64,000 bases of DNA from Niabella aurantiaca DSM 17617. Lineage in GTDB: Bacteria > Bacteroidota > Bacteroidia > Chitinophagales > Chitinophagaceae. This document shows, piece by piece, positions 1 to 64,000 of the stretch. The notes under the pieces were generated by a model. That model had not been told where the DNA came from. It did no database searches and was given only the letters and a program-made list of their open reading frames with translations. How positions within the stretch are numbered: position 1 is the stretch's first letter; each line of letters opens with the position of its first letter. Location of the stretch: contig NZ_KB893637.1 in assembly GCF_000374125.1 (NCBI RefSeq), positions 310,001 to 374,000 of the forward strand. Reading direction: 5' to 3'. Position numbers and translations under genes: made by a program.

Positions 1-742
1 TAAATGCCGTGTGCCCCACATGATGGAAGTAGGAAGAAAAATCACGGGCAAACTTTCCCCTTGTTTCGTGGTTGCCGCGTACATAAACAAAAGGAATGTT
101 TTTGGCGAAGCTATCGGTACAGGGAATGAGCATATGATCGATGATCTGTTGTTCATTGGTCTGGTAGTCAAAAACGTCTCCGTTAAAAAAGACAAAGTCT
201 CTTTTAGCGCCCTGATCCAGGCCCAGCAGGTGGGGAATAGATTTGGGCCGGTCGTGGATATCGTTCAGCATGACGAAGGAAACACTGTCTTTGGCCGTAT
301 CCGTATTGGTGAACTGCTCAGTATTGCCCGATAGGGTTTCTCCGTAAGTGAGCTTATAAGGCTGGAAGTCTTTTATTTCCTTCGAAGCGATTTTGTAATG
401 ATAAGTGGCTCCCGGTTTCAGGTTGTTCAGGGTAACGCAATTGATCCTGCCTGCGGGTTTTAATCCCAGCTCGCTTTGGCCAAATGCTTTTTGATCCAGC
501 GCATCTGCCGAGGGGCCGTATTCGACCCAGCTGGAAGCGTTTTTATTGGTGATCCATAAAATGGAGATACTGTTACCGAAGTTTGTCTGTAAATAGGGCC
601 CCGCAACGATCTTGAAATTTTCATCCTGCCGGTCGATCCCGGCGGCAAGTGCCTTTTGAGGATGTAGCAGCGCCATTCCTCCAATGGCCAGACCACCTTT
701 TAAAAAGGAACGCCTGTTCGCTTTGAGTGCATGCTCTTTCAT
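1..742 (-). CDS. Exported calcineurin-like metallophosphoesterase, 3' part cut by window edge
   Basis: The start at 742 gives MKEHALKANRRSFLKGG, a twin-arginine (Tat) signal (RRSFLK) followed by a hydrophobic stretch ending near ALA, so the folded protein is probably exported. Residues about 35-135 resemble the fibronectin-like N-terminal domain of purple-acid-phosphatase relatives (AGPYLQ, WVEYGP, PGATYHYKI). The catalytic metallophosphoesterase core follows, with D-x-H (NDIHD), GDxxD (NGDVFD) and GNHE (VRGNHE) metal-binding motifs in the expected order. The reading frame is open to base 1, so 247 codons are visible and the C-terminal metal ligands lie outside the window. The family hydrolyses phosphomonoesters or diesters; the substrate cannot be told from sequence. 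It appears to be a single transcription unit. Confidence 0.85.
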   Translation of the reverse strand, partial: MKEHALKANRRSFLKGGLAIGGMALLHPQKALAAGIDRQDENFKIVAGPYLQTNFGNSISILWITNKNASSWVEYGPSADALDQKAFGQSELGLKPAGRINCVTLNNLKPGATYHYKIASKEIKDFQPYKLTYGETLSGNTEQFTNTDTAKDSVSFVMLNDIHDRPKSIPHLLGLDQGAKRDFVFFNGDVFDYQTNEQQIIDHMLIPCTDSFAKNIPFVYVRGNHETRGKFARDFSSYFHHVGHTAF

Positions 743-970
743 GACAATAGTTGAGTTGATGATTGTTGGCAAAATTGGGGGATTTATTTCTCTTTTCGTA
801 AAGAATCTCTGCAATTAACTGCAAGGGAACCGCAAAGGAATCTGTAAGTGGCGGCTACGATGAAATAACGGCTCCTTAGAGTAAGGAGATCTTTGCGGGC
901 TTCGCGTTAAGGAAAGGCCAGGTTGCGCCCGCTAAACCTTTGCGCCGTTGCGTGAAACAAAACCACCTTG

Positions 971-1186
971 TCAGATCTCCAGCATGGTTTGCTTCAATTC
1001 TTCGTAATCTTCTTCGGAAATGGCGATCAGGTATGCAAAGGATCCGTTAGAAAATCTGCTTTTGATGAGCTGTGAAAGATATTGTTCCGGTGTTTCCGGA
1101 ATGTTTTTTTCTGCGGCATGTAGAAACACATAGGAGAGACTATTGTTAATGTGATCAGGCTGAACTACAAGTTTGTAGTAGTACAT
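971..1186 (-). CDS. Small protein of unknown function (71 aa)
   Basis: This 71-residue acidic protein starts MYYYKLVVQP and contains EEDYEELKQ near its end. It has no signal peptide, membrane segment or known motif that I recognise. In its favour are a TAnnTTTG-type -7 box (TATCTTTG on the minus strand, 1203-1210) about 16 bp before the ATG and the absence of any competing gene. It lies between the metallophosphoesterase and tRNA-Arg, all on the minus strand. No function can be assigned. Confidence 0.55.
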   Translation of the reverse strand: MYYYKLVVQPDHINNSLSYVFLHAAEKNIPETPEQYLSQLIKSRFSNGSFAYLIAISEEDYEELKQTMLEI

Positions 1187-1202
1187 AAGCAGAAATTTTT
1201 GG

Positions 1203-1210
1203 CAAAGATA
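1203..1210 (-). promoter_or_regulatory. Candidate -7 box (TATCTTTG) for the 71-aa gene
   Basis: It matches the Bacteroidota -7 consensus TAnnTTTG. Transcription would begin about 10 bp before the ATG at 1186. No clear -33 TTTG is visible. Confidence 0.4.
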
Positions 1211-1250
1211 ATGGAAATGGCGAATCTGTTTTCGAAGTTGAGACGGCCGG

Positions 1251-1280
1251 AAAACAAAAAAGCACAGCGTAAAACTGTGC
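1251..1280 (-). terminator. Intrinsic terminator after tRNA-Arg
   Basis: On the minus strand a perfect 6-bp stem GCACAG/CTGTGC with a 7-nt loop is followed by TTTTTTG. It begins 6 nt after the tRNA 3' end. Confidence 0.8.
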
Positions 1281-1285
1281 TTTTG

Positions 1286-1357
1286 TAGCCTCGACAGGAA
1301 TCGAACCTGTATCTGGAGCTTCGGAAACTCTTATACTATCCATTGTACTACGAGGCC
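1286..1357 (-). tRNA. tRNA-Arg (anticodon CCG)
   Basis: The 72-nt cloverleaf folds with acceptor GGCCTCG/CGAGGCT (G-U closing pair), D stem GTAC/GTAT, anticodon loop TTCCGAA giving anticodon CCG, and T arm ACAGG-TTCGATT-CCTGT. The discriminator base is A and CCA is not encoded. The anticodon stem has an A-C mismatch at its outer pair and a U-G at the inner one. It reads the CGG arginine codon. A -7 box (TATATTTG, minus strand, 1409-1416) lies about 50 bp upstream. Confidence 0.92.
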
Positions 1358-1443
1358 ATCTTGTCTTTCAAAAATCTTCTTCCGGAGGAGGTTTTCTCAA
1401 CCGGCCGGCAAATATAAAGAACTTTATTACAATTCGGGCAGAT

Positions 1444-2034
1444 TTATTGCACATGCTGAAATAAACCCGCAGCATTTGATGCAAATATCTTAATGGCGAT
1501 GGCCAGCAGGATCACACCAAAAAATTTCCGGATCGCGATCAACCCGCTCGGACCTAATAGTTTTGCAAGCCGGGCAAGGGATTTCAGCACAATATAAATG
1601 ATCAGCAGGTTCAGGATGATAGCAATCAAAATGGTCACTTCCTTGTAATTCGCCTTTAAAGACATGATGGTGGTGAGCGTTCCGGAACCGGCAATAAGGG
1701 GAAACGCAAGGGGAACCAGCGTTGAAGCTTTCACATCGCCGTCTGATTTAAAAAATTCCACTCCAAGCACCATTTCCATGCCCAGGATGAAAATTACGAT
1801 CGACCCGGCGACCGCAAAGGACTTTACGTCCAGTCCCAGCACATTCAGGATGGGTTCTCCCAGGAAGAGGAACAGGATCATCAATGAGCCGGCAATAACG
1901 GTTACTTTAAACTCACAGATGCCGCCGATCTTATTCTTCATGGAAATAAGGATGGGGATGGATCCAATGATATCGATAATGGCGAAAAGTGTAAACGTAA
2001 CGGTAAGTATGGCCTTGTAATTCAGTGAATCCAT
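1444..2034 (-). CDS. MarC family integral membrane protein
   Basis: This 196-residue protein is almost entirely hydrophobic, with about six predicted membrane segments. It has the MarC/UPF0056 layout: an N-terminal FALFAIIDIIGSIPI-like segment (here TLFAIIDIIGSIPILISM), a central PLAFPLIAGSGTLTTI segment, and a last helix ending IKIFASNA. The length matches the family's usual 190-220 residues. MarC proteins sit in the inner membrane and have no settled transport substrate; the old link to multiple antibiotic resistance is not supported. A -7 box (TACCTTTG, minus strand, 2051-2058) lies just before the ATG, leaving a very short leader. Confidence 0.85.
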   Translation of the reverse strand: MDSLNYKAILTVTFTLFAIIDIIGSIPILISMKNKIGGICEFKVTVIAGSLMILFLFLGEPILNVLGLDVKSFAVAGSIVIFILGMEMVLGVEFFKSDGDVKASTLVPLAFPLIAGSGTLTTIMSLKANYKEVTILIAIILNLLIIYIVLKSLARLAKLLGPSGLIAIRKFFGVILLAIAIKIFASNAAGLFQHVQ

Positions 2035-2071
2035 GCTTATGGTTTTCCTGCAAAGGTAATTTGTTGCGGGT

Positions 2072-2090
2072 ATAAAACCGCCCGGGGCGG
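2072..2090 (-). terminator. Intrinsic terminator of the cobalamin-riboswitch operon
   Basis: On the minus strand, CCGCC-CCG-GGCGG forms a GC-only stem followed directly by TTTTATA, starting 3 nt after the stop codon of the ATP pyrophosphatase gene. Confidence 0.75.
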
Positions 2091-2092
2091 AG

Positions 2093-2806
2093 TTACTTAT
2101 TGCTTAAATGAAGATGCCGGAAGCTGACCTGCCGGCTTTCGTCTTCCGGCGACGGAAATGACCGGTTAAAAAAACCGGCGGTCTGGTATGGTACCGGCCG
2201 GGCAAAAACAGGTCCCGCATAACAAAAGCTGTGGTATTCGCCGTTTTCACCACAAGGATCAGCGGATGCCGGAAAAGAAGCAACAAGGGCCGGAGAAAGA
2301 GGGTGCCCGCAAACCTCCGGATGCAGCATGGAGCCGTTAACGCAGCAGATAACGGCTTTAAACCCCGATTCAAAAAAGTTGCGCAGGTAGGCACCGGTGT
2401 CAATGCCCCACAATGGAAAAAGCCCCGTCATGCCCGCCTGCTGCAGCTGTTGTTCCCGGTATCGGCGCAGATCGTTTAAAAACAGGTCGCCAAATGCCGC
2501 GGTCCGGATCCCTTCCTGTTTTACACGCATACATACCCGCAGCATTTCTGCTTCATAGCTGCGGCTGTCTGCACCCACGTATATTTTCAACAGGGGAATG
2601 CCCGTCTGCCGGGCCTGGGCGGTGATGAGGCCCTCCGGGATCTCGTGCATCGATGACCGGCCGGCCTCATTAAAAACAGTAAGCAGGTACCTTATTTCAT
2701 ACCGGCCGCTTTGCTGCAGCCGGTACAGGCTGTATGCGGCATCCTTTCCACCACTCCAGTTGAGCACTACCGGATTTTTTTGAAGAGGGGCCTTTTGCTT
2801 TTCCAT
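2093..2806 (-). CDS. Dph6-like ATP pyrophosphatase (adenine nucleotide alpha-hydrolase superfamily)
   Basis: This 237-residue cytoplasmic protein has the PP-loop motif SGGKD (VLNWSGGKDAAYSLYRL, residues about 15-32) that binds ATP and releases pyrophosphate. The rest resembles the Dph6/diphthine-ammonia ligase branch (AFGDLFLNDLRRYRE, FPLWG, GADSRSYEAEML). Diphthamide is made only in archaea and eukaryotes, so the bacterial reaction must differ and its substrate is unknown. The gene lies 42 bp downstream of the cobalamin-riboswitch-controlled TonB receptor and is followed at once by a terminator. It is therefore probably co-regulated by vitamin B12, which suggests a role in corrinoid salvage or remodelling (inference). 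Confidence 0.75.
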   Translation of the reverse strand: MEKQKAPLQKNPVVLNWSGGKDAAYSLYRLQQSGRYEIRYLLTVFNEAGRSSMHEIPEGLITAQARQTGIPLLKIYVGADSRSYEAEMLRVCMRVKQEGIRTAAFGDLFLNDLRRYREQQLQQAGMTGLFPLWGIDTGAYLRNFFESGFKAVICCVNGSMLHPEVCGHPLSPALVASFPASADPCGENGEYHSFCYAGPVFARPVPYQTAGFFNRSFPSPEDESRQVSFRHLHLSNK

Positions 2807-2848
2807 ATATTGTATGCTGTTGCTGCGGTATGACCACGGGCCTGCCTT

Positions 2849-4723
2849 TTATAACTGAAACCGGATGCCGGCGCGGAAGGCCCTGCCCCATACAGAATAG
2901 CCTTTTGTTTCGTAGTAGTCTGCATTCAGCAGGTTGGTGACCTGCATAAATGTTTTGAGTTTTTGCTCCAAAAAGCCGTATTCGGCGTAGGCGTCCCAGA
3001 GTGTATAGGCATTCAGATCCACGTTTGCCCCTTCAAAAGCGTCGGGGGCATAATAGAGATCTTTGCGTTTCCCGTAAAAATTAATATTGGAGCTTACGTA
3101 CAGGGCCGGCAGGACCTGGTAGCCCACAGAAGCGCCGAAACTGTTCCTGGGACGTTTGAACAGGTTGTTATAGGTTGTATCTTTTCCACTTTGTGTGGCA
3201 GTGGTCACCGTGCCTTCCACAAAGGTGTAAAACAGTTTTATGGTTATGGGATCGATCGGCTTCAGCGTTGTTTCCAGCTCGATACCGCGATCTTTCTGTT
3301 TGTTGTAATTAACGTATTGGAAATTCTGATCGAAAGTGATGATATCTTTTGTGTTCCTTAAGAACCCAACGATCCGCGCATCTGCTTTTTTATGCGCAGC
3401 CGTGTATTGTACACCTGCTTCAAAGGTCTGGGAGGTCTCGGGTTTCAGATCCGGATTGGCACCAAAAGAGCCATACAGCTCTGACAGGGAAGGCGCGCGA
3501 AAGGCTGTACCAAAATTGATAAATAATTTCACCTGTTCGTTGATCAGGTAAGAGGGATTGAGCGAGTAGGTAAAATTGTTCCCGAACTTGGAGTGGTTGG
3601 TCAGCCTTCCGCCCGCTTCGAGGTAAAAGCCACCCAGGTCCCGGAGAAAAAAGGAGATGTAGGGACTGATCACTTTGCTAAGCGTGTCGGGTGTCGTATT
3701 GTTGGGTGCTTTCATTTCCGTTTCGTCGTACCGAAGTCCCGCCAGTGCCTGTACAAAACGCTGCAGGTCCAGCCGGGTATAGACCTCGGCTGTTTTCTTG
3801 TTCCCGTTGTATTCTTTTACAAAGCCATCGGGATATTTCCGATTCACTTCATCGTAGGAGAACAGCCCGGTAATGCTGCCTTTGTCAAAATGATACACGC
3901 CCTGACTTCCTGCTGAAAGCAGGCCGGAGCGGAACCGGTTTTCGCCGGGAGTGAAAACGTTACGGGCATAGCTGCTTTTGAAATAGGCGTACCTGAAAAA
4001 GGGTTTGATGTGAAAATCCCGGGTTATGGCCCCGTCAATATCCATGCTGACAGCATTCCGCAACATGCCGTTATTCGGAAAGTTCTGGGTGCCCAGGGTA
4101 TCTTTTGCTTCCGGAATCCCTCTTGTTTCATCATGCACGAACGAGATGGCGTAGCTGCTTTCCCCAAAACTCCCGTTCAGACCGGCGTTGGCCTTCAGGC
4201 TGTGACGGGATCCATAGGAGATGCCTCCTGCAAGATTTGCGGACCGGCCGCTTCCTTTTTTAGTGATGATATTGATGACACCCGCCACGGCGTCCGACCC
4301 ATACAGCGTACTCTGTGCACCTTTTAAGATCTCGATGCGCTCGATCTGGTCAAGGGACAGCATCCGAAGGTCAAACGCTCCGCCAACGCCCGTGGGGTCC
4401 ATCACCGGTACCCCGTTGATGAGGATGGCGGTATAGGCATTGTGTGCGCCCCGCATAAAAACGCTTTTATCTTTACCCGGGCCGCTGCCGGCCCCGTTTA
4501 CGATGATGCCGGCCTGTTCGTTCAGGAGCTGGGGCAGTTCTTTGCCACCCGCTTTTTCAAGTTCTTCTTTTGAAATAATGGTGACCACTTTCCCGGTTTC
4601 ACTTAGTTTTTTGGGAAACCGGGTTGCTGTAATGGTCACGTTGTCCATGGACACGGAGTCTTCCTGTGCTGCCAGCAGGCTGCTGCTAATGATAGCAGCC
4701 ATCATTAAAATCGTCTTTCTCAT
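2849..4723 (-). CDS. TonB-dependent outer-membrane receptor, BtuB-like (cobalamin/corrinoid uptake)
   Basis: The 624-residue protein has an Ala-rich signal peptide ending near LLAAQ. A plug domain follows (residues about 28-150: ATRFPKKLSETGKVVTII, GVPVMDPTG, LKGAQSTLYGSDAVAGVINIITKKG), then a beta-barrel ending in the aromatic RAGIRFQL. The length equals that of E. coli BtuB and other siderophore/cobalamin receptors, and it lacks the extra N-terminal domain of SusC proteins. The leader carries a cobalamin riboswitch, which makes corrinoids the likely ligand. It would import them across the outer membrane using TonB energy. No btuCDF genes are present in the window, so inner-membrane uptake must be encoded elsewhere. 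The Dph6-like gene follows in the same operon. Confidence 0.88.
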   Translation of the reverse strand: MRKTILMMAAIISSSLLAAQEDSVSMDNVTITATRFPKKLSETGKVVTIISKEELEKAGGKELPQLLNEQAGIIVNGAGSGPGKDKSVFMRGAHNAYTAILINGVPVMDPTGVGGAFDLRMLSLDQIERIEILKGAQSTLYGSDAVAGVINIITKKGSGRSANLAGGISYGSRHSLKANAGLNGSFGESSYAISFVHDETRGIPEAKDTLGTQNFPNNGMLRNAVSMDIDGAITRDFHIKPFFRYAYFKSSYARNVFTPGENRFRSGLLSAGSQGVYHFDKGSITGLFSYDEVNRKYPDGFVKEYNGNKKTAEVYTRLDLQRFVQALAGLRYDETEMKAPNNTTPDTLSKVISPYISFFLRDLGGFYLEAGGRLTNHSKFGNNFTYSLNPSYLINEQVKLFINFGTAFRAPSLSELYGSFGANPDLKPETSQTFEAGVQYTAAHKKADARIVGFLRNTKDIITFDQNFQYVNYNKQKDRGIELETTLKPIDPITIKLFYTFVEGTVTTATQSGKDTTYNNLFKRPRNSFGASVGYQVLPALYVSSNINFYGKRKDLYYAPDAFEGANVDLNAYTLWDAYAEYGFLEQKLKTFMQVTNLLNADYYETKGYSVWGRAFRAGIRFQL

Positions 4724-4869
4724 TTTTGTTGATTTTAAAATGACTGCTCCCGGTGGAAATAGAATAGTAGAAGATTGTTGAAGCAGGAACGTTGTATGGT
4801 TGCCTGCAAAACACCACTAATATTGTACTTTTCTCCCGAAAGCTGAATATTGTTTTTCCCGCAGATGCG

Positions 4870-5068
4870 GACATGGTTCTGGCAGGTCTTCTGGCTCGGC
4901 CTTGTTCAAACCTTCCCATTCCGCGTTCAGCGGAACAGTGGCATATACATGAACAACTTTCTCCTTTATCCTTTTTTCAAAGGGGCGGAGGTGGCCTTAC
5001 AGCTACGGGGATAGCGCCGGACTTTCACCGGACTTCCCTTTTCATTCCCGCAGGGCGGGAAACCAGAT
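4870..5068 (-). promoter_or_regulatory. Cobalamin (AdoCbl) riboswitch
   Basis: On the minus strand the leader contains the conserved core GGTGAAAGTCCGGCGCTATC, then CCGTAGCTGTAA, and near the 3' end the B12 box AGCCAGAAGACCTGCC (4881-4896). The 5' GGTTT (about 5062-5066) can pair with AACC after the B12 box to close P1. It sits 150 bp upstream of the BtuB-like receptor start. Known riboswitches of this class repress uptake genes when cobalamin is plentiful. Confidence 0.95.
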
Positions 5069-5074
5069 CCGGTG

Positions 5075-5082
5075 CAAAAGTA
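5075..5082 (-). promoter_or_regulatory. Candidate -7 box (TACTTTTG) for the riboswitch transcript
   Basis: This is a TAnnTTTG match on the minus strand. It would place the transcription start within a few bases of the 5' edge of the cobalamin riboswitch, which supports both calls. An ATGATGCGTATCAT palindrome lies just upstream. Confidence 0.55.
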
Positions 5083-5227
5083 AGGAGCTGGAATGATACG
5101 CATCATTTTTTTTAGTAATTTGCCCGCAAGCAGGTTATTCCCTTTCAGCAATACGCGGTTTGGTTTCAGGCACCCGGGCCCGGTGCGGCCAACCAGCAAT
5201 AGCCAGAACTTAAAAAAAATATTCCAT

Positions 5228-5752
5228 ATGGATGATGATGATTTTTTTGGAGCGGAAGGCGAGGAGTGGAAACCCTTTCACCGGTTGCAGCGTCAACTGG
5301 CAAAAAAAGCGCGGGAATTATTACACCTGATCATGAGCCTGGAAGCCAGCTTTGAGATCGGTGAAAAAGAGCGGACGCATCCGGTGCACCTGATGATGGA
5401 GAATATTTCTGTTACCAGTGCCAAACTCAGCGGGGCCAAAGTGCTGTATGACGTATATCATGCGCTGATGGAAAATGCCGTGCTGGTGAAAGTGAATATG
5501 ACGGAGCTGAAGGTGCAGCTGTTTGCAGCCGGTGAATTTTACAAGGGCGACAAGGAATACCTGGATATAATAAAAGAAGAGGTGGAGTCTTTCCGGCTCC
5601 TGTTTATCCAGTGGATAAAGACCTTTGATAAAAGCAAAGATTACCCGGATGACTGGCATCTGTTCAACGATCCGGCCGATTTTCCACCGGATGATGAAGA
5701 CGGGGATTTTGATCCGCGTGATTTTTTGCCGGGTGCAGATGGAGGTGATTAA
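5228..5752 (+). CDS. Conserved-looking acidic protein of unknown function
   Basis: The protein is 174 residues long starting from MDDDDFFGAE at 5228. An earlier in-frame start at 5093 would overlap the divergent riboswitch promoter region and adds a low-complexity, non-protein-like segment, so it was not used. The sequence is helical and charged (VHLMMENISVTSAKLSGAKVLY, with EEVESFRLLFIQWI), and ends in an acidic tail rich in Asp and Pro (FPPDDEDGDFDPRDF). There is no signal peptide and there are no membrane segments, so it is probably cytoplasmic. I do not recognise the family. It lies between the divergent B12 operon and the TolC-type gene. Confidence 0.65.
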   Translation: MDDDDFFGAEGEEWKPFHRLQRQLAKKARELLHLIMSLEASFEIGEKERTHPVHLMMENISVTSAKLSGAKVLYDVYHALMENAVLVKVNMTELKVQLFAAGEFYKGDKEYLDIIKEEVESFRLLFIQWIKTFDKSKDYPDDWHLFNDPADFPPDDEDGDFDPRDFLPGADGGD

Positions 5753-5839
5753 TGGGCAATAACCGGATGACCATTCTTGCGCGTAGCTATATTTCTTTGT
5801 AAACCCGGTTGTTGCATCCTGTTTTTTGTCTTTTTCGTC

Positions 5840-5847
5840 TATTTTTG
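5840..5847 (+). promoter_or_regulatory. -7 box (TATTTTTG) directly before the TolC-like gene
   Basis: It is a perfect TAnnTTTG match ending 4 nt before the ATG at 5852, so transcription would start at or next to the start codon. No well-spaced -33 TTTG is present. Confidence 0.45.
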
Positions 5848-5851
5848 TGAA

Positions 5852-7285
5852 ATGAAGAATACATTACTGGTATTAACAGCTTTGGGAATGGCAACTGCTG
5901 GCAGGGCCCAGGATAAATGGAGCCTGGAACAATGCGTGGCATACGCGGTGTCGCATAATATATCGGTAAAGCAGGCCGATGTACAGGCCCGCGTGGACCG
6001 GCTGACGCTGGAGCAAAGCAAAGCTGCATTGTATCCGACAGCCAACACACAGCACAGTATGGGGTACCAGTTCGGGCGATCCATTGACCCTACCTCCAAC
6101 CAGTTTACGACCAATGAGATCCTTTTTGCGAATCATTCGGTAAATGTAAATGCGGACCTGTTCAACTGGTTCAGAAAGCGAAATACGGTGGCAGCCAACG
6201 ATTTTGCTTATGAAGCAAGCGTGGCCAGGTTTGATAAGGCCCGTAACGATGTGGCGCTGAATGTAGCCAATGCATATCTGGCGGCATTGCTGTCGAAAGA
6301 GCAGATCAACGCAGCCCGTGTACAGCTGCAGCAAAGCCGCGAGCAGCGGGATAATGTGAACAAGCAGGTGGAAGCGGGTGCGCTCCCCGAGCTGAATCTT
6401 GCGGAAATGGAAACGCAACTGGCCAACGACAGCGCTACGCTGATCAACGCCCGGGCGGATCTCAGGTTGCGGCTGCTGCAATTGCAGGCCCTGCTGAATC
6501 TGGATGCGGCTGATGCCTTTGATGTGCAGTCACCCCCGGTGGACAGCATCCCGGTAGAGCCCCTGGCCGAGCTGGAGCCTGCAGTTGTGTTTACCTCGGC
6601 CCTGGAGAACCTGCCCCAGCAAAAGATCAACGAATTGAATGTAAAGGCTGCTGTTAAGAATGTATTGGCGGCAAAAGCGGCGATGTATCCTTCGATCGGG
6701 TTGTTTGGGGGGCTGGACTCCCGGTACTCCAATGCGCAAAAGCTGCTGCCTTCCAACTACCAGGATGGGGTGCTGCCCATCGGTTTTGTAGACATCAACG
6801 GAACGAACTACGTGGTAAACAGTAAGGAAAAGATACCGACCGGATTTACCAAGAACACCTATTTCCGGCAGCTGAGCAATAACTTCAGCCAGAACCTTGG
6901 CATTAGTCTGAGCGTGCCGATCTTTAACGGCCACCAGGCCCGTACCGGCTGGAAAAAGGCAAAGCTGAACGTGGAGTCGCAGCAACTATCGCAGGAGCAG
7001 GATGCCCAAACATTAAAGCAGGATATCTACCAGGCGCATACCAATGCCGTGGCAGCCATTGAAAAATACAATGCTGCCAGGATCGCAGTTACATCGGCCC
7101 AGAAGGCGTACGATTTTGCCCGGAAGCGGTTTGAAGTGGGATTGCTGAAACCGATCGACCTGATCACGAACCAGAATAATTTGTTTAAAGCAAAGATAAA
7201 TATGCTTTCAGCTCAGTATGATTACGTGTTTAAACTGAAATTGCTGGAGTTTTACAAAGGGCACGGTATTAAATTACATCATTAA
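5852..7285 (+). CDS. TolC-family outer-membrane efflux protein
   Basis: The chosen start (MKNTLLVLTALGMATAGRAQ) gives a clean Sec signal peptide; an upstream in-frame start at 5777 would put a second hydrophobic stretch in front of it. The 477-residue product has the two repeated OEP halves of TolC: WSLEQCVAYAVSHNISVKQAD near the N-terminus, paired helical regions (AYLAALLSKEQINAARVQL at about 140-160; AHTNAVAAIEKYNAARIAV near 400) and FEVGLLKPIDLI near the C-terminus. TolC proteins form trimeric outer-membrane exit ducts for tripartite efflux pumps or type I secretion. The membrane-fusion protein gene follows after 26 bp. Confidence 0.88.
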   Translation: MKNTLLVLTALGMATAGRAQDKWSLEQCVAYAVSHNISVKQADVQARVDRLTLEQSKAALYPTANTQHSMGYQFGRSIDPTSNQFTTNEILFANHSVNVNADLFNWFRKRNTVAANDFAYEASVARFDKARNDVALNVANAYLAALLSKEQINAARVQLQQSREQRDNVNKQVEAGALPELNLAEMETQLANDSATLINARADLRLRLLQLQALLNLDAADAFDVQSPPVDSIPVEPLAELEPAVVFTSALENLPQQKINELNVKAAVKNVLAAKAAMYPSIGLFGGLDSRYSNAQKLLPSNYQDGVLPIGFVDINGTNYVVNSKEKIPTGFTKNTYFRQLSNNFSQNLGISLSVPIFNGHQARTGWKKAKLNVESQQLSQEQDAQTLKQDIYQAHTNAVAAIEKYNAARIAVTSAQKAYDFARKRFEVGLLKPIDLITNQNNLFKAKINMLSAQYDYVFKLKLLEFYKGHGIKLHH

Positions 7286-7311
7286 TCAGACATCCTGTTT
7301 AAAATTTGATC

Positions 7312-8685
7312 ATGAAAAAAAAATGGAAACGTATTTTGCTGGTAGTCGCCGGCTTGGTTGTATTGCTGGTTTTGTTTGCACTGTTTTCCAATAAAGATAA
7401 GGGGCTTATAAAGGTTTCAGCTGAAAAGGCAGCGATCCGGTCGATCACGGAAACCGTAACGGCCAGCGGGCAGATCTACCCGGAGTACGAGGTCAAGATC
7501 AGTCCCGATGTAAGCGGTGAGATCACGGATTTGACTGTTCAGGAAGGCGACAGTGTAAAAAAAGGTCAGGTGCTGGCCCGGGTATATGCAGATAATTATG
7601 CGTTGGACCGGGATGAGGCCTCCGCCCGCCTGGGTCAGTCGCAGGCCAACGTAGCAAACAGCGAAGCTGCATTGGGTGCTCAGAAAGCGACCCTGGAACG
7701 GGCGCAGCAGGCTTATGACCGCAACAAACGGCTGTATCAGGATCGGGTGATCTCCAAGGCAGAATTTGAGCAATATGAAACGGACCTTGCATCGGCCAGG
7801 GCCAATTATAATGCGAGCCTTCAGAATATACGCAGCCTGCAGGCGGGTGTGCGCTCTTCCCAAACGGGGTTGGTAGCGGCCAATAAAGTGCTGGGCCGGG
7901 CCACCATCGCTTCACCCATCAGCGGGATCATTTCTTCGCTGAAGGTCGAAAAAGGCGAGCGCGTGGTGGGTACCGCGCAGATGGCAGGTACTGAAATGAT
8001 GACGGTAGCGGACATGAATACCATGGAAGTGCGGGTGAATGTGGGGGAGAACGATATTGTAAAAGTTAGCATCGGCGATAATGCCGATATAGAAGTGGAT
8101 GCCTATAGCGGGCGCAAATTTTCTGGTATTGTTACAAAGATCGCAAGCAGTGTGAAGACATCCGTAACATCAGGCACGGCCACCAGCAATGATGTTACCA
8201 ACTATGAAGTACGCATCCGTATCGATAAAAATTCTTATCAGGATCTGGTCGATCCGGAGCATCCGAGAAAATTTCCGTTCCGGCCGGGGATGAATGCCAG
8301 CGCCGAAATAAAGACCAAGCGAAAAGAAAATATTGTTACCGTTCCGATCTCATCGGTAAATGCAAGGGTGAAGGGAAGCGACAAGAGCCTGAGCGATACA
8401 CGCAAGGAACAGGAAGCGCAGAAAGGGAATACCAATAATAACCCGGATGCCGAAAGCAGCACCGACGACATGGAAGAAGTGGTGTACCTGGTGATGAAGG
8501 ACGGGGTGGCAAAGAAGCACATCGTAAAAACGGGGATACAGGACATCAATTATATCGAAATTACCAGCGGGTTAAAGGCCGGGGATGAGGTGGTGACCGG
8601 ACCGTATAGTGCCGTTAGCCAAACGCTGAAAGATGGTACAAAAGTAAAAGTGGTTTCGAAAGAGGAGTTGTTCAAGGCAAAATGA
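7312..8685 (+). CDS. Efflux membrane-fusion (periplasmic adaptor) protein, HlyD/MacA type
   Basis: The 457-residue product has an N-terminal membrane anchor (ILLVVAGLVVLLVLFALF) followed by a lipoyl-like segment (SGQIYPEYEVKISPDVSGEI, residues about 45-70). A long coiled-coil hairpin (residues about 95-190) and the returning lipoyl half (IASPISGIISSLKVEKGERV) follow, then a beta-barrel and a membrane-proximal domain. Such adaptors bridge an inner-membrane ABC or RND pump to TolC. The insert at about 360-385, rich in Ser, Asn and Asp, is probably a flexible loop. It directly follows the TolC gene. The usual MacB-type ATPase/permease gene is missing here; an S41 peptidase gene comes next. Confidence 0.87.
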   Translation: MKKKWKRILLVVAGLVVLLVLFALFSNKDKGLIKVSAEKAAIRSITETVTASGQIYPEYEVKISPDVSGEITDLTVQEGDSVKKGQVLARVYADNYALDRDEASARLGQSQANVANSEAALGAQKATLERAQQAYDRNKRLYQDRVISKAEFEQYETDLASARANYNASLQNIRSLQAGVRSSQTGLVAANKVLGRATIASPISGIISSLKVEKGERVVGTAQMAGTEMMTVADMNTMEVRVNVGENDIVKVSIGDNADIEVDAYSGRKFSGIVTKIASSVKTSVTSGTATSNDVTNYEVRIRIDKNSYQDLVDPEHPRKFPFRPGMNASAEIKTKRKENIVTVPISSVNARVKGSDKSLSDTRKEQEAQKGNTNNNPDAESSTDDMEEVVYLVMKDGVAKKHIVKTGIQDINYIEITSGLKAGDEVVTGPYSAVSQTLKDGTKVKVVSKEELFKAK

Positions 8686-8695
8686 TCATTGGGTA

Positions 8696-10141
8696 ATGTC
8701 CCGCTTTTTTGGAGTATGTATTTTCCTGTGTTTTATTTCCGGGGCCCGGGCGCAATATCTTTTTGACCGCCTGGAAAGGGGATATCCTCCCCGTTTGATG
8801 AAAGCGGACATCGATCAGCTCTGCAATGATCTGGAAAAATACCACCTGAATCTGTATTTATATGCCTCAAGAGACCGGCTGGATAAGGCAGTTGACAGCC
8901 TGAAGGCCTCTTTGACCGGCGCGCTTACCATCCGCGAATTTTATTACCGGTTACAGCAGGTCCTGTCTCTTATTGGTGACGGGCATCTGAAAACGGACTA
9001 TTTAGAGCCGCAAAAAATAACCGGGGCTGACTGGATAAAATATGGGAAAAAATACCGGTCGCCATTTGAGCAATTCCGGCTGAAATTCATTGATGATAAA
9101 ATTTATATAAGCAGCAGCAGCGCATCCTGTCAAAAACTGGTGGTGGGCGCAGAAGTGATCGCCATTAACAAGATATCCGCCGCAGCAATTATCGGCCGGA
9201 AAATGAGCAGTTCCTTTTCAGACGGGTATAACACTACGTTCAAGTACTACTTTTTAAACAATGGCAGCCTGGACGATCTGTGGAAGCGGGTTTTTAAAAC
9301 TACAGATCGTCTGCATGTGGTGCTCCGGAACAAAGGCATTGTGGACACCGTGCTCGTTGTTGGTGCCCCCTTTGATGTACGGCAGGCACTGGAACGGAGT
9401 AAAGAGACGGTTGCAAATGCGGACCCCGTAGATACGGTCCCCGGCATGATCTATAAAAAAATAGATGCATCAACAGGGTATCTAAAGATCAGTCACTTTC
9501 ATCCGGATCAGCAGGGGCGGAGCTTCTTTTCAGCGCTTTTGGAAAAAGAGCTGCCGGGCTGCAGATACCTGGTCCTCGACCTGAGGGGGAATTTGGGCGG
9601 TGAAATGTTTTATATGCTGGAGGTGCTGAAGGCATTGCTTGTAAAACCGGTGCATGTTCTGAAATTTCCGGGGGAGCTTTTAAAAGGGGTTTCTGTATTT
9701 ACCCGGAAGAACCCGGTAAAAAGCAAACGGTTGCGGTATGTGAATCAATACCTGCAATTGGGGGTGGATCTCATTTCGCCGGCGGATGCTTCTTATAGGA
9801 ACAAGCTTTATGTATTGATAAACGGGGGGACCTTCTCCGCAGCAAGTGTGCTGGCCTATGCTCTTGGAATAGATGGCCGGGCGTTGCTCATTGGCGAGGA
9901 AACAGGAGGCGGGCGTAATACCATGAACGCGGGTATTCATTTTGAGAATCGGTTGAAAAACACGGGTATTTCCTACTCATTTGGCCTCGTGCCTTTTAAT
10001 GCTTTTTATCCTTCCCGGGAAAAAGGGCATGGTGTACGCCCCGATATTGCGATTCATTACACCATTGATGATTATATATCCGGCAGGGACCTGGAGCTGG
10101 AGGCTGCGATGGAGGAAATAAAAAAGGCCCCAAATGAATAG
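8696..10141 (+). CDS. Exported S41-family (C-terminal processing type) peptidase
   Basis: The 481-residue protein begins with a signal peptide (FGVCIFLCFISGARAQ). The C-terminal half carries the S41/tail-specific-protease fold: YLVLDLRGNLGGEMF (residues about 290-305) and INGGTFSAAS with the presumed nucleophile Ser381. The N-terminal helical region (LMKADIDQLCNDLEKYHLNLY) is typical of Bacteroidota S41 proteins. The catalytic base residue was not located with confidence. The gene starts 10 bp after the adaptor gene, so the three genes probably form one operon. A role in efflux is not implied by known families. Confidence 0.8.
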   Translation: MSRFFGVCIFLCFISGARAQYLFDRLERGYPPRLMKADIDQLCNDLEKYHLNLYLYASRDRLDKAVDSLKASLTGALTIREFYYRLQQVLSLIGDGHLKTDYLEPQKITGADWIKYGKKYRSPFEQFRLKFIDDKIYISSSSASCQKLVVGAEVIAINKISAAAIIGRKMSSSFSDGYNTTFKYYFLNNGSLDDLWKRVFKTTDRLHVVLRNKGIVDTVLVVGAPFDVRQALERSKETVANADPVDTVPGMIYKKIDASTGYLKISHFHPDQQGRSFFSALLEKELPGCRYLVLDLRGNLGGEMFYMLEVLKALLVKPVHVLKFPGELLKGVSVFTRKNPVKSKRLRYVNQYLQLGVDLISPADASYRNKLYVLINGGTFSAASVLAYALGIDGRALLIGEETGGGRNTMNAGIHFENRLKNTGISYSFGLVPFNAFYPSREKGHGVRPDIAIHYTIDDYISGRDLELEAAMEEIKKAPNE

Positions 10142-10146
10142 GGCCT
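10117..10146 (-). terminator. Intrinsic terminator of the thiamin receptor gene, inside the end of the convergent peptidase gene
   Basis: On the minus strand a 6-bp AGGCCC/GGGCCT stem with a 10-nt loop is followed by TTTTTTATT. It overlaps the last codons of the plus-strand S41 gene. In the plus direction the same stem is followed only by a weak T stretch. Confidence 0.7.
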
Positions 10147-10174
10147 GTTAATGTTTTTGCTGATACCTCAATTC

Positions 10175-12424
10175 TCAAAGCCCCAAACTCAGTCCGATAT
10201 TCCAGTTGATGCCCGCCTGCGGAAAATAATAGTTCTCCGTAGTATAAGCGCCTTCCGCCATATAGCTGTAAGTATAACCATTGTTCTCGTACTTTTTGTT
10301 GAGCAGGTTATTGACCATCAGCACCACCCCGATATTTTTAAACGTTTTTGTGCTCAATTGGTAACGCAGGCGGAGGTCGGTCAGCGCGTATGGGTTGATG
10401 CTCTTTCTTTTATCCGAAGCATTGTCCAGGTATTGCCTGCTTACATATTTTTCCAGGAGATCGACGAAAAAATGCTGATCGCCGGTGACCTGGTATAAGG
10501 GCTCAAGCGTGAGGCTGGCTCCGGCGATCGTATTGGGCGAAAAAGAGATATCGGTATTCCGGTACTCCGTAGCTACCTGCCCGCCGTTATCGTAATCGTC
10601 TCCGTATTGTGTGATCGACCGGATCTTGTTTTTGCTGAACGTGGCATTGGCGCTCAGCTGCAGCCACTGCAGGGGTTTGAGCCCGGCAGAAAATTCCAGG
10701 CCCGCCCGGTAGCTGACCGGAACATTGGTTCGCGCATATGCGCCCACGTCATTGATCTTTCCGGTAAGGATCAGCTGGTCCTTATAATGCATATAATAGC
10801 CGTTGACGCCTGCCTGGAAAACGGGTGTGGCGTATTGGTAACCGGCTTCAACATCCTGCAGTTGTTCGGGCCGGGGCTGCTCTTTTTCAGATGCTTCAAA
10901 ATCATCCCTGTTGGGCTCTTTGTTGGCAATGGCATAGGAGGCATATATTTTGCTGGATGCATGAGTACCATGGGAAATAAAATAGCTCAGACCGGCTTTT
11001 GGGTTAAAGAACTGATAAGTATTCTCAATAGCAGGCAGCAATGGCGATTTCCGGAACCCGTTGATGGTATAGGCCACGTTGCGGTACTGAAGGTCGGCGA
11101 ATCCATAAAGATCAGGAAGCAGCAGCTGCTGCAGTTTTGCATATACGTTGAAATCGTTTTTGAAAGCTGTCAGGTCATACCACCGGTGATCCAGCGGAAC
11201 ACCGTATGCCGCCCATTTTACAAAGCCGTAATGGCTGCCGTCGTAACGGGTGTAAGCGCCGCCCAGTGTAAAATGGGTAGGTGCAGTCGTGTAGGTGGTG
11301 GAAAAAACGGCACCGTAGTAATAGTTATCCAGCCAGAGCTGCCGGGTCAGAGCTACTTTTTTCAGGGTATCACCCGGTGCTTTTACAAAATCGGGTAAAG
11401 CGTAATCCGAAAACGACTCATCGCCTTTGTATTCATTGTAAAAGCCTTTTCCCCGGGTCAGATAGGTACCGATGTTCACGTTCCAGTTGGCGTTGATCCG
11501 CTGGTTCAGGAACAGCTGGTAATAGTCCTGCCGGTAATTATCCGTTTGATCGTTGTAATAAACGCCTTCGCTGATTTCCCCAAGGGTATTGGAGCTCCGG
11601 CCTTGTTTTTCCAGCTCTTTCTGGTAGTCGACCGGGTTATCCTGGTCGGTAAAGGCGATTCCCAAACCATTCCACGCCTGCCCGGTCCGTTCTTTACCGG
11701 TGAGGTAATTGAATTTGATATTCGTGGCTTCATTCTTCGAGGTCCAGGAACCGATCACATGCGCCGCCAGCAGATCCGAGAAGGCCCGGTCGACAAAACC
11801 GCTGGAGCTGAGTCTCGACAGGCGGACGTCGAACTGAAAGCCCCCTTTCAGCAACCCGGTATTGGCCTGCAGGGTATGTTTCCAGGTATTGAAAGATCCG
11901 TAGGAATTACTGACGGATGCACCGGGCGTTTTGTTTTGCTCCAGGTTGGAAATATTCACGGAGCCGCCAAAGGCGCCGGATCCGTTGGTGGATGAGCCCA
12001 CACCGCGTTGGATCTGTACCGTGGTGGTAGATGAAGCCAGGTCGGGCAGGTCTACAAAAATAGCCGCCTGGGATTCCGCATCATTTACCGGTATACCATT
12101 CATGGTCACATTGATGCGTGTCATATCGGTACCGCGGATCCGCAGTGAGGAATAACCCACACCCACGCCATCGTCCGAGCTCACGATCAGCGACGGGGTC
12201 TGGCTGAGGAGGTAGGGCATGTTCTGTCCCAGGTTCTGCTTTTCGAGGTCCTTTGAGGTAACGTTAGACGTGGCAAAAGGAGCTTTACTGCTTAGCCGCA
12301 GCGACCGCACCTCCACGGGCGACATTAAGTAAAAGCTGTCTGCCTTTGTAATGGCAGAATCCGTTTGGGCAAAGGAGATCTGTGCTGCCCATAGCAGGCA
12401 GCCGGAAATGAATAGCCTCTTCAT
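10175..12424 (-). CDS. TonB-dependent outer-membrane receptor under TPP riboswitch control (thiamin uptake)
   Basis: This 749-residue receptor has a signal peptide (LFISGCLLWAAQISFAQ). Its plug domain (residues about 40-160) includes MSPVEVRSLRLSSKAPFATS, LRIRGTDMTRINVTMNGIPV, IQRGVGSSTNGSGAFGGSVNI. A 22-strand-type barrel follows, with TonB-receptor C-terminal features (INPYALTDLRLRYQLS, INWNIGLSLGL). The TPP riboswitch in its leader points to thiamin or a phosphate ester as cargo, as for the thiamin receptors known in Bacteroides. No inner-membrane thiamin transporter (PnuT type) or thi biosynthesis gene is adjacent, so the gene stands alone. It converges on the S41 peptidase gene and shares a terminator region with it. 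Confidence 0.9.
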   Translation of the reverse strand: MKRLFISGCLLWAAQISFAQTDSAITKADSFYLMSPVEVRSLRLSSKAPFATSNVTSKDLEKQNLGQNMPYLLSQTPSLIVSSDDGVGVGYSSLRIRGTDMTRINVTMNGIPVNDAESQAAIFVDLPDLASSTTTVQIQRGVGSSTNGSGAFGGSVNISNLEQNKTPGASVSNSYGSFNTWKHTLQANTGLLKGGFQFDVRLSRLSSSGFVDRAFSDLLAAHVIGSWTSKNEATNIKFNYLTGKERTGQAWNGLGIAFTDQDNPVDYQKELEKQGRSSNTLGEISEGVYYNDQTDNYRQDYYQLFLNQRINANWNVNIGTYLTRGKGFYNEYKGDESFSDYALPDFVKAPGDTLKKVALTRQLWLDNYYYGAVFSTTYTTAPTHFTLGGAYTRYDGSHYGFVKWAAYGVPLDHRWYDLTAFKNDFNVYAKLQQLLLPDLYGFADLQYRNVAYTINGFRKSPLLPAIENTYQFFNPKAGLSYFISHGTHASSKIYASYAIANKEPNRDDFEASEKEQPRPEQLQDVEAGYQYATPVFQAGVNGYYMHYKDQLILTGKINDVGAYARTNVPVSYRAGLEFSAGLKPLQWLQLSANATFSKNKIRSITQYGDDYDNGGQVATEYRNTDISFSPNTIAGASLTLEPLYQVTGDQHFFVDLLEKYVSRQYLDNASDKRKSINPYALTDLRLRYQLSTKTFKNIGVVLMVNNLLNKKYENNGYTYSYMAEGAYTTENYYFPQAGINWNIGLSLGL

Positions 12425-12511
12425 TTGTTTTTTTCATTTTTTGGGCCCTGCATTGATCTGCGGGGCGGGTTAAAAAAAATAATGAGAGGGAAATGCTGAA
12501 AAGAAAGGAGC

Positions 12512-12606
12512 CATCCTTCCCTGCGCAGGCATTACCCTGATCAGGTTTACGGGTATCATCTCAGCCTTCATCCTGCTGTAGCAGGAATCAAGCACCCCGG
12601 GAAACC
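12512..12606 (-). promoter_or_regulatory. TPP (thiamin pyrophosphate) riboswitch, THI element
   Basis: On the minus strand the conserved GGGGTGC, CTGAGATGATACCCG, ACCTGATCAGGGTAATGCC and GCGCAGGGA segments appear in the right order and spacing. A P1 stem (TTTCCC with GGGAAGG) closes it. A variable P3 arm (CCTGCTACAGCAGG) is also present. It lies about 90 bp upstream of the TonB receptor start and would lower expression when TPP is abundant. Confidence 0.96.
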
Positions 12607-12762
12607 TGCCCGTTCCGGAAAACGGGCATTAGAAAATCGTATGCTGTCTGATTACGGCCATCAAACAGCCCTTTTTGTTTAAAAGAACGGCGCGAAATTA
12701 TCAAAATTTAGTTATAAAACCATAACCGGAAAGAAAATGTGCTTTTTGTAGCGGCAGCTGCT

Positions 12763-12770
12763 TACCTTTG
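12763..12770 (+). promoter_or_regulatory. Candidate -7 box (TACCTTTG) for the RRM protein gene
   Basis: It is a TAnnTTTG match. A TTTG at 12745-12748 is nearby, but its 14-bp spacing is shorter than the usual 19-20. If used, it gives an AT-rich leader of about 130 nt. The rest of the gap up to 12906 shows no further gene. Confidence 0.4.
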
Positions 12771-12906
12771 CATGGTTAGTTTGAATAGAATACATTTTGT
12801 AATGTTTTGCTACTTGATCCGTTAAGCAATCGCTGCATCTGGTTTATAAGCCTTTCCTTACACTGTTTTTTTTCAAAGATTTTATTATTTTAAATTTTTC
12901 ATTTAC

Positions 12907-13182
12907 ATGAACATTTATGTTTCGAACTTAAGCTTTATCGTTCGCGATGAGGACCTTAAGGAATTTTTTGTTGAGTATGGCGAAGTGAGCTCCGCAAGAG
13001 TGATCACCGATAAGGTTACCGGCCGCAGCCGCGGTTTTGGTTTTGTGGAAATGCCCGACGATGAGGCTGCCCGCAAGGCCATTAAAGAGTTGGACGGTGG
13101 TACAGTGGACGGTCGCGCCATTAAGGTAACCGAAGCCCGCCCCCGGGAAGAAAAGAGCACCCGCTCTTATGCTAAATGGTAA
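12907..13182 (+). CDS. Single-RRM RNA-binding protein
   Basis: The 91-residue protein is one RNA-recognition motif plus a short basic tail. RNP2 is IYVSNL (residues 3-8) and RNP1 is RGFGFVEM (about 42-49), with the usual aromatic residues that stack on RNA bases. ARPREEKSTRSYAKW forms the tail. Such small RRM proteins are common in cyanobacteria and Bacteroidota; in some organisms they are cold-induced or bind structured mRNA. The specific target is unknown. The gene has its own terminator and a long leader, so it appears monocistronic. Confidence 0.92.
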   Translation: MNIYVSNLSFIVRDEDLKEFFVEYGEVSSARVITDKVTGRSRGFGFVEMPDDEAARKAIKELDGGTVDGRAIKVTEARPREEKSTRSYAKW

Positions 13183-13242
13183 TGCGGTTCTTTAAAACAT
13201 AGCTGCGGGATTTGCCTCAAAGGGCACCGGCAGACGATCTGG

Positions 13243-13283
13243 ATGTCATCATCAGCAATTAGCGGATGATGGCATTTTTTTTG
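13243..13283 (+). terminator. Intrinsic terminator after the RRM gene
   Basis: An 11-bp stem (ATGTCATCATC with GATGATGGCAT, one wobble) with an 11-nt loop is followed by eight T residues. Confidence 0.85.
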
Positions 13284-13433
13284 GGACGGGTCAGCCCTTG
13301 AGCAACGCAATGATTGTAGGCTCTTTTCTCACAACCGTATTTTGACTGCCCCGGATACAATACACTCAGATCCCTGGGCCCTTAAAAAGGATCGATCCCG
13401 GAAAAAAAAACAGGACACATTCTTTCCGGATTC

Positions 13434-13464
13434 TTTGCCAGGTAAAAGAAATCCCCTATCTTTG
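13434..13464 (+). promoter_or_regulatory. Promoter of the initiator tRNA (TTTG-N19-TATCTTTG)
   Basis: The -33 TTTG (13434-13437) and -7 TATCTTTG (13457-13464) are separated by 19 bp, a textbook Bacteroidota promoter. The tRNA begins 4 nt after the -7 box, so the 5' leader is nearly absent. Confidence 0.8.
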
Positions 13465-13467
13465 CAG

Positions 13468-13539
<72 letters not shown>

Positions 13540-13545
13540 CTGAAT

Positions 13546-13579
13546 CAGATCCCACTAAAAAGTGGGATCTGTTATTTTT
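13546..13579 (+). terminator. Intrinsic terminator after tRNA-Met
   Basis: An 11-bp perfect stem (CAGATCCCACT / AGTGGGATCTG) with an AAAA loop is followed by TTATTTTT. Confidence 0.88.
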
Positions 13580-13622
13580 ATGCTATCTACACCGCATGAG
13601 TTTTAAAACACACCCTGTTGAT

Positions 13623-14411
13623 TTACGGGTGGTCTATTTTCGTCAGCTCTGTTATTGTAACACCGCCGGTCTTTAAATTGGTTTCAGAGCCTTTTACAAA
13701 TCCGATGCCGGGCGCAAACCATTCTTTTCTGTCCAGATCGGTTTCATAATCGACGACCTGCTGCCCCGTGGCATCGGTAGCAACGCTGTGAAAATGACCT
13801 TTGGAGATATAATGCACCCTGATGCAATCAAATGTTCCCAAAGCAATGGTCACCTTGCCCAGGGAATCGATTTGTCCCGGTGTTACTGTTGTGGTATTAT
13901 CGGTGATCAGGGAAGCCTCTTCGTCCAGTTGTTCCGAGTGCCATTTGGTATATATGTTTTCGGGAAACACCACAGCATTGCGCTGGTTGCTGTGCGGGAT
14001 GGTCATGGCGTAAGGGTGCTCTTCATGCGTAAAAACATCGAATTGCGCAGCAAGCTGATCAAGGGTTTGATAGTAGACCGGAAGCGGTGCAACCGTTTGG
14101 ATGGTCTTTTCTTTGTTGTGCACCATATAAAACGGCGCGCTGATCTCCGTACCCGTCACGATGCTTGTTCCTTTTGCAACGGTGTACCCCGAGGAATCGT
14201 AAACATCTGTTATTCTGGTAACAGAAGATCCGCCGGACTCATCGCCGGAAGTAATGGTATACGTCAGCTTCAGTCCCTTTGTTTGGGGCATATAGCCGTC
14301 CCCTGCCGGTATGTTGCGGGGTAAGCTGGTATCCTTTTTATTGCAGCCCAGGAAAACGGTCATTGCTGTAAGCAATAATATCCGGCAGGGCATTGGGTAT
14401 TTGTGGATCAT
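13623..14411 (-). CDS. Lipoprotein of unknown function
   Basis: The 262-residue protein has a lipoprotein signal (ILLLTAMTVFLGC, lipid-modified Cys near residue 23) followed by a short Asn/Lys/Asp-rich linker. The mature part looks beta-rich (LKLTYTITSGDES, VTIALGTFDCIRVHYISKG, EWFAPGIGFVKGSETNLK). This is similar in style to secreted domains that occur in lipoproteins of Bacteroidota, but no family is recognised. It is the last of three exported-protein genes on this strand and follows the 384-residue gene after 33 bp. Confidence 0.75.
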   Translation of the reverse strand: MIHKYPMPCRILLLTAMTVFLGCNKKDTSLPRNIPAGDGYMPQTKGLKLTYTITSGDESGGSSVTRITDVYDSSGYTVAKGTSIVTGTEISAPFYMVHNKEKTIQTVAPLPVYYQTLDQLAAQFDVFTHEEHPYAMTIPHSNQRNAVVFPENIYTKWHSEQLDEEASLITDNTTTVTPGQIDSLGKVTIALGTFDCIRVHYISKGHFHSVATDATGQQVVDYETDLDRKEWFAPGIGFVKGSETNLKTGGVTITELTKIDHP

Positions 14412-14444
14412 GTCTGTTTGTTTTTATGGAAACGGATGTTGCTG

Positions 14445-15599
14445 TTAACGCATGCTCTCTTTTAGCTGGTGATAATCGATGCCTTCGAAAATGGTCCGGG
14501 TCTTTTCTTTTAAAGGATCCGGGCAAAACTGCTGGTCGTACCAATAAGCGACTGCTATCGCCTGTGTTTTTGTGGGTGGTTGAGTGTTATCGTAATAATC
14601 CGGGTTGACGATGTATAAGGGCCAGCCTTCTTTTCTTCCATAAGGGACCAGGTACGGCGGCATGCGGTTACTGTACCGGGTGCTTTCCATATCTACATAA
14701 GCCGTTGCGGCTGCCTCACCGGGAGGCATTTCTGACAGCAGGGTTTTGTAGCTGCGGATCTGCTCCTGGTGTTGTCCTTTTTGTGTTTGCAGTTTGCGGA
14801 GGGTGCCTTCTATTATGCTGATGCCGTCTTCAATAGCCTTTTGTGCGTTCTTAAACACCGGCTCTTTCAGGTTTTTTTTTGATTGGGCGATCTGTTCCTG
14901 GCAGCCGGTTATTTGTGCTTCCGTTTCTTTGATGCTGAATTGTTCTTTAGCTATTAAATATTGTACGTAATCTTTCCGGGTAAAAGCGACGAATATAGGT
15001 TTGGGATTGCGGCGCAGTATACGGATGCAAAAATTGCGGTAGTAGCCCGCGTTGAACGGATAGCTTTTGAAGCTGTAAGCAGTATAATCGGCGGTAGAAT
15101 CGGTTACCGGTATGCGTTGAAAAGGGTGCGGGATTTTTAGTTTTTTATCATAGGCGTCAAAAAAGCCGGCCTTATTTGTAAAGAAGTCTTCGGGGTTCAA
15201 ATACATTTTTATATATGCCGGGGCTTCATCGGCTTTTTTAATAGTGCCGTTTTTGCCGGATATATAATTGAAAAGAAAAATATTGAAAGTGCCGGTATGC
15301 CGTTTTTCTCCCAATTGCGGCTGAAATTTTGAAACGGTGGTAAAGACCAGCGCTTCAAATCCCCGGGGAGTAGCCAGCGTTTTGCAGGCCAGGGTGCCAC
15401 TCAGTATTTTGGCAAAAGTCGTATTGAGCATTTTCGACGTTACGCCCTTAAATATACCGTTTGCGGGCAAACCGGTTATTTTGCCGGGCCGCTCGGAAAG
15501 TGCGCCGGGCTGTGCCTGTACGGACAGGCTTGCAAACAGGAAACTGATCATAAGGAACGGCTTCAGGCTCCTGTATTGATATGCATTGTTTTTCTTCAT
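14445..15599 (-). CDS. Secreted protein of unknown function with a central coiled coil
   Basis: The 384-residue product has a signal peptide (FLMISFLFASLSVQAQ). A globular region (residues about 30-215) is followed by a predicted coiled coil (about 220-285: EQFSIKETEAQITGCQEQIAQ, then LKEPVFKNAQKAIEDG) and a C-terminal domain with many aromatics (RKEGWPLYIVNPDYY, AVAYWYDQQF). No catalytic motif or known domain is evident. It sits between the OmpA-like gene and a lipoprotein gene on the same strand, which suggests a periplasmic or envelope role. Confidence 0.72.
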   Translation of the reverse strand: MKKNNAYQYRSLKPFLMISFLFASLSVQAQPGALSERPGKITGLPANGIFKGVTSKMLNTTFAKILSGTLACKTLATPRGFEALVFTTVSKFQPQLGEKRHTGTFNIFLFNYISGKNGTIKKADEAPAYIKMYLNPEDFFTNKAGFFDAYDKKLKIPHPFQRIPVTDSTADYTAYSFKSYPFNAGYYRNFCIRILRRNPKPIFVAFTRKDYVQYLIAKEQFSIKETEAQITGCQEQIAQSKKNLKEPVFKNAQKAIEDGISIIEGTLRKLQTQKGQHQEQIRSYKTLLSEMPPGEAAATAYVDMESTRYSNRMPPYLVPYGRKEGWPLYIVNPDYYDNTQPPTKTQAIAVAYWYDQQFCPDPLKEKTRTIFEGIDYHQLKESMR

Positions 15600-15696
15600 G
15601 GCGGAAGAGCTGTAAACTGTTTTTTTATGGTGTGGAACAGCCCGGGTGCTCGCAGATGCTTCTAATGCAAGTAGAGAAGCATTCCGTTTGGAGCGT

Positions 15697-16953
15697 TCAT
15701 TTCCGGAGGAATTCTACCCTACGGTTATTGGCTTTGCCTTCGGCATTGTCATTGTTATCCATGGGTTTTGTTTCGCCGAAGCCCTTTGCGGTAAGGCGGC
15801 CTCCATCAATGCCCATGTTTATAAGCTGCGCTTTTACGGCATCGGCCCGGGCCTGTGAAAGTTTCATATTCGCCTCGTCGTTGCCGTCGCTATCCGTATG
15901 CCCGTCGATTTCGAAATTCAGCTCGCTGTGATCTTTCAATAGCTTCACAATTTCATTTAATGTGCCCATGGACTCGGGCCGGATGGTGGATTTGTTTACG
16001 TCGAAGCGGATGCCATGGGTTACGAATTTCCCGGTGGTAACGATCTTGTTGTACTGGTCATCGCCACCGGCAGCCAGGCGGAGGTTTTTTATTTTGATAC
16101 CGTACCGGCCGGCTTTGATATAGAACTTGTCGGCGCCTTCGGGAAGGTTGTTAACAGCAGCAACCCGGTATGCGTCGATATATGCTTTCCCAATATTTTT
16201 GCGGACGTAAATGGCAATATGGTGCCAGCTGTTCCCTCCGCCTAATGATTTTTGAAGTGCCCCGGTTAAATTTTGAATTCCGGAATTGCCGAAGGAGCAT
16301 TGGGATGCGCCGTTGATCACAAAAGCATAGGCACCACCGTTGTAGTAATTCTGGTCATTTCTTTTGCTGAAGCCGACCCGGAAGTCGCTCACATACCTGA
16401 AATGGTCGGCGTCGTTTTCCCACATCAGATCAAATTCAAGGGTGAACTGTCCGGGCAGGTAATGATCCGTGCTCATCAGCGGCTCAACGGCTGTGCGGGC
16501 ATCGGGCTCAAGATGCAGTATCTTTTCGCCCTCGTAAGTTTGTATTTCAGCCGTTCCTTTCTGAACGGTATAGCGCGCCGGCAACTCGGCATCGGCTTCG
16601 TTGCGCATATCGGGCTGGAAGAGGATGCGGTTACCGGGTACAAAATCATAGTTTTTATAATTGGCTTTAGCCGGTTGGGGGGGTATATGCGCCGGGGCAT
16701 TGTTCCCGTCTTCCGGGTCCGCGGCATCGCTGGTGGTTTTTTCGCTCCCTTTCATGCCATTGATCGCATCGTTCGTTGCTTTGTCGATCGCGCTTTCGGT
16801 GGCGTTGCCCGCTTCGCGTACGGCTTTGTTTTCTGCCCGGCTTTTTACTTCGTTGCCAAGCCGTTTTAAAAACTGGCTTTGTGCAGGAATGGGGCATAGC
16901 AGTGGAATGAATAGTACGGAAATACGCATGAAGAGCGGTAGGGGGTGTTGCAT
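15697..16953 (-). CDS. OmpA-family outer-membrane/peptidoglycan-binding protein
   Basis: The 418-residue protein starts with a signal peptide (MRISVLFIPLLCPIPAQS, possibly from an internal Met at 16929). An Ala-rich helical segment (AENKAVREAGNATESAIDKA) follows, then a beta-sandwich-like middle domain (about 120-290, LamG-like: LEFDLMWEND, VRKNIGKAYIDAYRV). The C-terminus is a clear OmpA domain (about 310-418): GIRFDVNKSTIRPESM, FEIDGHTDSDG, LSQARADAVKAQLI and NNRRVEF. That domain binds peptidoglycan non-covalently. The middle domain might bind a glycan or protein (inference). It heads a probable three-gene minus-strand group. Confidence 0.85.
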   Translation of the reverse strand: MQHPLPLFMRISVLFIPLLCPIPAQSQFLKRLGNEVKSRAENKAVREAGNATESAIDKATNDAINGMKGSEKTTSDAADPEDGNNAPAHIPPQPAKANYKNYDFVPGNRILFQPDMRNEADAELPARYTVQKGTAEIQTYEGEKILHLEPDARTAVEPLMSTDHYLPGQFTLEFDLMWENDADHFRYVSDFRVGFSKRNDQNYYNGGAYAFVINGASQCSFGNSGIQNLTGALQKSLGGGNSWHHIAIYVRKNIGKAYIDAYRVAAVNNLPEGADKFYIKAGRYGIKIKNLRLAAGGDDQYNKIVTTGKFVTHGIRFDVNKSTIRPESMGTLNEIVKLLKDHSELNFEIDGHTDSDGNDEANMKLSQARADAVKAQLINMGIDGGRLTAKGFGETKPMDNNDNAEGKANNRRVEFLRK

Positions 16954-17113
16954 ATCCTTTTATTTAAGCTGGTGAATGATATCCAAAGCAAAGTTCCACC
17001 CCGCAGCAGTTCCGGACAATCCTGCAAAAAGGGATTTTTAAATATCCACGAAAAAGGGGATTTTTATGAAAGGCTTCCCCGGATTGTTTTTTTTACTGAA
17101 TTTTGAATGTATT

Positions 17114-19117
17114 ATGTACCGGCATATTTACAAATTGTTTGCTGCTTTCTGCTTATTGATGCCCTTTATTTCGCCTGGCCAGTCCCGCGAAATTGACAGC
17201 TTAAAGGCCCTGCTGGCCGGTAAGAATATGCAGGACAGCAGCCGGGTAGAGGCGTTGCTGATGTTGGGATGGGACCTGAGCTTTTTTAATACCGATTCTG
17301 CCCGGATCCCTTTGCGGCAATGCATTTTGCTGGCGCAAAAGCGGAATAGCGACGGCCAGGTGGGGAGCGGGTACGCCTATATAGGAAGTAGTTATTTTAA
17401 TGAAGATAAATTCGATAGTGCGCTGTATTATTACCGGTTGGCCGAGATGCATTTCTTAAAAGATACTACAGCTGAAGGAAGGGAAAATGTAATGGTGAAC
17501 CGGATGAGTATGGGAACCGTAGCGCTGCAGCAAAATCAATATGAAGAAGCGCTGGGGCATTATTTTAAAGTGATCAGCTATTTAAAGAACGCCACTGCCG
17601 GAGACTGGCCAAATTTACTTACCGCCTATGCCAATGTGGGGCTTGTGTATAATGATATGAAACAGTTCGGCAAGGCATTGGAGTACCATACCAGGGCGCT
17701 GGAGGTGTTTCAAAAGCATCCGATGGATCTGAAGAAGAAAGCGCAGGTACAAATGTTTGTGGCATTGGATCTTTTAAATCTCCGGAAGTTCGGCCGGTTC
17801 ACTATTGCCATTGATAGTGCGGAGCTCATCATAAAAAAGCTGAATGCCCCATATCTCAATTCGAGCTTTTATGCGATCAAAGGCCGTTATTTTAATGATA
17901 TTCATGATTACCGCAAAGCCATCGCTGTTTGCAAAAAGGCGCTGGGGTATGCCCAAACGGCCAACCAGAAATTTGAAACCGCCAATATCTTTTTTCAACT
18001 GGGAAGGAGCTATTTTCATTTAAGGGATTATGCTCAAAGCCTCCGGTATCTGCTACCCGGGTTGTCTATACACAAAGCATTAAAAGATAGAACGCGGGAG
18101 CGGATCTCTTTAAACTATATAGCCCGGGCTTACTACCGGGATAAGAACTATAAAGAAGCCGCCCGGTACTTTGAGGCGTACGGAAAGCTGAGCGATAGCC
18201 TGCACGGATCAGAGATCCAGATCAGGATCAACGAAATAGAAAACAGGTACCAGGGAAAACGGAAGGAGGACAGCATCCTGGTGCTTCAGAAAAATAACCA
18301 GCTGCAGCAACTGGCGTTGCACAAAAAGCAGTACCAGGGACTTTTCATTATTATCGGCGCTTCACTGCTGCTGGCGGCCGGTTTATTATTGTATCGCAAC
18401 CTGCGCAGCAAGCATCGGCTGCTGAAACAATCGGAACAACTTCATGAACAGCAAATTGCCCAATTGGAAAAGGAACGCCAGCTGATCGCCGCACAATCAT
18501 TGATGAAAGGCCAGGAAGAAGAGCGCAGCCGGTTGGCCAAGGACCTGCATGACGGGGTAGGGGGACTGTTATCGGGAGTAAAATTAAGCTTATCAAACAT
18601 GAAAGGAAACGTGTTCTTATCAGAAGAGAATGCAAAAGCCGTAGCGACCATCATCGGTCAGTTGGACAGCTCGATCCATGAGCTGCGGCGGGTATCGCAC
18701 AATATGATGCCGGAAGCGCTGATCAAATTCGGGTTAAAGGAGGCACTTGAGAACTATTGCGAAAGCATTGACCAGTCCGGTAAGCTGAATGTGCGCCTGC
18801 AGACTTACGGGCTGGAGCAACGAATGGAACAGGATACCGAGATCATCCTGTACCGCGTTGTTCAGGAATTGCTGAATAATGTGGTCAAGCATGCTGATGC
18901 CCGGCAGGCATTGGTACAGCTTGTAAGGGAACCGGACAAATTTACACTGACCGTAGAAGACGATGGTAAGGGTTTTGATAGCAGCGATCCGCAACACCGG
19001 AAAGGGGCAGGGTTACAGAATATACAGGCGAGGGCCGGTTACCTGAATGGCATTGTGGACATCCGTACCAGGCCCGGTGAAGGCACTTCGGTTACCATTG
19101 AAGGAACCCCCGGATAA
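17114..19117 (+). CDS. TPR-containing sensor histidine kinase (HisKA_3/NarL type)
   Basis: The start at 17114 gives a simple signal peptide (IYKLFAAFCLLMPFISPGQS); an earlier in-frame ATG at 17066 is possible. The periplasmic part (about 40-385) contains TPR repeats (for example ALGHYFKVISYLKNA, NVGLVYNDMKQFGKALEYHT). One membrane helix follows (GLFIIIGASLLLAAGLLLY, near 410) and a short coiled coil. The HisKA_3 box RLAKDLHDGVGG has the phospho-accepting His479. The HATPase domain follows, with ELLNNVVKHADA, DDGKGFD and GAGLQNI boxes. The 667-residue layout is the common Bacteroidota TPR-kinase form. It passes phosphate to the response regulator encoded 11 bp downstream. Confidence 0.93.
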   Translation: MYRHIYKLFAAFCLLMPFISPGQSREIDSLKALLAGKNMQDSSRVEALLMLGWDLSFFNTDSARIPLRQCILLAQKRNSDGQVGSGYAYIGSSYFNEDKFDSALYYYRLAEMHFLKDTTAEGRENVMVNRMSMGTVALQQNQYEEALGHYFKVISYLKNATAGDWPNLLTAYANVGLVYNDMKQFGKALEYHTRALEVFQKHPMDLKKKAQVQMFVALDLLNLRKFGRFTIAIDSAELIIKKLNAPYLNSSFYAIKGRYFNDIHDYRKAIAVCKKALGYAQTANQKFETANIFFQLGRSYFHLRDYAQSLRYLLPGLSIHKALKDRTRERISLNYIARAYYRDKNYKEAARYFEAYGKLSDSLHGSEIQIRINEIENRYQGKRKEDSILVLQKNNQLQQLALHKKQYQGLFIIIGASLLLAAGLLLYRNLRSKHRLLKQSEQLHEQQIAQLEKERQLIAAQSLMKGQEEERSRLAKDLHDGVGGLLSGVKLSLSNMKGNVFLSEENAKAVATIIGQLDSSIHELRRVSHNMMPEALIKFGLKEALENYCESIDQSGKLNVRLQTYGLEQRMEQDTEIILYRVVQELLNNVVKHADARQALVQLVREPDKFTLTVEDDGKGFDSSDPQHRKGAGLQNIQARAGYLNGIVDIRTRPGEGTSVTIEGTPG

Positions 19118-19128
19118 AATCCAAGATC

Positions 19129-19755
19129 ATGATACATGTATTTATCGTTGATGATCATCCGATCGTGATAGAGGGCCTGAGGGCCGTGATCGACAAGCTG
19201 GATGATCACGAAGTAACGGGTACCGCCGGCAACGCAGTAGAGGCAGTCGGTCTGCTGAAAGAGGTGCCTGCAGATGTGGTATTGCTGGACATCAATCTGC
19301 CGGACGTCAGCGGTATTGATCTTTGCAAAAAGATCCGGAAAGAGTTTCCGGAGAAGAAGATCTTGGGCATCAGCACGTTCAGTGAGCGCAGCTACATCTC
19401 CCGGATGATCGAGAACGGCGCGCTTGGTTACCTGATCAAAAGCGCCTCTGCCGTGGAAATTGCCGAAGCGATTGCCTCGGTAATGCAGGGCCGGCTGTAT
19501 ATGAGTTTGAACATAGAGCACCTGTTGCGGCCCTCATCGGTGATCCTGCCCGATGCCCTGCCCAATCTTACCCGGCGCGAAAAGGAAGTATTGCAATACA
19601 TCGCCGAAGGGTTGACCAACAACCAGATCGCCGAAAAAATATTTGTCAGCCCTTCTACCGTTGACACTCACCGGAAAAACATGATCACCAAACTGGAGGT
19701 CAGTAACACCGCCGCGCTGATCCGGTTTGCGGTAAAGTATGGGTTGATTGAATAA
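19129..19755 (+). CDS. NarL/FixJ-family response regulator
   Basis: The 208-residue protein has an N-terminal receiver domain with an acidic pocket (VDDHP), the phosphorylation site Asp54 (VVLLDINLP) and a conserved Lys (YLIKSAS). A LuxR-type helix-turn-helix follows at about 145-205 (LTRREKEVLQYIAEGLTNNQIAEKIF, then VSPSTVDTHRKNMITKL). It is the partner of the kinase just upstream. The downstream sulfatase gene is 95 bp away and might be a target, but no binding site is evident. Confidence 0.95.
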   Translation: MIHVFIVDDHPIVIEGLRAVIDKLDDHEVTGTAGNAVEAVGLLKEVPADVVLLDINLPDVSGIDLCKKIRKEFPEKKILGISTFSERSYISRMIENGALGYLIKSASAVEIAEAIASVMQGRLYMSLNIEHLLRPSSVILPDALPNLTRREKEVLQYIAEGLTNNQIAEKIFVSPSTVDTHRKNMITKLEVSNTAALIRFAVKYGLIE

Positions 19756-19850
19756 GTGCTATTTAAAACGGTTATCTTTAAATCCGTTTCTGCCGGATCC
19801 CGGCCTGAAGACGTGATAATTATTAATGACCTGTTAACGATAGAGCGATC

Positions 19851-21161
19851 ATGAAAAGAAGCTGTTTCCTGCTTTTGAGCCTGTTCTTTTTTATAAAAGC
19901 AGCTGCTCAGCAAAAGCCCAATTTTATCATTATTTATGCGGATGATCTCGGCTATGGCGATATCGGGATCAACGGGCATCCCGGCATTCAAACGCCCAAT
20001 CTGGATCAGATGGCCATAGAGGGGATCCGGTTCTCCAATTATTACTCGGCATCACCTGCCTGCACCGCGAGCCGCTATGCCTTGTTAACAGGTAAATACC
20101 CCTCGCGTGCGGGGTTTCGCTGGGTGCTGAGCCCCAACGCTACAAGGGGCATCCATTCAAAAGAGCAGACAATGGCAGAACTTCTGAAAGATGACGGATA
20201 CCAGACCGCTATCTTCGGAAAATGGCACCTCGGTTCTTCGAACAGGTCTTTTTTACCCCTTGCAAACGGGTTTGATGAATATGTAGGGTTGCCTTACAGC
20301 AATGATATGATCCCTCCCAAATATCCGCCCATTGCTCTTTTGAACGGGTACGATACTATAACGGTAAACCCGGACCAGTCGACGCTTACCCGAATTTATA
20401 CAGAAAAAGCGACGGCCTTTATCAAACGCAACAGGGAACGGCCGTTTTTTGTGTACCTGCCCTACGCGATGCCGCATACCCCGCTTTTTGCGTCGGCCCG
20501 TTTTCGGGGAAGCTCGAAACGGGGAAAATTTGGGGATGTTGTACAGGAACTGGACTTTTATATCGGCAGGCTGATCAGCTGCTTAAAAGAGGAAGGGCTG
20601 AACAAGAATACGTATGTGATCTTTACTTCCGACAATGGCCCGTGGGTCAAACAGAACCAGGCCGGGGGATCGGCGGGTTTATTTCGCGATGGAAAGGGAA
20701 GCACCTGGGAGGGGGGAATGCGCGAACCTTTTATCTTATGGGGCCATCACAGTATTCCCCGGGGTAAAGTAGTAAGCGAAGTATTTACGGCGTTGGACAT
20801 TTTCCCCACGATCGCTACGCTTGCAGGAAAAGCAAGGCCAAAGAACAGGATTGACGGGCACCCTTATGCCGATCTTTGGAAAGGGGTAGGAACCGGCCGC
20901 GCCGAATTCTATTATGTGGGCATTGAGCATCAGCTGATGGCTGTGCGGAAAGGTCCCTGGAAACTGCATATAAAAACCTACAGTCAGCTGGGGATCGACT
21001 ATTTTGAGAAGGGCAAGCCACTGCTTTTTAATCTGGACGAGGACCCTTCTGAAAAATATGATCTTGCATCAAAATACCCTGACCGGGTGAAGGAGCTGAG
21101 CCTGCTTATTCGCAAAAAGGATGAGGAAATAAAACAAACCGGATCCTTTTGGGATCAGTAA
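19851..21161 (+). CDS. Exported sulfatase (S1 family, FGly type)
   Basis: The 436-residue enzyme has a signal peptide (FLLLSLFFFIKAAAQ). Metal-binding YADDLGYGDIG is followed by the sulfatase signature Cys71-Thr-Ala-Ser-Arg (C-x-A-x-R), whose Cys is matured to formylglycine. GKWHLG and TSDNGPW supply further active-site residues. It hydrolyses sulfate esters, probably on carbohydrates, in the periplasm. The C-x-A-x-R signature needs a formylglycine-generating enzyme or radical-SAM maturase, and neither is in the window. It is separated from the pectin-type locus by 8 kb of other genes, so joint use is uncertain. Confidence 0.92.
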   Translation: MKRSCFLLLSLFFFIKAAAQQKPNFIIIYADDLGYGDIGINGHPGIQTPNLDQMAIEGIRFSNYYSASPACTASRYALLTGKYPSRAGFRWVLSPNATRGIHSKEQTMAELLKDDGYQTAIFGKWHLGSSNRSFLPLANGFDEYVGLPYSNDMIPPKYPPIALLNGYDTITVNPDQSTLTRIYTEKATAFIKRNRERPFFVYLPYAMPHTPLFASARFRGSSKRGKFGDVVQELDFYIGRLISCLKEEGLNKNTYVIFTSDNGPWVKQNQAGGSAGLFRDGKGSTWEGGMREPFILWGHHSIPRGKVVSEVFTALDIFPTIATLAGKARPKNRIDGHPYADLWKGVGTGRAEFYYVGIEHQLMAVRKGPWKLHIKTYSQLGIDYFEKGKPLLFNLDEDPSEKYDLASKYPDRVKELSLLIRKKDEEIKQTGSFWDQ

Positions 21162-21254
21162 GCAGGCGAAAAGCCGGATATGCACTGCAATATGGATTTC
21201 AGACAGTACGATGCTCAATGCATAATATGCCGGTTTATTGGCATTGTTCCGGAA

Positions 21255-21914
21255 TTAATCAAAGATCGGGCCTTTCGCAGATGCCGGATACCCTTCCGGT
21301 TGCCCAGGCGGGTGGAAATAACGGGTCTCTGTTGCGGGGCTGGTTTGTTTTTCACCGGTTGGCGCTGGTACCGGTTCTGAATGGCTGGCCGTATTTTTCC
21401 CGGTATCAGGTAGGCGCTCCCCCGGGGATTTGGAACGGTTGCTATGCATGGTTACGGTATCTACCAGGTCGTTTAAAAGAATGTAATGAGCTTCCCCCGG
21501 GTTGGGTCGGACGGCTGCCGCAGGATCATCGCTCAGCAGTATGTACCCTGTATCGGCCGCGCTTTTTACGGTAGCGGGTACATCATTATAAAGGGAAGCA
21601 CTGTCCCTTTCCGGGCTGGGAGCAACCGGCTGGGCGGCATCGCTGACCATAACGGAATACGAGAAGTCGGAATGGACGATGGTGGTCACAGGCCCATCGT
21701 AAAAGATCCTGCTGAACGAAAAATCCGGATAGACAATGGTCGCAGCCGTACTGTCCTGGTCTACCACAATGGCATGGCTCCCGTCAGGGTAAATGATGGT
21801 AGAGCCGTAAGGACTGTAGTAGAAAAATGAGTAAGTCCCATCCGGGTTCGAAATGGTCGTTTGGGCGGTTGATGCGCCGGGCACTAAAAGTAAAATGATC
21901 AATAGTCTTTTCAT
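21255..21914 (-). CDS. Secreted repeat protein of unknown function (19-residue YPDGS-type repeats)
   Basis: The protein is 219 residues long from MKRLLIILLLVPGASTAQ, a clear signal peptide. Residues about 19-95 form four tandem repeats of about 19 residues built around TI-x-x-PDGS-x-S (SNPDGTYS, IYPDGSHA, VYPDFSFS, VHSDFSYS). A regular beta structure is likely. The second half is Pro/Ser/Thr-rich and low in complexity (EPVPAPTGEKQTSPATETR), suggesting a flexible linker or surface spacer. I do not recognise the family. It lies convergent to the sulfatase gene. Confidence 0.65.
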   Translation of the reverse strand: MKRLLIILLLVPGASTAQTTISNPDGTYSFFYYSPYGSTIIYPDGSHAIVVDQDSTAATIVYPDFSFSRIFYDGPVTTIVHSDFSYSVMVSDAAQPVAPSPERDSASLYNDVPATVKSAADTGYILLSDDPAAAVRPNPGEAHYILLNDLVDTVTMHSNRSKSPGERLPDTGKNTASHSEPVPAPTGEKQTSPATETRYFHPPGQPEGYPASAKGPIFD

Positions 21915-22085
21915 AAACACAGCAGATTGTGAAGATGCTTTAAAGTTAAAACAGGCAGGATCCGGATCTTGCTATAAGAATGATAATTAACAATCCGTTG
22001 GGGCTGTTTTCGGGAATACCTGGCTGCGCTCATGAGAGGGAAACTTTAATTCAGCACTTCAGTGTTCCGGTGGCTTCTTTTGAGT

Positions 22086-22093
22086 TATTTTTG
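22086..22093 (+). promoter_or_regulatory. -7 box (TATTTTTG) immediately before era
   Basis: It matches TAnnTTTG perfectly and ends 5 nt before the era ATG, implying a leaderless or nearly leaderless transcript. The -33 region is weak. Confidence 0.5.
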
Positions 22094-22098
22094 CAGTC

Positions 22099-22971
22099 AT
22101 GAGATCCGGATTTGTAAACATATTTGGAAAACCCAATGCGGGAAAGAGCACTCTGCTGAATGCCCTGATGGGGGAAAAGCTGGCCATTGTTTCTCCAAAA
22201 GTGCAAACTACCCGGCACCGCATTAAGGCGATCCTGACGGAGCCGGATTACCAGATCATCTTTTCGGATACGCCGGGGATCATCGAACCGAAGTATAAGC
22301 TGCATGAGAAGATGATGCAATCGGTAAAGAGTGCGCTGGAAGATGCGGATGTGGGGCTGCTGATCGTGGATGTGAATGACGACTGGGAGGAGAACGACCG
22401 GATCTTCTCCGGGCTGCGGTTGCGGGTGCCCTGCGTGCTGGTCATCAATAAAACAGACAATGCCACGGCTGAAAAGGTAGCGGCCTGCGCTGCCTATTTT
22501 AAGGAAAAACCGTATTGCAGGCAGGTAGTGGCGATTTCGGCGCTGAAAGGGGCGGGATTTGACGCGTTCCTCAAGCCTGTGGTGGAGCTGCTGCCCGAGG
22601 GTGCGCCGTTTTATGATTCGGATGACATCAGCGACCTCCCCACAAAATTTTTTGTGGGAGAGCTGATCCGCGAAAAAGTATATGAGCTGGCACAGGATGA
22701 GATCCCTTATCACACCGCTGTCCTGATCCGGGAATTTAAGGAAAAGCAGACCCTGATAAAGATCGTTGCGGATATTATCGTACACAGGGAAACCCAGAAA
22801 GCGATCCTGATCGGGGAAAAAGGAAGTATGGTGAAAAAAATAGGGATGATGGCCCGAAAAGATATTGAGGCATTTTTGAACCAAAAGGTATTTCTGGAGT
22901 TATTTATTAAGGTAAAACCGAAGTGGCGGGACAATGATCTGTACCTGAAAGAATACGGATATGGTACCTGA
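22099..22971 (+). CDS. era: GTPase Era (ribosome small-subunit assembly)
   Basis: The 290-residue protein has the Era GTPase domain: G1 GKPNAGKST (residues about 10-18), a switch region with TTRHRI, G3 DTPG and G4 NKTD. A C-terminal KH domain follows (about 200-290) with the GXXG-type loop region GEKGSMVKKIG. Era binds the 3' end of 16S rRNA and is needed for 30S maturation; the length matches the family. Start choice is supported by the G1 position. infC follows 166 bp later. Confidence 0.97.
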   Translation: MRSGFVNIFGKPNAGKSTLLNALMGEKLAIVSPKVQTTRHRIKAILTEPDYQIIFSDTPGIIEPKYKLHEKMMQSVKSALEDADVGLLIVDVNDDWEENDRIFSGLRLRVPCVLVINKTDNATAEKVAACAAYFKEKPYCRQVVAISALKGAGFDAFLKPVVELLPEGAPFYDSDDISDLPTKFFVGELIREKVYELAQDEIPYHTAVLIREFKEKQTLIKIVADIIVHRETQKAILIGEKGSMVKKIGMMARKDIEAFLNQKVFLELFIKVKPKWRDNDLYLKEYGYGT

Positions 22972-23137
22972 CCGCCCCAAAAGGTTAAAAAATCCCCAAA
23001 AAATAAAATTGCAGGACTGACAATATTTCATCATATTTGTTGTTAAATATTTTTTTGCCTTGCCCGTAAGGCTCATTCGAAAAACAAAATTTACGTTGCT
23101 TCACGGGCGGAGTAACGGGGAGAATTTAAAAAGTTAA

Positions 23138-23761
23138 ATGGCAGTACCACAAAAACCCGCCTACAGGCCGCCCGGCACAGGATTCCGGCCCGGAGGCAAT
23201 AATAGGCCTAAAGGTTTCTTTAAAGGACGGTTTCAACCCCAGAAAGAAGCAGAACACCGCATCAATCAATACATTCGCGTTCCACAGGTAAGGCTCGTTG
23301 GCGACAACGTGGAGCAGGGCATTTATCCAACACAGGAAGCGCTGAAAATGGCTCAGGAAATGGAGCTGGATCTGGTGGAGATATCACCTAAAGTGGATCC
23401 TCCTGTTTGCCGGATCATTGACTACAACAAATTTTTGTACGATAAAAAGAAAAAGGACAAGGAGCTGAAGGCCAAAAGCAAGGCTACGGAGATCAAAGAG
23501 ATCCGTTTTACACCCAATACGGATGAGCATGATTTTGATTTCAAGGCCAAGCATGCCGAAGGATTTCTGAAAGACGGTAATAAGGTAAAGGCCTATGTAC
23601 AATTTAAGGGAAGGGCCATCCAGTTCCAGGACCGTGGCCAGTTGCTGTTACTGAAGTTTGCAGAACGGCTGGCGGATTTCGGCACCCTGGAGAATTTGCC
23701 CAAGCTGGAAGGGCGGCGGATGCTGGCGATGATCGCTCCCAAACCGGCAAAAAAGAAATAA
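23138..23761 (+). CDS. infC: Translation initiation factor IF-3
   Basis: The 207-residue product has both IF-3 domains: N-domain INQYIRVPQVRLVGDNVEQG with YPTQEALKMAQEMELDLVEI, and C-domain EIRFTPNTDEHDFDFKAKHA with GRRMLAMIAPK. It starts at an ordinary ATG rather than the rare AUU/AUC used for autoregulation in enterobacteria. It has an extra N-terminal segment of about 40 residues, rich in Pro, Gly, Arg and Lys (YRPPGTGFRPGG), absent from E. coli IF-3 (180 residues). The usual downstream partners rpmI and rplT are absent: a terminator and the convergent gcvP gene come next. Confidence 0.96.
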   Translation: MAVPQKPAYRPPGTGFRPGGNNRPKGFFKGRFQPQKEAEHRINQYIRVPQVRLVGDNVEQGIYPTQEALKMAQEMELDLVEISPKVDPPVCRIIDYNKFLYDKKKKDKELKAKSKATEIKEIRFTPNTDEHDFDFKAKHAEGFLKDGNKVKAYVQFKGRAIQFQDRGQLLLLKFAERLADFGTLENLPKLEGRRMLAMIAPKPAKKK

Positions 23762-23788
23762 GCGTTTTTTAATTGTTTTTATCGTGGA

Positions 23789-23815
23789 AGCCCTGTTCAA
23801 GCAACGGGGCTTTTG
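23789..23815 (+). terminator. Intrinsic terminator after infC
   Basis: A 9-bp stem (AGCCCTGTT / AACGGGGCT, one wobble) with a 5-nt loop is followed by TTTTG. Confidence 0.8.
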
Positions 23816-23901
23816 CGTTCCCGTCAATGTCTCCGCAGGGGCCTGCGGGAGATCCATATTGTACAGGTGAGCCGGTGGACGCTTCCGGGAGACCCGGAGC
23901 G

Positions 23902-23944
23902 AAAAAGAAAAGGCTGTCTTCAAACGATTTTGAAACAGCCTTTG
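23902..23944 (-). terminator. Intrinsic terminator after gcvP
   Basis: On the minus strand an AAGGCTGT/ACAGCCTT stem is followed by a TTCTTTTT tract, 17 bp past the gcvP stop. TTCAAAATCGTTTGAA inside the loop can extend the stem. Confidence 0.8.
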
Positions 23945-23960
23945 TATCGATGTTGTCTTC

Positions 23961-26870
23961 TTAAGCTTCCATATAAGCCTCTACCGGCTCACAGGTGCAG
24001 ATCAGGTTCCGGTCGCCCAGTGTATTGTTTACACGGGCCACGGAAGGCCAGAACTTATTGTGCGCTATGTAAGGCAGCGGGAAGGCCGCTTCTTCCCTTG
24101 AGTATCCATGCCCCCAGTTGCCGGTGATCACCGCCTGCTGGGTATGTGGTGCATTTTTAAGCGGGTTGTCCTTTACATCCCATTCCCCGGCTTCTATTTT
24201 TTGGATCTCTTTCCGGATCTGTTGCAGGGCATCACAAAAACGGTCCAGCTCTGCTTTATCCTCGCTTTCAGTAGGCTCGATCATGATGGTTCCCGGAACG
24301 GGGAAGCTCATGGTTGGGGCATGGAACCCATAGTCCATCAGCCTTTTGGCGATGTCTTCGGCCTCCACCTGTGCGGTTTTTTTAAAAGGACGCAGGTCTA
24401 CGATAAATTCATGCGCGCACAGGTTGTTGTTATTGGTGTACAAAATATCGAAATCTTCTGCCAGGCGTGCCCGCATATAATTGGCGTTAAGGATGGCGTA
24501 TTCGGTTGCCGCCTTTAATCCTTCCGCACCCAGCATCCGGATATAGGCATAAGAGATCAGCAGGATGGAAGCAGATCCATACGGAGCTGCCGATACGGCG
24601 CCCTCATGCTGCGGATGGCTCTGGCCATTGCCGTTGAGCGCGATGGTCTTTGCCTTATGTATGGAAACGTGGCCGGGCAAATGCCGGGTCAGGTGCTCTT
24701 TTACACAGATGGGTCCCATGCCGGGACCACCACCGCCGTGCGGGATGGCAAAGGTTTTGTGCAGGTTGAGGTGGCAGACATCTGCGCCGATCAGGCCGGG
24801 GGCTGTAAGCCCTACCTGGGCATTCATATTGGCGCCATCCATATATACCTGGCCACCGTTCTCATGGATGATCCGGGTGATCTCCTTAACCGTTTCTTCG
24901 TAAACGCCATAAGTGCTGGGATAGGTGATCATAATGCCGGCCAGGGTTTCGCAGTATTGCGCTGCTTTTGCTTTCAGATCTTCCACATCAATATAGCCGT
25001 TCTCCAATGCTTTTACTACAACCACCTGCATGCCGGCCATTACTGCCGAAGCGGGGTTGGTACCGTGGGCGGAAATAGGGATCAGCATTACATTCCGCTG
25101 CGGGTTGCCCTGGGCCTCATGATACGCTTTAATGGTCAACAGTCCGGCATATTCGCCCTGGGCACCACTGTTGGGCTGCAGGCTACACGCATCAAAGGCA
25201 GTGATCTGGCAAAGGTATTGTCCCAGCTCATCCACGATCTGTTTATAACCACCGGCCTGACTGGCAGGCGCAAACGGGTGGATATTGGCCCAGTGCGACC
25301 AGCTCAGGGGGATCATCTCCGTAGCTGCGTTCAGTTTCATCGTACAGCTGCCCAGTGAGATCATGGAAGTGTTCAGGGAAAGGTCTTTGTTTTCCAGATA
25401 TTTGATGTACCGCATCATCTTGCTTTCGCTGTGATACGTATTGAATATGGGATGGGTAAGATAAGCGGAGGTCCTCAGCAGGGATTCGGGGATATGCCGC
25501 AATTGCTCTTCTGTGCTTAATGAAAACGATACCGGGTTGGAGTCGTTCTCAAAACAATTGATCAGGTCGTAAAGGTCTTCGATGATGACTGTCTCGTCAA
25601 GCGAGATTCCAATATGCTGATGATCGATCTGCCGCAGGTTTATTTTCTGCTGTTCTGCCTTCTCCACGATCGGAGCGATATTGTTTACCTGTACAACGAT
25701 GGTATCAAAATACTGGTCGCTCACCAGTTTAAACCCGCGTGCTTCAATGGCTTCTCCCACGATCTGGGTGTAGATCGCGATCCGCTCCGCAATCGTTTTC
25801 AAACCCCGGGGGCCGTGATATACGGCGTACATGGCTGCCATATTGGCCAGCAGGGCCTGGGCAGTACAGATATTGGAGGTGGCCTTTTCGCGTTTGATAT
25901 GCTGTTCCCGGGTTTGCAGCGCCATGCGCAATGCCCGGTTACCACGGGCGTCTTCGCTGATGCCGATAATGCGCCCCGGGATGTTGCGCTTAAATTCGTC
26001 GGTGGCTGTCATAAACGCCGCGTGGGGCCCGCCATAACCAAGAGGCACGCCAAAGCGTTGGGCAGAACCGATGGCTACATCCGCGCCCAGTTCCCCGGGA
26101 GGCGTCAGCAGCGTCAGCGCCAGCAGATCGGTAGCCAGGGCTACATAGCCTCCTGAAGCGTGCACGGTCTCAATAAAGTACCGGTAGTCTTCGATGCTGC
26201 CCTTATTGTTTGGATATTGCACCAGGGCGCCAAAAAAAGCATCTGTAATGGAGGTATGTTTATAATCGCCTTCCACGATCTCGATGCCAAAAGGAATGGC
26301 CCGGGTATATAATACATCCTTGGTTTGCGGAAAGATCTCGGTATCGATAAAGAATTTCGGTTTCTGGATATTTTCCGAGCGGTTCTTCAGGTGAAAGAAC
26401 ATGCCCATAGCCTCGGCTGCTGCAGTAGCTTCATCCAGCAGGGAGGCGTTAGCCAGCGGAAGTGCCGTAAGGTCGCTGACAACCGTCTGGAAATTCAGCA
26501 GGCTCTCCAGGCGGCCCTGTGAGATCTCTGCCTGGTAAGGGGTATACTGTGTATACCAGCCCGGGTTCTCAAAAATATTCCTCAGGATAACGGAGGGAGT
26601 AATGGTTCCGTAATAGCCCTGGCCGATGTAGTTATGAAAGATCTTATTTTTCAGCGATACATTTTTAATATGGCGCAGGTACTCATTTTCGCTCATGGGT
26701 TTTGGAATATTCAGGCTATGCGGCATCCGGATTCCCTGGGGAACGGTTTGCCCGATCAGCGTATCCATGCTTTCGAGGCCTGTTTGAGCCAGCATTTTTT
26801 TTGTTTCTTTTGCATCCGGGCCGATGTGGCGCCTTAAAAACTCTGTCGATTGAGCGTCTAAAATATTCAT
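23961..26870 (-). CDS. gcvP: Glycine dehydrogenase (decarboxylating), P protein
   Basis: At 969 residues this is the fused, homodimer-type P protein of the glycine cleavage system. It starts FLRRHIGPDAKETKKMLAQ. The C-terminal half carries the glycine-rich PLP site with the lysine in HLNLHKTFAIPHGGGGPGMGPI-type context (HKTFAIPHGGGGPG). It decarboxylates glycine and hands the aminomethyl group to the lipoyl arm of the H protein. gcvT and gcvH are not adjacent. A -7 box TACCTTTG on the minus strand (26906-26913) lies about 36 bp upstream. Confidence 0.98.
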   Translation of the reverse strand: MNILDAQSTEFLRRHIGPDAKETKKMLAQTGLESMDTLIGQTVPQGIRMPHSLNIPKPMSENEYLRHIKNVSLKNKIFHNYIGQGYYGTITPSVILRNIFENPGWYTQYTPYQAEISQGRLESLLNFQTVVSDLTALPLANASLLDEATAAAEAMGMFFHLKNRSENIQKPKFFIDTEIFPQTKDVLYTRAIPFGIEIVEGDYKHTSITDAFFGALVQYPNNKGSIEDYRYFIETVHASGGYVALATDLLALTLLTPPGELGADVAIGSAQRFGVPLGYGGPHAAFMTATDEFKRNIPGRIIGISEDARGNRALRMALQTREQHIKREKATSNICTAQALLANMAAMYAVYHGPRGLKTIAERIAIYTQIVGEAIEARGFKLVSDQYFDTIVVQVNNIAPIVEKAEQQKINLRQIDHQHIGISLDETVIIEDLYDLINCFENDSNPVSFSLSTEEQLRHIPESLLRTSAYLTHPIFNTYHSESKMMRYIKYLENKDLSLNTSMISLGSCTMKLNAATEMIPLSWSHWANIHPFAPASQAGGYKQIVDELGQYLCQITAFDACSLQPNSGAQGEYAGLLTIKAYHEAQGNPQRNVMLIPISAHGTNPASAVMAGMQVVVVKALENGYIDVEDLKAKAAQYCETLAGIMITYPSTYGVYEETVKEITRIIHENGGQVYMDGANMNAQVGLTAPGLIGADVCHLNLHKTFAIPHGGGGPGMGPICVKEHLTRHLPGHVSIHKAKTIALNGNGQSHPQHEGAVSAAPYGSASILLISYAYIRMLGAEGLKAATEYAILNANYMRARLAEDFDILYTNNNNLCAHEFIVDLRPFKKTAQVEAEDIAKRLMDYGFHAPTMSFPVPGTIMIEPTESEDKAELDRFCDALQQIRKEIQKIEAGEWDVKDNPLKNAPHTQQAVITGNWGHGYSREEAAFPLPYIAHNKFWPSVARVNNTLGDRNLICTCEPVEAYMEA

Positions 26871-26905
26871 ATAACTTCTGAGGTGTTAAGTATAATTGAG
26901 GTGTG

Positions 26906-26913
26906 CAAAGGTA
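26906..26913 (-). promoter_or_regulatory. Candidate -7 box (TACCTTTG) for gcvP
   Basis: It matches TAnnTTTG on the minus strand, 36 bp before the gcvP start. No glycine riboswitch is seen in the leader. Confidence 0.45.
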
Positions 26914-27261
26914 CATGCATTTTATGAGAAAAACCGGTTTGCGCAAGCAGGACAAAGGGAACGCCAACGCGGGGTGGGTAGACCGCGAGTTTTTATAAGG
27001 TGACTGTTTTTTTATAGACTGTTTAATGTTTTTTCCGATTTGTGATTTTTTATTTATCAAACCGTTTTTTTTGTTATAAATCCTCAAAATATGGTCCGGG
27101 AAAATAAAAAATGATTCAACCGATTGCGCACCCCGAAATACCTGCCGGAGTACCTGCCTTAAAATGCCATCCCGTGCCGGACCTGATGTTGATAAAAAAA
27201 ACTGTTCCGGTATCAGGAACAGCTTTCCGAACGCCTTTGTTGTAAGCTTTTATTTTTTCTT
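26914..27261. other. Gene-poor stretch upstream of gcvP
   Basis: About 350 bp are without a convincing gene. It is AT-rich around 27000-27110 with short poly-T runs. The bases nearest the MITE-like element read on the minus strand as EEEKIKAYNKG followed by low-quality codons. This could be a worn remnant but is too short to assign. Confidence 0.4.
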
Positions 27262-27265
27262 CCTC

Positions 27266-27617
27266 AGAAACTGTTTAGAAACGATCCGGGAGCATTCGTA
27301 TAACCATTAAAAGGTACCAGCTTTTTATCGTCTCTACTTGGGGCTTCGCTGTAGCCGTCATCTATAAAAAGCGGGGTTCAACGATCATTTTGGCAAAAGA
27401 GGCATGGCCTCGGAAGATCCGGCAAGAACGGGTTTCAACCCGTTTATACGTCCAAAAGAGCAACAGAGAGCCATGGGCTCGGGGCATAATGATCCGTGCC
27501 GATGGCACTTATGAAATTACGGCTTCGTTAAGGCCGTGCTAAAGCGCGGCTTTAACGACAACGACGCGCCGGATGGCGCTTATAAGGGGGACCAAATATT
27601 ATTTTTAAACAGTTTCT
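27266..27617. mobile_element. MITE-like non-coding element with terminal inverted repeats
   Basis: The left end AGAAACTGTTTAGAAA (27266-27281) and the reverse complement of the right end (27602-27617) agree at 15 of 16 positions. Outside them CCTC (left) and CCTCTG (right, complement) extend the similarity with a 2-base gap. The 352-bp interior has no transposase and contains an imperfect hairpin near 27525-27560 (CGTTAAGGCCG / CGGCTTTAACG). No target duplication is evident. It abuts the broken end of a nuclease gene, so insertion with local deletion is plausible. The parent transposon family is not identified. Confidence 0.55.
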
Positions 27618-27818
27618 CAGAGGTCCGTTTTTCTCCTGCGGATCGTATATCAGGTTGCGTATTACTTTACGCCTTCTGAACAACTCGTTAAGAAATGCGA
27701 TCAGCAGGTACTTGTTAGGCTCTGATCCGAATATTCTTTTGAACCCAAAATCGGTTAGCGGGTCTATATACCGGCCAATGGGCGGCATCGTGTTTTTCTG
27801 CGTGTTTCTCATAATCAT
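27618..27818 (-). pseudogene. N-terminal fragment of an Rpn/PD-(D/E)XK transposase-like nuclease
   Basis: The first ~60 residues (GRYIDPLTDFGFKRIFGSEPN) match the conserved start of the Rpn/PDDEXK_2 family, whose members are usually about 280-310 residues. The frame then enters the MITE-like element (RNCLKIIFGPP...) and stops, losing the nuclease core (the Asp, Glu and Lys of PD-(D/E)XK). Such genes move and decay often in Bacteroidota. The missing part is not found on the other side of the element. It is probably non-functional. Confidence 0.7.
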
Positions 27819-27840
27819 GTGTGTTTTTCAGCATCAAAGG

Positions 27841-28096
27841 TAAAATGACTATCTCAATTGAGGGGGTAATTGCGATCCTTTTGGGCCTGCCTGGTCCCCC
27901 GAAAGAAAGGAACTGTATCGAAGTCGTTCTATAACATATGGGCGTTCTGAACTTCTGCCTGGCGGGCGGGCGCCCGGCATCTGCTGACGGATCATCATCT
28001 TTAGGTGTGAAGCAATCCCATAGCTCCTGTCGGATTTGGATAGTACCATTTGATTTTTATGGAGGATTTGAATCTGCTTGCTACCTGCTAAAGGAT
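27841..28096. other. Non-coding gap before the YkgJ-type gene
   Basis: The gap runs from the nuclease fragment to the -7 box of the next gene. It contains a short GC-rich inverted repeat around 27960-27976 (GGCGGGCGGGCGCCCGGC) and no convincing gene; the minus-strand frame through it is low-complexity. Confidence 0.4.
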
Positions 28097-28104
28097 TAAT
28101 TTTG
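28097..28104 (+). promoter_or_regulatory. Candidate -7 box (TAATTTTG) for the YkgJ-type gene
   Basis: It is a TAnnTTTG match 28 bp before the ATG; the -33 region is weak. Confidence 0.45.
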
Positions 28105-28132
28105 CAACTACTAAACAGGAAGGGGCCGGATC

Positions 28133-28621
28133 ATGACAACAGACGCATTACAAAACTGGGAGAAAAAAACAAAAGAGCATCGGAAAAGTTATCAGCAGTT
28201 TTTAAAACGGGCCGATAAGAACAAGGTGCTGAAGCAATTGCCCGTACTGCATGAGGAAGCGTTTGAAGCAGTGGATTGCCTGACCTGCGCCCGTTGCTGC
28301 AAAAACTATTCGCCCCGGTTTAAGACCCCCGATGTAAAACGCATTGCCCGGGGGCTGGGGTTGAAAGAAAGTGTGTTTATCGATACTTATCTGAAGGTGG
28401 ATGAAGACGGGGATTTTGTAGTCAAGCAGTCGCCCTGTCCTTTCCTCAACCCGGACAACACCTGCAGCATTTATGAAATGCGTCCTTCGGACTGTGCCCG
28501 GTTTCCTTATACGGATGAAGATGTTCTGATCAAACGGCCGGCGCTGACGCTCAAGAACAGCGAGTTTTGCCCCATCACATATTATGTATTGGAAAAGCTG
28601 ATCGCAGGGGCTTTAAAATAG
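28133..28621 (+). CDS. YkgJ-family cysteine-cluster protein (zinc/iron-chelating domain)
   Basis: The 162-residue cytoplasmic protein has the clustered cysteines of the family: CLTCARCC (residues about 47-54), SPCPFL (about 101-106) and TCSIYEMRPSDCARFP (about 110-125). Together they are thought to bind a metal, zinc or an iron-sulfur centre. The biochemical role is unknown in the family. It probably forms an operon with the next gene (12 bp gap). Confidence 0.88.
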   Translation: MTTDALQNWEKKTKEHRKSYQQFLKRADKNKVLKQLPVLHEEAFEAVDCLTCARCCKNYSPRFKTPDVKRIARGLGLKESVFIDTYLKVDEDGDFVVKQSPCPFLNPDNTCSIYEMRPSDCARFPYTDEDVLIKRPALTLKNSEFCPITYYVLEKLIAGALK

Positions 28622-28633
28622 TGTTGTATTTTT

Positions 28634-29080
28634 ATGAGAAAAACCATGCCTGTTACTGATCTCACAAAAACAGATGCCGAAAATATTCAGGCCATTCTTC
28701 AATACATCCTGGAGAACGGAGCGATCCATAAGGATCTTGTGCCGGAGGCGCTCGGGCATATCCAGCCCCCGCAATATGCCCGTTACCGGAACCTGATCCT
28801 GGAGCTTGATCCGGCCGTTGTGGAATATGACCCGCAAAGCAATAACCAGGGATTGCCGGCAACGGAGCATCTGGAGATCTATATGGAGCATGGAGGCTTC
28901 CTGCATTTTTTTAATGCAGAGCTTGCCCGGATGCAACAGACCGCGAGCAGCCGCCTGCAAACCGACGCACAGCAGCGTGCGGCGAACGCAGGAAAGGCGG
29001 CCGGTAGCAGGGCCACGATTGCCATGATCCTGGCCATTATTGCGCTGGTGATCGAGATCCTGATCATTCTGTTCAAATGA
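28634..29080 (+). CDS. Small protein with one C-terminal membrane anchor
   Basis: The 148-residue product has an acidic helical N-terminal part (AENIQAILQYILENG), a Gln/Ala-rich stretch (about 105-125) and a single C-terminal hydrophobic helix (IAMILAIIALVIEILIILF). It would thus be tail-anchored with the bulk in the cytoplasm. No domain is recognised. It follows the YkgJ-type gene closely and probably shares its promoter. Confidence 0.65.
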   Translation: MRKTMPVTDLTKTDAENIQAILQYILENGAIHKDLVPEALGHIQPPQYARYRNLILELDPAVVEYDPQSNNQGLPATEHLEIYMEHGGFLHFFNAELARMQQTASSRLQTDAQQRAANAGKAAGSRATIAMILAIIALVIEILIILFK

Positions 29081-29127
29081 TGGTTTTTATTGATGTACCA
29101 TTTGTTTTGAATCGTTGAGCTTTTTAC

Positions 29128-29139
29128 GCAATCGTTACC
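29128..29139. promoter_or_regulatory. Candidate LacI-type operator half upstream of the second sulfatase gene
   Basis: TTACGCAATCGTT shares 13 bases with the reverse complement of the palindrome upstream of the GH106 operon (31321-31338). The right half (ACC) is degenerate, so this is a partial operator. No CAGGAC repeat accompanies it. Confidence 0.35.
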
Positions 29140-29303
29140 GGAACCGGGAGCCATTGCTATCTGCTTTATTATAAAAGAGATAGCCGGCGGCCGGTAATAA
29201 AGATCCGCTTTACATAACGGCGCAGAACCGCTTCTGTGGAAGGATGGTAAACGGGCTGGGAAAAAAACAACCGTATTTTTGGAAACACTATTATTTATTT
29301 GCC

Positions 29304-30752
29304 ATGACCCCCAGGTTTTACAGAAACAGCGGTCTGATACCGGTACTGATCATTTTATTATTAGTAGCGGAAGGAAGCCTCATAAAAATTGCAGCACAGC
29401 AGCGTCCCAATATTGTATTGATCCTTGCAGATGACCTCGGCTATGGCGACGTTGGTGTTTACGGGCAGCAAAAAATCAGGACACCTCATATCGACCGGCT
29501 TGCGCGGGAGGGGAAAACATTTCGCCAGTTTTACACGGGCACGGCTGTTTGCGCACCTTCAAGATCCTCGCTGCTAACGGGCCAGCATACCGGGCATACG
29601 CCAATACGCGGAAATAAAAGAGTGGTACCGGAGGGACAGTGGCCATTGCCGGCAGGCACGCATACCATCGCGCAGTTGCTGAAAAACACCGGATATACAA
29701 CAGGGTGCTTTGGCAAATGGGGTCTGGGGTTCCCGGGTTCTTCAGGCGATCCTGTGAAGCAGGGGTTTGACCGGTTCTATGGATATAATTGCCAGACGCT
29801 TGCTCATGATTATTTTCCGGATCATTTGTGGGACAACGGCCGGCGTATCGAATTTCCAAATACGCGGGGATCGCAAAAATGTTATGCGGCAGAAGCAATA
29901 CATGATCGCGCCCTGGCCTTTATCCAGCAGAACCGGGACGGTCCTTTCTTTCTGTTCCTGGCATATACCCTGCCCCATGCGGCACTGCAGTTGCCAGAGG
30001 ATGATACACTTTTGGCATACTATAAAAAGGCATTTCATGAAACGCCGGTGCCCGTGCCCGGAACGTGGGATGGAAAAGGATATCGGCCACAGGCATACCC
30101 AAAAGCGGCCTATGCGGCTATGGTGGGTAAACTGGACGGTTATGTGGGGGATATAATGAGCCGTTTGAAAGCCCTGGGTATCGACAAAAACACATTGGTG
30201 ATTTTCAGCAGTGACAACGGGCCACATAAAGAAGGGGGCAATGATCCTGTTTTCTTTAACAGCAGCGGAGGACTTAAAGGAATCAAAAGGGACCTGTATG
30301 AAGGAGGAATCCGTGCTCCGTTCATTACCCGGTGGCCCGGGAAAATAAAAGCCGGTACCCGGTCGGATTTTTCCGGCGCCTTCTGGGATCTGCTGCCCAC
30401 TTTTGCAGCACTGGCAGGGACTGAAGTGCCGGCGGACGTGGACGGGATCTCTATTGTTCCTGCTTTGCTTGGTGAAAAGCAAAAAGAGCATCCGTTCCTG
30501 TATTGGGAGCTTCATGAAGATGGCGGGAAACAGGCCGTGCGGATGGGGCGCTGGAAAGGGGTCCGGAAGAATGTTTTTGAAAGTGATGCTGCTGCGGTTG
30601 AGTTGTACGATTTACGGACCGACCCGGGCGAACAGCAGAATGTTGCTGCAACGCATCCGCAGATCGTATCGGCAATAGCCGGCATTATGAGCCGGTCGCA
30701 TACAGAAAATCCCAATTTTCCTTTTGTCAGCCGTCCCGTAAAAAAGGAATGA
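29304..30752 (+). CDS. Exported sulfatase (S1 family, FGly type)
   Basis: The 482-residue enzyme starts at 29304 with a signal peptide (GLIPVLIILLLVAEGS). It has LADDLGYGDVG, the classical signature Cys83-Ala-Pro-Ser-Arg (C-x-P-S-R) matured to formylglycine, GKWGLG (Gly where the first sulfatase has His) and SSDNGPH. It removes sulfate esters from glycans in the periplasm. It stands at the left border of the pectin-type locus, 185 bp before rhaM, so it may act on the same substrate or on a sulfated side chain. That is unexpected for plant rhamnogalacturonan, which is not sulfated. Confidence 0.93.
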   Translation: MTPRFYRNSGLIPVLIILLLVAEGSLIKIAAQQRPNIVLILADDLGYGDVGVYGQQKIRTPHIDRLAREGKTFRQFYTGTAVCAPSRSSLLTGQHTGHTPIRGNKRVVPEGQWPLPAGTHTIAQLLKNTGYTTGCFGKWGLGFPGSSGDPVKQGFDRFYGYNCQTLAHDYFPDHLWDNGRRIEFPNTRGSQKCYAAEAIHDRALAFIQQNRDGPFFLFLAYTLPHAALQLPEDDTLLAYYKKAFHETPVPVPGTWDGKGYRPQAYPKAAYAAMVGKLDGYVGDIMSRLKALGIDKNTLVIFSSDNGPHKEGGNDPVFFNSSGGLKGIKRDLYEGGIRAPFITRWPGKIKAGTRSDFSGAFWDLLPTFAALAGTEVPADVDGISIVPALLGEKQKEHPFLYWELHEDGGKQAVRMGRWKGVRKNVFESDAAAVELYDLRTDPGEQQNVAATHPQIVSAIAGIMSRSHTENPNFPFVSRPVKKE

Positions 30753-30843
30753 TCAAACGGGCGCACCCGGCCTGCAAGTGTATGCTCTATATCTCCATAC
30801 CCCTTCTTAATATTTGTTTAATTTACAATTAAATAGAGGTGTT

Positions 30844-30888
30844 CAGGACGGGTCAGGACGGCTAATAGAAAAAACGGTCCTATTTTAG
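30844..30888 (+). promoter_or_regulatory. PUL promoter 1 (rhaM): twin CAGGACGG repeats and -7 box
   Basis: Direct repeats CAGGACGG at 30844-30851 and 30854-30861 lie 10 bp apart. The -7 box TATTTTAG (30881-30888) starts exactly 27 bp after the start of the second repeat. The second repeat covers the place where a -33 TTTG would be. Transcription would start near 30894, 44 bp before rhaM. Confidence 0.75.
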
Positions 30889-30937
30889 TTGCATGCCCCC
30901 ATTGGCACACAGAAAAAATATTCCATAAAACAGTGTT

Positions 30938-31252
30938 ATGCAACGGATCGCTTTTAAAATGAAATTGTTTAATGGGTATGAAGCCGAGTACAAAAAACGG
31001 CATGATGCCTTGTGGCCCGAATTGCGGGAGCTGCTGAAGCAGACAGGCGTGCAGGACTACAGTATTTTTTGGGACGAGCAGACCAACGATCTGTTTGGCG
31101 TATTGACGCTGGAAGAAAACAGCACCATGGACGATCTGCCGGCCCACCCCGTAATGCAAAAGTGGTGGACCTTTATGTGCGACATCATGGAAACCAACCC
31201 CGACCGTTCGCCGGTATCCATGCCTCTTAAGGAATTGTTCCATCTCCAATAG
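30938..31252 (+). CDS. rhaM: L-rhamnose mutarotase
   Basis: The 104-residue protein matches the small RhaM family: MQRIAFKMKLFNGYEAEYKK, then RHDALWPEL (His22), LFGVLTLEE, and the conserved C-terminal KWWTFMCDIMETNPD. It converts alpha and beta anomers of L-rhamnose in the cytoplasm, speeding its entry into the isomerase pathway. It has its own promoter of the locus-wide type, placing rhamnose catabolism under the same control as the polysaccharide-degrading genes. The other rhamnose catabolic genes are not in the window. Confidence 0.93.
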   Translation: MQRIAFKMKLFNGYEAEYKKRHDALWPELRELLKQTGVQDYSIFWDEQTNDLFGVLTLEENSTMDDLPAHPVMQKWWTFMCDIMETNPDRSPVSMPLKELFHLQ

Positions 31253-31320
31253 TGCATGCATGGCGCTGACAACGCTCCGTTGAAGGGAACGGAAGATCCG
31301 GGTTTGGGGGGTAAACGAAC

Positions 31321-31338
31321 TATGCAAACGATTGCGTA
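31321..31338. promoter_or_regulatory. LacI-like palindromic operator upstream of the GH106 operon
   Basis: TATGCAAACGATTGCGTA contains the near-palindrome GCAAACGATTGC (31324-31335), the GCAAnCGnTTGC pattern typical of LacI/CcpA-family operators. It starts 31 bp before the first CAGGAC repeat of this promoter. Confidence 0.6.
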
Positions 31339-31354
31339 AATAAACCTTAATTTT

Positions 31355-31399
31355 CAGGACGGTACAGGACAGGGAGGGAGCCGTTAAACTCTATTTTTG
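31355..31399 (+). promoter_or_regulatory. PUL promoter 2 (GH106 operon): twin CAGGAC repeats and -7 box
   Basis: CAGGACGG (31355-31362) and CAGGACAG (31365-31372) are 10 bp apart. The -7 box TATTTTTG (31392-31399) starts exactly 27 bp after the start of the second repeat. The predicted start is near 31405, giving an ~87-nt leader before the ATG at 31492. Confidence 0.75.
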
Positions 31400-31491
31400 A
31401 AGCATTGTCATACGGAAGTTGACGGTTGAGCAGACTGCTGGCGGAAATGGCTTCCTGTCAGAAGGACCAGGGGCGCATCGGCTCCGATATT

Positions 31492-34350
31492 ATGAACGAT
31501 AAAATGTCGATTTTGAGAACCGGTTTTCTTATCAGGGCAGCGCTTGTAACGGGCGGGAGCCTTTTTATGTTTTTAGCTAAGGCGCAGATCAGCTGGCCAC
31601 AGATCACACAAACGCAGAAGCCCTGGACGCGCTGGTGGTGGGAAGGCAGCGCTGTGAACAAAGAAGGGCTTACCTGGAACCTTGAACAATACCGGAAAGC
31701 CGGCATTGGCGGCACCGAGATCACGCCGATCTATGGGATCCATGGCGAGGAGCAACATTTTACCCGCTTCCTGTCGCCCCGGTGGATGGAATGGTTTTCC
31801 CATACCCTGAAGGAAAGTAAGCGCCTGGGATTGGGGGTAGACCTGGCCAATGGAACCGGCTGGCCCTTTGGTGGTCCCTGGGTAAAAGATGCGGACGCCA
31901 GCAAATCGGTATATTACAAGACCTATTCCCTCAGCGGGGGGCAGCGGTTGCAGGAGCCCGTCGTGTACATCCGGGAAGGGTTTGTGCGTACTGCCAATAA
32001 CCGGCCGGCAAAACCGGACGCTATAAAAAACCCTGTTTCCGAAAATGAAAACCTGCAGGGGCTGGCCCTCGACCAGGTCCAGTTTGCAGGAAAACTGCCG
32101 TTAAAAGCCCTGATCGCTTACCCGGCAAAAGGTACACCGGTGAACCTCATCTCCAGGGTGGATACTACGGGCCGGTTGAACTGGACGGCTCCTGTCGGTA
32201 CAAATAACTGGACACTCTATGCATTGTTTGAAGGGTTGCATGGTAAAATGGTGGAGCGGGCGGCGCCGGGAGGTGAAGGTTATGCGATTGACCATTTTTC
32301 CCGTCAGGCGGCAGTGAACTATTTTAAACGCTTTGATGAAGCGTTTAAAGGAACGGACATCCGTTACCTGCGCTCCTTTTTTAACGACTCTTATGAGGTA
32401 GATGATGCACGCGGTCAGGCCAACTGGACACCAGATTTTTTTAAGGAATTTCAAAAACGGAAAGGCTATGATCTGCGTACCGAATTGCCGGCTCTTTTTG
32501 GCAGGGACAATGCCGACAAAAACAGCCGGGTGATCTATGACTACCGGTCGGTGATCGACAGGTTGTTGCTGGAGCACTTTACCTGGGAATGGAAAACATG
32601 GGCCAAGGGGAAGGGAAAACTGCTGCGGAACCAGAGCCACGGATCGCCCGCCAATACGCTGGACCTGTACAGCGTGGTAGACATTCCGGAAACAGAAGGC
32701 AACGACATCCTGCGGTTTAAATTTGCAGCTTCCGCCGCTCATGTTACGGGCAAGCCCCTGGTTTCTTCAGAGTCGGCTACCTGGCTGAATGAACATTTTC
32801 TGTCATCCTGGGGAGATGTGAAAAAAGCCATCGATCTGTATTTCCTGGGAGGGGTGAATCATATCTTCTATCATGGTACGGAATACTCGCCCAAAGAGGC
32901 TGCCTGGCCGGGCTGGCTGTTTTATGCGGCGGTACATTTTCAGCCCACCAATCCGCAGTGGAAAGATTTTCATGCCCTGAACCGCTATATTGCCCGTGTA
33001 CAGAGTTTTTTACAGCGTGGAAAGCCGGACAATGATCTTTTGCTGTATTACCCGATCATCGATCGCTATTCAGAGCCGGGCAGCGCCTTGCTGCAACATT
33101 TTGACGGGATGGAGAAGAACTTTGGCAACACCGATTTTGAGCATATTGCGCAGGAGATGGTGGAAAAAGGATATAGCTTCGATTTCTTCTCAGACCGGCA
33201 GTTGCAGCAGTTCCGGTATGCATCCGGCAATATCATCAGCGGGGGTAATTCCTATAGATCCATACTGCTGCCTGCCAATAAATTCATTACTGATGAGAGC
33301 CTTGACAAGATACTGGCTCTTGCGAACGCGGGGGCGAGAATACTCGTGTATAAAGCGCTTCCCAAAGATGTTCCGGGGCTTGGCGGGCTGGCAACGCGCC
33401 GGAAAAAGCTGTCGGTGCTGACCAGCCGGCTCCGCTTTACCGGCCAGGGGAATATCCGGAAAGCGGTTGTGGGCAAGGGCACCGTTTGGCTGAGCGATGA
33501 CCTGGAAGCCCTGCTGCAGGCGGGTGCGGTACGGCGCGAGAAACCGGGCGATCCGGACATTTACATTCTGCGGCGCAAACAGGCGGATGGTCATGTTTAT
33601 TTTATCAACAATCGCACGGATGCAGACGTGGAAGAGTGGATCACCCTGAATGGCGACGCCGCCTCGGTGGCATTGTTTGATGCGATGAGCGGCGAAAAGG
33701 GGCTGGCGGCCTGGCGCAAAAAAGATGGCGTCCTTGAGGTGCAGGTGCAATTGCAGCCACAGGCTTCGCTGCTGATCCGGACATTTGATACCATAAAGAA
33801 AGGGGAGCCCTTTCCATATAAAAATAAAGCAGGTGCGGCAACCGCCATTGAGGGGAACTGGACGCTCGATTTCCTGGAAGGAGGTCCGGCCATACCGGCA
33901 TCAAGAACGGTAAGATCGCTGGGGTCCTGGACGGATGCGGGCGGACAGGAAGTAAAGGACTTCTCGGGTACCGCTAAATATACCCTCTATTTTGACAAGC
34001 CGGGTAATGCAGCCCGGTACCTGCTAAACCTGGGCAAAGTGCATGAAACCGCTGAAGTATTCCTGAACGGCAAAAGCATGGCAACGCTCATCGGCCCATC
34101 CTTTACCACGGTGATCCCTGCTGCTGCCTTCCAGTTAAAGAACAACAGGTTGGAGATCGTGGTGGCCAGCCTGATGGCCAACCGGATCGCTTATATGGAC
34201 CGTCATCGGCTGCCCTGGAAAATATTTTACAATACGAATATGCCGGCAAGATTAAAGGAAAATGTAAAGGACGGTCTGTTCAATGCGGCACACTGGAAAC
34301 CATTGCCCTCGGGCCTTTTGGGGCCTGTTACGCTTACCCCTTTAAAATAA
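31492..34350 (+). CDS. Alpha-L-rhamnosidase-type glycoside hydrolase (GH106)
   Basis: The start at 31492 is followed by a signal peptide (SILRTGFLIRAALVTGG...AKAQ); another Met at 31504 is possible. The 952-residue product has GH106 landmarks: KPWTRWWWEGSAV near the mature N-terminus, GIGGTEITPIYG, LGLGVDLANGTGWPFGGPW, VSSESATWLNEHF and GINHIFYHG-type GVNHIFYHGTEYSP. A C-terminal beta-sandwich ends AEVFLNGKSMATL. GH106 enzymes remove terminal alpha-L-rhamnose from pectic side chains and RG-I/RG-II fragments in the periplasm. It heads a tight enzyme operon (4 bp to the next gene). Confidence 0.9.
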   Translation: MNDKMSILRTGFLIRAALVTGGSLFMFLAKAQISWPQITQTQKPWTRWWWEGSAVNKEGLTWNLEQYRKAGIGGTEITPIYGIHGEEQHFTRFLSPRWMEWFSHTLKESKRLGLGVDLANGTGWPFGGPWVKDADASKSVYYKTYSLSGGQRLQEPVVYIREGFVRTANNRPAKPDAIKNPVSENENLQGLALDQVQFAGKLPLKALIAYPAKGTPVNLISRVDTTGRLNWTAPVGTNNWTLYALFEGLHGKMVERAAPGGEGYAIDHFSRQAAVNYFKRFDEAFKGTDIRYLRSFFNDSYEVDDARGQANWTPDFFKEFQKRKGYDLRTELPALFGRDNADKNSRVIYDYRSVIDRLLLEHFTWEWKTWAKGKGKLLRNQSHGSPANTLDLYSVVDIPETEGNDILRFKFAASAAHVTGKPLVSSESATWLNEHFLSSWGDVKKAIDLYFLGGVNHIFYHGTEYSPKEAAWPGWLFYAAVHFQPTNPQWKDFHALNRYIARVQSFLQRGKPDNDLLLYYPIIDRYSEPGSALLQHFDGMEKNFGNTDFEHIAQEMVEKGYSFDFFSDRQLQQFRYASGNIISGGNSYRSILLPANKFITDESLDKILALANAGARILVYKALPKDVPGLGGLATRRKKLSVLTSRLRFTGQGNIRKAVVGKGTVWLSDDLEALLQAGAVRREKPGDPDIYILRRKQADGHVYFINNRTDADVEEWITLNGDAASVALFDAMSGEKGLAAWRKKDGVLEVQVQLQPQASLLIRTFDTIKKGEPFPYKNKAGAATAIEGNWTLDFLEGGPAIPASRTVRSLGSWTDAGGQEVKDFSGTAKYTLYFDKPGNAARYLLNLGKVHETAEVFLNGKSMATLIGPSFTTVIPAAAFQLKNNRLEIVVASLMANRIAYMDRHRLPWKIFYNTNMPARLKENVKDGLFNAAHWKPLPSGLLGPVTLTPLK

Positions 34351-34354
34351 AAGC

Positions 34355-35341
34355 ATGCAGCGTCTCGTGCCCGTATATTTTTTGCTATTGTTTGCGTTGG
34401 GTGCCGGTGCGCAGCCACAGGCCGCGCCCAGGCCCTTGTACGATGACCCGGTATATCATGGTGCGGCAGATCCTGTAATCGTTTATAACCAGCAGCGAAA
34501 AAAATGGTGGATGTTCTATACCAATCGCCGGGCCTCCGTGCCGGACTCGACCGTACAGTGGGTGCACGGTACACGCATCGGTATTGCAGAAAGCAGCGAT
34601 GGCCGTAAATGGAGCTATGTAGATACGGCAGACATCCGGTACCGCCCCGATGCCGGTTATACCTTCTGGGCGCCGGAGATCATCATGGATAAAGGAATGT
34701 ATCACCTGTATCTTACTTATGTGCCGGGTACATTCCGTACCTGGAGCCATCCCCGGCAGATCGTACACCTGACCAGCAGGGACCTCCTTCACTGGGAGTA
34801 CCAGTCGGTGCTATCGCTGGTGAGCGGTCGCGTGATCGATGCATCAGTGTATAAGGTCAGGGATGGGCTGTGGCGTATGTGGTACAACAATGAAAAAGAT
34901 GGTAAATCCATTTATTATGCAGAGAGCAATGATCTGTATCACTGGCAGGACCGGGGAAAAGCCATTGCAACCCGGGGCGAGGGGCCTAAAGTATTTCGCT
35001 GGAAGGGACGGTATTTTATGATCGTGGATGCATGGAAAGGAATGGAGGTCTTTTCGGGCAGCGACCTGATGCATTGGGAAAAACAGCCGGAAAGGATCCT
35101 GGAACATCCTGGCAGTGGGACGGATGATCAGGCGATCGGTGGTCATTGCGATGTGGTCGTAAACCAGAACCGGGCCTATGTTTTTTATTTTACGCATCCC
35201 GGCCGGAGAAAAGACCTGCCCGCAGCCCGGTACTCTTTTGAAGATAAGCGGAGCGTGATACAGGTAGCAGAACTGAAGTATAAAGATGGTGTGATCATCT
35301 GCGACCGAAATGAGCAGGTGATCATTCATTTAAAACCCTGA
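34355..35341 (+). CDS. GH43-like five-bladed beta-propeller glycoside hydrolase
   Basis: The 328-residue protein has a signal peptide (FLLLFALGAGAQ). Five-bladed-propeller repeats follow, with the GH43-type N-terminal Asp context AADPVIVYNQQ, FWAPEIIMDKG, VIDASVYKVRDG, and EGPKVFRWKGRYFMIVDAW in which Glu is a candidate general acid. GH43 and related propeller families remove arabinose, xylose or galactose from side chains. The exact family (GH43 or a relative) cannot be fixed by eye. It lies 4 bp after the GH106 gene. Confidence 0.72.
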   Translation: MQRLVPVYFLLLFALGAGAQPQAAPRPLYDDPVYHGAADPVIVYNQQRKKWWMFYTNRRASVPDSTVQWVHGTRIGIAESSDGRKWSYVDTADIRYRPDAGYTFWAPEIIMDKGMYHLYLTYVPGTFRTWSHPRQIVHLTSRDLLHWEYQSVLSLVSGRVIDASVYKVRDGLWRMWYNNEKDGKSIYYAESNDLYHWQDRGKAIATRGEGPKVFRWKGRYFMIVDAWKGMEVFSGSDLMHWEKQPERILEHPGSGTDDQAIGGHCDVVVNQNRAYVFYFTHPGRRKDLPAARYSFEDKRSVIQVAELKYKDGVIICDRNEQVIIHLKP

Positions 35342-35354
35342 ACCCGTCGAAGGA

Positions 35355-36992
35355 ATGAGCATATTTAAAAGGATAAAAAAAACAAGGACCTGTCTGCCGG
35401 TCAATAGCCCCGGCCTTTTCTTTTTGTGGCTTGCGGCGGCAATGGTTTCCTGTACTGCGCAAAAAAAAGGAGCTGTTGCATCCGGTGAAACGGTATCGGA
35501 CGGGGAAGTAGGCGCAGCCCATCTCCCGTACGCGATCGCGCCCATCAGCGCACCTTTTCCGATGCAGCAACTGAAGCGGCCGGTCTTTCCTGCATATTCT
35601 GTTAACATCAGGGCTGCCGGGGCCCGGACGGGTACAAAAATAACCGGCCTGATCCAGCAGGCGATCGATGAGGTAAGCCGGAAGGGAGGAGGAACGGTCG
35701 TGGTTCCCAAAGGCAACTGGCTTACCGGTCGCATCGTTTTAAAGAGCCATGTAAACCTCCATCTTGAGGAAGGGGCCGTTCTTTATTTTAGCGGAGCAAT
35801 AGAAGATTACCGGCCGGCGGTCTTTACAAGGATCGAAGGGGTGGAGGTAATGTCCCTGGGGGCCTGCATTTATGCAAACGGGCAGGAAAACATTGCGGTT
35901 ACCGGAAAAGGAAAACTGGTTGGCCCGGATAGCAGTGGTACGGTACGCAAACAGATCATGACCACAATGGACATTGCAGCTTTTGCACCCTATACACTGC
36001 CGGTTTCCAAAAGAGTATATGAAGGATATAACGGGGCACCTGTTTTACCCCCCATGTTCATTTCGCCCATCAATTGCAGGGAGGTCCTGATCGAAGGGGT
36101 CACACTTGAGAACACGGCCTTCTGGAATATTGTACCTATTTACTGTGATGGAGTTATCATACGCGGCGTAACGGTGCACTCGGTGGGCATACCCCGGGGT
36201 GATGGCATCGATATCGAATCCTCCAGGAACGTGTTGATCGAATATTGTACGTTGAGCACCGGCGATGATTGCTTTACGATTAAGGCGGGCCGGGGAGCGG
36301 ATGGATTGCGGGTGAACCGGCCTTCGGAAAATATTGTGGTCCGTAACTGCCTGGCTATTGAAGGACATGGCGGCATTACCTGTGGCAGCGAAACCGCGGG
36401 CATGATCCGGAATCTATATGTGACCAATTGTGTTTTTGAAAATACGCGCACAGCCATACGGTTTAAAACAAGACGGCCGCGGGGCGGAGGCGGGGAGTAT
36501 TTGTATTATAACGGCATTCATATAAAAAATGCTCGGTACGTTTTTGAATGGGATATGCTGGGCAGTGCGCAACACGTGGGCGCCCTGGCCGGCCGGCTGC
36601 CGTTAAAAAAAGCCGATAAGCTGACACCGGTCTACCGGAATATTACAGCAAGGAATATCAGCGTGGACCGGGCAACACAGCTGGTAAAAGCAACAGCGCT
36701 GCCCGAAAGCCCTTTGAAGAATGTAAGGATAGAGCAGATAGACGCCAAAACGGACCGGCTGTTTGATGCCGCGGATGTGGATGGCTTTACGGTCAGGAAT
36801 GCGGTACTGGAAGCCAGGGATCCCCTGATCCGGGCGTTGGACAGCCGGGATATTTTGTTTGAGCATGTATTGTTTAAGGTGCCGGGTAATAAGGTGATAC
36901 CGCAGATTTCCGGTCCAAAGGCCATGCCCATATTGTTTAAGGACTGTGATCCGCCAGGGCCCGGACAAATGCAACAGGGAAAAAAGCGTTGA
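35355..36992 (+). CDS. GH28 polygalacturonase-type enzyme, lipoprotein
   Basis: The 545-residue protein has a lipoprotein signal (FFLWLAAAMVSC, Cys33), so it is probably anchored in the envelope. The right-handed beta-helix carries GH28 motifs in order: NTAFWNIVPIYCD, GDGIDIE (Asp283), TGDDC (Asp304, Asp305), EGHGG (His338) and IRFKT. These form the inverting catalytic centre. GH28 enzymes cut alpha-1,4-galacturonan or remove galacturonate from rhamnogalacturonan ends. With a PL11 and a GH106 in the locus, an exo-acting role on RG-I fragments is plausible. It ends a few bases before the next gene. Confidence 0.92.
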   Translation: MSIFKRIKKTRTCLPVNSPGLFFLWLAAAMVSCTAQKKGAVASGETVSDGEVGAAHLPYAIAPISAPFPMQQLKRPVFPAYSVNIRAAGARTGTKITGLIQQAIDEVSRKGGGTVVVPKGNWLTGRIVLKSHVNLHLEEGAVLYFSGAIEDYRPAVFTRIEGVEVMSLGACIYANGQENIAVTGKGKLVGPDSSGTVRKQIMTTMDIAAFAPYTLPVSKRVYEGYNGAPVLPPMFISPINCREVLIEGVTLENTAFWNIVPIYCDGVIIRGVTVHSVGIPRGDGIDIESSRNVLIEYCTLSTGDDCFTIKAGRGADGLRVNRPSENIVVRNCLAIEGHGGITCGSETAGMIRNLYVTNCVFENTRTAIRFKTRRPRGGGGEYLYYNGIHIKNARYVFEWDMLGSAQHVGALAGRLPLKKADKLTPVYRNITARNISVDRATQLVKATALPESPLKNVRIEQIDAKTDRLFDAADVDGFTVRNAVLEARDPLIRALDSRDILFEHVLFKVPGNKVIPQISGPKAMPILFKDCDPPGPGQMQQGKKR

Positions 36993-37003
36993 TCAAATCA
37001 AAT

Positions 37004-38131
37004 ATGATGACCATGTATAAAGGAATTTTTTTTGGGGGCGCAGCACTGATGGTGGGCTTGCTCATGAACCAGGCAGATGCTTTTGCCCAGGACAAAAATG
37101 CCGCGCAAAAAGAACGACACAGAGAAAAAAAAGTATTGAAAATGATTTCCGAACATGACGGACCTGTTATTGGCATACATCATCCGGATGTAACGGCAAC
37201 AGACAACCGGGCAGGTTTTGAAACCGGTCATGTGGTCAAGCTGAATGGTACGTATCATATGTTCGTAAATGAAATGTTTCAACGTCCGCACAGGGACCTG
37301 CGCATTGCTTACTGGACCAGCACGGATGCCGCTCACTGGAAACGCCAGTCAACGGTTGTGAACAGCATTCCCGGAAGAACGCCGGATAATCCGCGTTCAG
37401 AAGTGTGGGTGAATGCCGTCGTATTTAATGAAGAAGAAAATGCATGGAATATTTTTTATGTAGCATACCGGGCGGGCGACAGTACCCGGGGGGAGATCGC
37501 CGGCAATGATTATGAAGGAAGGATCTGGAGAGCGCGCTCGGTAAAAAAAGGACGCGCCGGTATTGCGGGGCCCTATGCCGACATGGGGATCATGCTGCAG
37601 CCCGGGAACGAATCCCAGTCCTGGGAGGGGCAGCAGGCCGTGGCTTCCTTTTTTCCGTACAAGGCAGGCCATACCTGGTACGCGCTATACGACGGTCACA
37701 ACCATATTCCCAAAACGGGCTGGCCCACCGGTATGGCCTATGCGTCAAAGCTGGAAGGCCCCTGGGAACGGTTTCCGGAAGGTCTTAATCCGGTTGAGCT
37801 GGCAGATGTGTTTACGGAAAATGAAGTGGTGTTGCAGCTAAAAGATGGCCGCTACCTGATGGTGTTTGATTCTTTTGGCGACCAGGAAATCGGGTACAGT
37901 ATTTCCGGCGACGGGGTGCATTGGAGCAGGGAAACCCGGGTGAAAATTCAGGCCGGAAAGAATATATGGGCAGAGGCAGGCGATCATTATACCCGCACGC
38001 CCCTTTGTGCCATTGAAGAGGAGGATGGCACATTTACCGTAATGTATACGGCCCGCGGCAAATTTGGAGATAAGAACTTTTATGCGGTAGGCAAATGCTC
38101 ACTGGCATGGGAAAAAGAAGAAGGCCGTTAA
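37004..38131 (+). CDS. GH43-like beta-propeller protein
   Basis: The 375-residue product starts at the ATG at 37004; a TTG at 36989 overlaps the preceding stop codon and is less likely. It has a signal peptide (FFGGAALMVGLLMNQADAFAQ) and propeller-type blades (IAYWTSTDAAHWKRQ, WEGQQAVASFFPY, YDGHNHIPKTGWP, MAYASKLEGPWERF). The later ADVFTENEVVLQLKDGRYLMVFDS resembles the catalytic strand order of GH43/GH117-like enzymes. The substrate and exact family are not certain. It is the fourth gene of the enzyme operon. Confidence 0.65.
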   Translation: MMTMYKGIFFGGAALMVGLLMNQADAFAQDKNAAQKERHREKKVLKMISEHDGPVIGIHHPDVTATDNRAGFETGHVVKLNGTYHMFVNEMFQRPHRDLRIAYWTSTDAAHWKRQSTVVNSIPGRTPDNPRSEVWVNAVVFNEEENAWNIFYVAYRAGDSTRGEIAGNDYEGRIWRARSVKKGRAGIAGPYADMGIMLQPGNESQSWEGQQAVASFFPYKAGHTWYALYDGHNHIPKTGWPTGMAYASKLEGPWERFPEGLNPVELADVFTENEVVLQLKDGRYLMVFDSFGDQEIGYSISGDGVHWSRETRVKIQAGKNIWAEAGDHYTRTPLCAIEEEDGTFTVMYTARGKFGDKNFYAVGKCSLAWEKEEGR

Positions 38132-38154
38132 TGCCCGGGTGTAGAATGATATAA

Positions 38155-41079
38155 ATGAATATGAAGATTGTGCAACGATTGCAGGCAAAATCCCTGAGGG
38201 TTTTGAGGCTTAAATATAAAACAACAGCTGTGAAAAGAATAATTGCAGGAATTACCGCGCTGGTCCTTACGGGGATGGTCAGCGCACAAACCAGCCAGAT
38301 CCAATATCTGTCCGGAACGGGCAGTGATCAAACAGTTGCATGGGATTTTTATTGTACCGGCGGACGGAACAGCGGCTACTGGACAAAGATACCGGTGCCT
38401 TCATGCTGGGAGCAGCAGGGCTTTGGGGCGTATAACTATGGGCGCGATTACAAAACCTATGGAAAGAATTTTCGCTTTGCGGATGAAAAAGGAATGTATC
38501 GGTATGCTTTCAATGTGCCGGCTTCCTGGAAAGGCAAAGAAGTTTTTGTAGTGTTTGAAGGCAGCATGACCGATACGGAAGTAAAGATCAATGGAAAAAA
38601 AGCCGGCGACACGCACCGCGGTGCCTTTTACCAATTTAAATACCGGATCACTGATAAATTAATCTTTGGCGGCAAGAATCTACTGGAGGCTACCGTAAGC
38701 AAAATGTCGTCCGACCGGACGGTAAATAATGCAGAGCGCCTGGCAGATTACTGGATCTTCGGCGGCATTTTCCGGCCGGTGTACCTGGAGGCATTACCCA
38801 AAGAGTATATGGAGGGGGTGGCGATCGATGCAAAAGCTGATGGGAGCTTCGGGATGATGGCCCGGCTAAAGAATATTGCCGCTGAAAAAAAGGTGACGGC
38901 GGATATCCTGAACGCGAAGGGAGCGGTACTGGCAACGGCAACGGCGGTCGTTAATAAAGGCGATTCGCTGGTAGAGCTGCGTACGAAGGTGAAGGACCCT
39001 CTGCTGTGGACCAGCGAAACGCCCCATCTTTATAAAGTCAATGTTTATCTGAAAGCGCAGGGCAAAACGGTACATCAGCTGACCGAGCGTTTTGGTTTCC
39101 GCACGATAGAGGTACGGCATGGGGATGGCATTTATATCAATGGCGTGCAGGTGAAAATGAAGGGCGTGAACCGCCACTGCTGGTGGCCGGAAACGGGAAG
39201 GACGCTGAACGACAGTCTGCAGCTGGTGGATGTACAGCTTATCAGGGAAATGAATATGAACGCCGTGCGCTGTTCGCATTACCCGCCGGACCGGCGCTTC
39301 CTGGAGCTATGCGATTCCATTGGCCTGTATGTACTGGATGAGCTGGCCGGCTGGCAGAAGGCATACAGCACGGAGGCCGGAAAACCACTGGTAAAAGAAA
39401 TGGTGCAGCGGGATCTGAATCATCCGTCCATCATTTTTTGGGATAACGGCAATGAAGGCGGCACCAACAAAGAACTGGATGCTGAATTTTACCGCTGGGA
39501 TTATTCCAGGCGTCCCGTCATTCATCCCCATCACCGGCCGGGAAACGCATTCAATGGCATCGACTGCAATCACTATGAAGATTATTACAGTACCAAAACA
39601 ATACTAGCGGACAGTCTTATTTACATGCCCACCGAATTTTTACATGCGCAGGATGACGGAGGGGCCGCATCTGGTATGTATGATTTCTGGGAGCTGCACT
39701 GGAATGCAAAAAGAAGCGGCGGCGGTTTCATCTGGGCATTTGTGGACGAGGGTGTGGTGCGTACCGACATGAACCGGATCATTGATGCCAACGGGCTCAA
39801 TGCCAATGATGGTATCCTGGGGCCGCACCGGGAGAAAGAAGGCAGCTTTTATGCGCTGCGCGAAATCTTTTCACCGGTACGGATCGCCATGAAAACCCTG
39901 CCCCAAAATTTTAACGGCGAAATTGAAATGGAGAACCGCTATCATTTTACAAACCTGGATGCAGTAACCTACAATTGGGCACTGGTGGATTTTTACAAAC
40001 CATTTGACCAGATGAACAGCGGATCGGTGATAAGAAAAAAAGGAACGGCAACAGCCCCGTCAATAAAACCGCTGCAAAAGGGAGTATTGAGGCTGGAGCT
40101 TCCGGCTGGCTTCCGGCAATATAATGCGTTGCAACTGCAGGCGGTAGATTCGCAGGGCAGGGAGCTTTACAAATGGACCTGGAAGCTGCAGGACAATACC
40201 TCCCTTCTGAAAACGACCTGGGGCAGGGATCAGTTTGAAACTTCGGCGACGGAAACCGATTCGGTGATCACGCTTGCCACGGGTGGCCTGCAGGTGCTGC
40301 TGGATAAACATACCGGTATGCTGACCGGTATTAAAAATAAAATTACGGGTTTGGATAACCTGTCCTTTAAGAACGGACCGGTGCCGGTAAAAGGCGATGC
40401 CGTGCTTAAGGAAGTAAAAGTAGACAAGGGAGCCGAACCATCTGTAACGTTTGACTATGCCGGCAATATGAAGTCAGTGCGCTGGCAGGTATTGAAAAAC
40501 GGCTGGGTACGCCTGGACTATGCATACGAAATGGACGGAAGCCAGCCTTTTGCCGGTGTCAGCTTTGATTACCCGGAAAATTATATTCTCGCCGCCCGGT
40601 GGCTGGGCAAGGGGCCATACCGGCAATGGAAGAACCGGACGCACGGCACACCCGTAAATGTATGGCAGAACTTTTATAACAACACAAAGACCGGTTACTG
40701 GCCCATGGTATATCCTGAGTTTAAAGGCTATTACGGAGATGTCACCTGGATGGAGTTCAGTACCGTGGAGGGCAGGTTCTACGTGGCCTCGGAGCAGCCG
40801 GGATTAAATATACGGTTGTTTGATTTTTATGGACTGAGCGGCGTGCCGCCGTTTCCTCAATTGCCTCCTGGAGATATCTCTTTTCTGGATGCCATACCAC
40901 CGATGGGCAGCAAACTGGCATTGGGCGTAAACCGCAATACCGCTTCACTGGGTCCTCAAAGCGAGCTGGCAAAAATAAACGGCCCGGTAAAAAGAACCTT
41001 GTATTTTTACTTCGGTCTGCCAAAGATCAGCGATGCCCGGGAACAGTACAGCCGGCCGAAATTGGATAATGTATTTTAA
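38155..41079 (+). CDS. GH2 family beta-glycosidase (LacZ-like)
   Basis: The frame is 974 residues from ATG 38155, but a GTG at 38230 followed by KRIIAGITALVLTGMVSAQ would give a cleaner signal peptide. GH2 landmarks are a sugar-binding domain (WTKIPVPSCWEQQGFG, VFEGSMTDTEVKINGKKAG), RFGFRTIEV, MNMNAVRCSHYPPD, the acid/base WDNGNEGG (Glu434) and the nucleophile MPTEFLH (Glu494), with GGFIWAFVDEG downstream. Members cut beta-galactose, beta-glucuronic or beta-galacturonic links; here RG-I side-chain galactan is the likely target. A C-terminal domain (about 700-970) is typical of larger GH2 proteins. It follows the GH43-like gene after 23 bp. Confidence 0.9.
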   Translation: MNMKIVQRLQAKSLRVLRLKYKTTAVKRIIAGITALVLTGMVSAQTSQIQYLSGTGSDQTVAWDFYCTGGRNSGYWTKIPVPSCWEQQGFGAYNYGRDYKTYGKNFRFADEKGMYRYAFNVPASWKGKEVFVVFEGSMTDTEVKINGKKAGDTHRGAFYQFKYRITDKLIFGGKNLLEATVSKMSSDRTVNNAERLADYWIFGGIFRPVYLEALPKEYMEGVAIDAKADGSFGMMARLKNIAAEKKVTADILNAKGAVLATATAVVNKGDSLVELRTKVKDPLLWTSETPHLYKVNVYLKAQGKTVHQLTERFGFRTIEVRHGDGIYINGVQVKMKGVNRHCWWPETGRTLNDSLQLVDVQLIREMNMNAVRCSHYPPDRRFLELCDSIGLYVLDELAGWQKAYSTEAGKPLVKEMVQRDLNHPSIIFWDNGNEGGTNKELDAEFYRWDYSRRPVIHPHHRPGNAFNGIDCNHYEDYYSTKTILADSLIYMPTEFLHAQDDGGAASGMYDFWELHWNAKRSGGGFIWAFVDEGVVRTDMNRIIDANGLNANDGILGPHREKEGSFYALREIFSPVRIAMKTLPQNFNGEIEMENRYHFTNLDAVTYNWALVDFYKPFDQMNSGSVIRKKGTATAPSIKPLQKGVLRLELPAGFRQYNALQLQAVDSQGRELYKWTWKLQDNTSLLKTTWGRDQFETSATETDSVITLATGGLQVLLDKHTGMLTGIKNKITGLDNLSFKNGPVPVKGDAVLKEVKVDKGAEPSVTFDYAGNMKSVRWQVLKNGWVRLDYAYEMDGSQPFAGVSFDYPENYILAARWLGKGPYRQWKNRTHGTPVNVWQNFYNNTKTGYWPMVYPEFKGYYGDVTWMEFSTVEGRFYVASEQPGLNIRLFDFYGLSGVPPFPQLPPGDISFLDAIPPMGSKLALGVNRNTASLGPQSELAKINGPVKRTLYFYFGLPKISDAREQYSRPKLDNVF

Positions 41080-41195
41080 TGAAGGTGAAACGGGAATTTG
41101 TGATGAAGGACCGGTTAAGAAGTGCAGGATCCCGGGGCACGGGACAGACCGGCCGCAACCCTTATTGCTTAATGTGCCTGATTAAAACTTAAATA

Positions 41196-42131
41196 GTGAA
41201 AAAATATTTTGTCATCCTGCTGCTTATCGTTACCCGGCTTTCGGCGCAGGACAGCAGCGTGTACCTGTTTTGTTATTTTAAAGACAACGGCCAGGATGGG
41301 CTGCACCTGGCTTACAGCAGGGACGGGTACCAATGGACGGCGCTTGGGAAGGACCACTCGTTTCTAAAACCTGCCGCCGGTAAAGATAAGCTGATGCGTG
41401 ACCCCTGTATCATTAAAGGACCGGATGGCTTATTTCATATGGTATGGACCGTCAGCTGGAATGAAAAAGGGATCGGCTATGCCGCTTCAAAAGACCTGGT
41501 GCACTGGAGCCCGCAGCGCTATATTCCGTTGATGGAGCATGAAAACGCGCTGAACTGCTGGGCGCCCGAGATCAATTATGATGCGCAAAGCGAGCGCTAC
41601 ATGATCTATTGGGCAACCACCATTCCCGGAAAGTTTCCCGGAACGGATGCATCCGGGGACGGCCGGTACAATCACCGCATGTATTACGTGTTTACAAAAG
41701 ACTTCAAAACCTTTTCAAAGCCGGAGCTATTGTACAATAAAGGATTTACAGTGATCGATGCCACCATAAAGGAAGCGAACGGGCAGTACATCATGTTCCT
41801 CAAAGATGAAACGAAACTGCCGGCACCGCAAAAGAATATCCGCATTGCAACCAGCCGCTATATACATAAAGGATATGGCGCTCCTTCCGGCCCCATAACA
41901 GGCGGCTACTGGGCAGAGGGGCCAACGGTATTGCGGCGCGGCGGGGAATGGACCGTTTACTTCGACAAATACCGCGATCGCAGGTACGGGGCTGTCCGGT
42001 CGACCGATCTGAAAAACTGGACGGATATTTCGGATAAGATCCGTATGCCGGATGGGTTGCGCCACGGTACCGTTTTTACCATTACCCAGAAAGAATTTGA
42101 AACCTTTTTTAAAGAAGATCATTCCCGGTAG
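41196..42131 (+). CDS. GH43-type glycoside hydrolase
   Basis: The GTG start at 41196 gives a signal peptide (KKYFVILLLIVTRLSAQ). The 311-residue propeller has GH43 landmarks: RDPCIIKGPDGLFHMVWTV with the base Asp, CWAPEINYD with an acidic residue, VIDATIKEANGQYIMFLKDE and GYWAEGPTVLRRGGEW with the probable general acid Glu. Such enzymes act as arabinofuranosidases or galactosidases on pectin side chains. A 116-bp gap separates it from the GH2 gene, without a clear promoter. Confidence 0.8.
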   Translation: MKKYFVILLLIVTRLSAQDSSVYLFCYFKDNGQDGLHLAYSRDGYQWTALGKDHSFLKPAAGKDKLMRDPCIIKGPDGLFHMVWTVSWNEKGIGYAASKDLVHWSPQRYIPLMEHENALNCWAPEINYDAQSERYMIYWATTIPGKFPGTDASGDGRYNHRMYYVFTKDFKTFSKPELLYNKGFTVIDATIKEANGQYIMFLKDETKLPAPQKNIRIATSRYIHKGYGAPSGPITGGYWAEGPTVLRRGGEWTVYFDKYRDRRYGAVRSTDLKNWTDISDKIRMPDGLRHGTVFTITQKEFETFFKEDHSR

Positions 42132-42252
42132 GGACTGCGCTGCAAAATGAGCGAATCCATAATGAGCATCCAATCCCATTCCGGCATACACAGGGTGGCT
42201 TCCAAAGCCGATTGGCGCGAGTAAGCACTGATAGCTGTAAAAAAATAAAAAT

Positions 42253-43041
42253 ATGAAATTCATAAAGTATGGCCTTTTTGCCGCCGGTATTGCCCTGTTC
42301 TCTTTTTCTTATCTGAAGCCAAAGCCCGTGTTGTACATCATTGGTGATTCTACAGTTAAGAACGGAAGCGGCAGGGGAGCGGATGCGCTCTGGGGCTGGG
42401 GAAGCCTGATGGCCCCCCGTTTTGATACAACGAAAATAGACGTGCAGAACCACGCCATTGGCGGCCGGAGCAGCCGCACTTTTATTACGGATGGCCGGTG
42501 GGACAGGATTTTGGCAACCCTCAAAAAGGGCGATTATGTGCTCATACAGTTCGGGCATAACGACAGCAGCCCGCTCGACGACACGGCCAGGGCACGCGGA
42601 ACCATCAGGGGGATCGGGGATGAATATAAAGAAATCTTTAACCCCATTCGAAAGGTGAAGGAAACCGTATATACTTACGGGTATTATATGCGCAAATTTG
42701 TAACCGATGCAAAAGCCCGGGGTGCTATACCGGTTATTTGCTCACCGGTACCCCGTAATAATTTTAAGGACGGAAAGGTAAGGCGGGGCGATCAGGATTA
42801 TGGGCTTTGGGCAAAACAGGTGGCCGTGCAAACGGGCGCGTACTTCATTGATCTGAACCAGCGCATTGCTGATCAATATGACCGGATGGGCGCTGAAGCG
42901 GTTGATGAATTTTTTCCGAAGGATCACACCCATCCCAACCTTCAGGGTTCCACGCTGAATGCAGCCATGGTAGTTGCCGGCATCCGGGAATTAAAGAACT
43001 GTGACCTGAAGCTGTTTTTGAAAGCCGGCGTTTCCCCATAA
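42253..43041 (+). CDS. Rhamnogalacturonan acetylesterase-like SGNH hydrolase (CE12 type)
   Basis: The 262-residue enzyme has a signal/anchor segment (YGLFAAGIALFSFSYL). The SGNH blocks follow: block I GDSTV with nucleophile Ser33, block II AIGGRSSRTF, block III FGHNDSS, and block V DHTHPN with Asp224 and His227. CE12 enzymes remove acetyl groups from the galacturonate residues of rhamnogalacturonan, making the backbone accessible to PL11 and GH28. Their presence with those enzymes supports an acetylated RG-I substrate. It is the last gene before the 0.9-kb regulatory gap. Confidence 0.88.
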   Translation: MKFIKYGLFAAGIALFSFSYLKPKPVLYIIGDSTVKNGSGRGADALWGWGSLMAPRFDTTKIDVQNHAIGGRSSRTFITDGRWDRILATLKKGDYVLIQFGHNDSSPLDDTARARGTIRGIGDEYKEIFNPIRKVKETVYTYGYYMRKFVTDAKARGAIPVICSPVPRNNFKDGKVRRGDQDYGLWAKQVAVQTGAYFIDLNQRIADQYDRMGAEAVDEFFPKDHTHPNLQGSTLNAAMVVAGIRELKNCDLKLFLKAGVSP

Positions 43042-43776
43042 AAAAATAATGGCGGTCCTGTTAAATGGTTTGTGGAGACACAAACCTTGGCCCGCGCCCT
43101 GGGGCAGTATCCTCATTGCCCGGCCCATAAATTGATAAAAATAATTTTGATGCCGGTTCATTATAAGTCTGCATTTGAGGTCGAAATGGACCGGAATGAA
43201 AATGAGAGGCCCTTCTGTTTTAAACCACAGGGAATACGCGAGGATTTTGCCAGGGATGCCAGGATATTCGGCTGTAACCTTCTCCCATTGCGGTTTTCGT
43301 AGGTCCTCTGCGCCCCTCGCGGTTCGATTTTAAGCTTTCGATGTTTGCCATTGAAGCTCAGAAATACAGATATTTTTATATCGCAGCTATGTTCTGGTCG
43401 CCATTTCAAACAGTCCAGAAAGCCGGGATCTCAGTATATGCTGAATTTCAGGTTTCAGTGACGGACCCGGCCCATAACCTGATGGCTATGCTGTCCTCGG
43501 TGGCCGGACAATATATTTAAAAAGATCATTTTAATACGGATCGTTATCAGACAAGGTTTCTCCAAACCGGGAACTGCAAAAGTTGTCGACAGTTTGATAT
43601 CGCGCTGTTTTTGATACTGATTTTTCAAAAAAAAATCAGAGCCGGTGCACGCTTTTTTGAAGCAGGAATCGGCCTTTTTTCAAAAGAAAAGCTGCGAAAT
43701 TAATGTAAAGCAATTCATACTGAGTAGAATAGTAAATTTTTACAAGCATATAAAAAGATAAGACAAGAAAAAAGGC
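43042..43776. other. Non-coding gap between enzyme operon and SusCD operon (upstream part)
   Basis: No convincing gene is present. It contains a perfect 8-bp hairpin GGTTTGTG-GAGA-CACAAACC (43067-43086) that may end or protect the enzyme-operon transcript, although no T run follows. A 9-bp A/T stem CTGATTTTT/AAAAATCAG lies at 43617-43639. A phrase near 43305-43330 (TCTGCGCCCCTCGCGGTT) resembles common intergenic filler repeats in this phylum. The rest is AT-rich. Confidence 0.5.
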
Positions 43777-43794
43777 TATGCAAACGTTTGCGTA
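43777..43794. promoter_or_regulatory. LacI-like palindromic operator upstream of the SusCD operon
   Basis: TATGCAAACGTTTGCGTA contains the perfect palindrome GCAAACGTTTGC (43780-43791). It differs by one base from the site before the GH106 operon and likewise starts 31 bp before the first repeat of its promoter. Confidence 0.65.
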
Positions 43795-43810
43795 AAAAGT
43801 TGCCGTTAAG

Positions 43811-43855
43811 CAGGATGCATCAGGACGGTTAGAGATGACGACCCTGTTAATTTTG
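43811..43855 (+). promoter_or_regulatory. PUL promoter 3 (FAS1/SusCD operon): twin repeats and -7 box
   Basis: CAGGATGC (43811-43818) and CAGGACGG (43821-43828) are 10 bp apart. The -7 box TAATTTTG (43848-43855) starts exactly 27 bp after the start of the second repeat. The start is predicted near 43861, giving a leader of about 115 nt before the ATG at 43976. Confidence 0.75.
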
Positions 43856-43975
43856 AAATCAGTTAAGCTTGCCGTATAGATAATTGCTGATACTGCTTGA
43901 TTTAAATTTTAACTAACAAACGGGTACCCTTAGAAAAGATGGTTCAAAAGAATCACTGTATAACTGTTGCATAGT

Positions 43976-46174
43976 ATGAATAAATTACGTTTTTTGTTGA
44001 TCGCCTTGCCGTTTTTTGCCGCATGTAATAAAAAAGCATTTGACGAATATTACCAAAGACCGGAGTGGCTGGCCCAACCCATTTACCAGCAACTGGATTC
44101 CATGGGGAATTTTAAGAATTTCCTGGCCTGTATCGAAAAGGCAGGGTATAAGAATACCCTTGGATCGGGAGGCTCCTGGACGGTGTTTGCGCCCACGGAC
44201 GAAGCGTTTGGTAAGTTCCTGAAAGAACAGGGGATCGCCGATGTAAGCGAGATCAATGCTGCCCTGGCCGGGAAGATCGTGAGGACATCGATGGTTTATG
44301 ATGCCGAGCGGCTGGAGAAATTGAGCGATAACTTTTCTGCCCGCGGATGGGTGCCGGGCGTGGCTTTCAGAAGAAGAACGGTTTATTACGATTTTGTAGA
44401 AACGGACACAATCGGTGATGGCAAAACAATAAAGATCATTTCAACAAACCGCCGCCCGGGTGTAGCCTACGTTCCATCTGATTACAACAATAAGCACATC
44501 AGCTATTTCTTTAAGGATTATATGAGCAGCAGGAGCCTGGGTGCGGCAGACTATAACGCATTTTTTCCCGGTACAGAGTACACCGGTCTGAATATAGCAG
44601 ATGCAAAGATCGACCCCGATCGTAGTAATATCCTTGCAGAGAATGGTTATATCCACATTGTGGACAAAGTATTGCTGCCGCAGAAAAGTATGGAGCAGTA
44701 CCTGCGTGAAAGGCCGGAATACAGCACGTTTAAAGGGATCCTGGATCTGTATGCAACCTATACGTACAATGCGGATGTATCGCACCGGTACGAAGTGCTT
44801 ACGGGAAAGGCGGACAGCGTATTTACAAAAGGCTACCTGGATCTGGGGCTGGCATTGAACAATGAGAACTATGCTAAGGACGACGCCAACGATGCACAGG
44901 TAAATAATTTTTCGATAACCGTTCCGGATAATGCGGCAGTGGCCGATTATGCACAGCGCGTGCTGCTTCGGTATTATCCTGCCGGAACCACGCTGAAAGA
45001 TGTTTTTTATAATAACAGCACGATCCTGACGGAGTTTGTAAATGCGCACCTGTACAATACCCAGCTATGGCCCTCCCGGTTCAATGTCGAACAGAACTTC
45101 CAGGGAGAGAAACCAAAGGTGTCCACGGCAAATATCCGGGAAACAAAGCTGCTGAGCAATGGCGCGTTCTATGGCATCAATGCATGCCAGAGCGCCAATG
45201 TATTTCAATCAGTATATGCGAATGTGCTGCTGGATCCCAAATACCGGCTTACGCAAATTGCGCTGCAGCGCATGGGCCTGCATCTTACCTTAAAGATCCC
45301 GACCATACGGTACATGATGATACTGGTTGCCGACGACGAACTGCACCGGATGGGCTTTGAATACGATGCCTATAATACAACAGATCCGATCAGGTTTAAC
45401 GGCGGAAACGGAAGTCCTGCAATGGCTGCATTCCTGACCCTGAATATTATCCCTCTGGACAATGATCCCATACCGGATTTAAGCGGCAGGGGCATACTGG
45501 AAAGTTATACCGGCGAGTATGTGAAGTATGACAATTTTAAAATGTATTCGAGCGGTACCATGGACAGTGTGGTGAAATATGCGGCGGTTGATTCGGTTTA
45601 TACCGGGGCCGGCCTGTCGGCATCTTTGAATGGCGTGGTGGTTTATACCAACAAAGCGCTCCGGACCTCTGCAACGAATATTGCTGATTTCTTCAAATCG
45701 ATCGGCGCTGAAACAGCCACGTCGCCCTTTTACCGGTTTTTTCAATACCTGGTTAATACCGATATGTACTCGGCCAGTGACGGGAAGATCAATGGTATCG
45801 AACTGGGGTTGAATTATACGATGCTGGTCCCCAACAATGCGGCCATTGCACAGGCCGTTACCAATGGCGATCTGCCGACGTCCACCAAGCCAGGCGACCA
45901 GGCAAGCAAGGACCGGGTCAAGCGGTTCATACAGTACCATATCCTGAAGAACTCTTTTGCGATCGATGGGAAAAAAACAGGCCTGTTTGAAACATTGTGC
46001 CGGAATATTGAAGGGGAGGCCCAATCGGTGACGGTGGTCCTGAACCAGCCGGACCAGCTGGCGGTGCAGGATAACCTGGGTAATGTAGTGAATGCCGATG
46101 TTGTCAACAGCAACCTGCTGGGACAAAGGACCCTGGTGCATTCATTAAACGGATATTTAAAAAACGGGCTTTAA
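43976..46174 (+). CDS. FAS1 (fasciclin)-domain surface lipoprotein
   Basis: The 732-residue protein starts at the ATG at 43976; a TTG at 43967 was not used. The lipoprotein signal LIALPFFAAC is followed by NKK. A FAS1 domain lies at about 35-225: GSWTVFAPTDEAFGKFL in its first conserved segment and NGYIHIVDKVLLPQ in its last. A second, degenerate one may follow. A further FAS1-like domain lies at the C-terminus (YTMLVPNNAAI, RFIQYHIL, LVHSLNGYL). FAS1 domains usually mediate adhesion or protein binding. It is the first gene of the SusCD operon, so it is probably a surface glycan-binding or assembly partner of the SusCD complex (inference). Confidence 0.82.
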   Translation: MNKLRFLLIALPFFAACNKKAFDEYYQRPEWLAQPIYQQLDSMGNFKNFLACIEKAGYKNTLGSGGSWTVFAPTDEAFGKFLKEQGIADVSEINAALAGKIVRTSMVYDAERLEKLSDNFSARGWVPGVAFRRRTVYYDFVETDTIGDGKTIKIISTNRRPGVAYVPSDYNNKHISYFFKDYMSSRSLGAADYNAFFPGTEYTGLNIADAKIDPDRSNILAENGYIHIVDKVLLPQKSMEQYLRERPEYSTFKGILDLYATYTYNADVSHRYEVLTGKADSVFTKGYLDLGLALNNENYAKDDANDAQVNNFSITVPDNAAVADYAQRVLLRYYPAGTTLKDVFYNNSTILTEFVNAHLYNTQLWPSRFNVEQNFQGEKPKVSTANIRETKLLSNGAFYGINACQSANVFQSVYANVLLDPKYRLTQIALQRMGLHLTLKIPTIRYMMILVADDELHRMGFEYDAYNTTDPIRFNGGNGSPAMAAFLTLNIIPLDNDPIPDLSGRGILESYTGEYVKYDNFKMYSSGTMDSVVKYAAVDSVYTGAGLSASLNGVVVYTNKALRTSATNIADFFKSIGAETATSPFYRFFQYLVNTDMYSASDGKINGIELGLNYTMLVPNNAAIAQAVTNGDLPTSTKPGDQASKDRVKRFIQYHILKNSFAIDGKKTGLFETLCRNIEGEAQSVTVVLNQPDQLAVQDNLGNVVNADVVNSNLLGQRTLVHSLNGYLKNGL

Positions 46175-46190
46175 CCGGACTGTACATATT

Positions 46191-49100
46191 ATGAGAAAAA
46201 TTTTTGTATTTATCTGCTTTGCTGTTTTCTTCGGCAACCTGGCCCCCCTGCGGGCGCAGGATCAAAATGATTTGCTAACCGGTAAGGTAACCGATAAAGG
46301 AGACAACCAGCCTGTTGAAGCGGCCACCGTAACACTTATGGATAAGGACGAAAGGACTGTTTCCTCGACCACAACGGATGTGGAAGGGAATTTCAGTCTG
46401 AAGATCACGCAAAAAGGATTAAGGCTGAGCATCTCGCATACGGCCTATAAGAGCCCGCGGCCGGTCGTCATCGGCAACCTGAACACGATCAATGTGGCGC
46501 TGGAATCCAAAGCCAACAGTATGGATGAGGTGGTGGTCGTTGCGGAAAAAACAATCGATGATGGCAGTGGCATGGGACTATCCAAGGCGAGATCTACATC
46601 GGCGGTCTCATCCATCAATATGAAAGAGCTGGAGGAGATGCAGGCGGCTTCGCTGGACCAGGCGCTGCAGGGAAGGCTGGCCGGTGTGGACATCAGTACG
46701 GTTTCCGGCGATCCCGGTGCCGGCATGCAGATCCGGATCAGGGGTACCTCCTCATTGAACGGCGCGTCGGACCCTTTGATCGTGGTAGACGGTATGCCCT
46801 ACGATATTACCATCCCGGAGGATTTTAACTTTGCTACTTCCGATGATAATGCCTATGGGCAGCTGCTGAATATTGCGCCCTCTGATATCCGGGAGATAAC
46901 GGTATTGAAAGACGCCGCCGCCACAGCGATCTGGGGATCGAGAGCCGCTAACGGCGTACTGATCATTACCACCAAAAGAGGCAGCGTGGGTAAGCCCTCC
47001 CTGAGCTACAATTTCAAGGGCTCCATTTCCCGGCAGCCCAAACCCATCCCGATGCTGAACGGCGACCAGTACACCACGCTGTTGCTGGAGGAATACTACA
47101 ACGCGGGAAAATTGTTCTCGCTGTCGGAGAATGCGCAGCAGTTCCAGTACGACCCCAACAATACCTATACCTATTTCAACTACAGCAATAATACCGACTG
47201 GATCGGGGCCATTACGCAAACAGGATATTTCCAGGACCACAACATGCAGATCAGGGGCGGAGGGGAGAAAGCCCGGTATCTGGCTTCCCTGGGCTATTTT
47301 AACCAGAAGGGTGTTACCAAAGGTACCGGTACCAACCGGCTTTCTGCACGGGTAAACCTGGATTACCTGGTTTCTCAACGGATCACTTTCCAGTCGGACG
47401 TTTCTTATTCGCATGTTGATAACGATATGTTGTACCACACCAATGTAAGGGATGTGGCTTATCGTAAAATGCCCAACCAGGCCGTTTGGGAATATGACGA
47501 GTACGGCCGGCTTACCGGTAACCTCTTCAGTCCCGTGAGCACCGCCCAGGGTACCTATTCCGGCACGTACAATCCGCTTTCAATGGTCACCTATGCAACC
47601 AGTAAGCAGCTGGGCGATGTGGTAACCTCGCGGTTCAACCTGAAATATAAGCTGATCCCCCGCCTGCTTGAATTGAACAGTAATGTATCCTTTAACATCA
47701 ATAACAATAAATCGAAGAACTTTTTGCCGCAGTTAGCCACGGGAAGGCCTTTTACAGAAAGCGCGGTGAATAAGACCTCCGATAATGATTATGATCGTTT
47801 TTCGATGGATACCAAAACAAACCTGCTGTTTACGCCGCGGTTAGGAGAAGATCACCTGTTTACCGGTAACCTTTCTTTTCAGACATCCGAAACAAGATAT
47901 ACCATTCAGGGCCTCAGTTCTACCAATACCGCATCTTCGTTCCTGCAGGATCCCAGTATCCCGTCCCGGACGCTGACCGGATCGGCCCGCTCTTCCACCA
48001 CGCAATCGAGGGCTATCGGCGCTTTGGTGCAGGGAAACTACGTGTTTAAGAACCGTTACATTTTTGCGGCCAGTTTAAGAGGCGACGGCAGCTCCCGTTT
48101 CGGACCGGAGAACCGGTACGGGCTTTTCCCGGCTATATCCGGCGCCTGGCGCCTGGGGCAGGAGAATTTTATCAGGCGGATCAAATTTATTGACGATATA
48201 AAGTTCCGCGCAAGCTGGGGAAGAAGCGGTAATGCGCCCAGAAGCGACTACAGCTACATTAATGTGTACAATACTTATGACTATGCCTACCTGGGCGAGA
48301 ACGGGGTCTATTCCTCCAATATAGAACTTTCGGATCTGAAATGGGAAACGGTAACCCAGCAGAACCTCGGGTTGGATATAGAACTGTTCCAGGGTCGGCT
48401 AAGCTTTGGCGGTGAGCTGTATAAAAGGAGGACCACCGATCTGATGATGAACAAGATCCAGATCGCCAGTTATAACGGCTTCAATTCGCTGACGATGAAC
48501 GTGGGCTCCATGGACAATGACGGCTGGGAAGCAAGCTTCTATTACAACCCTGTTCGTACCAAAAGGTGGAATGTCAGCATCAATTTCAATATAGCTCATA
48601 ATGAGAATGTGATCCGCGAAATTTCGCCGCTATACCCAAGGGAGAATGCCAGAAGCGCGCTCAAGAACAAATCGTTCTTTACGTATTTGCAGGAAGACAA
48701 CCCCTTTGGATCCTTCTATGGATTTCGCTACCAGGGTGTGTATAAGGATGTGGCCGCCACCGTTGCAAAGGACGCGCAGGGCAACGCGATTATCGGACCA
48801 GACGGGGAAACCATTTATATGCGGTTTAACTACCCTGCGGTGGATTATATTTTTCAGCCGGGTGATGCCATGTATGAAGACATCAACCATGATGGTGTGA
48901 TCGACCAGAAAGACATAGTGTATTTGGGCAACAGCAACCCGAAGCTCACCGGCGGGTTCGGGTTTTCGGCCAGTTATAACCAGCGCTTGAAGCTGAGTGC
49001 ATTTTTTAACTACCGGCAGGGACTGGATATCATCAATGGTACCAAGATGAATACCTCGGATATGCTCGGATACAATAACCAGAGCACCGCTGTTTTAAGA

Positions 49101-49439
49101 AGGTGGAGGAATGAAGGCGATGTAACAGATATACCGAGGGCTTTATACGGGACGGGCTATAATTCCCTCGGATCGAGCCGGTATGTGGAAGATGCTTCGT
49201 TCCTGCGGCTGAGAAGCCTGACGCTGAAGTATGATTTTGATAAAACGATTTTAAAACGATTGGGCATTAACAGCCTGGGAACCTATATTACCGTGGAAAA
49301 TTTATGGACCTATACCAAATACACGGGGCAGGACCCGGACGTGGGTGTCCGTATCAAAGATGCCTTTTCCACGCTGATCGATTATTCAATGACGCCGCCG
49401 CTAAAAACAGTGACATTGGGTATTTCCATTATGTTTTAA
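46191..49439 (+). CDS. SusC-like TonB-linked outer-membrane transporter (pair 1)
   Basis: The 1082-residue protein has a signal peptide (FVFICFAVFFGNLAPLRAQ) and a carboxypeptidase-regulatory-like domain (about 28-105: TGKVTDKGDNQPVEAATVTL). A plug follows (about 120-250: ALQGRLAGVDISTVSG, IRIRGTSSLNGASDPLIVVDG, LKDAAATAIWGSRAANGVLIITTKRG), then a large beta-barrel ending VTLGISIMF. There is no STN domain, so it is not itself an anti-sigma signal transducer. It imports oligosaccharides with the SusD lid encoded 10 bp downstream. Confidence 0.95.
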   Translation: MRKIFVFICFAVFFGNLAPLRAQDQNDLLTGKVTDKGDNQPVEAATVTLMDKDERTVSSTTTDVEGNFSLKITQKGLRLSISHTAYKSPRPVVIGNLNTINVALESKANSMDEVVVVAEKTIDDGSGMGLSKARSTSAVSSINMKELEEMQAASLDQALQGRLAGVDISTVSGDPGAGMQIRIRGTSSLNGASDPLIVVDGMPYDITIPEDFNFATSDDNAYGQLLNIAPSDIREITVLKDAAATAIWGSRAANGVLIITTKRGSVGKPSLSYNFKGSISRQPKPIPMLNGDQYTTLLLEEYYNAGKLFSLSENAQQFQYDPNNTYTYFNYSNNTDWIGAITQTGYFQDHNMQIRGGGEKARYLASLGYFNQKGVTKGTGTNRLSARVNLDYLVSQRITFQSDVSYSHVDNDMLYHTNVRDVAYRKMPNQAVWEYDEYGRLTGNLFSPVSTAQGTYSGTYNPLSMVTYATSKQLGDVVTSRFNLKYKLIPRLLELNSNVSFNINNNKSKNFLPQLATGRPFTESAVNKTSDNDYDRFSMDTKTNLLFTPRLGEDHLFTGNLSFQTSETRYTIQGLSSTNTASSFLQDPSIPSRTLTGSARSSTTQSRAIGALVQGNYVFKNRYIFAASLRGDGSSRFGPENRYGLFPAISGAWRLGQENFIRRIKFIDDIKFRASWGRSGNAPRSDYSYINVYNTYDYAYLGENGVYSSNIELSDLKWETVTQQNLGLDIELFQGRLSFGGELYKRRTTDLMMNKIQIASYNGFNSLTMNVGSMDNDGWEASFYYNPVRTKRWNVSINFNIAHNENVIREISPLYPRENARSALKNKSFFTYLQEDNPFGSFYGFRYQGVYKDVAATVAKDAQGNAIIGPDGETIYMRFNYPAVDYIFQPGDAMYEDINHDGVIDQKDIVYLGNSNPKLTGGFGFSASYNQRLKLSAFFNYRQGLDIINGTKMNTSDMLGYNNQSTAVLRRWRNEGDVTDIPRALYGTGYNSLGSSRYVEDASFLRLRSLTLKYDFDKTILKRLGINSLGTYITVENLWTYTKYTGQDPDVGVRIKDAFSTLIDYSMTPPLKTVTLGISIMF

Positions 49440-49449
49440 AAACCAGTAT

Positions 49450-50922
49450 ATGCAAAAGATTTATTTGATTATAGGTATCGTCATAATAGCTGCCGGAATG
49501 AGCTCCTGCAAAAAATGGCTGGATCTTCAGCCGCAGGATGGCATTACCAAGGCGGAATTCTGGAAGACCAAAGAAGATGTCCGCGCGGCCCTTATGGGCA
49601 TTTATTCTTCGCTGAACGAAGGCGGTGTCGAAGAGCGGATCTTTATTTGGGGAGAGCTAAGGGGCGATATGGTCATCCCTACTTCTACCGCTTCGGATGA
49701 TGACCGTTTTGTGAAAAATATGAATATCCTCAGCACCAATGATATCTCCGATTGGAGCGCGCTGTACGGGGCGATCAATAACTGCAACCTCCTGATCGAC
49801 TTTGCCAAGGATGCCCGAGCTTTAGATCCCACCTTTACAGAAGACCTGTATAACTCCTACCTGGGCGAAGCGCTGACCATCCGGAGCCTGCTGTACTTTT
49901 ACCTGGTGCGGACCTTCCGGGACATTCCCCTGAAGCTGAAGGGCTCCTACAAGGATACTGACGTACAGCCAACGCCCCAGGCTACCGCCCAGCAGGTGAT
50001 CGGTCAGCTGATCTCCGATCTGACAACGGCGCAGGGGCTGGTGCCCGATTATCATGAGCCGCCGGCGCAGGGAAATAATGTAACGGAAAGCCCCGTGAAT
50101 AAAGGCCGGATCACAAAACCGGGAGTCACCGCTTTGCTGGCCGATGTGTATTTATGGAACGAGGAGTATGATAAGGCTGCCGCAGAAGCCGACAAGATCC
50201 TGGCAACGAACCGCTACCGGTTACAGGGAAAGGCTACCCTGTCCATATTCAGTTCCAGCACCAGCGAAACGATCTTTGAGATCAGCCATAAAGACTCACG
50301 GGAAAGCCCGATGTATGCCTTGGTGATCAACAGCAAAAAACCTTTTGCAGTGGACAACGTATTTGTCAATGCAGACGTTTTTACGCCCAACCTCCAGGGT
50401 GATCTTGATGCCCGGGACAGCCGGGGCGAACAGTTCCTTTTTGCTTCTGACGGATCCATTATCAAATACGGCATCGAAAACCCGAGCTATTATAATTTCC
50501 AGGTGTACCGGATCTCTGATGTAATGCTTATAAAGGCGGAAGCTGCTGCCCAGTTGGGAAGAGGCGCGGAAGCACTGGTGATTTTAAATGACCTGAGAAC
50601 GGCCCGCGGTGCTTTAGCAGCTACCAACCGGGAGGTTGATGAGGCAGACACCGATGATATTGTACGCTTCGTTATTGAAGAGCGCGCCCGGGAGCTGGCC
50701 TTTGAAGGAAAGCGCTGGTTTGATCTGTTGCGGCTTGCTAAAAAGGACAATTACAGCAACCTGGACGTACTGGTAGACCTGGTATCCAGAACGGCCGACG
50801 TGTCGGTAAAACAATCGGCCATCAACAAGATAAAAGATGTCAACAGTCACTACCTGCCGGTACTGGAAACAGAACTTTTCAAAGATCCCACGTTAAAACA
50901 AAATCCTTTTTACACAAAATAG
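49450..50922 (+). CDS. SusD/RagB-like surface glycan-binding lipoprotein (pair 1)
   Basis: The 490-residue protein has a lipoprotein signal (IIGIVIIAAGMSSC). SusD landmarks are CKKWLDLQPQDGITKAEFW, LRGDMVIP, YLGEALTIRSLLYFYLVRTF, ADVYLWNEEYDKA, and the C-terminal IEERARELAFEGKRWFDLLRL. SusD proteins form the lid of the SusC transporter and capture the glycan. It pairs with the preceding SusC gene. Confidence 0.95.
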   Translation: MQKIYLIIGIVIIAAGMSSCKKWLDLQPQDGITKAEFWKTKEDVRAALMGIYSSLNEGGVEERIFIWGELRGDMVIPTSTASDDDRFVKNMNILSTNDISDWSALYGAINNCNLLIDFAKDARALDPTFTEDLYNSYLGEALTIRSLLYFYLVRTFRDIPLKLKGSYKDTDVQPTPQATAQQVIGQLISDLTTAQGLVPDYHEPPAQGNNVTESPVNKGRITKPGVTALLADVYLWNEEYDKAAAEADKILATNRYRLQGKATLSIFSSSTSETIFEISHKDSRESPMYALVINSKKPFAVDNVFVNADVFTPNLQGDLDARDSRGEQFLFASDGSIIKYGIENPSYYNFQVYRISDVMLIKAEAAAQLGRGAEALVILNDLRTARGALAATNREVDEADTDDIVRFVIEERARELAFEGKRWFDLLRLAKKDNYSNLDVLVDLVSRTADVSVKQSAINKIKDVNSHYLPVLETELFKDPTLKQNPFYTK

Positions 50923-50923
50923 T

Positions 50924-52729
50924 ATGGGTATGAAAAAGCATAAACATTTTATTCTGCAGATCCCATTGCTGTTGGGGCTTTTTTGCCTCTGCTGTCTTTC
51001 CTGCAATAAACAGGTATTCAGGGAAACCACCACAGATGAGGTGAACATCACGGGCTACCTCGACGAGCATCCGGAGTCTTATTCCCTCTTATCCGAGATA
51101 TTGATCCGGGCCAGGGCTTCGGGATACCTGGGCGCCTATGGCACCTACACGCTTTTTGCTCCGGACAACGAGGCCATCACTAAATGGGTTGCCGCTAACG
51201 GCAAAGCTTCGCTGGATGATTTCAGGGACGCCGAGCTGGATTCCTTTGTACGATATCATGTCATCAGGGATACGGTGGGATCGCTGCGCTTTACGGATGG
51301 TAAAATAAAAACGCCGACACTCTTTGGAGAATTTTTATACACCGATGTGGCCAATGGCGTTTTTAGAGTGAACAAGCGCGCACAGATCATCCGGTCAAAT
51401 ATCCGTTGTGGCAATGGCATTATCCATGCCATCAACGAAGCGTTAACGCCGCCCCGGCAGAGTCTGGCAGAGCTGATCGCCGGTAATCCCCGTTATACCA
51501 TTTTTGCGGAGGCATTAAGAGCCACCGGCTTTTATGATACCCTGTACTATAAAAGGGGTACAGAGGTGCCCGCAGAAAAGCGTTTTCAAACGGCCATCGT
51601 TGAATCAGATTCGGTTTTTCAGGCGGCGGGTATCATGAATTTTGAGGATCTGAAGCAACGGTTCTCCAAAACCGGTGATCCAAAAAACCACAGCGACAGC
51701 TTATGGCTGTATGTGGCCTACCATCTCAGCAACAGCGGCAATTACCTGGAAGACATAGCCTCCCTGTCATCCCTCTATACGTTAGCTCCCAAAGAGATCC
51801 TCAGCACGAAACTGGCCGGAACAAGGGTGCTTTTAAATGACGATGTGTTCAATGGTGTGTACGAGCCGGGCGCGGAGCTGAACCGGGTAGAAAGTGACGT
51901 GACGGCGGTGAACGGTGTGCTTCATGAGAGCCTCCAGATGTTTGCCATTAAAGTAAGGCAGCAGGTACCCGTTTATTTTGATCTGGCCACTTCGCCCGAA
52001 CTGCTGACGGGGCTGGGCGCTGCTTACCGGAATAAGAGCACCCCGCTGGTGGTGAATGGCGAATCCATTGCCAGCTCCATTTCATATGAGAAAATGGACG
52101 TGATCACCATTGGATCCAATACGTATAATTTTAGCGCCAGTCTCGAAACAAAACGTCCCTATGCCAACGGCGATATGCTTGGTCTGCAGATGTGCTCCAA
52201 TAATGCCAACCGCGTAAAGTATGTGGATTTTAAAACCCCTTATCTCGTAAAAGGAAGATACAAGGTTTGGGTATGCTATGCACAGAACGGGAACGGTCCC
52301 CAGCTGCAGGTGATCTTTAATCCGGGCAGAACGGACGAGCAAACACTGCCCAATATCGTATTCCTGAACCAAAGCCTTTCCGCATCGGGCGTTTCCAACC
52401 TGGCAGACCCTAATGCAGACAACCTGATGCTGGCCCAGGGATATAAAAGGTATATGGCAACAACGGGAGACTACAATGCAAACGGAGTTACCGGGGGGAT
52501 CAAGCCAAAGACCGGCAGCGAGGCTTCGCTGAACGTGGGCCGGCTGGCCGGTGTGATCAACGTGGAAACTACGGACCGGCACACCGTACGCCTGCTGGCC
52601 ATCGGAGGCACGTGCAAATCCAATGCCATCTATCTGGATATGGTCCATTTTATACCGGCCGATGATCCGGAGCAGATCTATCCGCGGTTTCACCAGCTTC
52701 CGGGCGAATTATTTTACAGGCCTCAATAA
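50924..52729 (+). CDS. Surface lipoprotein with two FAS1 domains and a C-terminal beta-sandwich
   Basis: The gene starts 1 bp after the SusD stop. The 601-residue protein has a lipoprotein signal (LGLFCLCCLSC). Two FAS1 domains follow (about 40-180: GTYTLFAPDNEAITKW...GIIHAINEALTPP; about 185-345: PRYTIFAEALRATGF...NGVLHESLQMF). A C-terminal jelly-roll-like domain (about 380-590) ends NAIYLDMVHFIPADD. That end resembles the last strand of CBM6/CBM35-like carbohydrate-binding modules, so glycan binding is possible (inference). It is part of the SusCD operon. Confidence 0.8.
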   Translation: MGMKKHKHFILQIPLLLGLFCLCCLSCNKQVFRETTTDEVNITGYLDEHPESYSLLSEILIRARASGYLGAYGTYTLFAPDNEAITKWVAANGKASLDDFRDAELDSFVRYHVIRDTVGSLRFTDGKIKTPTLFGEFLYTDVANGVFRVNKRAQIIRSNIRCGNGIIHAINEALTPPRQSLAELIAGNPRYTIFAEALRATGFYDTLYYKRGTEVPAEKRFQTAIVESDSVFQAAGIMNFEDLKQRFSKTGDPKNHSDSLWLYVAYHLSNSGNYLEDIASLSSLYTLAPKEILSTKLAGTRVLLNDDVFNGVYEPGAELNRVESDVTAVNGVLHESLQMFAIKVRQQVPVYFDLATSPELLTGLGAAYRNKSTPLVVNGESIASSISYEKMDVITIGSNTYNFSASLETKRPYANGDMLGLQMCSNNANRVKYVDFKTPYLVKGRYKVWVCYAQNGNGPQLQVIFNPGRTDEQTLPNIVFLNQSLSASGVSNLADPNADNLMLAQGYKRYMATTGDYNANGVTGGIKPKTGSEASLNVGRLAGVINVETTDRHTVRLLAIGGTCKSNAIYLDMVHFIPADDPEQIYPRFHQLPGELFYRPQ

Positions 52730-52733
52730 ATTA

Positions 52734-54179
52734 ATGATGATGAATAGTGTACCGAAATATTCCTTTTTCCTTTTTGTGCTTTTTTGTACATGCAGTTTTT
52801 CCTGTACGCATAAATGGGACGATCATGTGGGCATTGCCGATCCGGCATCGCAAAAGACCTTATACGACGTGATCCGTGCGGCGCCTGAGTTTTCCGGATT
52901 TATGGACCTGGTGGACCGGTCCGGCTATGCCGGCGATCTGAAATCTTCCCGGAATTTTACGGTGATCGTTCCGACCAATGAGGCGATCGGGGAGGCAAAG
53001 ACAGCATATGATTTTAACGATTCTGCTGTAGTCCGGAGCTTTGTGGGGTACCATATCATCAATTCGGTGTACAATGTAAATGAAGCTTCGGACACGATCC
53101 GTGCAAAGAACCTGCGGAATAAATACGTCGAGTTCACCCACGGTAATTTTGACGGGGTACCGGCGCTGAAGAAGAACATCGTAGCGGCAAACGGCCTGTA
53201 TCATGTAGTAGGTACCTCCTTAAAGCCGCTGGCAAATATCTATAACCTGGTCAGCACAACGTTTCCTGCTACGGCCCAGGTGAACAATGTGCTGCTGATG
53301 GATACCACCAGTTACCAGAACTGGCTCAGTGAGATCAAACGGCCGATGACCACGGAAAACAGTAAGTATACCTATTTTGTGGTAGATGATGATTATTTTA
53401 ATGCCGAGTACGACCGGCTGCGCCCTTTTTATCATACGCATTATGATGAAGCTGCAGGTGCTCCGGCAGACAGCACCACCTCGTTCTTTACCAGAAAAGC
53501 ATTGCTGAGAGACTTTATTGTGGCGGGGGCGGTAACGATCGGGGATCAGGTCACCCACCTGGTTTCAGTGTCCGGTACTGCCTTTTCAATAGATCCGGCA
53601 GATATCCTGTCGCGCCATAAAGCCAGCAACGGCGTTGTTTACCGGGTAAAAAAGCAGCTTTGCTCCCTGCAGGACCGGATCAGGGAATTTAAAGTCATGG
53701 GCAATCAGCCCTCAGGATATAAACAGAGCGGCAAGAGCGGGAACATCTATTTCAGGGTAAAGAAAGATACCCTGGGTAATCTGTATAACGATGTGGAGAT
53801 CCGCGGGCATGGCGTTAGTGCGTTTTATGCAAAATACCGGGCTGCAAATGCAAATACGGTAACCTACAAAGTATATGGGCGGGCCATCATGGGGCTTACA
53901 GGTGATCCTCAGACAGATGATTTTACCCAGTATGTGCACTTTTTTGATCCGTCGATCGAGTCGGTGAATGAAGCGGATCTCTATAAGCGGCCGGTGGTGA
54001 ATGACCAGGGGGCAAACGATGTCCGGATGCCCTGGTCCGTTACGCTCCTCAATCATGACGAGGTCTATTTAGGGGAAGTGACCCAGAATGAATTTGGCAA
54101 CATGCGGTTGCTGGTCATGGCCAACGGCACCGGTCCCATTATTTTAGAGTACCTGCGTTTTGTTCCTGTAATACAATAA
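52734..54179 (+). CDS. Surface lipoprotein with FAS1 domain and C-terminal beta-sandwich
   Basis: The start is one of three consecutive ATGs (52734, 52737, 52740) just after the preceding stop. The 481-residue product has a lipoprotein signal (FLFVLFCTCSFSC), a FAS1 domain (about 35-180: RNFTVIVPTNEAIG, VRSFVGYHII, NGLYHVVGTSLKPL) and a second, degenerate FAS1-like stretch. The C-terminal beta-sandwich ends PIILEYLRFVPVIQ, closely parallel to the end of the preceding protein. It is likely a paralogous partner acting in the same surface complex (inference). Confidence 0.78.
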   Translation: MMMNSVPKYSFFLFVLFCTCSFSCTHKWDDHVGIADPASQKTLYDVIRAAPEFSGFMDLVDRSGYAGDLKSSRNFTVIVPTNEAIGEAKTAYDFNDSAVVRSFVGYHIINSVYNVNEASDTIRAKNLRNKYVEFTHGNFDGVPALKKNIVAANGLYHVVGTSLKPLANIYNLVSTTFPATAQVNNVLLMDTTSYQNWLSEIKRPMTTENSKYTYFVVDDDYFNAEYDRLRPFYHTHYDEAAGAPADSTTSFFTRKALLRDFIVAGAVTIGDQVTHLVSVSGTAFSIDPADILSRHKASNGVVYRVKKQLCSLQDRIREFKVMGNQPSGYKQSGKSGNIYFRVKKDTLGNLYNDVEIRGHGVSAFYAKYRAANANTVTYKVYGRAIMGLTGDPQTDDFTQYVHFFDPSIESVNEADLYKRPVVNDQGANDVRMPWSVTLLNHDEVYLGEVTQNEFGNMRLLVMANGTGPIILEYLRFVPVIQ

Positions 54180-54188
54180 CCAAAACCA

Positions 54189-57100
54189 ATGATGATTAAG
54201 AGCTATATAATAAGAATAGGAATGGTCCTGCTGCCGGCGATCCTGACAGGGAGCGATCTTTATGGCCAGGTAAAAAAAGGGGCCCCAGCCACCCCGGCGG
54301 TTGCCGGGGCGGCCGTGATAAAGATCAGCGGCAGGGTATTGGACAGCAGGTCCGGATTGCCCATGAGAGGCGCAAGGGTCACTTATGGAAAATCCATCGC
54401 GCGGCTTACCGATTCCACCGGCACTTTTGTACTGGACCTGCCGGACCGGAATGCGCTGATCGAAGTGTCGATGGACGGTTATACGGCCAAACAGGTACCG
54501 GTGCTGGCCGGTAAGGAATGCCTGGTAACGCTTTACCCGGATGATTACCATTCGTTCTATGAAAAAACGAACACGGTTTTTGGCGACAACGGGGTGCTGA
54601 AAACAACGGGGGCGGTGGAAAAATACGACTGGAACCCCTGGGAGCAGAACTCGGAGACCGTAGACAGTTACCTGCAGGGCAAATTTTCGGGTGTATCGGT
54701 TGTCCGGAAATCAGGAACGCCATCCATCGGCGCCGATGTACAGATCCGCAACTTTGGTTCCTTATATACCAATAACCAGCCGCTTTACATTGTGGATGGG
54801 GTGGTGTATAACGCAGAGATGCATAGTCCTTCCATTACGACCGGGCATGAGAACAACGCGCTGCAGAATATCGACATACGGGATATTCAGGATGTGACCA
54901 TTCTTAAGGACGCCATTGCCGCATCCATCTATGGAGCGCGTGCGGCCAACGGGGTGGTCGTGATCAATACGAACCACACACATGAGCTGGCCACCCGGAT
55001 CGATCTGCAATTGTCCACCGGCGTCAATGCGGTTCCCCGGCAGCTGCCCCTGCTGAATGCCTATAATTACCGCAGCTATCTGAACGATGTTCTGGCCACT
55101 TCCTCCTATACCGGGGAGGAAATAGCGGCAATGCCGTTTAATAACGACAATCCGTCGTTTGCCGCATATGCAGCGTATCACAACAACACCAACTGGCAGC
55201 AGCAGGTGCTTAAAAGCAGCGTGGATAAAAACCTGTTCCTGCGTGTTACCGGCGGCGATGATATAGCAAAATATGCCCTTTCGATCGGGTATAACAACGA
55301 AAGGGGGATCATTAATAACACACAGCAGGATAAATATACCGCCCGTTTCAATGGCGACATGAACCTTACGGAGAAGCTCACAGCGCAAACCAATATCTCA
55401 CTGGGTTATGGCCAGCAGCAGCTCAAGGACCAGGGCATATCGCCCCTGACCAACCCGCTGTTCCTGGGGCTTGTAAAATCGCCCCTGCTGCATCCCAATG
55501 AATTGTCAAATGATGGCAAGGTATCGCCCAATTATGCAGAAGCGGATTGGTTTGGTTATTCCAACCCCCTGCAGCTGATCTACAATGGGCTCAATAATAA
55601 AAAGGCGTACCGGTTCCTGGGGTCGGTCGTTTTCAATTATCAATTCAATGATCGTTTTCATTTGAGCAACCTTACAGCGGTAACCTACGATAAAGCGCAG
55701 GAAGATTTTTTTGTTCCCAAGAAAGGTGTAGCCCGGGATACGATCAACAATATGGAAGTATTCAGCAGGCTGGGCGCCCAGGTGGCCCGGTATTATTCCA
55801 TTTCCAACGATCTGCGCCTTGGATATGACCGGGACCTGGGCAGGGAAAGCAATCTGCAGGCCATTGCAGGCCTGAGGTACCACCGGCATGATGCAGAGCA
55901 GGATTATGCCCTTGGCTTTAATTCCGCTACGGATCAGCTGATCACCATTGGTAATTCAACGGCATCTTCAAGAGTGTATGGCGGTCATATCGGCAAATGG
56001 GTGAACCTGACGGGCTATGCCCTGGCCAACCTTACGTTGCGGAACCGGTACCTGGTCAGCGGATCGGTGGGTATTGACGGGTCTTCGCGGTTTGGCGATA
56101 AAGTAGCTAACGGGCTGAAGGTCTCCGGCAAGGCATACGGTGTCTTTCCCGCGGTGGGCCTGGGCTGGATCCTTTCAAACGAAGATTTTTTAAAAGGCAA
56201 TTCCCTGCTGAACCTGTTCAAGCTCAGAGTGAGCTATGGATTGACCGGCAATGATGATATCGGAAATTACCGGGCGCGGCAAAACTATGTATCGCAAAAC
56301 TTCCTTGGGGTACAGGGCCTGGTGCGCGAGGGCGCTTCCAATCCCTGGCTGCAATGGGAAACCGTGCTGAAAGCCAATGCCGGGGCAGATCTTTCCTTCT
56401 TCCGCGAGCGGCTGAATATCAGCATCGATGTATATCAGAACACGACAAAGGATATGCTGGTGTACAACAGGGGAAATGCGGTTTCCGGGATCGGCTATTA
56501 TCTGTATAACAACGGGGAAATGAAAAATACAGGATTGGACCTGAGCGTTTTTGGCAGGCTGCTGGATGGCCGTGTAAAATGGGATGCCGGTTTGTCGCTG
56601 GGCAAATACAGGAACAGGATCACTTCCGTTCCGGAAACGATCTTCACAGAATTTGCAGGCGCTACCTATATCACTGAGAACGGATCCCCCGCCAATACTT
56701 TTTACGGGTTTAAATATGAAGGAGTGTACAGCACCCAGGCGGAAGCAAATGCTGCCGGCCTGGGTATCCTGGATATTGCCGGTAACAAAATACCCTTCAA
56801 TGCCGGTGATGCGAAGTTTAAAGATAAAAATAACGACGGCATCATCGACAATAACGACCGCTATGTGCTGGGGAGTCCCATTCCCGATCTCTTTGGCGGC
56901 ATGAATCATACCGTGGCGTATAAAAGATGGAGCCTGAATGCCCTGTTTACGTTCAGTGCAGGCAATGAAGTGTACAATTATACAAGAGCACAGCTGGAGT
57001 CCGGGAAAGCGTTTTATAACCAGACGGACCTGATGCTGAACCGCTGGAAGGCCGAGGGGCAGGTGACCAACGTTCCGAAGGCGACCTATGGCGATCCGAT

Positions 57101-57371
57101 GGGCAATGCCCGCTTCTCCGACCGGTGGATCGAAGACGGATCTTACCTGCGCTTAAGACAATTATCGCTGGAATACGATTTGGAGGTGAACCGGCAGCTG
57201 GTCAAATACATACGGATCTATGGCACCGCCAATAACCTGTTCACGGTTTCCAGGTATCTGGGCTTTGATCCGGAGTTTGCCATGTCCAACGACGTGTTTC
57301 ACCAGGGCGTGGATGTGACCCTGGAACCCATCTTTAAATCATACCAAATAGGCATACGCCTGGGATTATAA
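54189..57371 (+). CDS. SusC-like TonB-linked outer-membrane transporter (pair 2)
   Basis: The 1060-residue protein has a signal peptide, then a short Ala/Pro-rich segment (GAPATPAVAGAAVIK). A carboxypeptidase-regulatory-like domain (SGRVLDSRSGLPMRGARVTY) follows, then the plug (YLQGKFSGVSVVRKSG, IRNFGSLYTNNQPLYIVDG, LKDAIAASIYGARAANGVVVINT) and a barrel ending SYQIGIRLGL. It is clearly diverged from the first SusC of the locus. It pairs with the SusD gene 4 bp downstream. Confidence 0.95.
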   Translation: MMIKSYIIRIGMVLLPAILTGSDLYGQVKKGAPATPAVAGAAVIKISGRVLDSRSGLPMRGARVTYGKSIARLTDSTGTFVLDLPDRNALIEVSMDGYTAKQVPVLAGKECLVTLYPDDYHSFYEKTNTVFGDNGVLKTTGAVEKYDWNPWEQNSETVDSYLQGKFSGVSVVRKSGTPSIGADVQIRNFGSLYTNNQPLYIVDGVVYNAEMHSPSITTGHENNALQNIDIRDIQDVTILKDAIAASIYGARAANGVVVINTNHTHELATRIDLQLSTGVNAVPRQLPLLNAYNYRSYLNDVLATSSYTGEEIAAMPFNNDNPSFAAYAAYHNNTNWQQQVLKSSVDKNLFLRVTGGDDIAKYALSIGYNNERGIINNTQQDKYTARFNGDMNLTEKLTAQTNISLGYGQQQLKDQGISPLTNPLFLGLVKSPLLHPNELSNDGKVSPNYAEADWFGYSNPLQLIYNGLNNKKAYRFLGSVVFNYQFNDRFHLSNLTAVTYDKAQEDFFVPKKGVARDTINNMEVFSRLGAQVARYYSISNDLRLGYDRDLGRESNLQAIAGLRYHRHDAEQDYALGFNSATDQLITIGNSTASSRVYGGHIGKWVNLTGYALANLTLRNRYLVSGSVGIDGSSRFGDKVANGLKVSGKAYGVFPAVGLGWILSNEDFLKGNSLLNLFKLRVSYGLTGNDDIGNYRARQNYVSQNFLGVQGLVREGASNPWLQWETVLKANAGADLSFFRERLNISIDVYQNTTKDMLVYNRGNAVSGIGYYLYNNGEMKNTGLDLSVFGRLLDGRVKWDAGLSLGKYRNRITSVPETIFTEFAGATYITENGSPANTFYGFKYEGVYSTQAEANAAGLGILDIAGNKIPFNAGDAKFKDKNNDGIIDNNDRYVLGSPIPDLFGGMNHTVAYKRWSLNALFTFSAGNEVYNYTRAQLESGKAFYNQTDLMLNRWKAEGQVTNVPKATYGDPMGNARFSDRWIEDGSYLRLRQLSLEYDLEVNRQLVKYIRIYGTANNLFTVSRYLGFDPEFAMSNDVFHQGVDVTLEPIFKSYQIGIRLGL

Positions 57372-57375
57372 AATT

Positions 57376-59217
57376 ATGAACATGAGGCAATCATATATAC
57401 GTTTTTCAATGCTGGCCCTGGTGGCGGTAGCATTGACCGCCGGATCCTGCAGGAAGATGCTGGAAGTGCTGCCGGAAGACCGCCTGGATCAATCGATGGT
57501 GTACAACAGCCTTGCTGACGCGGATGCAGTGGTATTGGGCATTTACGGGCAGGTGGCCGCGCTGGGCGACCGGTATATCTTATTGAATGAACTGCGGGCG
57601 GACCTGGTGGACGTAACGCCCAACGCAGATCCCTATCTGCAGCAGCTGTCTGCACATAATGTGAGCGCGGATAACCCGTATGCAGACCCGGCGCCTTTCT
57701 ATAAGGTGATCTTTAACTGCAATGATGCGTTGGCCAACTTTAAGATCATGGCCGATAAAGGCGTGCTGAGCCAGGCAGAATTTGCGCAACGCTACTCCGA
57801 TATAGCGGTGCTCCGTACCTGGCTCTACCTGCAGCTGGGGATCCATTACGGAGCGGTGCCTTATATAAAGGATGCCGTAACAACGGTAAAGGACATTCCT
57901 GCCTTGAACAATGCCCCCAAACTGCCTTTTGATCAGCTCATCGATCAGCTGATCGCCGATACAAAAGACCTGCCCTACCTGGAGTACCTGGCGTATCCGG
58001 CGGAAACTTCCCTGGTTTTTACGGTTGATGGAAGCAATACGCAAAAGGTATTCATTAGCAAACCGCATGTTTTGGGAGAATTGTATTTATGGAAAGGCGA
58101 TTATTACCAGGCGGCGTACTGGTATAAGAAACTGCTTTCTGGTATGGATGTAGGCGCGCCGCGGATCGAATACGAGGTGAACGAGAACCGGATCAGCTCC
58201 TTCAATTTCCTGGTAACTTTTGAAAGGTCGCAGGATGGGTCGTCACTGGTAAACTCCTTAACCGATGTGGGCGCCTCCTGGCGGAGTATCTTTGCCATAG
58301 CCAATACGGTGCGGGAGTGGTCTTATGAATGGAACTGGTCCATCCCTTACAGTAATTCATTTGCGCCGGGCAATCCTTTCGTGGAGCTGATGTCTAAGGC
58401 CGGCGGGTATAAAATAAAACCATCGCAGAAAGTGATCGATCTGTGGAATGCGCAAACTTTAACGAATGGTGTGCCCTGGGATGCACGGGGCAAAATGTCT
58501 TATGAGATTGCGCCCGATGGAGACCCCGTAATTACCAAGTTGACCGATAATGCCACAGCGCCGCTGTCGTTGCTGAATAAGGGCGGGCAATGGAACATCT
58601 TCAGAGCAGCGCAGGCGCATCTGCGTTTTGCCGAGGCGGCCAACCGGGATGGCCAGGGTCGGGTAGCGTATGCGCTTTTAAATGATGGTTTGATCAATAC
58701 CTTTTATTACGGGGCGTTTAGTTCCGGCGGAACAAAGATCCCGGGTAGCTTTTTTGAGCTGGAATCGGAAATCACGCACCAGGGCTTTGGCACCGGCCGG
58801 GTAACCTATCCGGTGGGGTCGCCTTATTATTTTGATGCCCGGGATAACCAGAGTGTGGCAAGAGGGGTGTGGTACCGGAACAGAGGCATTCGCGCCAGGG
58901 CCGCTATGCCCAACCTGGCATTACCGGGTATTACCTACGGCCCGGGGACTGCGGGCGGTTATGGCAGTGTGATGATGGGCTTTGACGTAGATCCCGTTCT
59001 GCTGGAAGATAAAATTATAGAAGAGGATGCCCTGGAGCTGGCTTTCGAAGGAGAGCGCTGGTCCGATCTTACACGCATCGCCCGCCGGCGCAACGACCCT
59101 GCTTTCCTTGCCGATAAAATTTATGAAAAACTGATAAAGGCCGGTAATCCCAACGCAGGAGCCGCGAGGGCAAAGCTGATGGACCCGAAGAACTGGTATC
59201 TGCCGTTTAAGCTGTAG
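57376..59217 (+). CDS. SusD/RagB-like surface glycan-binding lipoprotein (pair 2)
   Basis: The 613-residue protein is longer than the first SusD. It has a lipoprotein signal (ALVAVALTAGSC), CRKMLEVLPEDRLDQSMVY, LRADLVDVT, YSDIAVLRTWLYLQLGIHYG, LGELYLWKGDYYQAAYW, and the C-terminal EEDALELAFEGERWSDLTRI. It acts as lid and glycan-capture subunit for the second SusC. A hairpin terminator follows. Confidence 0.95.
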   Translation: MNMRQSYIRFSMLALVAVALTAGSCRKMLEVLPEDRLDQSMVYNSLADADAVVLGIYGQVAALGDRYILLNELRADLVDVTPNADPYLQQLSAHNVSADNPYADPAPFYKVIFNCNDALANFKIMADKGVLSQAEFAQRYSDIAVLRTWLYLQLGIHYGAVPYIKDAVTTVKDIPALNNAPKLPFDQLIDQLIADTKDLPYLEYLAYPAETSLVFTVDGSNTQKVFISKPHVLGELYLWKGDYYQAAYWYKKLLSGMDVGAPRIEYEVNENRISSFNFLVTFERSQDGSSLVNSLTDVGASWRSIFAIANTVREWSYEWNWSIPYSNSFAPGNPFVELMSKAGGYKIKPSQKVIDLWNAQTLTNGVPWDARGKMSYEIAPDGDPVITKLTDNATAPLSLLNKGGQWNIFRAAQAHLRFAEAANRDGQGRVAYALLNDGLINTFYYGAFSSGGTKIPGSFFELESEITHQGFGTGRVTYPVGSPYYFDARDNQSVARGVWYRNRGIRARAAMPNLALPGITYGPGTAGGYGSVMMGFDVDPVLLEDKIIEEDALELAFEGERWSDLTRIARRRNDPAFLADKIYEKLIKAGNPNAGAARAKLMDPKNWYLPFKL

Positions 59218-59245
59218 GGACCGGCCTGTCATTCGCCCGTAAGAG

Positions 59246-59268
59246 GGGCCGGATGATCCGGTGTTTTT
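59246..59268 (+). terminator. Candidate intrinsic terminator after the second SusD gene
   Basis: CCGGA-TGA-TCCGG followed by TGTTTTTTGG, 30 bp past the SusD stop. The short 5-bp stem suggests partial termination, so downstream enzymes could still be read through at lower level. Confidence 0.55.
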
Positions 59269-59363
59269 TGGAGGGTCCTGTATCCTGGTGCTGGATTGCA
59301 CCGGCAAGCAGGCAAATTGTTTACCGGTACCGCCCCCCGTTGCACCGGTATAAAAAAAAATAA

Positions 59364-60689
59364 ATGAAGATCAATATGTACATAAGACTGATGGTTTTGT
59401 TGTTGCTGCTTTCAGGCAAAGAGCTTCGGGCCCAGGAACTTTTTCCCGATGGATCGCCGATACCCGCGTGGTTCCGGGAAACGGTGCCCACTGATGTGGA
59501 CGGGCTTGGGAAAAAATACCGCATCACCGATTATGGTGTGGTGCCCGACAGTACCCTGGTACAGACGAAAAAGATACAGGCAGTCATTGACAAGGCCGCC
59601 ACAGGTGGTGGAGTGGTCATGATTCCAAAGGGCGTTTTTCTGACCGGCTCTTTGTTCTTTAAACCAGGCACGCACCTGCACCTGGAAGAAGGAGCCACCC
59701 TGAAGGGAAGCAGCGATATCAGCGACTTTGAGCTGGTAACAACCCGTATAGAGGGACAGACGCTGAAATATTTTGCGGCCCTGGTGAACGCAGATCATGT
59801 GGATGGATTTACGGTCTCCGGCAAGGGTACATTGAATGGCAACGGGCTCAGTTACTGGAAGCATTTCTGGTTGCGGCGCCGGTTCAACCTGAAGTGTACC
59901 AATATGGATGAAATGCGTCCGCGTGTTTTGTATGTTTCCAATAGCAAGAATGTTCAGATCTCCGGCATCCGGCTCATCAATTCCCCCTTCTGGACCTCGC
60001 ATTATTATAAATGCGAAAACCTGAAATTGCTGAACCTGTTTATTTATGCGCCTTTTGAGCCGGTGAAAGCGCCCAGCTCCGATGCCATCGACCTCGATGT
60101 ATGCAGGAACGTGCTCGTCAAAAACTGTTATCTGTCCGTAAATGATGATGCGATAGCATTGAAGGGCGGAAAAGGACCGTTTGCGGATAAGGACACGGTG
60201 AACGGAGGGAATTACAATATCATTATTGAAGATTGTACCTATGGCTTTTGCCACAGCGCACTCACCTGTGGCAGTGAATCGATCCATGACCGGAATATTA
60301 TTTTGAGAAGATCCCGGCTGCAAGGCGCCCGGAGGGTATTGCAGTTAAAGATGCGTCCGGATACGCCGCAGCATTATGAATACATCACTATTGAGGGACT
60401 TACCGGCGATGCAGGAGTGCTGCTGGATGTAAATCCCTGGACACAGTTTTTTGACCTGAAGGGGGAAAAGAAAATGCGTACCACGGATGCGCACCATATC
60501 ACTTTTAAGAACCTCCGGCTGAATTGTGATGCGGTATTCAACGTAAAAAAGTCGGACCAGTATTCGCTTCATGATTTTATGTTTAAAGATCTTAAAATAA
60601 GAACGGGGAAAACCTCAATGGTTCATAAAGAAGATATGGGGAATGCGGTTTGGGATGATGTTATGATCAACGGAGCGGTAGTAAAATGA
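59364..60689 (+). CDS. GH28 polygalacturonase-type enzyme
   Basis: The 441-residue secreted enzyme has a signal peptide (MVLLLLLSGKELRAQ). GH28 beta-helix motifs follow in order: SPFWTSHYYKCE, SSDAIDLDV (Asp240, Asp243), NDDAIALKGGKG (Asp261, Asp262), GFCHSALTCGSE (His297) and RRVLQLKM. It shares the fold but little sequence with the lipoprotein GH28 in the upstream enzyme operon. An exo-acting role on galacturonate or rhamnogalacturonan ends is likely. It lies 146 bp after the second SusD gene, beyond a weak terminator. Confidence 0.91.
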   Translation: MKINMYIRLMVLLLLLSGKELRAQELFPDGSPIPAWFRETVPTDVDGLGKKYRITDYGVVPDSTLVQTKKIQAVIDKAATGGGVVMIPKGVFLTGSLFFKPGTHLHLEEGATLKGSSDISDFELVTTRIEGQTLKYFAALVNADHVDGFTVSGKGTLNGNGLSYWKHFWLRRRFNLKCTNMDEMRPRVLYVSNSKNVQISGIRLINSPFWTSHYYKCENLKLLNLFIYAPFEPVKAPSSDAIDLDVCRNVLVKNCYLSVNDDAIALKGGKGPFADKDTVNGGNYNIIIEDCTYGFCHSALTCGSESIHDRNIILRRSRLQGARRVLQLKMRPDTPQHYEYITIEGLTGDAGVLLDVNPWTQFFDLKGEKKMRTTDAHHITFKNLRLNCDAVFNVKKSDQYSLHDFMFKDLKIRTGKTSMVHKEDMGNAVWDDVMINGAVVK

Positions 60690-60794
60690 GGAGCCCGTTT
60701 CGGAAATTGTTTATATTTCAATTATTAAAATACGGACAATAAATATTAAAGACCAACTTCTCAGAAGGCAATTTGTATTTAATCATTAAAGAGT

Positions 60795-62687
60795 ATGGCG
60801 ATGAACCGTTTTTGGTTACAGGTTTTGTTTTTGATGCTGGGCATGACTGCCCGGTCGCAGCGGTTGATGGAGCCGCTGAACAGGGGTGTAGTGGCCATCC
60901 CCGACGGCAGCGGGAAGATCTTCGTCAGCTGGAGGTTGCTGGCTACGGACCCGGACGGTATTGCCTTTGATCTTTACCGGCAAACGGGAAAAACGGTAGT
61001 AAAGCTCAATAAAGATCCGCTTACGGAGACGACCGGCTTTTCAGATGTTTTTCCGGCCGCCGCGCACGCGGTAACCTATATTGTAAAACCGGTATTCAGG
61101 GGCCGGGAGTTAAGCGGGGGCGGGCGTTTTGTGCTTACGGATAAAGACCGTCCCTTTTTATCCCTGCCCCTCAGTATTCCGGATGGCTATGCTGTCAATG
61201 ACGGCTCTGTTGGTGACCTGGACGGTGATGGTACGTATGAGATTGTATTGCATGTGGCGGGCAAGGGGCACGATAACAGCCATGCCGGTTTTACGGACCC
61301 GCCGCTGATACAGGCGTATAAAATGGACGGCGCCTTATTGTGGACCATCGATCTGGGAAAGAATATTCGCGAGGGCGCACACTATACCCAGTTTATGGTG
61401 TACGACCTGGATGGTGATGGCAAGGCGGAAGTGGCCATGAAGACTGCGGACGGAACGGTGGACGGCAGGGGAAATGTTGTAGGCGACCGTACAAAAGACT
61501 GGCGGAATGATAAAGGATATATCCTGGCGGGTCCCGAGTATTTAACGGTATTTAACGGGCAAACGGGCGCGGTCATCCATACGGTGGATTTTGTTCCGCC
61601 GCGCTCCTCCCTTTCATTAACCCCGTCACCGGCGGCCCTGAAAAAGATCTGGGGTGATGGCTATGGCAACCGCATGGATCGTTTTCTTGCGGCCATTGCC
61701 TACCTGGACGGTGTGCATCCGAGTTTGATCATGACCCGCGGCTATTATACAAGAACCGTGATCGCCGCCTGGGATCTGAGAGATAAAAAACTGCAGCAAC
61801 GCTGGGTATTTGATTCCGGTGTCCGGGGAAACGAACGGTTTGCCGGTCAGGGAAACCATAACCTGAGTATTGCCGATGTAGATGGGGACGGCAGGGATGA
61901 AATTGTTTATGGTGCCATGTGCATTGATGATAATGGCCGGGGGCTGTACAGCACAGGCCTGGGGCATGGGGATGCGCTGCATGTGTCTGACCTGGATCCA
62001 TCCATCCCGGGTCTGGAGGTATTTGACATCCAGGAGCGTTTTGATGATGCGGGTTGCAGTTTTCGCGCGGCGGCCACAGGAGAAGTGTATTGGAAAAAGC
62101 CGTCTGTAAAGGCCGGAGCGGATGGGGAAGGCCCCGGGCGTGGCCTGGCCCTCGATGTGGATCCCCGCTATCCCGGCGCAGAATGCTGGGTGGCGGGGGC
62201 CGGTATCACCGGAATGTTTGATTGCAGGGGAAACAGGATCGCAGACAGAACGCCCGCCTGCAATATGGGTGTTTTGTGGGATGGCGACCTGCTGGCGGAA
62301 ATACTCAACGGAACAAATATTGATAAATGGGATTATGCCCGTCAGTCTGTAAACAGGCTGCTCAGCGCGGCCCGGTATCAGTGCCGCAGCAATAACGGCA
62401 CCAAGGCAACGCCGGTACTGGTAGGCGATATTTTAGGCGATTGGCGGGAAGAGGTGCTGTACAGCACGGTTGATAACAAAGAACTGCGGATCTTTTCAAC
62501 AGCTGTTCCCACAACCCATCGCTTTTATACGCTGATGCAGGATCCGCAATACCGGCTGAGCATTGCCTGGCAGAATGTGGGCTATAACCAGCCGCCGCAT
62601 ACCGGTTTCTTTTTTGGAGCGGGCATGAAGCAGCCGCCGGAACCGGATATCAAAGTGGTTAAACCGGTAAAGGCAGGTGCTCAATGA
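60795..62687 (+). CDS. Rhamnogalacturonan lyase (PL11)
   Basis: The 630-residue enzyme has a signal peptide (FWLQVLFLMLGMTARSQ) and a PL11 beta-propeller: MEPLNRGVVAIPDGSGKIFVSWR-like N-terminus (RGVVAIPDGSGKIFVSWRLL), then several calcium-type DxDGDG loops (DLDGDGTYE, DLDGDGKAE, DVDGDGRDE). GNHNLSIADVDGDGRDEI and the C-terminal WREEVLYSTVDN with TLMQDPQYRLSIAWQN are family hallmarks. PL11 cleaves the alternating rhamnose-galacturonate backbone of RG-I by beta-elimination. It is the strongest single marker of this locus's substrate. No lipidation signal is seen, so it is periplasmic or secreted. Confidence 0.95.
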   Translation: MAMNRFWLQVLFLMLGMTARSQRLMEPLNRGVVAIPDGSGKIFVSWRLLATDPDGIAFDLYRQTGKTVVKLNKDPLTETTGFSDVFPAAAHAVTYIVKPVFRGRELSGGGRFVLTDKDRPFLSLPLSIPDGYAVNDGSVGDLDGDGTYEIVLHVAGKGHDNSHAGFTDPPLIQAYKMDGALLWTIDLGKNIREGAHYTQFMVYDLDGDGKAEVAMKTADGTVDGRGNVVGDRTKDWRNDKGYILAGPEYLTVFNGQTGAVIHTVDFVPPRSSLSLTPSPAALKKIWGDGYGNRMDRFLAAIAYLDGVHPSLIMTRGYYTRTVIAAWDLRDKKLQQRWVFDSGVRGNERFAGQGNHNLSIADVDGDGRDEIVYGAMCIDDNGRGLYSTGLGHGDALHVSDLDPSIPGLEVFDIQERFDDAGCSFRAAATGEVYWKKPSVKAGADGEGPGRGLALDVDPRYPGAECWVAGAGITGMFDCRGNRIADRTPACNMGVLWDGDLLAEILNGTNIDKWDYARQSVNRLLSAARYQCRSNNGTKATPVLVGDILGDWREEVLYSTVDNKELRIFSTAVPTTHRFYTLMQDPQYRLSIAWQNVGYNQPPHTGFFFGAGMKQPPEPDIKVVKPVKAGAQ

Positions 62688-62765
62688 TGCACTGCGCTAT
62701 GGTGTCCACACGAATCATCATAAAGAATAATGAGGTTCACAAACAAAATCTAAAATAAACGACAC

Positions 62766-64000
62766 GTGAAGAAAAGGATCATCGCGGCTATTGTTTTCCT
62801 GGCAGCCGTATTTACAGCATGGACGCAGCCACAGCCGAGGACAAAGTATGATTTTAATGCTTCCTGGAAATTCCAAATGGGAGATCTTTCCGGAGCCGAG
62901 GCTGCTGCATATGACGACAACGGATGGCAGCAGGTTACGCTGCCCCGCGCCTGGAACGAAGATGAAGCTTTTAAAAAAGATATCAGGGAATTGTCAACGG
63001 GCATCGTATGGTACCGCAAACACTTTAAACTTCCGGCCTCGGCCCGCGGACAGAAGGTCTTTATAGAATTTGAAGGCATCCGCCAGGCTGGTGACTTCTA
63101 TGTGAACGGCAAGCTGGTTGGCATTCATGAGAACGGTGTTATGGCCTTTGGCTTTGATATTACCGACCTGGTACGGTTTGATAAGGAGAACATCCTTGCG
63201 GCGCGTATCGATAATTCCTGGGATTATCGCGAAAGGGCAACGAACACCAAATTTCAGTGGGAGGATAAAAATTTTAACGCCAATTATGGCGGCATCATTA
63301 AAAATGTATACCTGCATATCGCTCCCCGGCTGTACCAGACGCTTCCCCTGTATTCGGGTTTGAAAACGACCGGTGTGTACATCTATGCAACCGGTTTTGA
63401 TATCCGGGGAAAGACGGCCGGTATTCATGCGTCTTCAGAAATAAAGAACGAAACGGCAAAGGAGCAAAGGGTGGACTATGCAGTAGCGGTAGTGGATCCG
63501 GATGGAAAGACGGTCGGGTCCTTTAAGGGAGAAACGGTTCTGATCCGGCCGGGGGAAATGAAAACCGTAAGCGCTGCTGCAACGGTGCGCGGTCTGCATT
63601 TCTGGAGCTGGGGCTATGGTTATTTGTATGATGTGCAAACCACCCTGCTGGTAAACAATAAGCCGGTTGACCGGGTAATCACCAAAACGGGCTTCCGGAA
63701 AACGGAGTTCAAAAATGGCATGATCTACCTGAACGACCGTGTCATGATGGTGCATGGGTATGCGCAGCGCACATCTAACGAATGGCCTGCCACCGGGCTT
63801 TCTGTGCCTGCCTGGATGAGCGATTACAGCAATGGCCTGATGGTGGAAGGGGGCGGGAACCTGGTGCGGTGGATGCACATCACACCGGCAAAGCAGGATG
63901 TGGAAAGCTGCGACCGCGTGGGCCTGATGCAGGCCATGCCGGCGGGTGACGCCGAAGCCGATGTGCAAGGCACCCGGTGGGAACAGCGTAAAGCCGTGAT
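62766..64000 (+). CDS. GH2 family glycoside hydrolase, 3' part cut by window edge
   Basis: The GTG start at 62766 is followed by a signal peptide (KKRIIAAIVFLAAVFTAWTQ). The visible 411 codons cover a sugar-binding domain (WQQVTLPRAWNEDEAF, GIVWYRKHF, EFEGIRQAGDFYVNGKLVG), the immunoglobulin-like domain (about 205-310) and the start of the TIM barrel (MIYLNDRVMMVHGYAQRTSNEW, GGNLVRWMHITPAKQD). The catalytic Glu residues lie beyond the window. The GYAQRTSNEWP segment replaces the usual GVNRH motif, suggesting a diverged subfamily. The substrate is unknown; RG-I side chains are likely from context. Confidence 0.88.
   Translation, partial: MKKRIIAAIVFLAAVFTAWTQPQPRTKYDFNASWKFQMGDLSGAEAAAYDDNGWQQVTLPRAWNEDEAFKKDIRELSTGIVWYRKHFKLPASARGQKVFIEFEGIRQAGDFYVNGKLVGIHENGVMAFGFDITDLVRFDKENILAARIDNSWDYRERATNTKFQWEDKNFNANYGGIIKNVYLHIAPRLYQTLPLYSGLKTTGVYIYATGFDIRGKTAGIHASSEIKNETAKEQRVDYAVAVVDPDGKTVGSFKGETVLIRPGEMKTVSAAATVRGLHFWSWGYGYLYDVQTTLLVNNKPVDRVITKTGFRKTEFKNGMIYLNDRVMMVHGYAQRTSNEWPATGLSVPAWMSDYSNGLMVEGGGNLVRWMHITPAKQDVESCDRVGLMQAMPAGDAEADVQGTRWEQRKAV

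Follow-up and report, generated by a model that had tools for sequence, protein, structure and literature searches.

The locus raises the question of which signal, or signals, would switch on rhamnose genes and polysaccharide genes together in Niabella aurantiaca DSM 17617, and through which regulators. The window, that is, the whole stretch of 64,000 nucleotides that was analysed, lies on contig C13 of a 5.93-Mb genome (G000) and contains rhaM, GH106, GH43, GH28 and GH2 genes, two SusC/SusD sets with fasciclin-domain genes, a second GH28 gene and a PL11 gene, a gene set that, with GH28 and PL11 as markers, identifies it as a locus directed at rhamnogalacturonan I. The GH106 gene is followed on the same strand, up to position 43041, by GH43, GH28, an unknown, GH2, GH43 and GDSL genes. 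The initial annotation had described two repeats 10 bp apart in three promoters, those of rhaM (P1), of the GH106 operon (P2) and of the fasciclin-SusC-SusD operon (P3), and the repeats are found exactly where it had placed them (Table 1). The element common to the three promoters is CAGGAY-N4-CAGGAC, with 27 bp from the start of the second repeat to the -7 box in all of them. The positions of the -7 boxes and this spacing were also correctly described, but the proposed form TAnnTTTG does not fit P1, which departs from it by one letter. A common layout that covers the -33 region and keeps a constant distance to the -7 box is likewise supported. P1, P2 and P3 are the sole exact matches to CAGGAYN4CAGGAC within the window; allowing up to two mismatches raises the count to 10, where 6.5 would be expected, so a 16-mer read this loosely is not rare. 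The present analysis adds to that annotation an 8-bp unit (CAKGAYRG), a CATGAY form that is commoner before rhaT in relatives and a LacI-type palindrome.

Table 1. Promoter elements and genes of the locus, in positions of the window
Feature	Position	Strand	Remarks
P1 (rhaM promoter) twin repeat CAGGACGGGTCAGGACGG	30844..30861	+	repeat starts 30844/30854 (CAGGACgggtCAGGAC); 16/16 against CAKGAYRGNNCAKGAYRG
P1 -7 box TATTTTAG	30881..30888	+	27 bp from second-repeat start; one mismatch to TAnnTTTG
rhaM, L-rhamnose mutarotase	30938..31252	+	PF05336
P2 LacI-type palindrome ATGCAAACGATTGCGTAA	31322..31339	+	33 bp start to start ahead of first repeat
P2 twin repeat CAGGACGGTACAGGACAG	31355..31372	+	repeat starts 31355/31365 (CAGGACggtaCAGGAC); 16/16
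P2 -7 box TATTTTTG	31392..31399	+	
GH106 alpha-L-rhamnosidase	31426..34350	+	first gene after P2
P3 LacI-type palindrome ATGCAAACGTTTGCGTAA	43778..43795	+	33-bp offset to first repeat, equal to P2
P3 twin repeat CAGGATGCATCAGGACGG	43811..43828	+	repeat starts 43811/43821 (CAGGATgcatCAGGAC); 15/16
P3 -7 box TAATTTTG	43848..43855	+	
Fasciclin-domain protein	43967..46174	+	first gene after P3; then SusC 46191-49439, SusD 49450-50922
GH28 (second in locus)	59364..60689	+	
PL11 rhamnogalacturonan lyase	60795..62687	+	PF21348, PF18370

A search of the whole genome for the repeat together with its -7 box, allowing up to three mismatches, returned 31 matches, and the reversed control pattern 12. The best five, with 0-1 mismatch, are P1, P2, P3, C17:521 and C4:3177. 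Specificity is lower when the -7 box is left off: the 16-mer alone has 66 matches at up to one mismatch and its reversed control 30. Besides P1, P2 and P3, the 14 best matches (0-2 mismatches) include SusCD genes on C17 (C17:521), a GH78 gene on C4, a fasciclin-SusC locus at C13:418950, and rhaT with three genes whose order and Pfam domains suggest rhaDW, rhaI and rhaK. Also among these 14 are sites upstream of an FMN-dependent dehydrogenase gene (lactate-dehydrogenase type, named by eye) and of a GH127 gene divergent from GH78, where the -7 box is poor, a site for a GH78 gene on C24 that falls within the end of the preceding gene, C21:228033, which lies within a RhaT-paralog gene, and C25:31184. 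The last two of the 14 are perfect 18-bp copies with -7 boxes on C1, before an ECF sigma gene/SusC locus (C1:58459; L078:5460) and before a GH20 gene (C1:69445; L078:16446), both with no evident rhamnose link. Confinement of the motif to the rhamnose locus of the window is rejected, the motif being regulon-wide in this genome. As a separate observation, a divergent GH106 pair on C3 (near 198674; L083:5668-5692) has back-to-back 18-bp sites, one toward each gene; the site between these genes is a three-mismatch match in the genome scan.

The initial annotation had proposed a single binding code and a rhamnose regulon. In agreement with this, the matches are not spread at random across the genome, they cluster before its rhamnose genes, and the motif is conserved upstream of orthologous loci, before rhaT, in relatives. 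For the comparison with relatives, a generalised unit of 8 bp, CAKGAYRG, repeated once at a 10-bp period, was taken from the sites of the own genome, and the regions upstream of rhaT and of fasciclin genes were scored against it (of 16) with no requirement for a -7 box. The rhaT set comprises 67 of the 73 genomes with RhaT, leaving out the own genome, G004, G126, G129, G135 and the clipped L137, as well as the second RhaT of G119 (L199). Of these 67 other genomes of the family, 52 reach a score of at least 14, 35 of them with a perfect site, whereas 5 of 1340 shuffled upstream regions and 1 of 67 reverse strands reach it. TAnnTTT is found in 43 of the 52, its distance to the second-unit start being 27 bp in 34 and 26 bp in 9. 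Moreover, 25 of 30 P3-like fasciclin-SusCD loci (own included) score at least 14 against 2 of 600 shuffles; in 19 of these 25, a -7 box lies at 26 or 27 bp when one of its last four letters may differ.

The fetched stretches, 787 kb in total and picked for rha genes, GntR genes or earlier matches, yield 36 matches of at least 15, whereas the reversed consensus yields none; the distance to the box is 27 bp in 25 of the matches and 26 bp in 5. Also, 80 named loci around GntR genes, from genomes that partly overlap the 67, give 40 of 44 assessable rhaT promoters with the repeat, Mucilaginibacter and Cyclobacteriaceae among them; this count leaves out 18 loci with the rhaT promoter outside the locus, and it scores L316 as a miss although a perfect site precedes a differently called ORF. 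Further targets in relatives include GH78, GH106, SusC, rhaM and lactate-utilisation-like genes. The repeat stands upstream of only 7 of 28 GH106 matches (own included), so P2 is poorly conserved, and its candidacy as a conserved GH106 promoter is rejected. The twin CAGGAY repeat is a variant of CAKGAYRG-NN-CAKGAYRG, which is predicted from these comparisons of sequence to be the operator of a rhamnose regulon.

The protein acting on this operator had been placed in the AraC, HTCS or NarL families by the initial annotation. This assignment is not supported, because the period is 10 bp and not the about 21 bp of the direct repeats of AraC-type RhaR and HTCS proteins, and because a GntR-family gene is the regulator linked to rhaT in neighbourhoods read by eye, and co-occurs with RhaT. 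In 20 rhaT neighbourhoods of relatives, a subset of the 73 RhaT genomes chosen for high identity and long contigs, the ORF clusters comprise four rha genes, with GntR regulators in 11 of 20 and LacI regulators in 2 of 20, recognised by eye; the GntR gene is divergent beside rhaT in 9 and near rhaT in 2 more. Among the 73 genomes with RhaT, 67 have a GntR match of at least 250 bits, and among the 74 without RhaT, 2 do; the comparison ignores kinship. Upstream of rhaT, the motif (at least 14) is found in 46 of 54 cases with a close GntR, in 5 of 9 with a diverged GntR (about 40-46% identity) and in 2 of 5 with no detected GntR, these two being G016 and G142, the latter a 60%-complete genome.

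The own copy of the GntR gene (G000:C24:90262-91284) is unlinked to rhaT, and its closest relative in the named-genome scan is that of Niabella drilacis (91%). The winged helix PF00392 scores 35.7 bits against a cut-off of 27 in the relative L145, in agreement with the PDB sequence matches. The structural model (pLDDT 90.4) shows a LacI/PBP1-like domain, with matches that include the AraR effector domain 3tb6; the assignment of this C-terminal sugar domain is by fold, its Pfam score of 20 bits being under the cut-off of 26.5. GntR proteins usually bind palindromes, whereas those of MocR type bind direct repeats and several of them are activators, as described in PMC5320631; if the GntR protein is the binder here, its operator would be made of tandem direct repeats in place of the usual palindrome. 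The most likely activator of the repeats would be a GntR-family protein with a LacI/AraR-like sugar-binding domain. On the side of exceptions, the 98%-complete genome G016 (L176) has a perfect rhaT motif and no GntR match.

The initial annotation had proposed a single activator for the three promoters. The shared repeat code stands, but this reading is incomplete, as two of the three promoters add a precisely spaced LacI-type site. This palindrome, ATGCAAACGWTTGCGTAA, precedes the first repeat in P2 and P3, where the half-operator AACGWTTGCRTAA starts exactly 28 bp ahead of the repeats, and is absent upstream of P1. The pattern TGCAAACGNTTGCGTAA, with up to one mismatch, has five sites genome-wide, four of them at the pre-repeat position (P2, P3, C17:489 and C13:418969-418985). 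Also, AACGWTTGCRTAA stands before two genes, one SusC-type and one GH28, of a cluster for pectin/galacturonate on C20. The cluster contains pectate lyase, pectinesterase-like, GH43, GH88, tagaturonate reductase and altronate/galactarate dehydratase-type genes together with glucuronate isomerase (UxaC), KduI, KDG kinase-like and KDPG aldolase-like genes. A further copy of the half-operator stands between a LacI gene (G000:C2:319846-320880) and a pectate lyase gene on C2. Both the HTH domain PF00356 and a palindromic operator with central CG are those of a LacI-family protein, and the location of the sites before pectin/galacturonate genes is the one expected of a pectin/galacturonate regulator.

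One of the 30-locus sets goes back to 33 matches in 26 genomes, 30 of them being kept as loci. In the loci of that LacI gene and its relatives, the neighbours include a SusC homolog in 16 of 30 and GH28 in 7 of 30. Of 29 LacI loci (own included, clipped L364 left out), 22 have a perfect 12-bp core, AACGWTTGCRTA, no more than 320 bp upstream, against 0 of 580 shuffles. In promoters with the LacI site alone, 22 of 23 have a box of the form TAnnnTYG/TAnnTTG, looser than the canonical one and picked after inspection of those same sequences, 54 bp (18) or 55 bp (4) from the core start; in the own genome, the distance to the -7-like box is 54 bp for the SusC, GH28 and pectate lyase genes. Canonical TAnnTTT was found in only 2 of 22 LacI-only promoters, at 100 and 117 bp. 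In the composite promoters, the core lies 65 bp (28 + 10 + 27) from the -7 box, about one helical turn more. Long stretches amounting to 1.75 Mb, chosen for their genes or matches and partly overlapping the 787 kb, contain 17 perfect core readings, counting the reverse reading of the P3 palindrome and with L145/L262, on contigs of equal length (367136), as probably one place read twice; a repeat lies at offset 28 in 7 of them, and the other repeat offset between 14 and 44 is 38, seen once. The half-operator at offset 28 is observed in 6 of 30 fasciclin loci (own included), with 12/12 letters in five and 11/12 in one. A further half-operator, CGGTAACGATTGCGTAA, lies on the minus strand of the window at 29124-29140, about 100 bp before a sulfatase gene (29244); it was not counted as a functional LacI operator, its strand having no -7-like box 50-59 bp away.

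The reading that we favour, with a probability of roughly 0.68, is a promoter with two activators, where rhamnose would act via the GntR protein on the repeats and galacturonate or pectin via the LacI protein upstream; binding, ligands, activation and cooperation are all inferred from sequence. The half-sites, a pair of like 8-bp units (CAKGAYRG) spaced by one helical turn, would be on the same face of the DNA and overlap the -33 region. Then, from an operator located 26-27 bp before the -7 box, the bound protein would replace the missing -33 contact, as in class II activation; a site over the -33/-35 element and a fixed distance to the -7 box, the features of class II promoters, are both found here. 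The fixed spacings point to activation rather than simple repression. The GntR protein would sense rhamnose or an early catabolite, and P1 and rhaT would receive the rhamnose input alone. P2 and P3 would have, in addition, the operator of the LacI protein encoded on C2, which, liganded by galacturonate or a catabolite, would act from a class I-like site, 65 bp before the -7 box. Thus, P2 and P3 may read both sugars of the rhamnogalacturonan I backbone, rhamnose and galacturonate. A more tentative proposal, to which we give somewhat less than even odds, is that two cytoplasmic monosaccharide sensors, both activators set at fixed helical distances, switch the polysaccharide-utilisation locus and that full induction needs both sugars; such a chemical AND gate would identify the polymer with no need of an oligosaccharide sensor of the HTCS or SusR kind; AND is here the inferred type of logic, AND, additive and OR promoters being alike in sequence.

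The same repeats could instead be the operator of a repressor, with an AraR-like GntR protein blocking RNA polymerase at the -33 region until rhamnose releases it. Repressors are numerous among the GntR and LacI proteins that respond to sugars, and TreR, HutC, PurR and YvoA appear among the family and structure matches; the site and the promoter also overlap. Nonetheless, the distance of 26-27 bp, kept in the 43 of 52 rhaT and 19 of 25 fasciclin-SusCD promoters described above, is needed by activators and not by repressors, the repeat occupies the place of the -33 TTG, and binding to direct repeats is known from MocR proteins, several of them activators (PMC5320631), which makes repression unlikely. 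The identity of the binder could also be different, an AraC-, HTCS- or DeoR-type protein taking the place of GntR. In Bacteroides, the known rhamnose activator is an AraC-type RhaR, and DeoR-type RhaR sites are direct repeats with a period of 10-11 bp (PMC3870299), a period that the present repeats share; the own genome has AraC genes (e.g., L074:9759-10649, and L083:1662-2543 beside the GH106 pair) and one DeoR gene (L092, C1:628512) divergent from a gene without Pfam match, and its GntR gene lies away from rhaT. Against this, the AraC and HTCS motifs described for Bacteroides have 21-bp periods (PMC3870299, PMC3878776), the regulators recognised by eye in the 20 rhaT neighbourhoods are of the GntR and LacI families, and GntR co-occurs with RhaT. 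Moreover, the 3-kb loci of 10 DeoR matches of the own genome, read by eye, showed no rha genes. A DeoR gene linked to rha genes was not seen by eye in these loci or in the 20 rhaT neighbourhoods. We consider binding by one of these families quite improbable.

Regarding the upstream element, the LacI palindrome could be an independent roadblock or a catabolite-type site, its fixed offset being inherited and not functional. The retention of the palindrome in only 6 of 30 fasciclin loci indicates that these promoters manage without a LacI site; however, four promoters of the own genome and seven other loci (G103, G071, G083, G029:C9, G119, L162 of G018 and L276 of Terrimonas) share the offset despite differing intervening sequence, and an offset without function is given a low probability. 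The idea that these are ordinary promoters with unrelated CAGGA repeats could draw on the genome counts of the bare 16-mer and its reversed control given above, but chance of this kind is refuted by the conservation before rhaT across genera, the fasciclin-SusCD, 787-kb and composite counts also speak against it, and its probability is negligible.

A comparison of the proposed two-activator promoter with known systems shows partial likeness to several of them. RhaR of Bacteroides thetaiotaomicron (BT3768, AraC family) is described as a positive regulator of L-rhamnose catabolism with a direct-repeat site of 21-bp period (PMC3870299, PMC3878776). The system described here is alike in phylum, rhamnose control and direct repeats, whereas it differs by a GntR protein, a 10-bp period and the addition of rhamnosidase and SusCD promoters to what is a single target operon for BT3768. 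The repeats of Bacteroides HTCS motifs are reported to be about 21 bp apart on average (PMC3878776). The sites of DeoR-family RhaR, a protein described for four taxonomic groups with Rhizobium and Chloroflexus as examples, are reported to consist of two imperfect direct repeats of 10-11-bp period (PMC3870299), a period like that found here; this protein is a repressor in Rhizobium, in contrast with the GntR identity of the rhaT-linked gene here. The GntR family is represented in Bacteroides by FucR (BT1272), as listed in PMC3878776. The likeness to AraR of Bacillus subtilis lies in the GntR DNA-binding domain, where the arabinose repressor domain 4egy matches by sequence, and in the AraR effector domain 3tb6, which matches the model. 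AraR is a repressor that acts on palindromes, whereas tandem direct repeats at an activator-like position are found here. GntR activators of the MocR type (GabR, PdxR) bind direct repeats with their winged helix and are often divergent from their target (PMC5320631), but they have an aminotransferase-like domain where the present protein has a LacI-like sugar domain.

For the second input, LacI-family KdgR and UxaR control hexuronates in Bacteroides (PMC3878776), and UxuR2 does so in Algoriphagus (PMC5507952). The LacI protein proposed here is like them in family and in its galacturonate genes, the likeness consisting of these two points; its operator, alone or paired with the rhamnose site, has the two distances to the -7 or -7-like box given above. 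In Escherichia coli rhaBAD, RhaS acts at the -35 region with CRP just upstream; the second input here would be a second substrate sugar and not a general starvation signal. In the open-licence PMC papers searched, no description of this GntR regulon, motif or composite promoter was found. For Chitinophagaceae and some relatives, the analysis predicts a rhamnose regulon, including its operator, candidate regulator gene and targets, and its spacing rules are exact enough to be used in annotating genomes and designing reporters. The analysis also provides a testable answer to how a mixed-sugar polymer could be recognised, with two monosaccharide signals combined at one promoter. If true, the use of tandem direct repeats by a sugar-domain GntR protein in a class II position would widen the known range of the family.

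Finally, the units differ between the two kinds of promoters. Both are CATG in 38 of 52 rhaT promoters and both are CAGG in 24 of 25 fasciclin-SusCD promoters (Fisher p about 1e-12, kinship ignored), and the CATG form before rhaT leads to the rejection of CAGGAC as a general consensus. This split may correspond to a tuning of affinity, or to two related regulators or a second paralogous GntR. In some relatives (L160:7893-7920; L140), three tandem 10-bp units, and not two, are observed upstream of rhaT.
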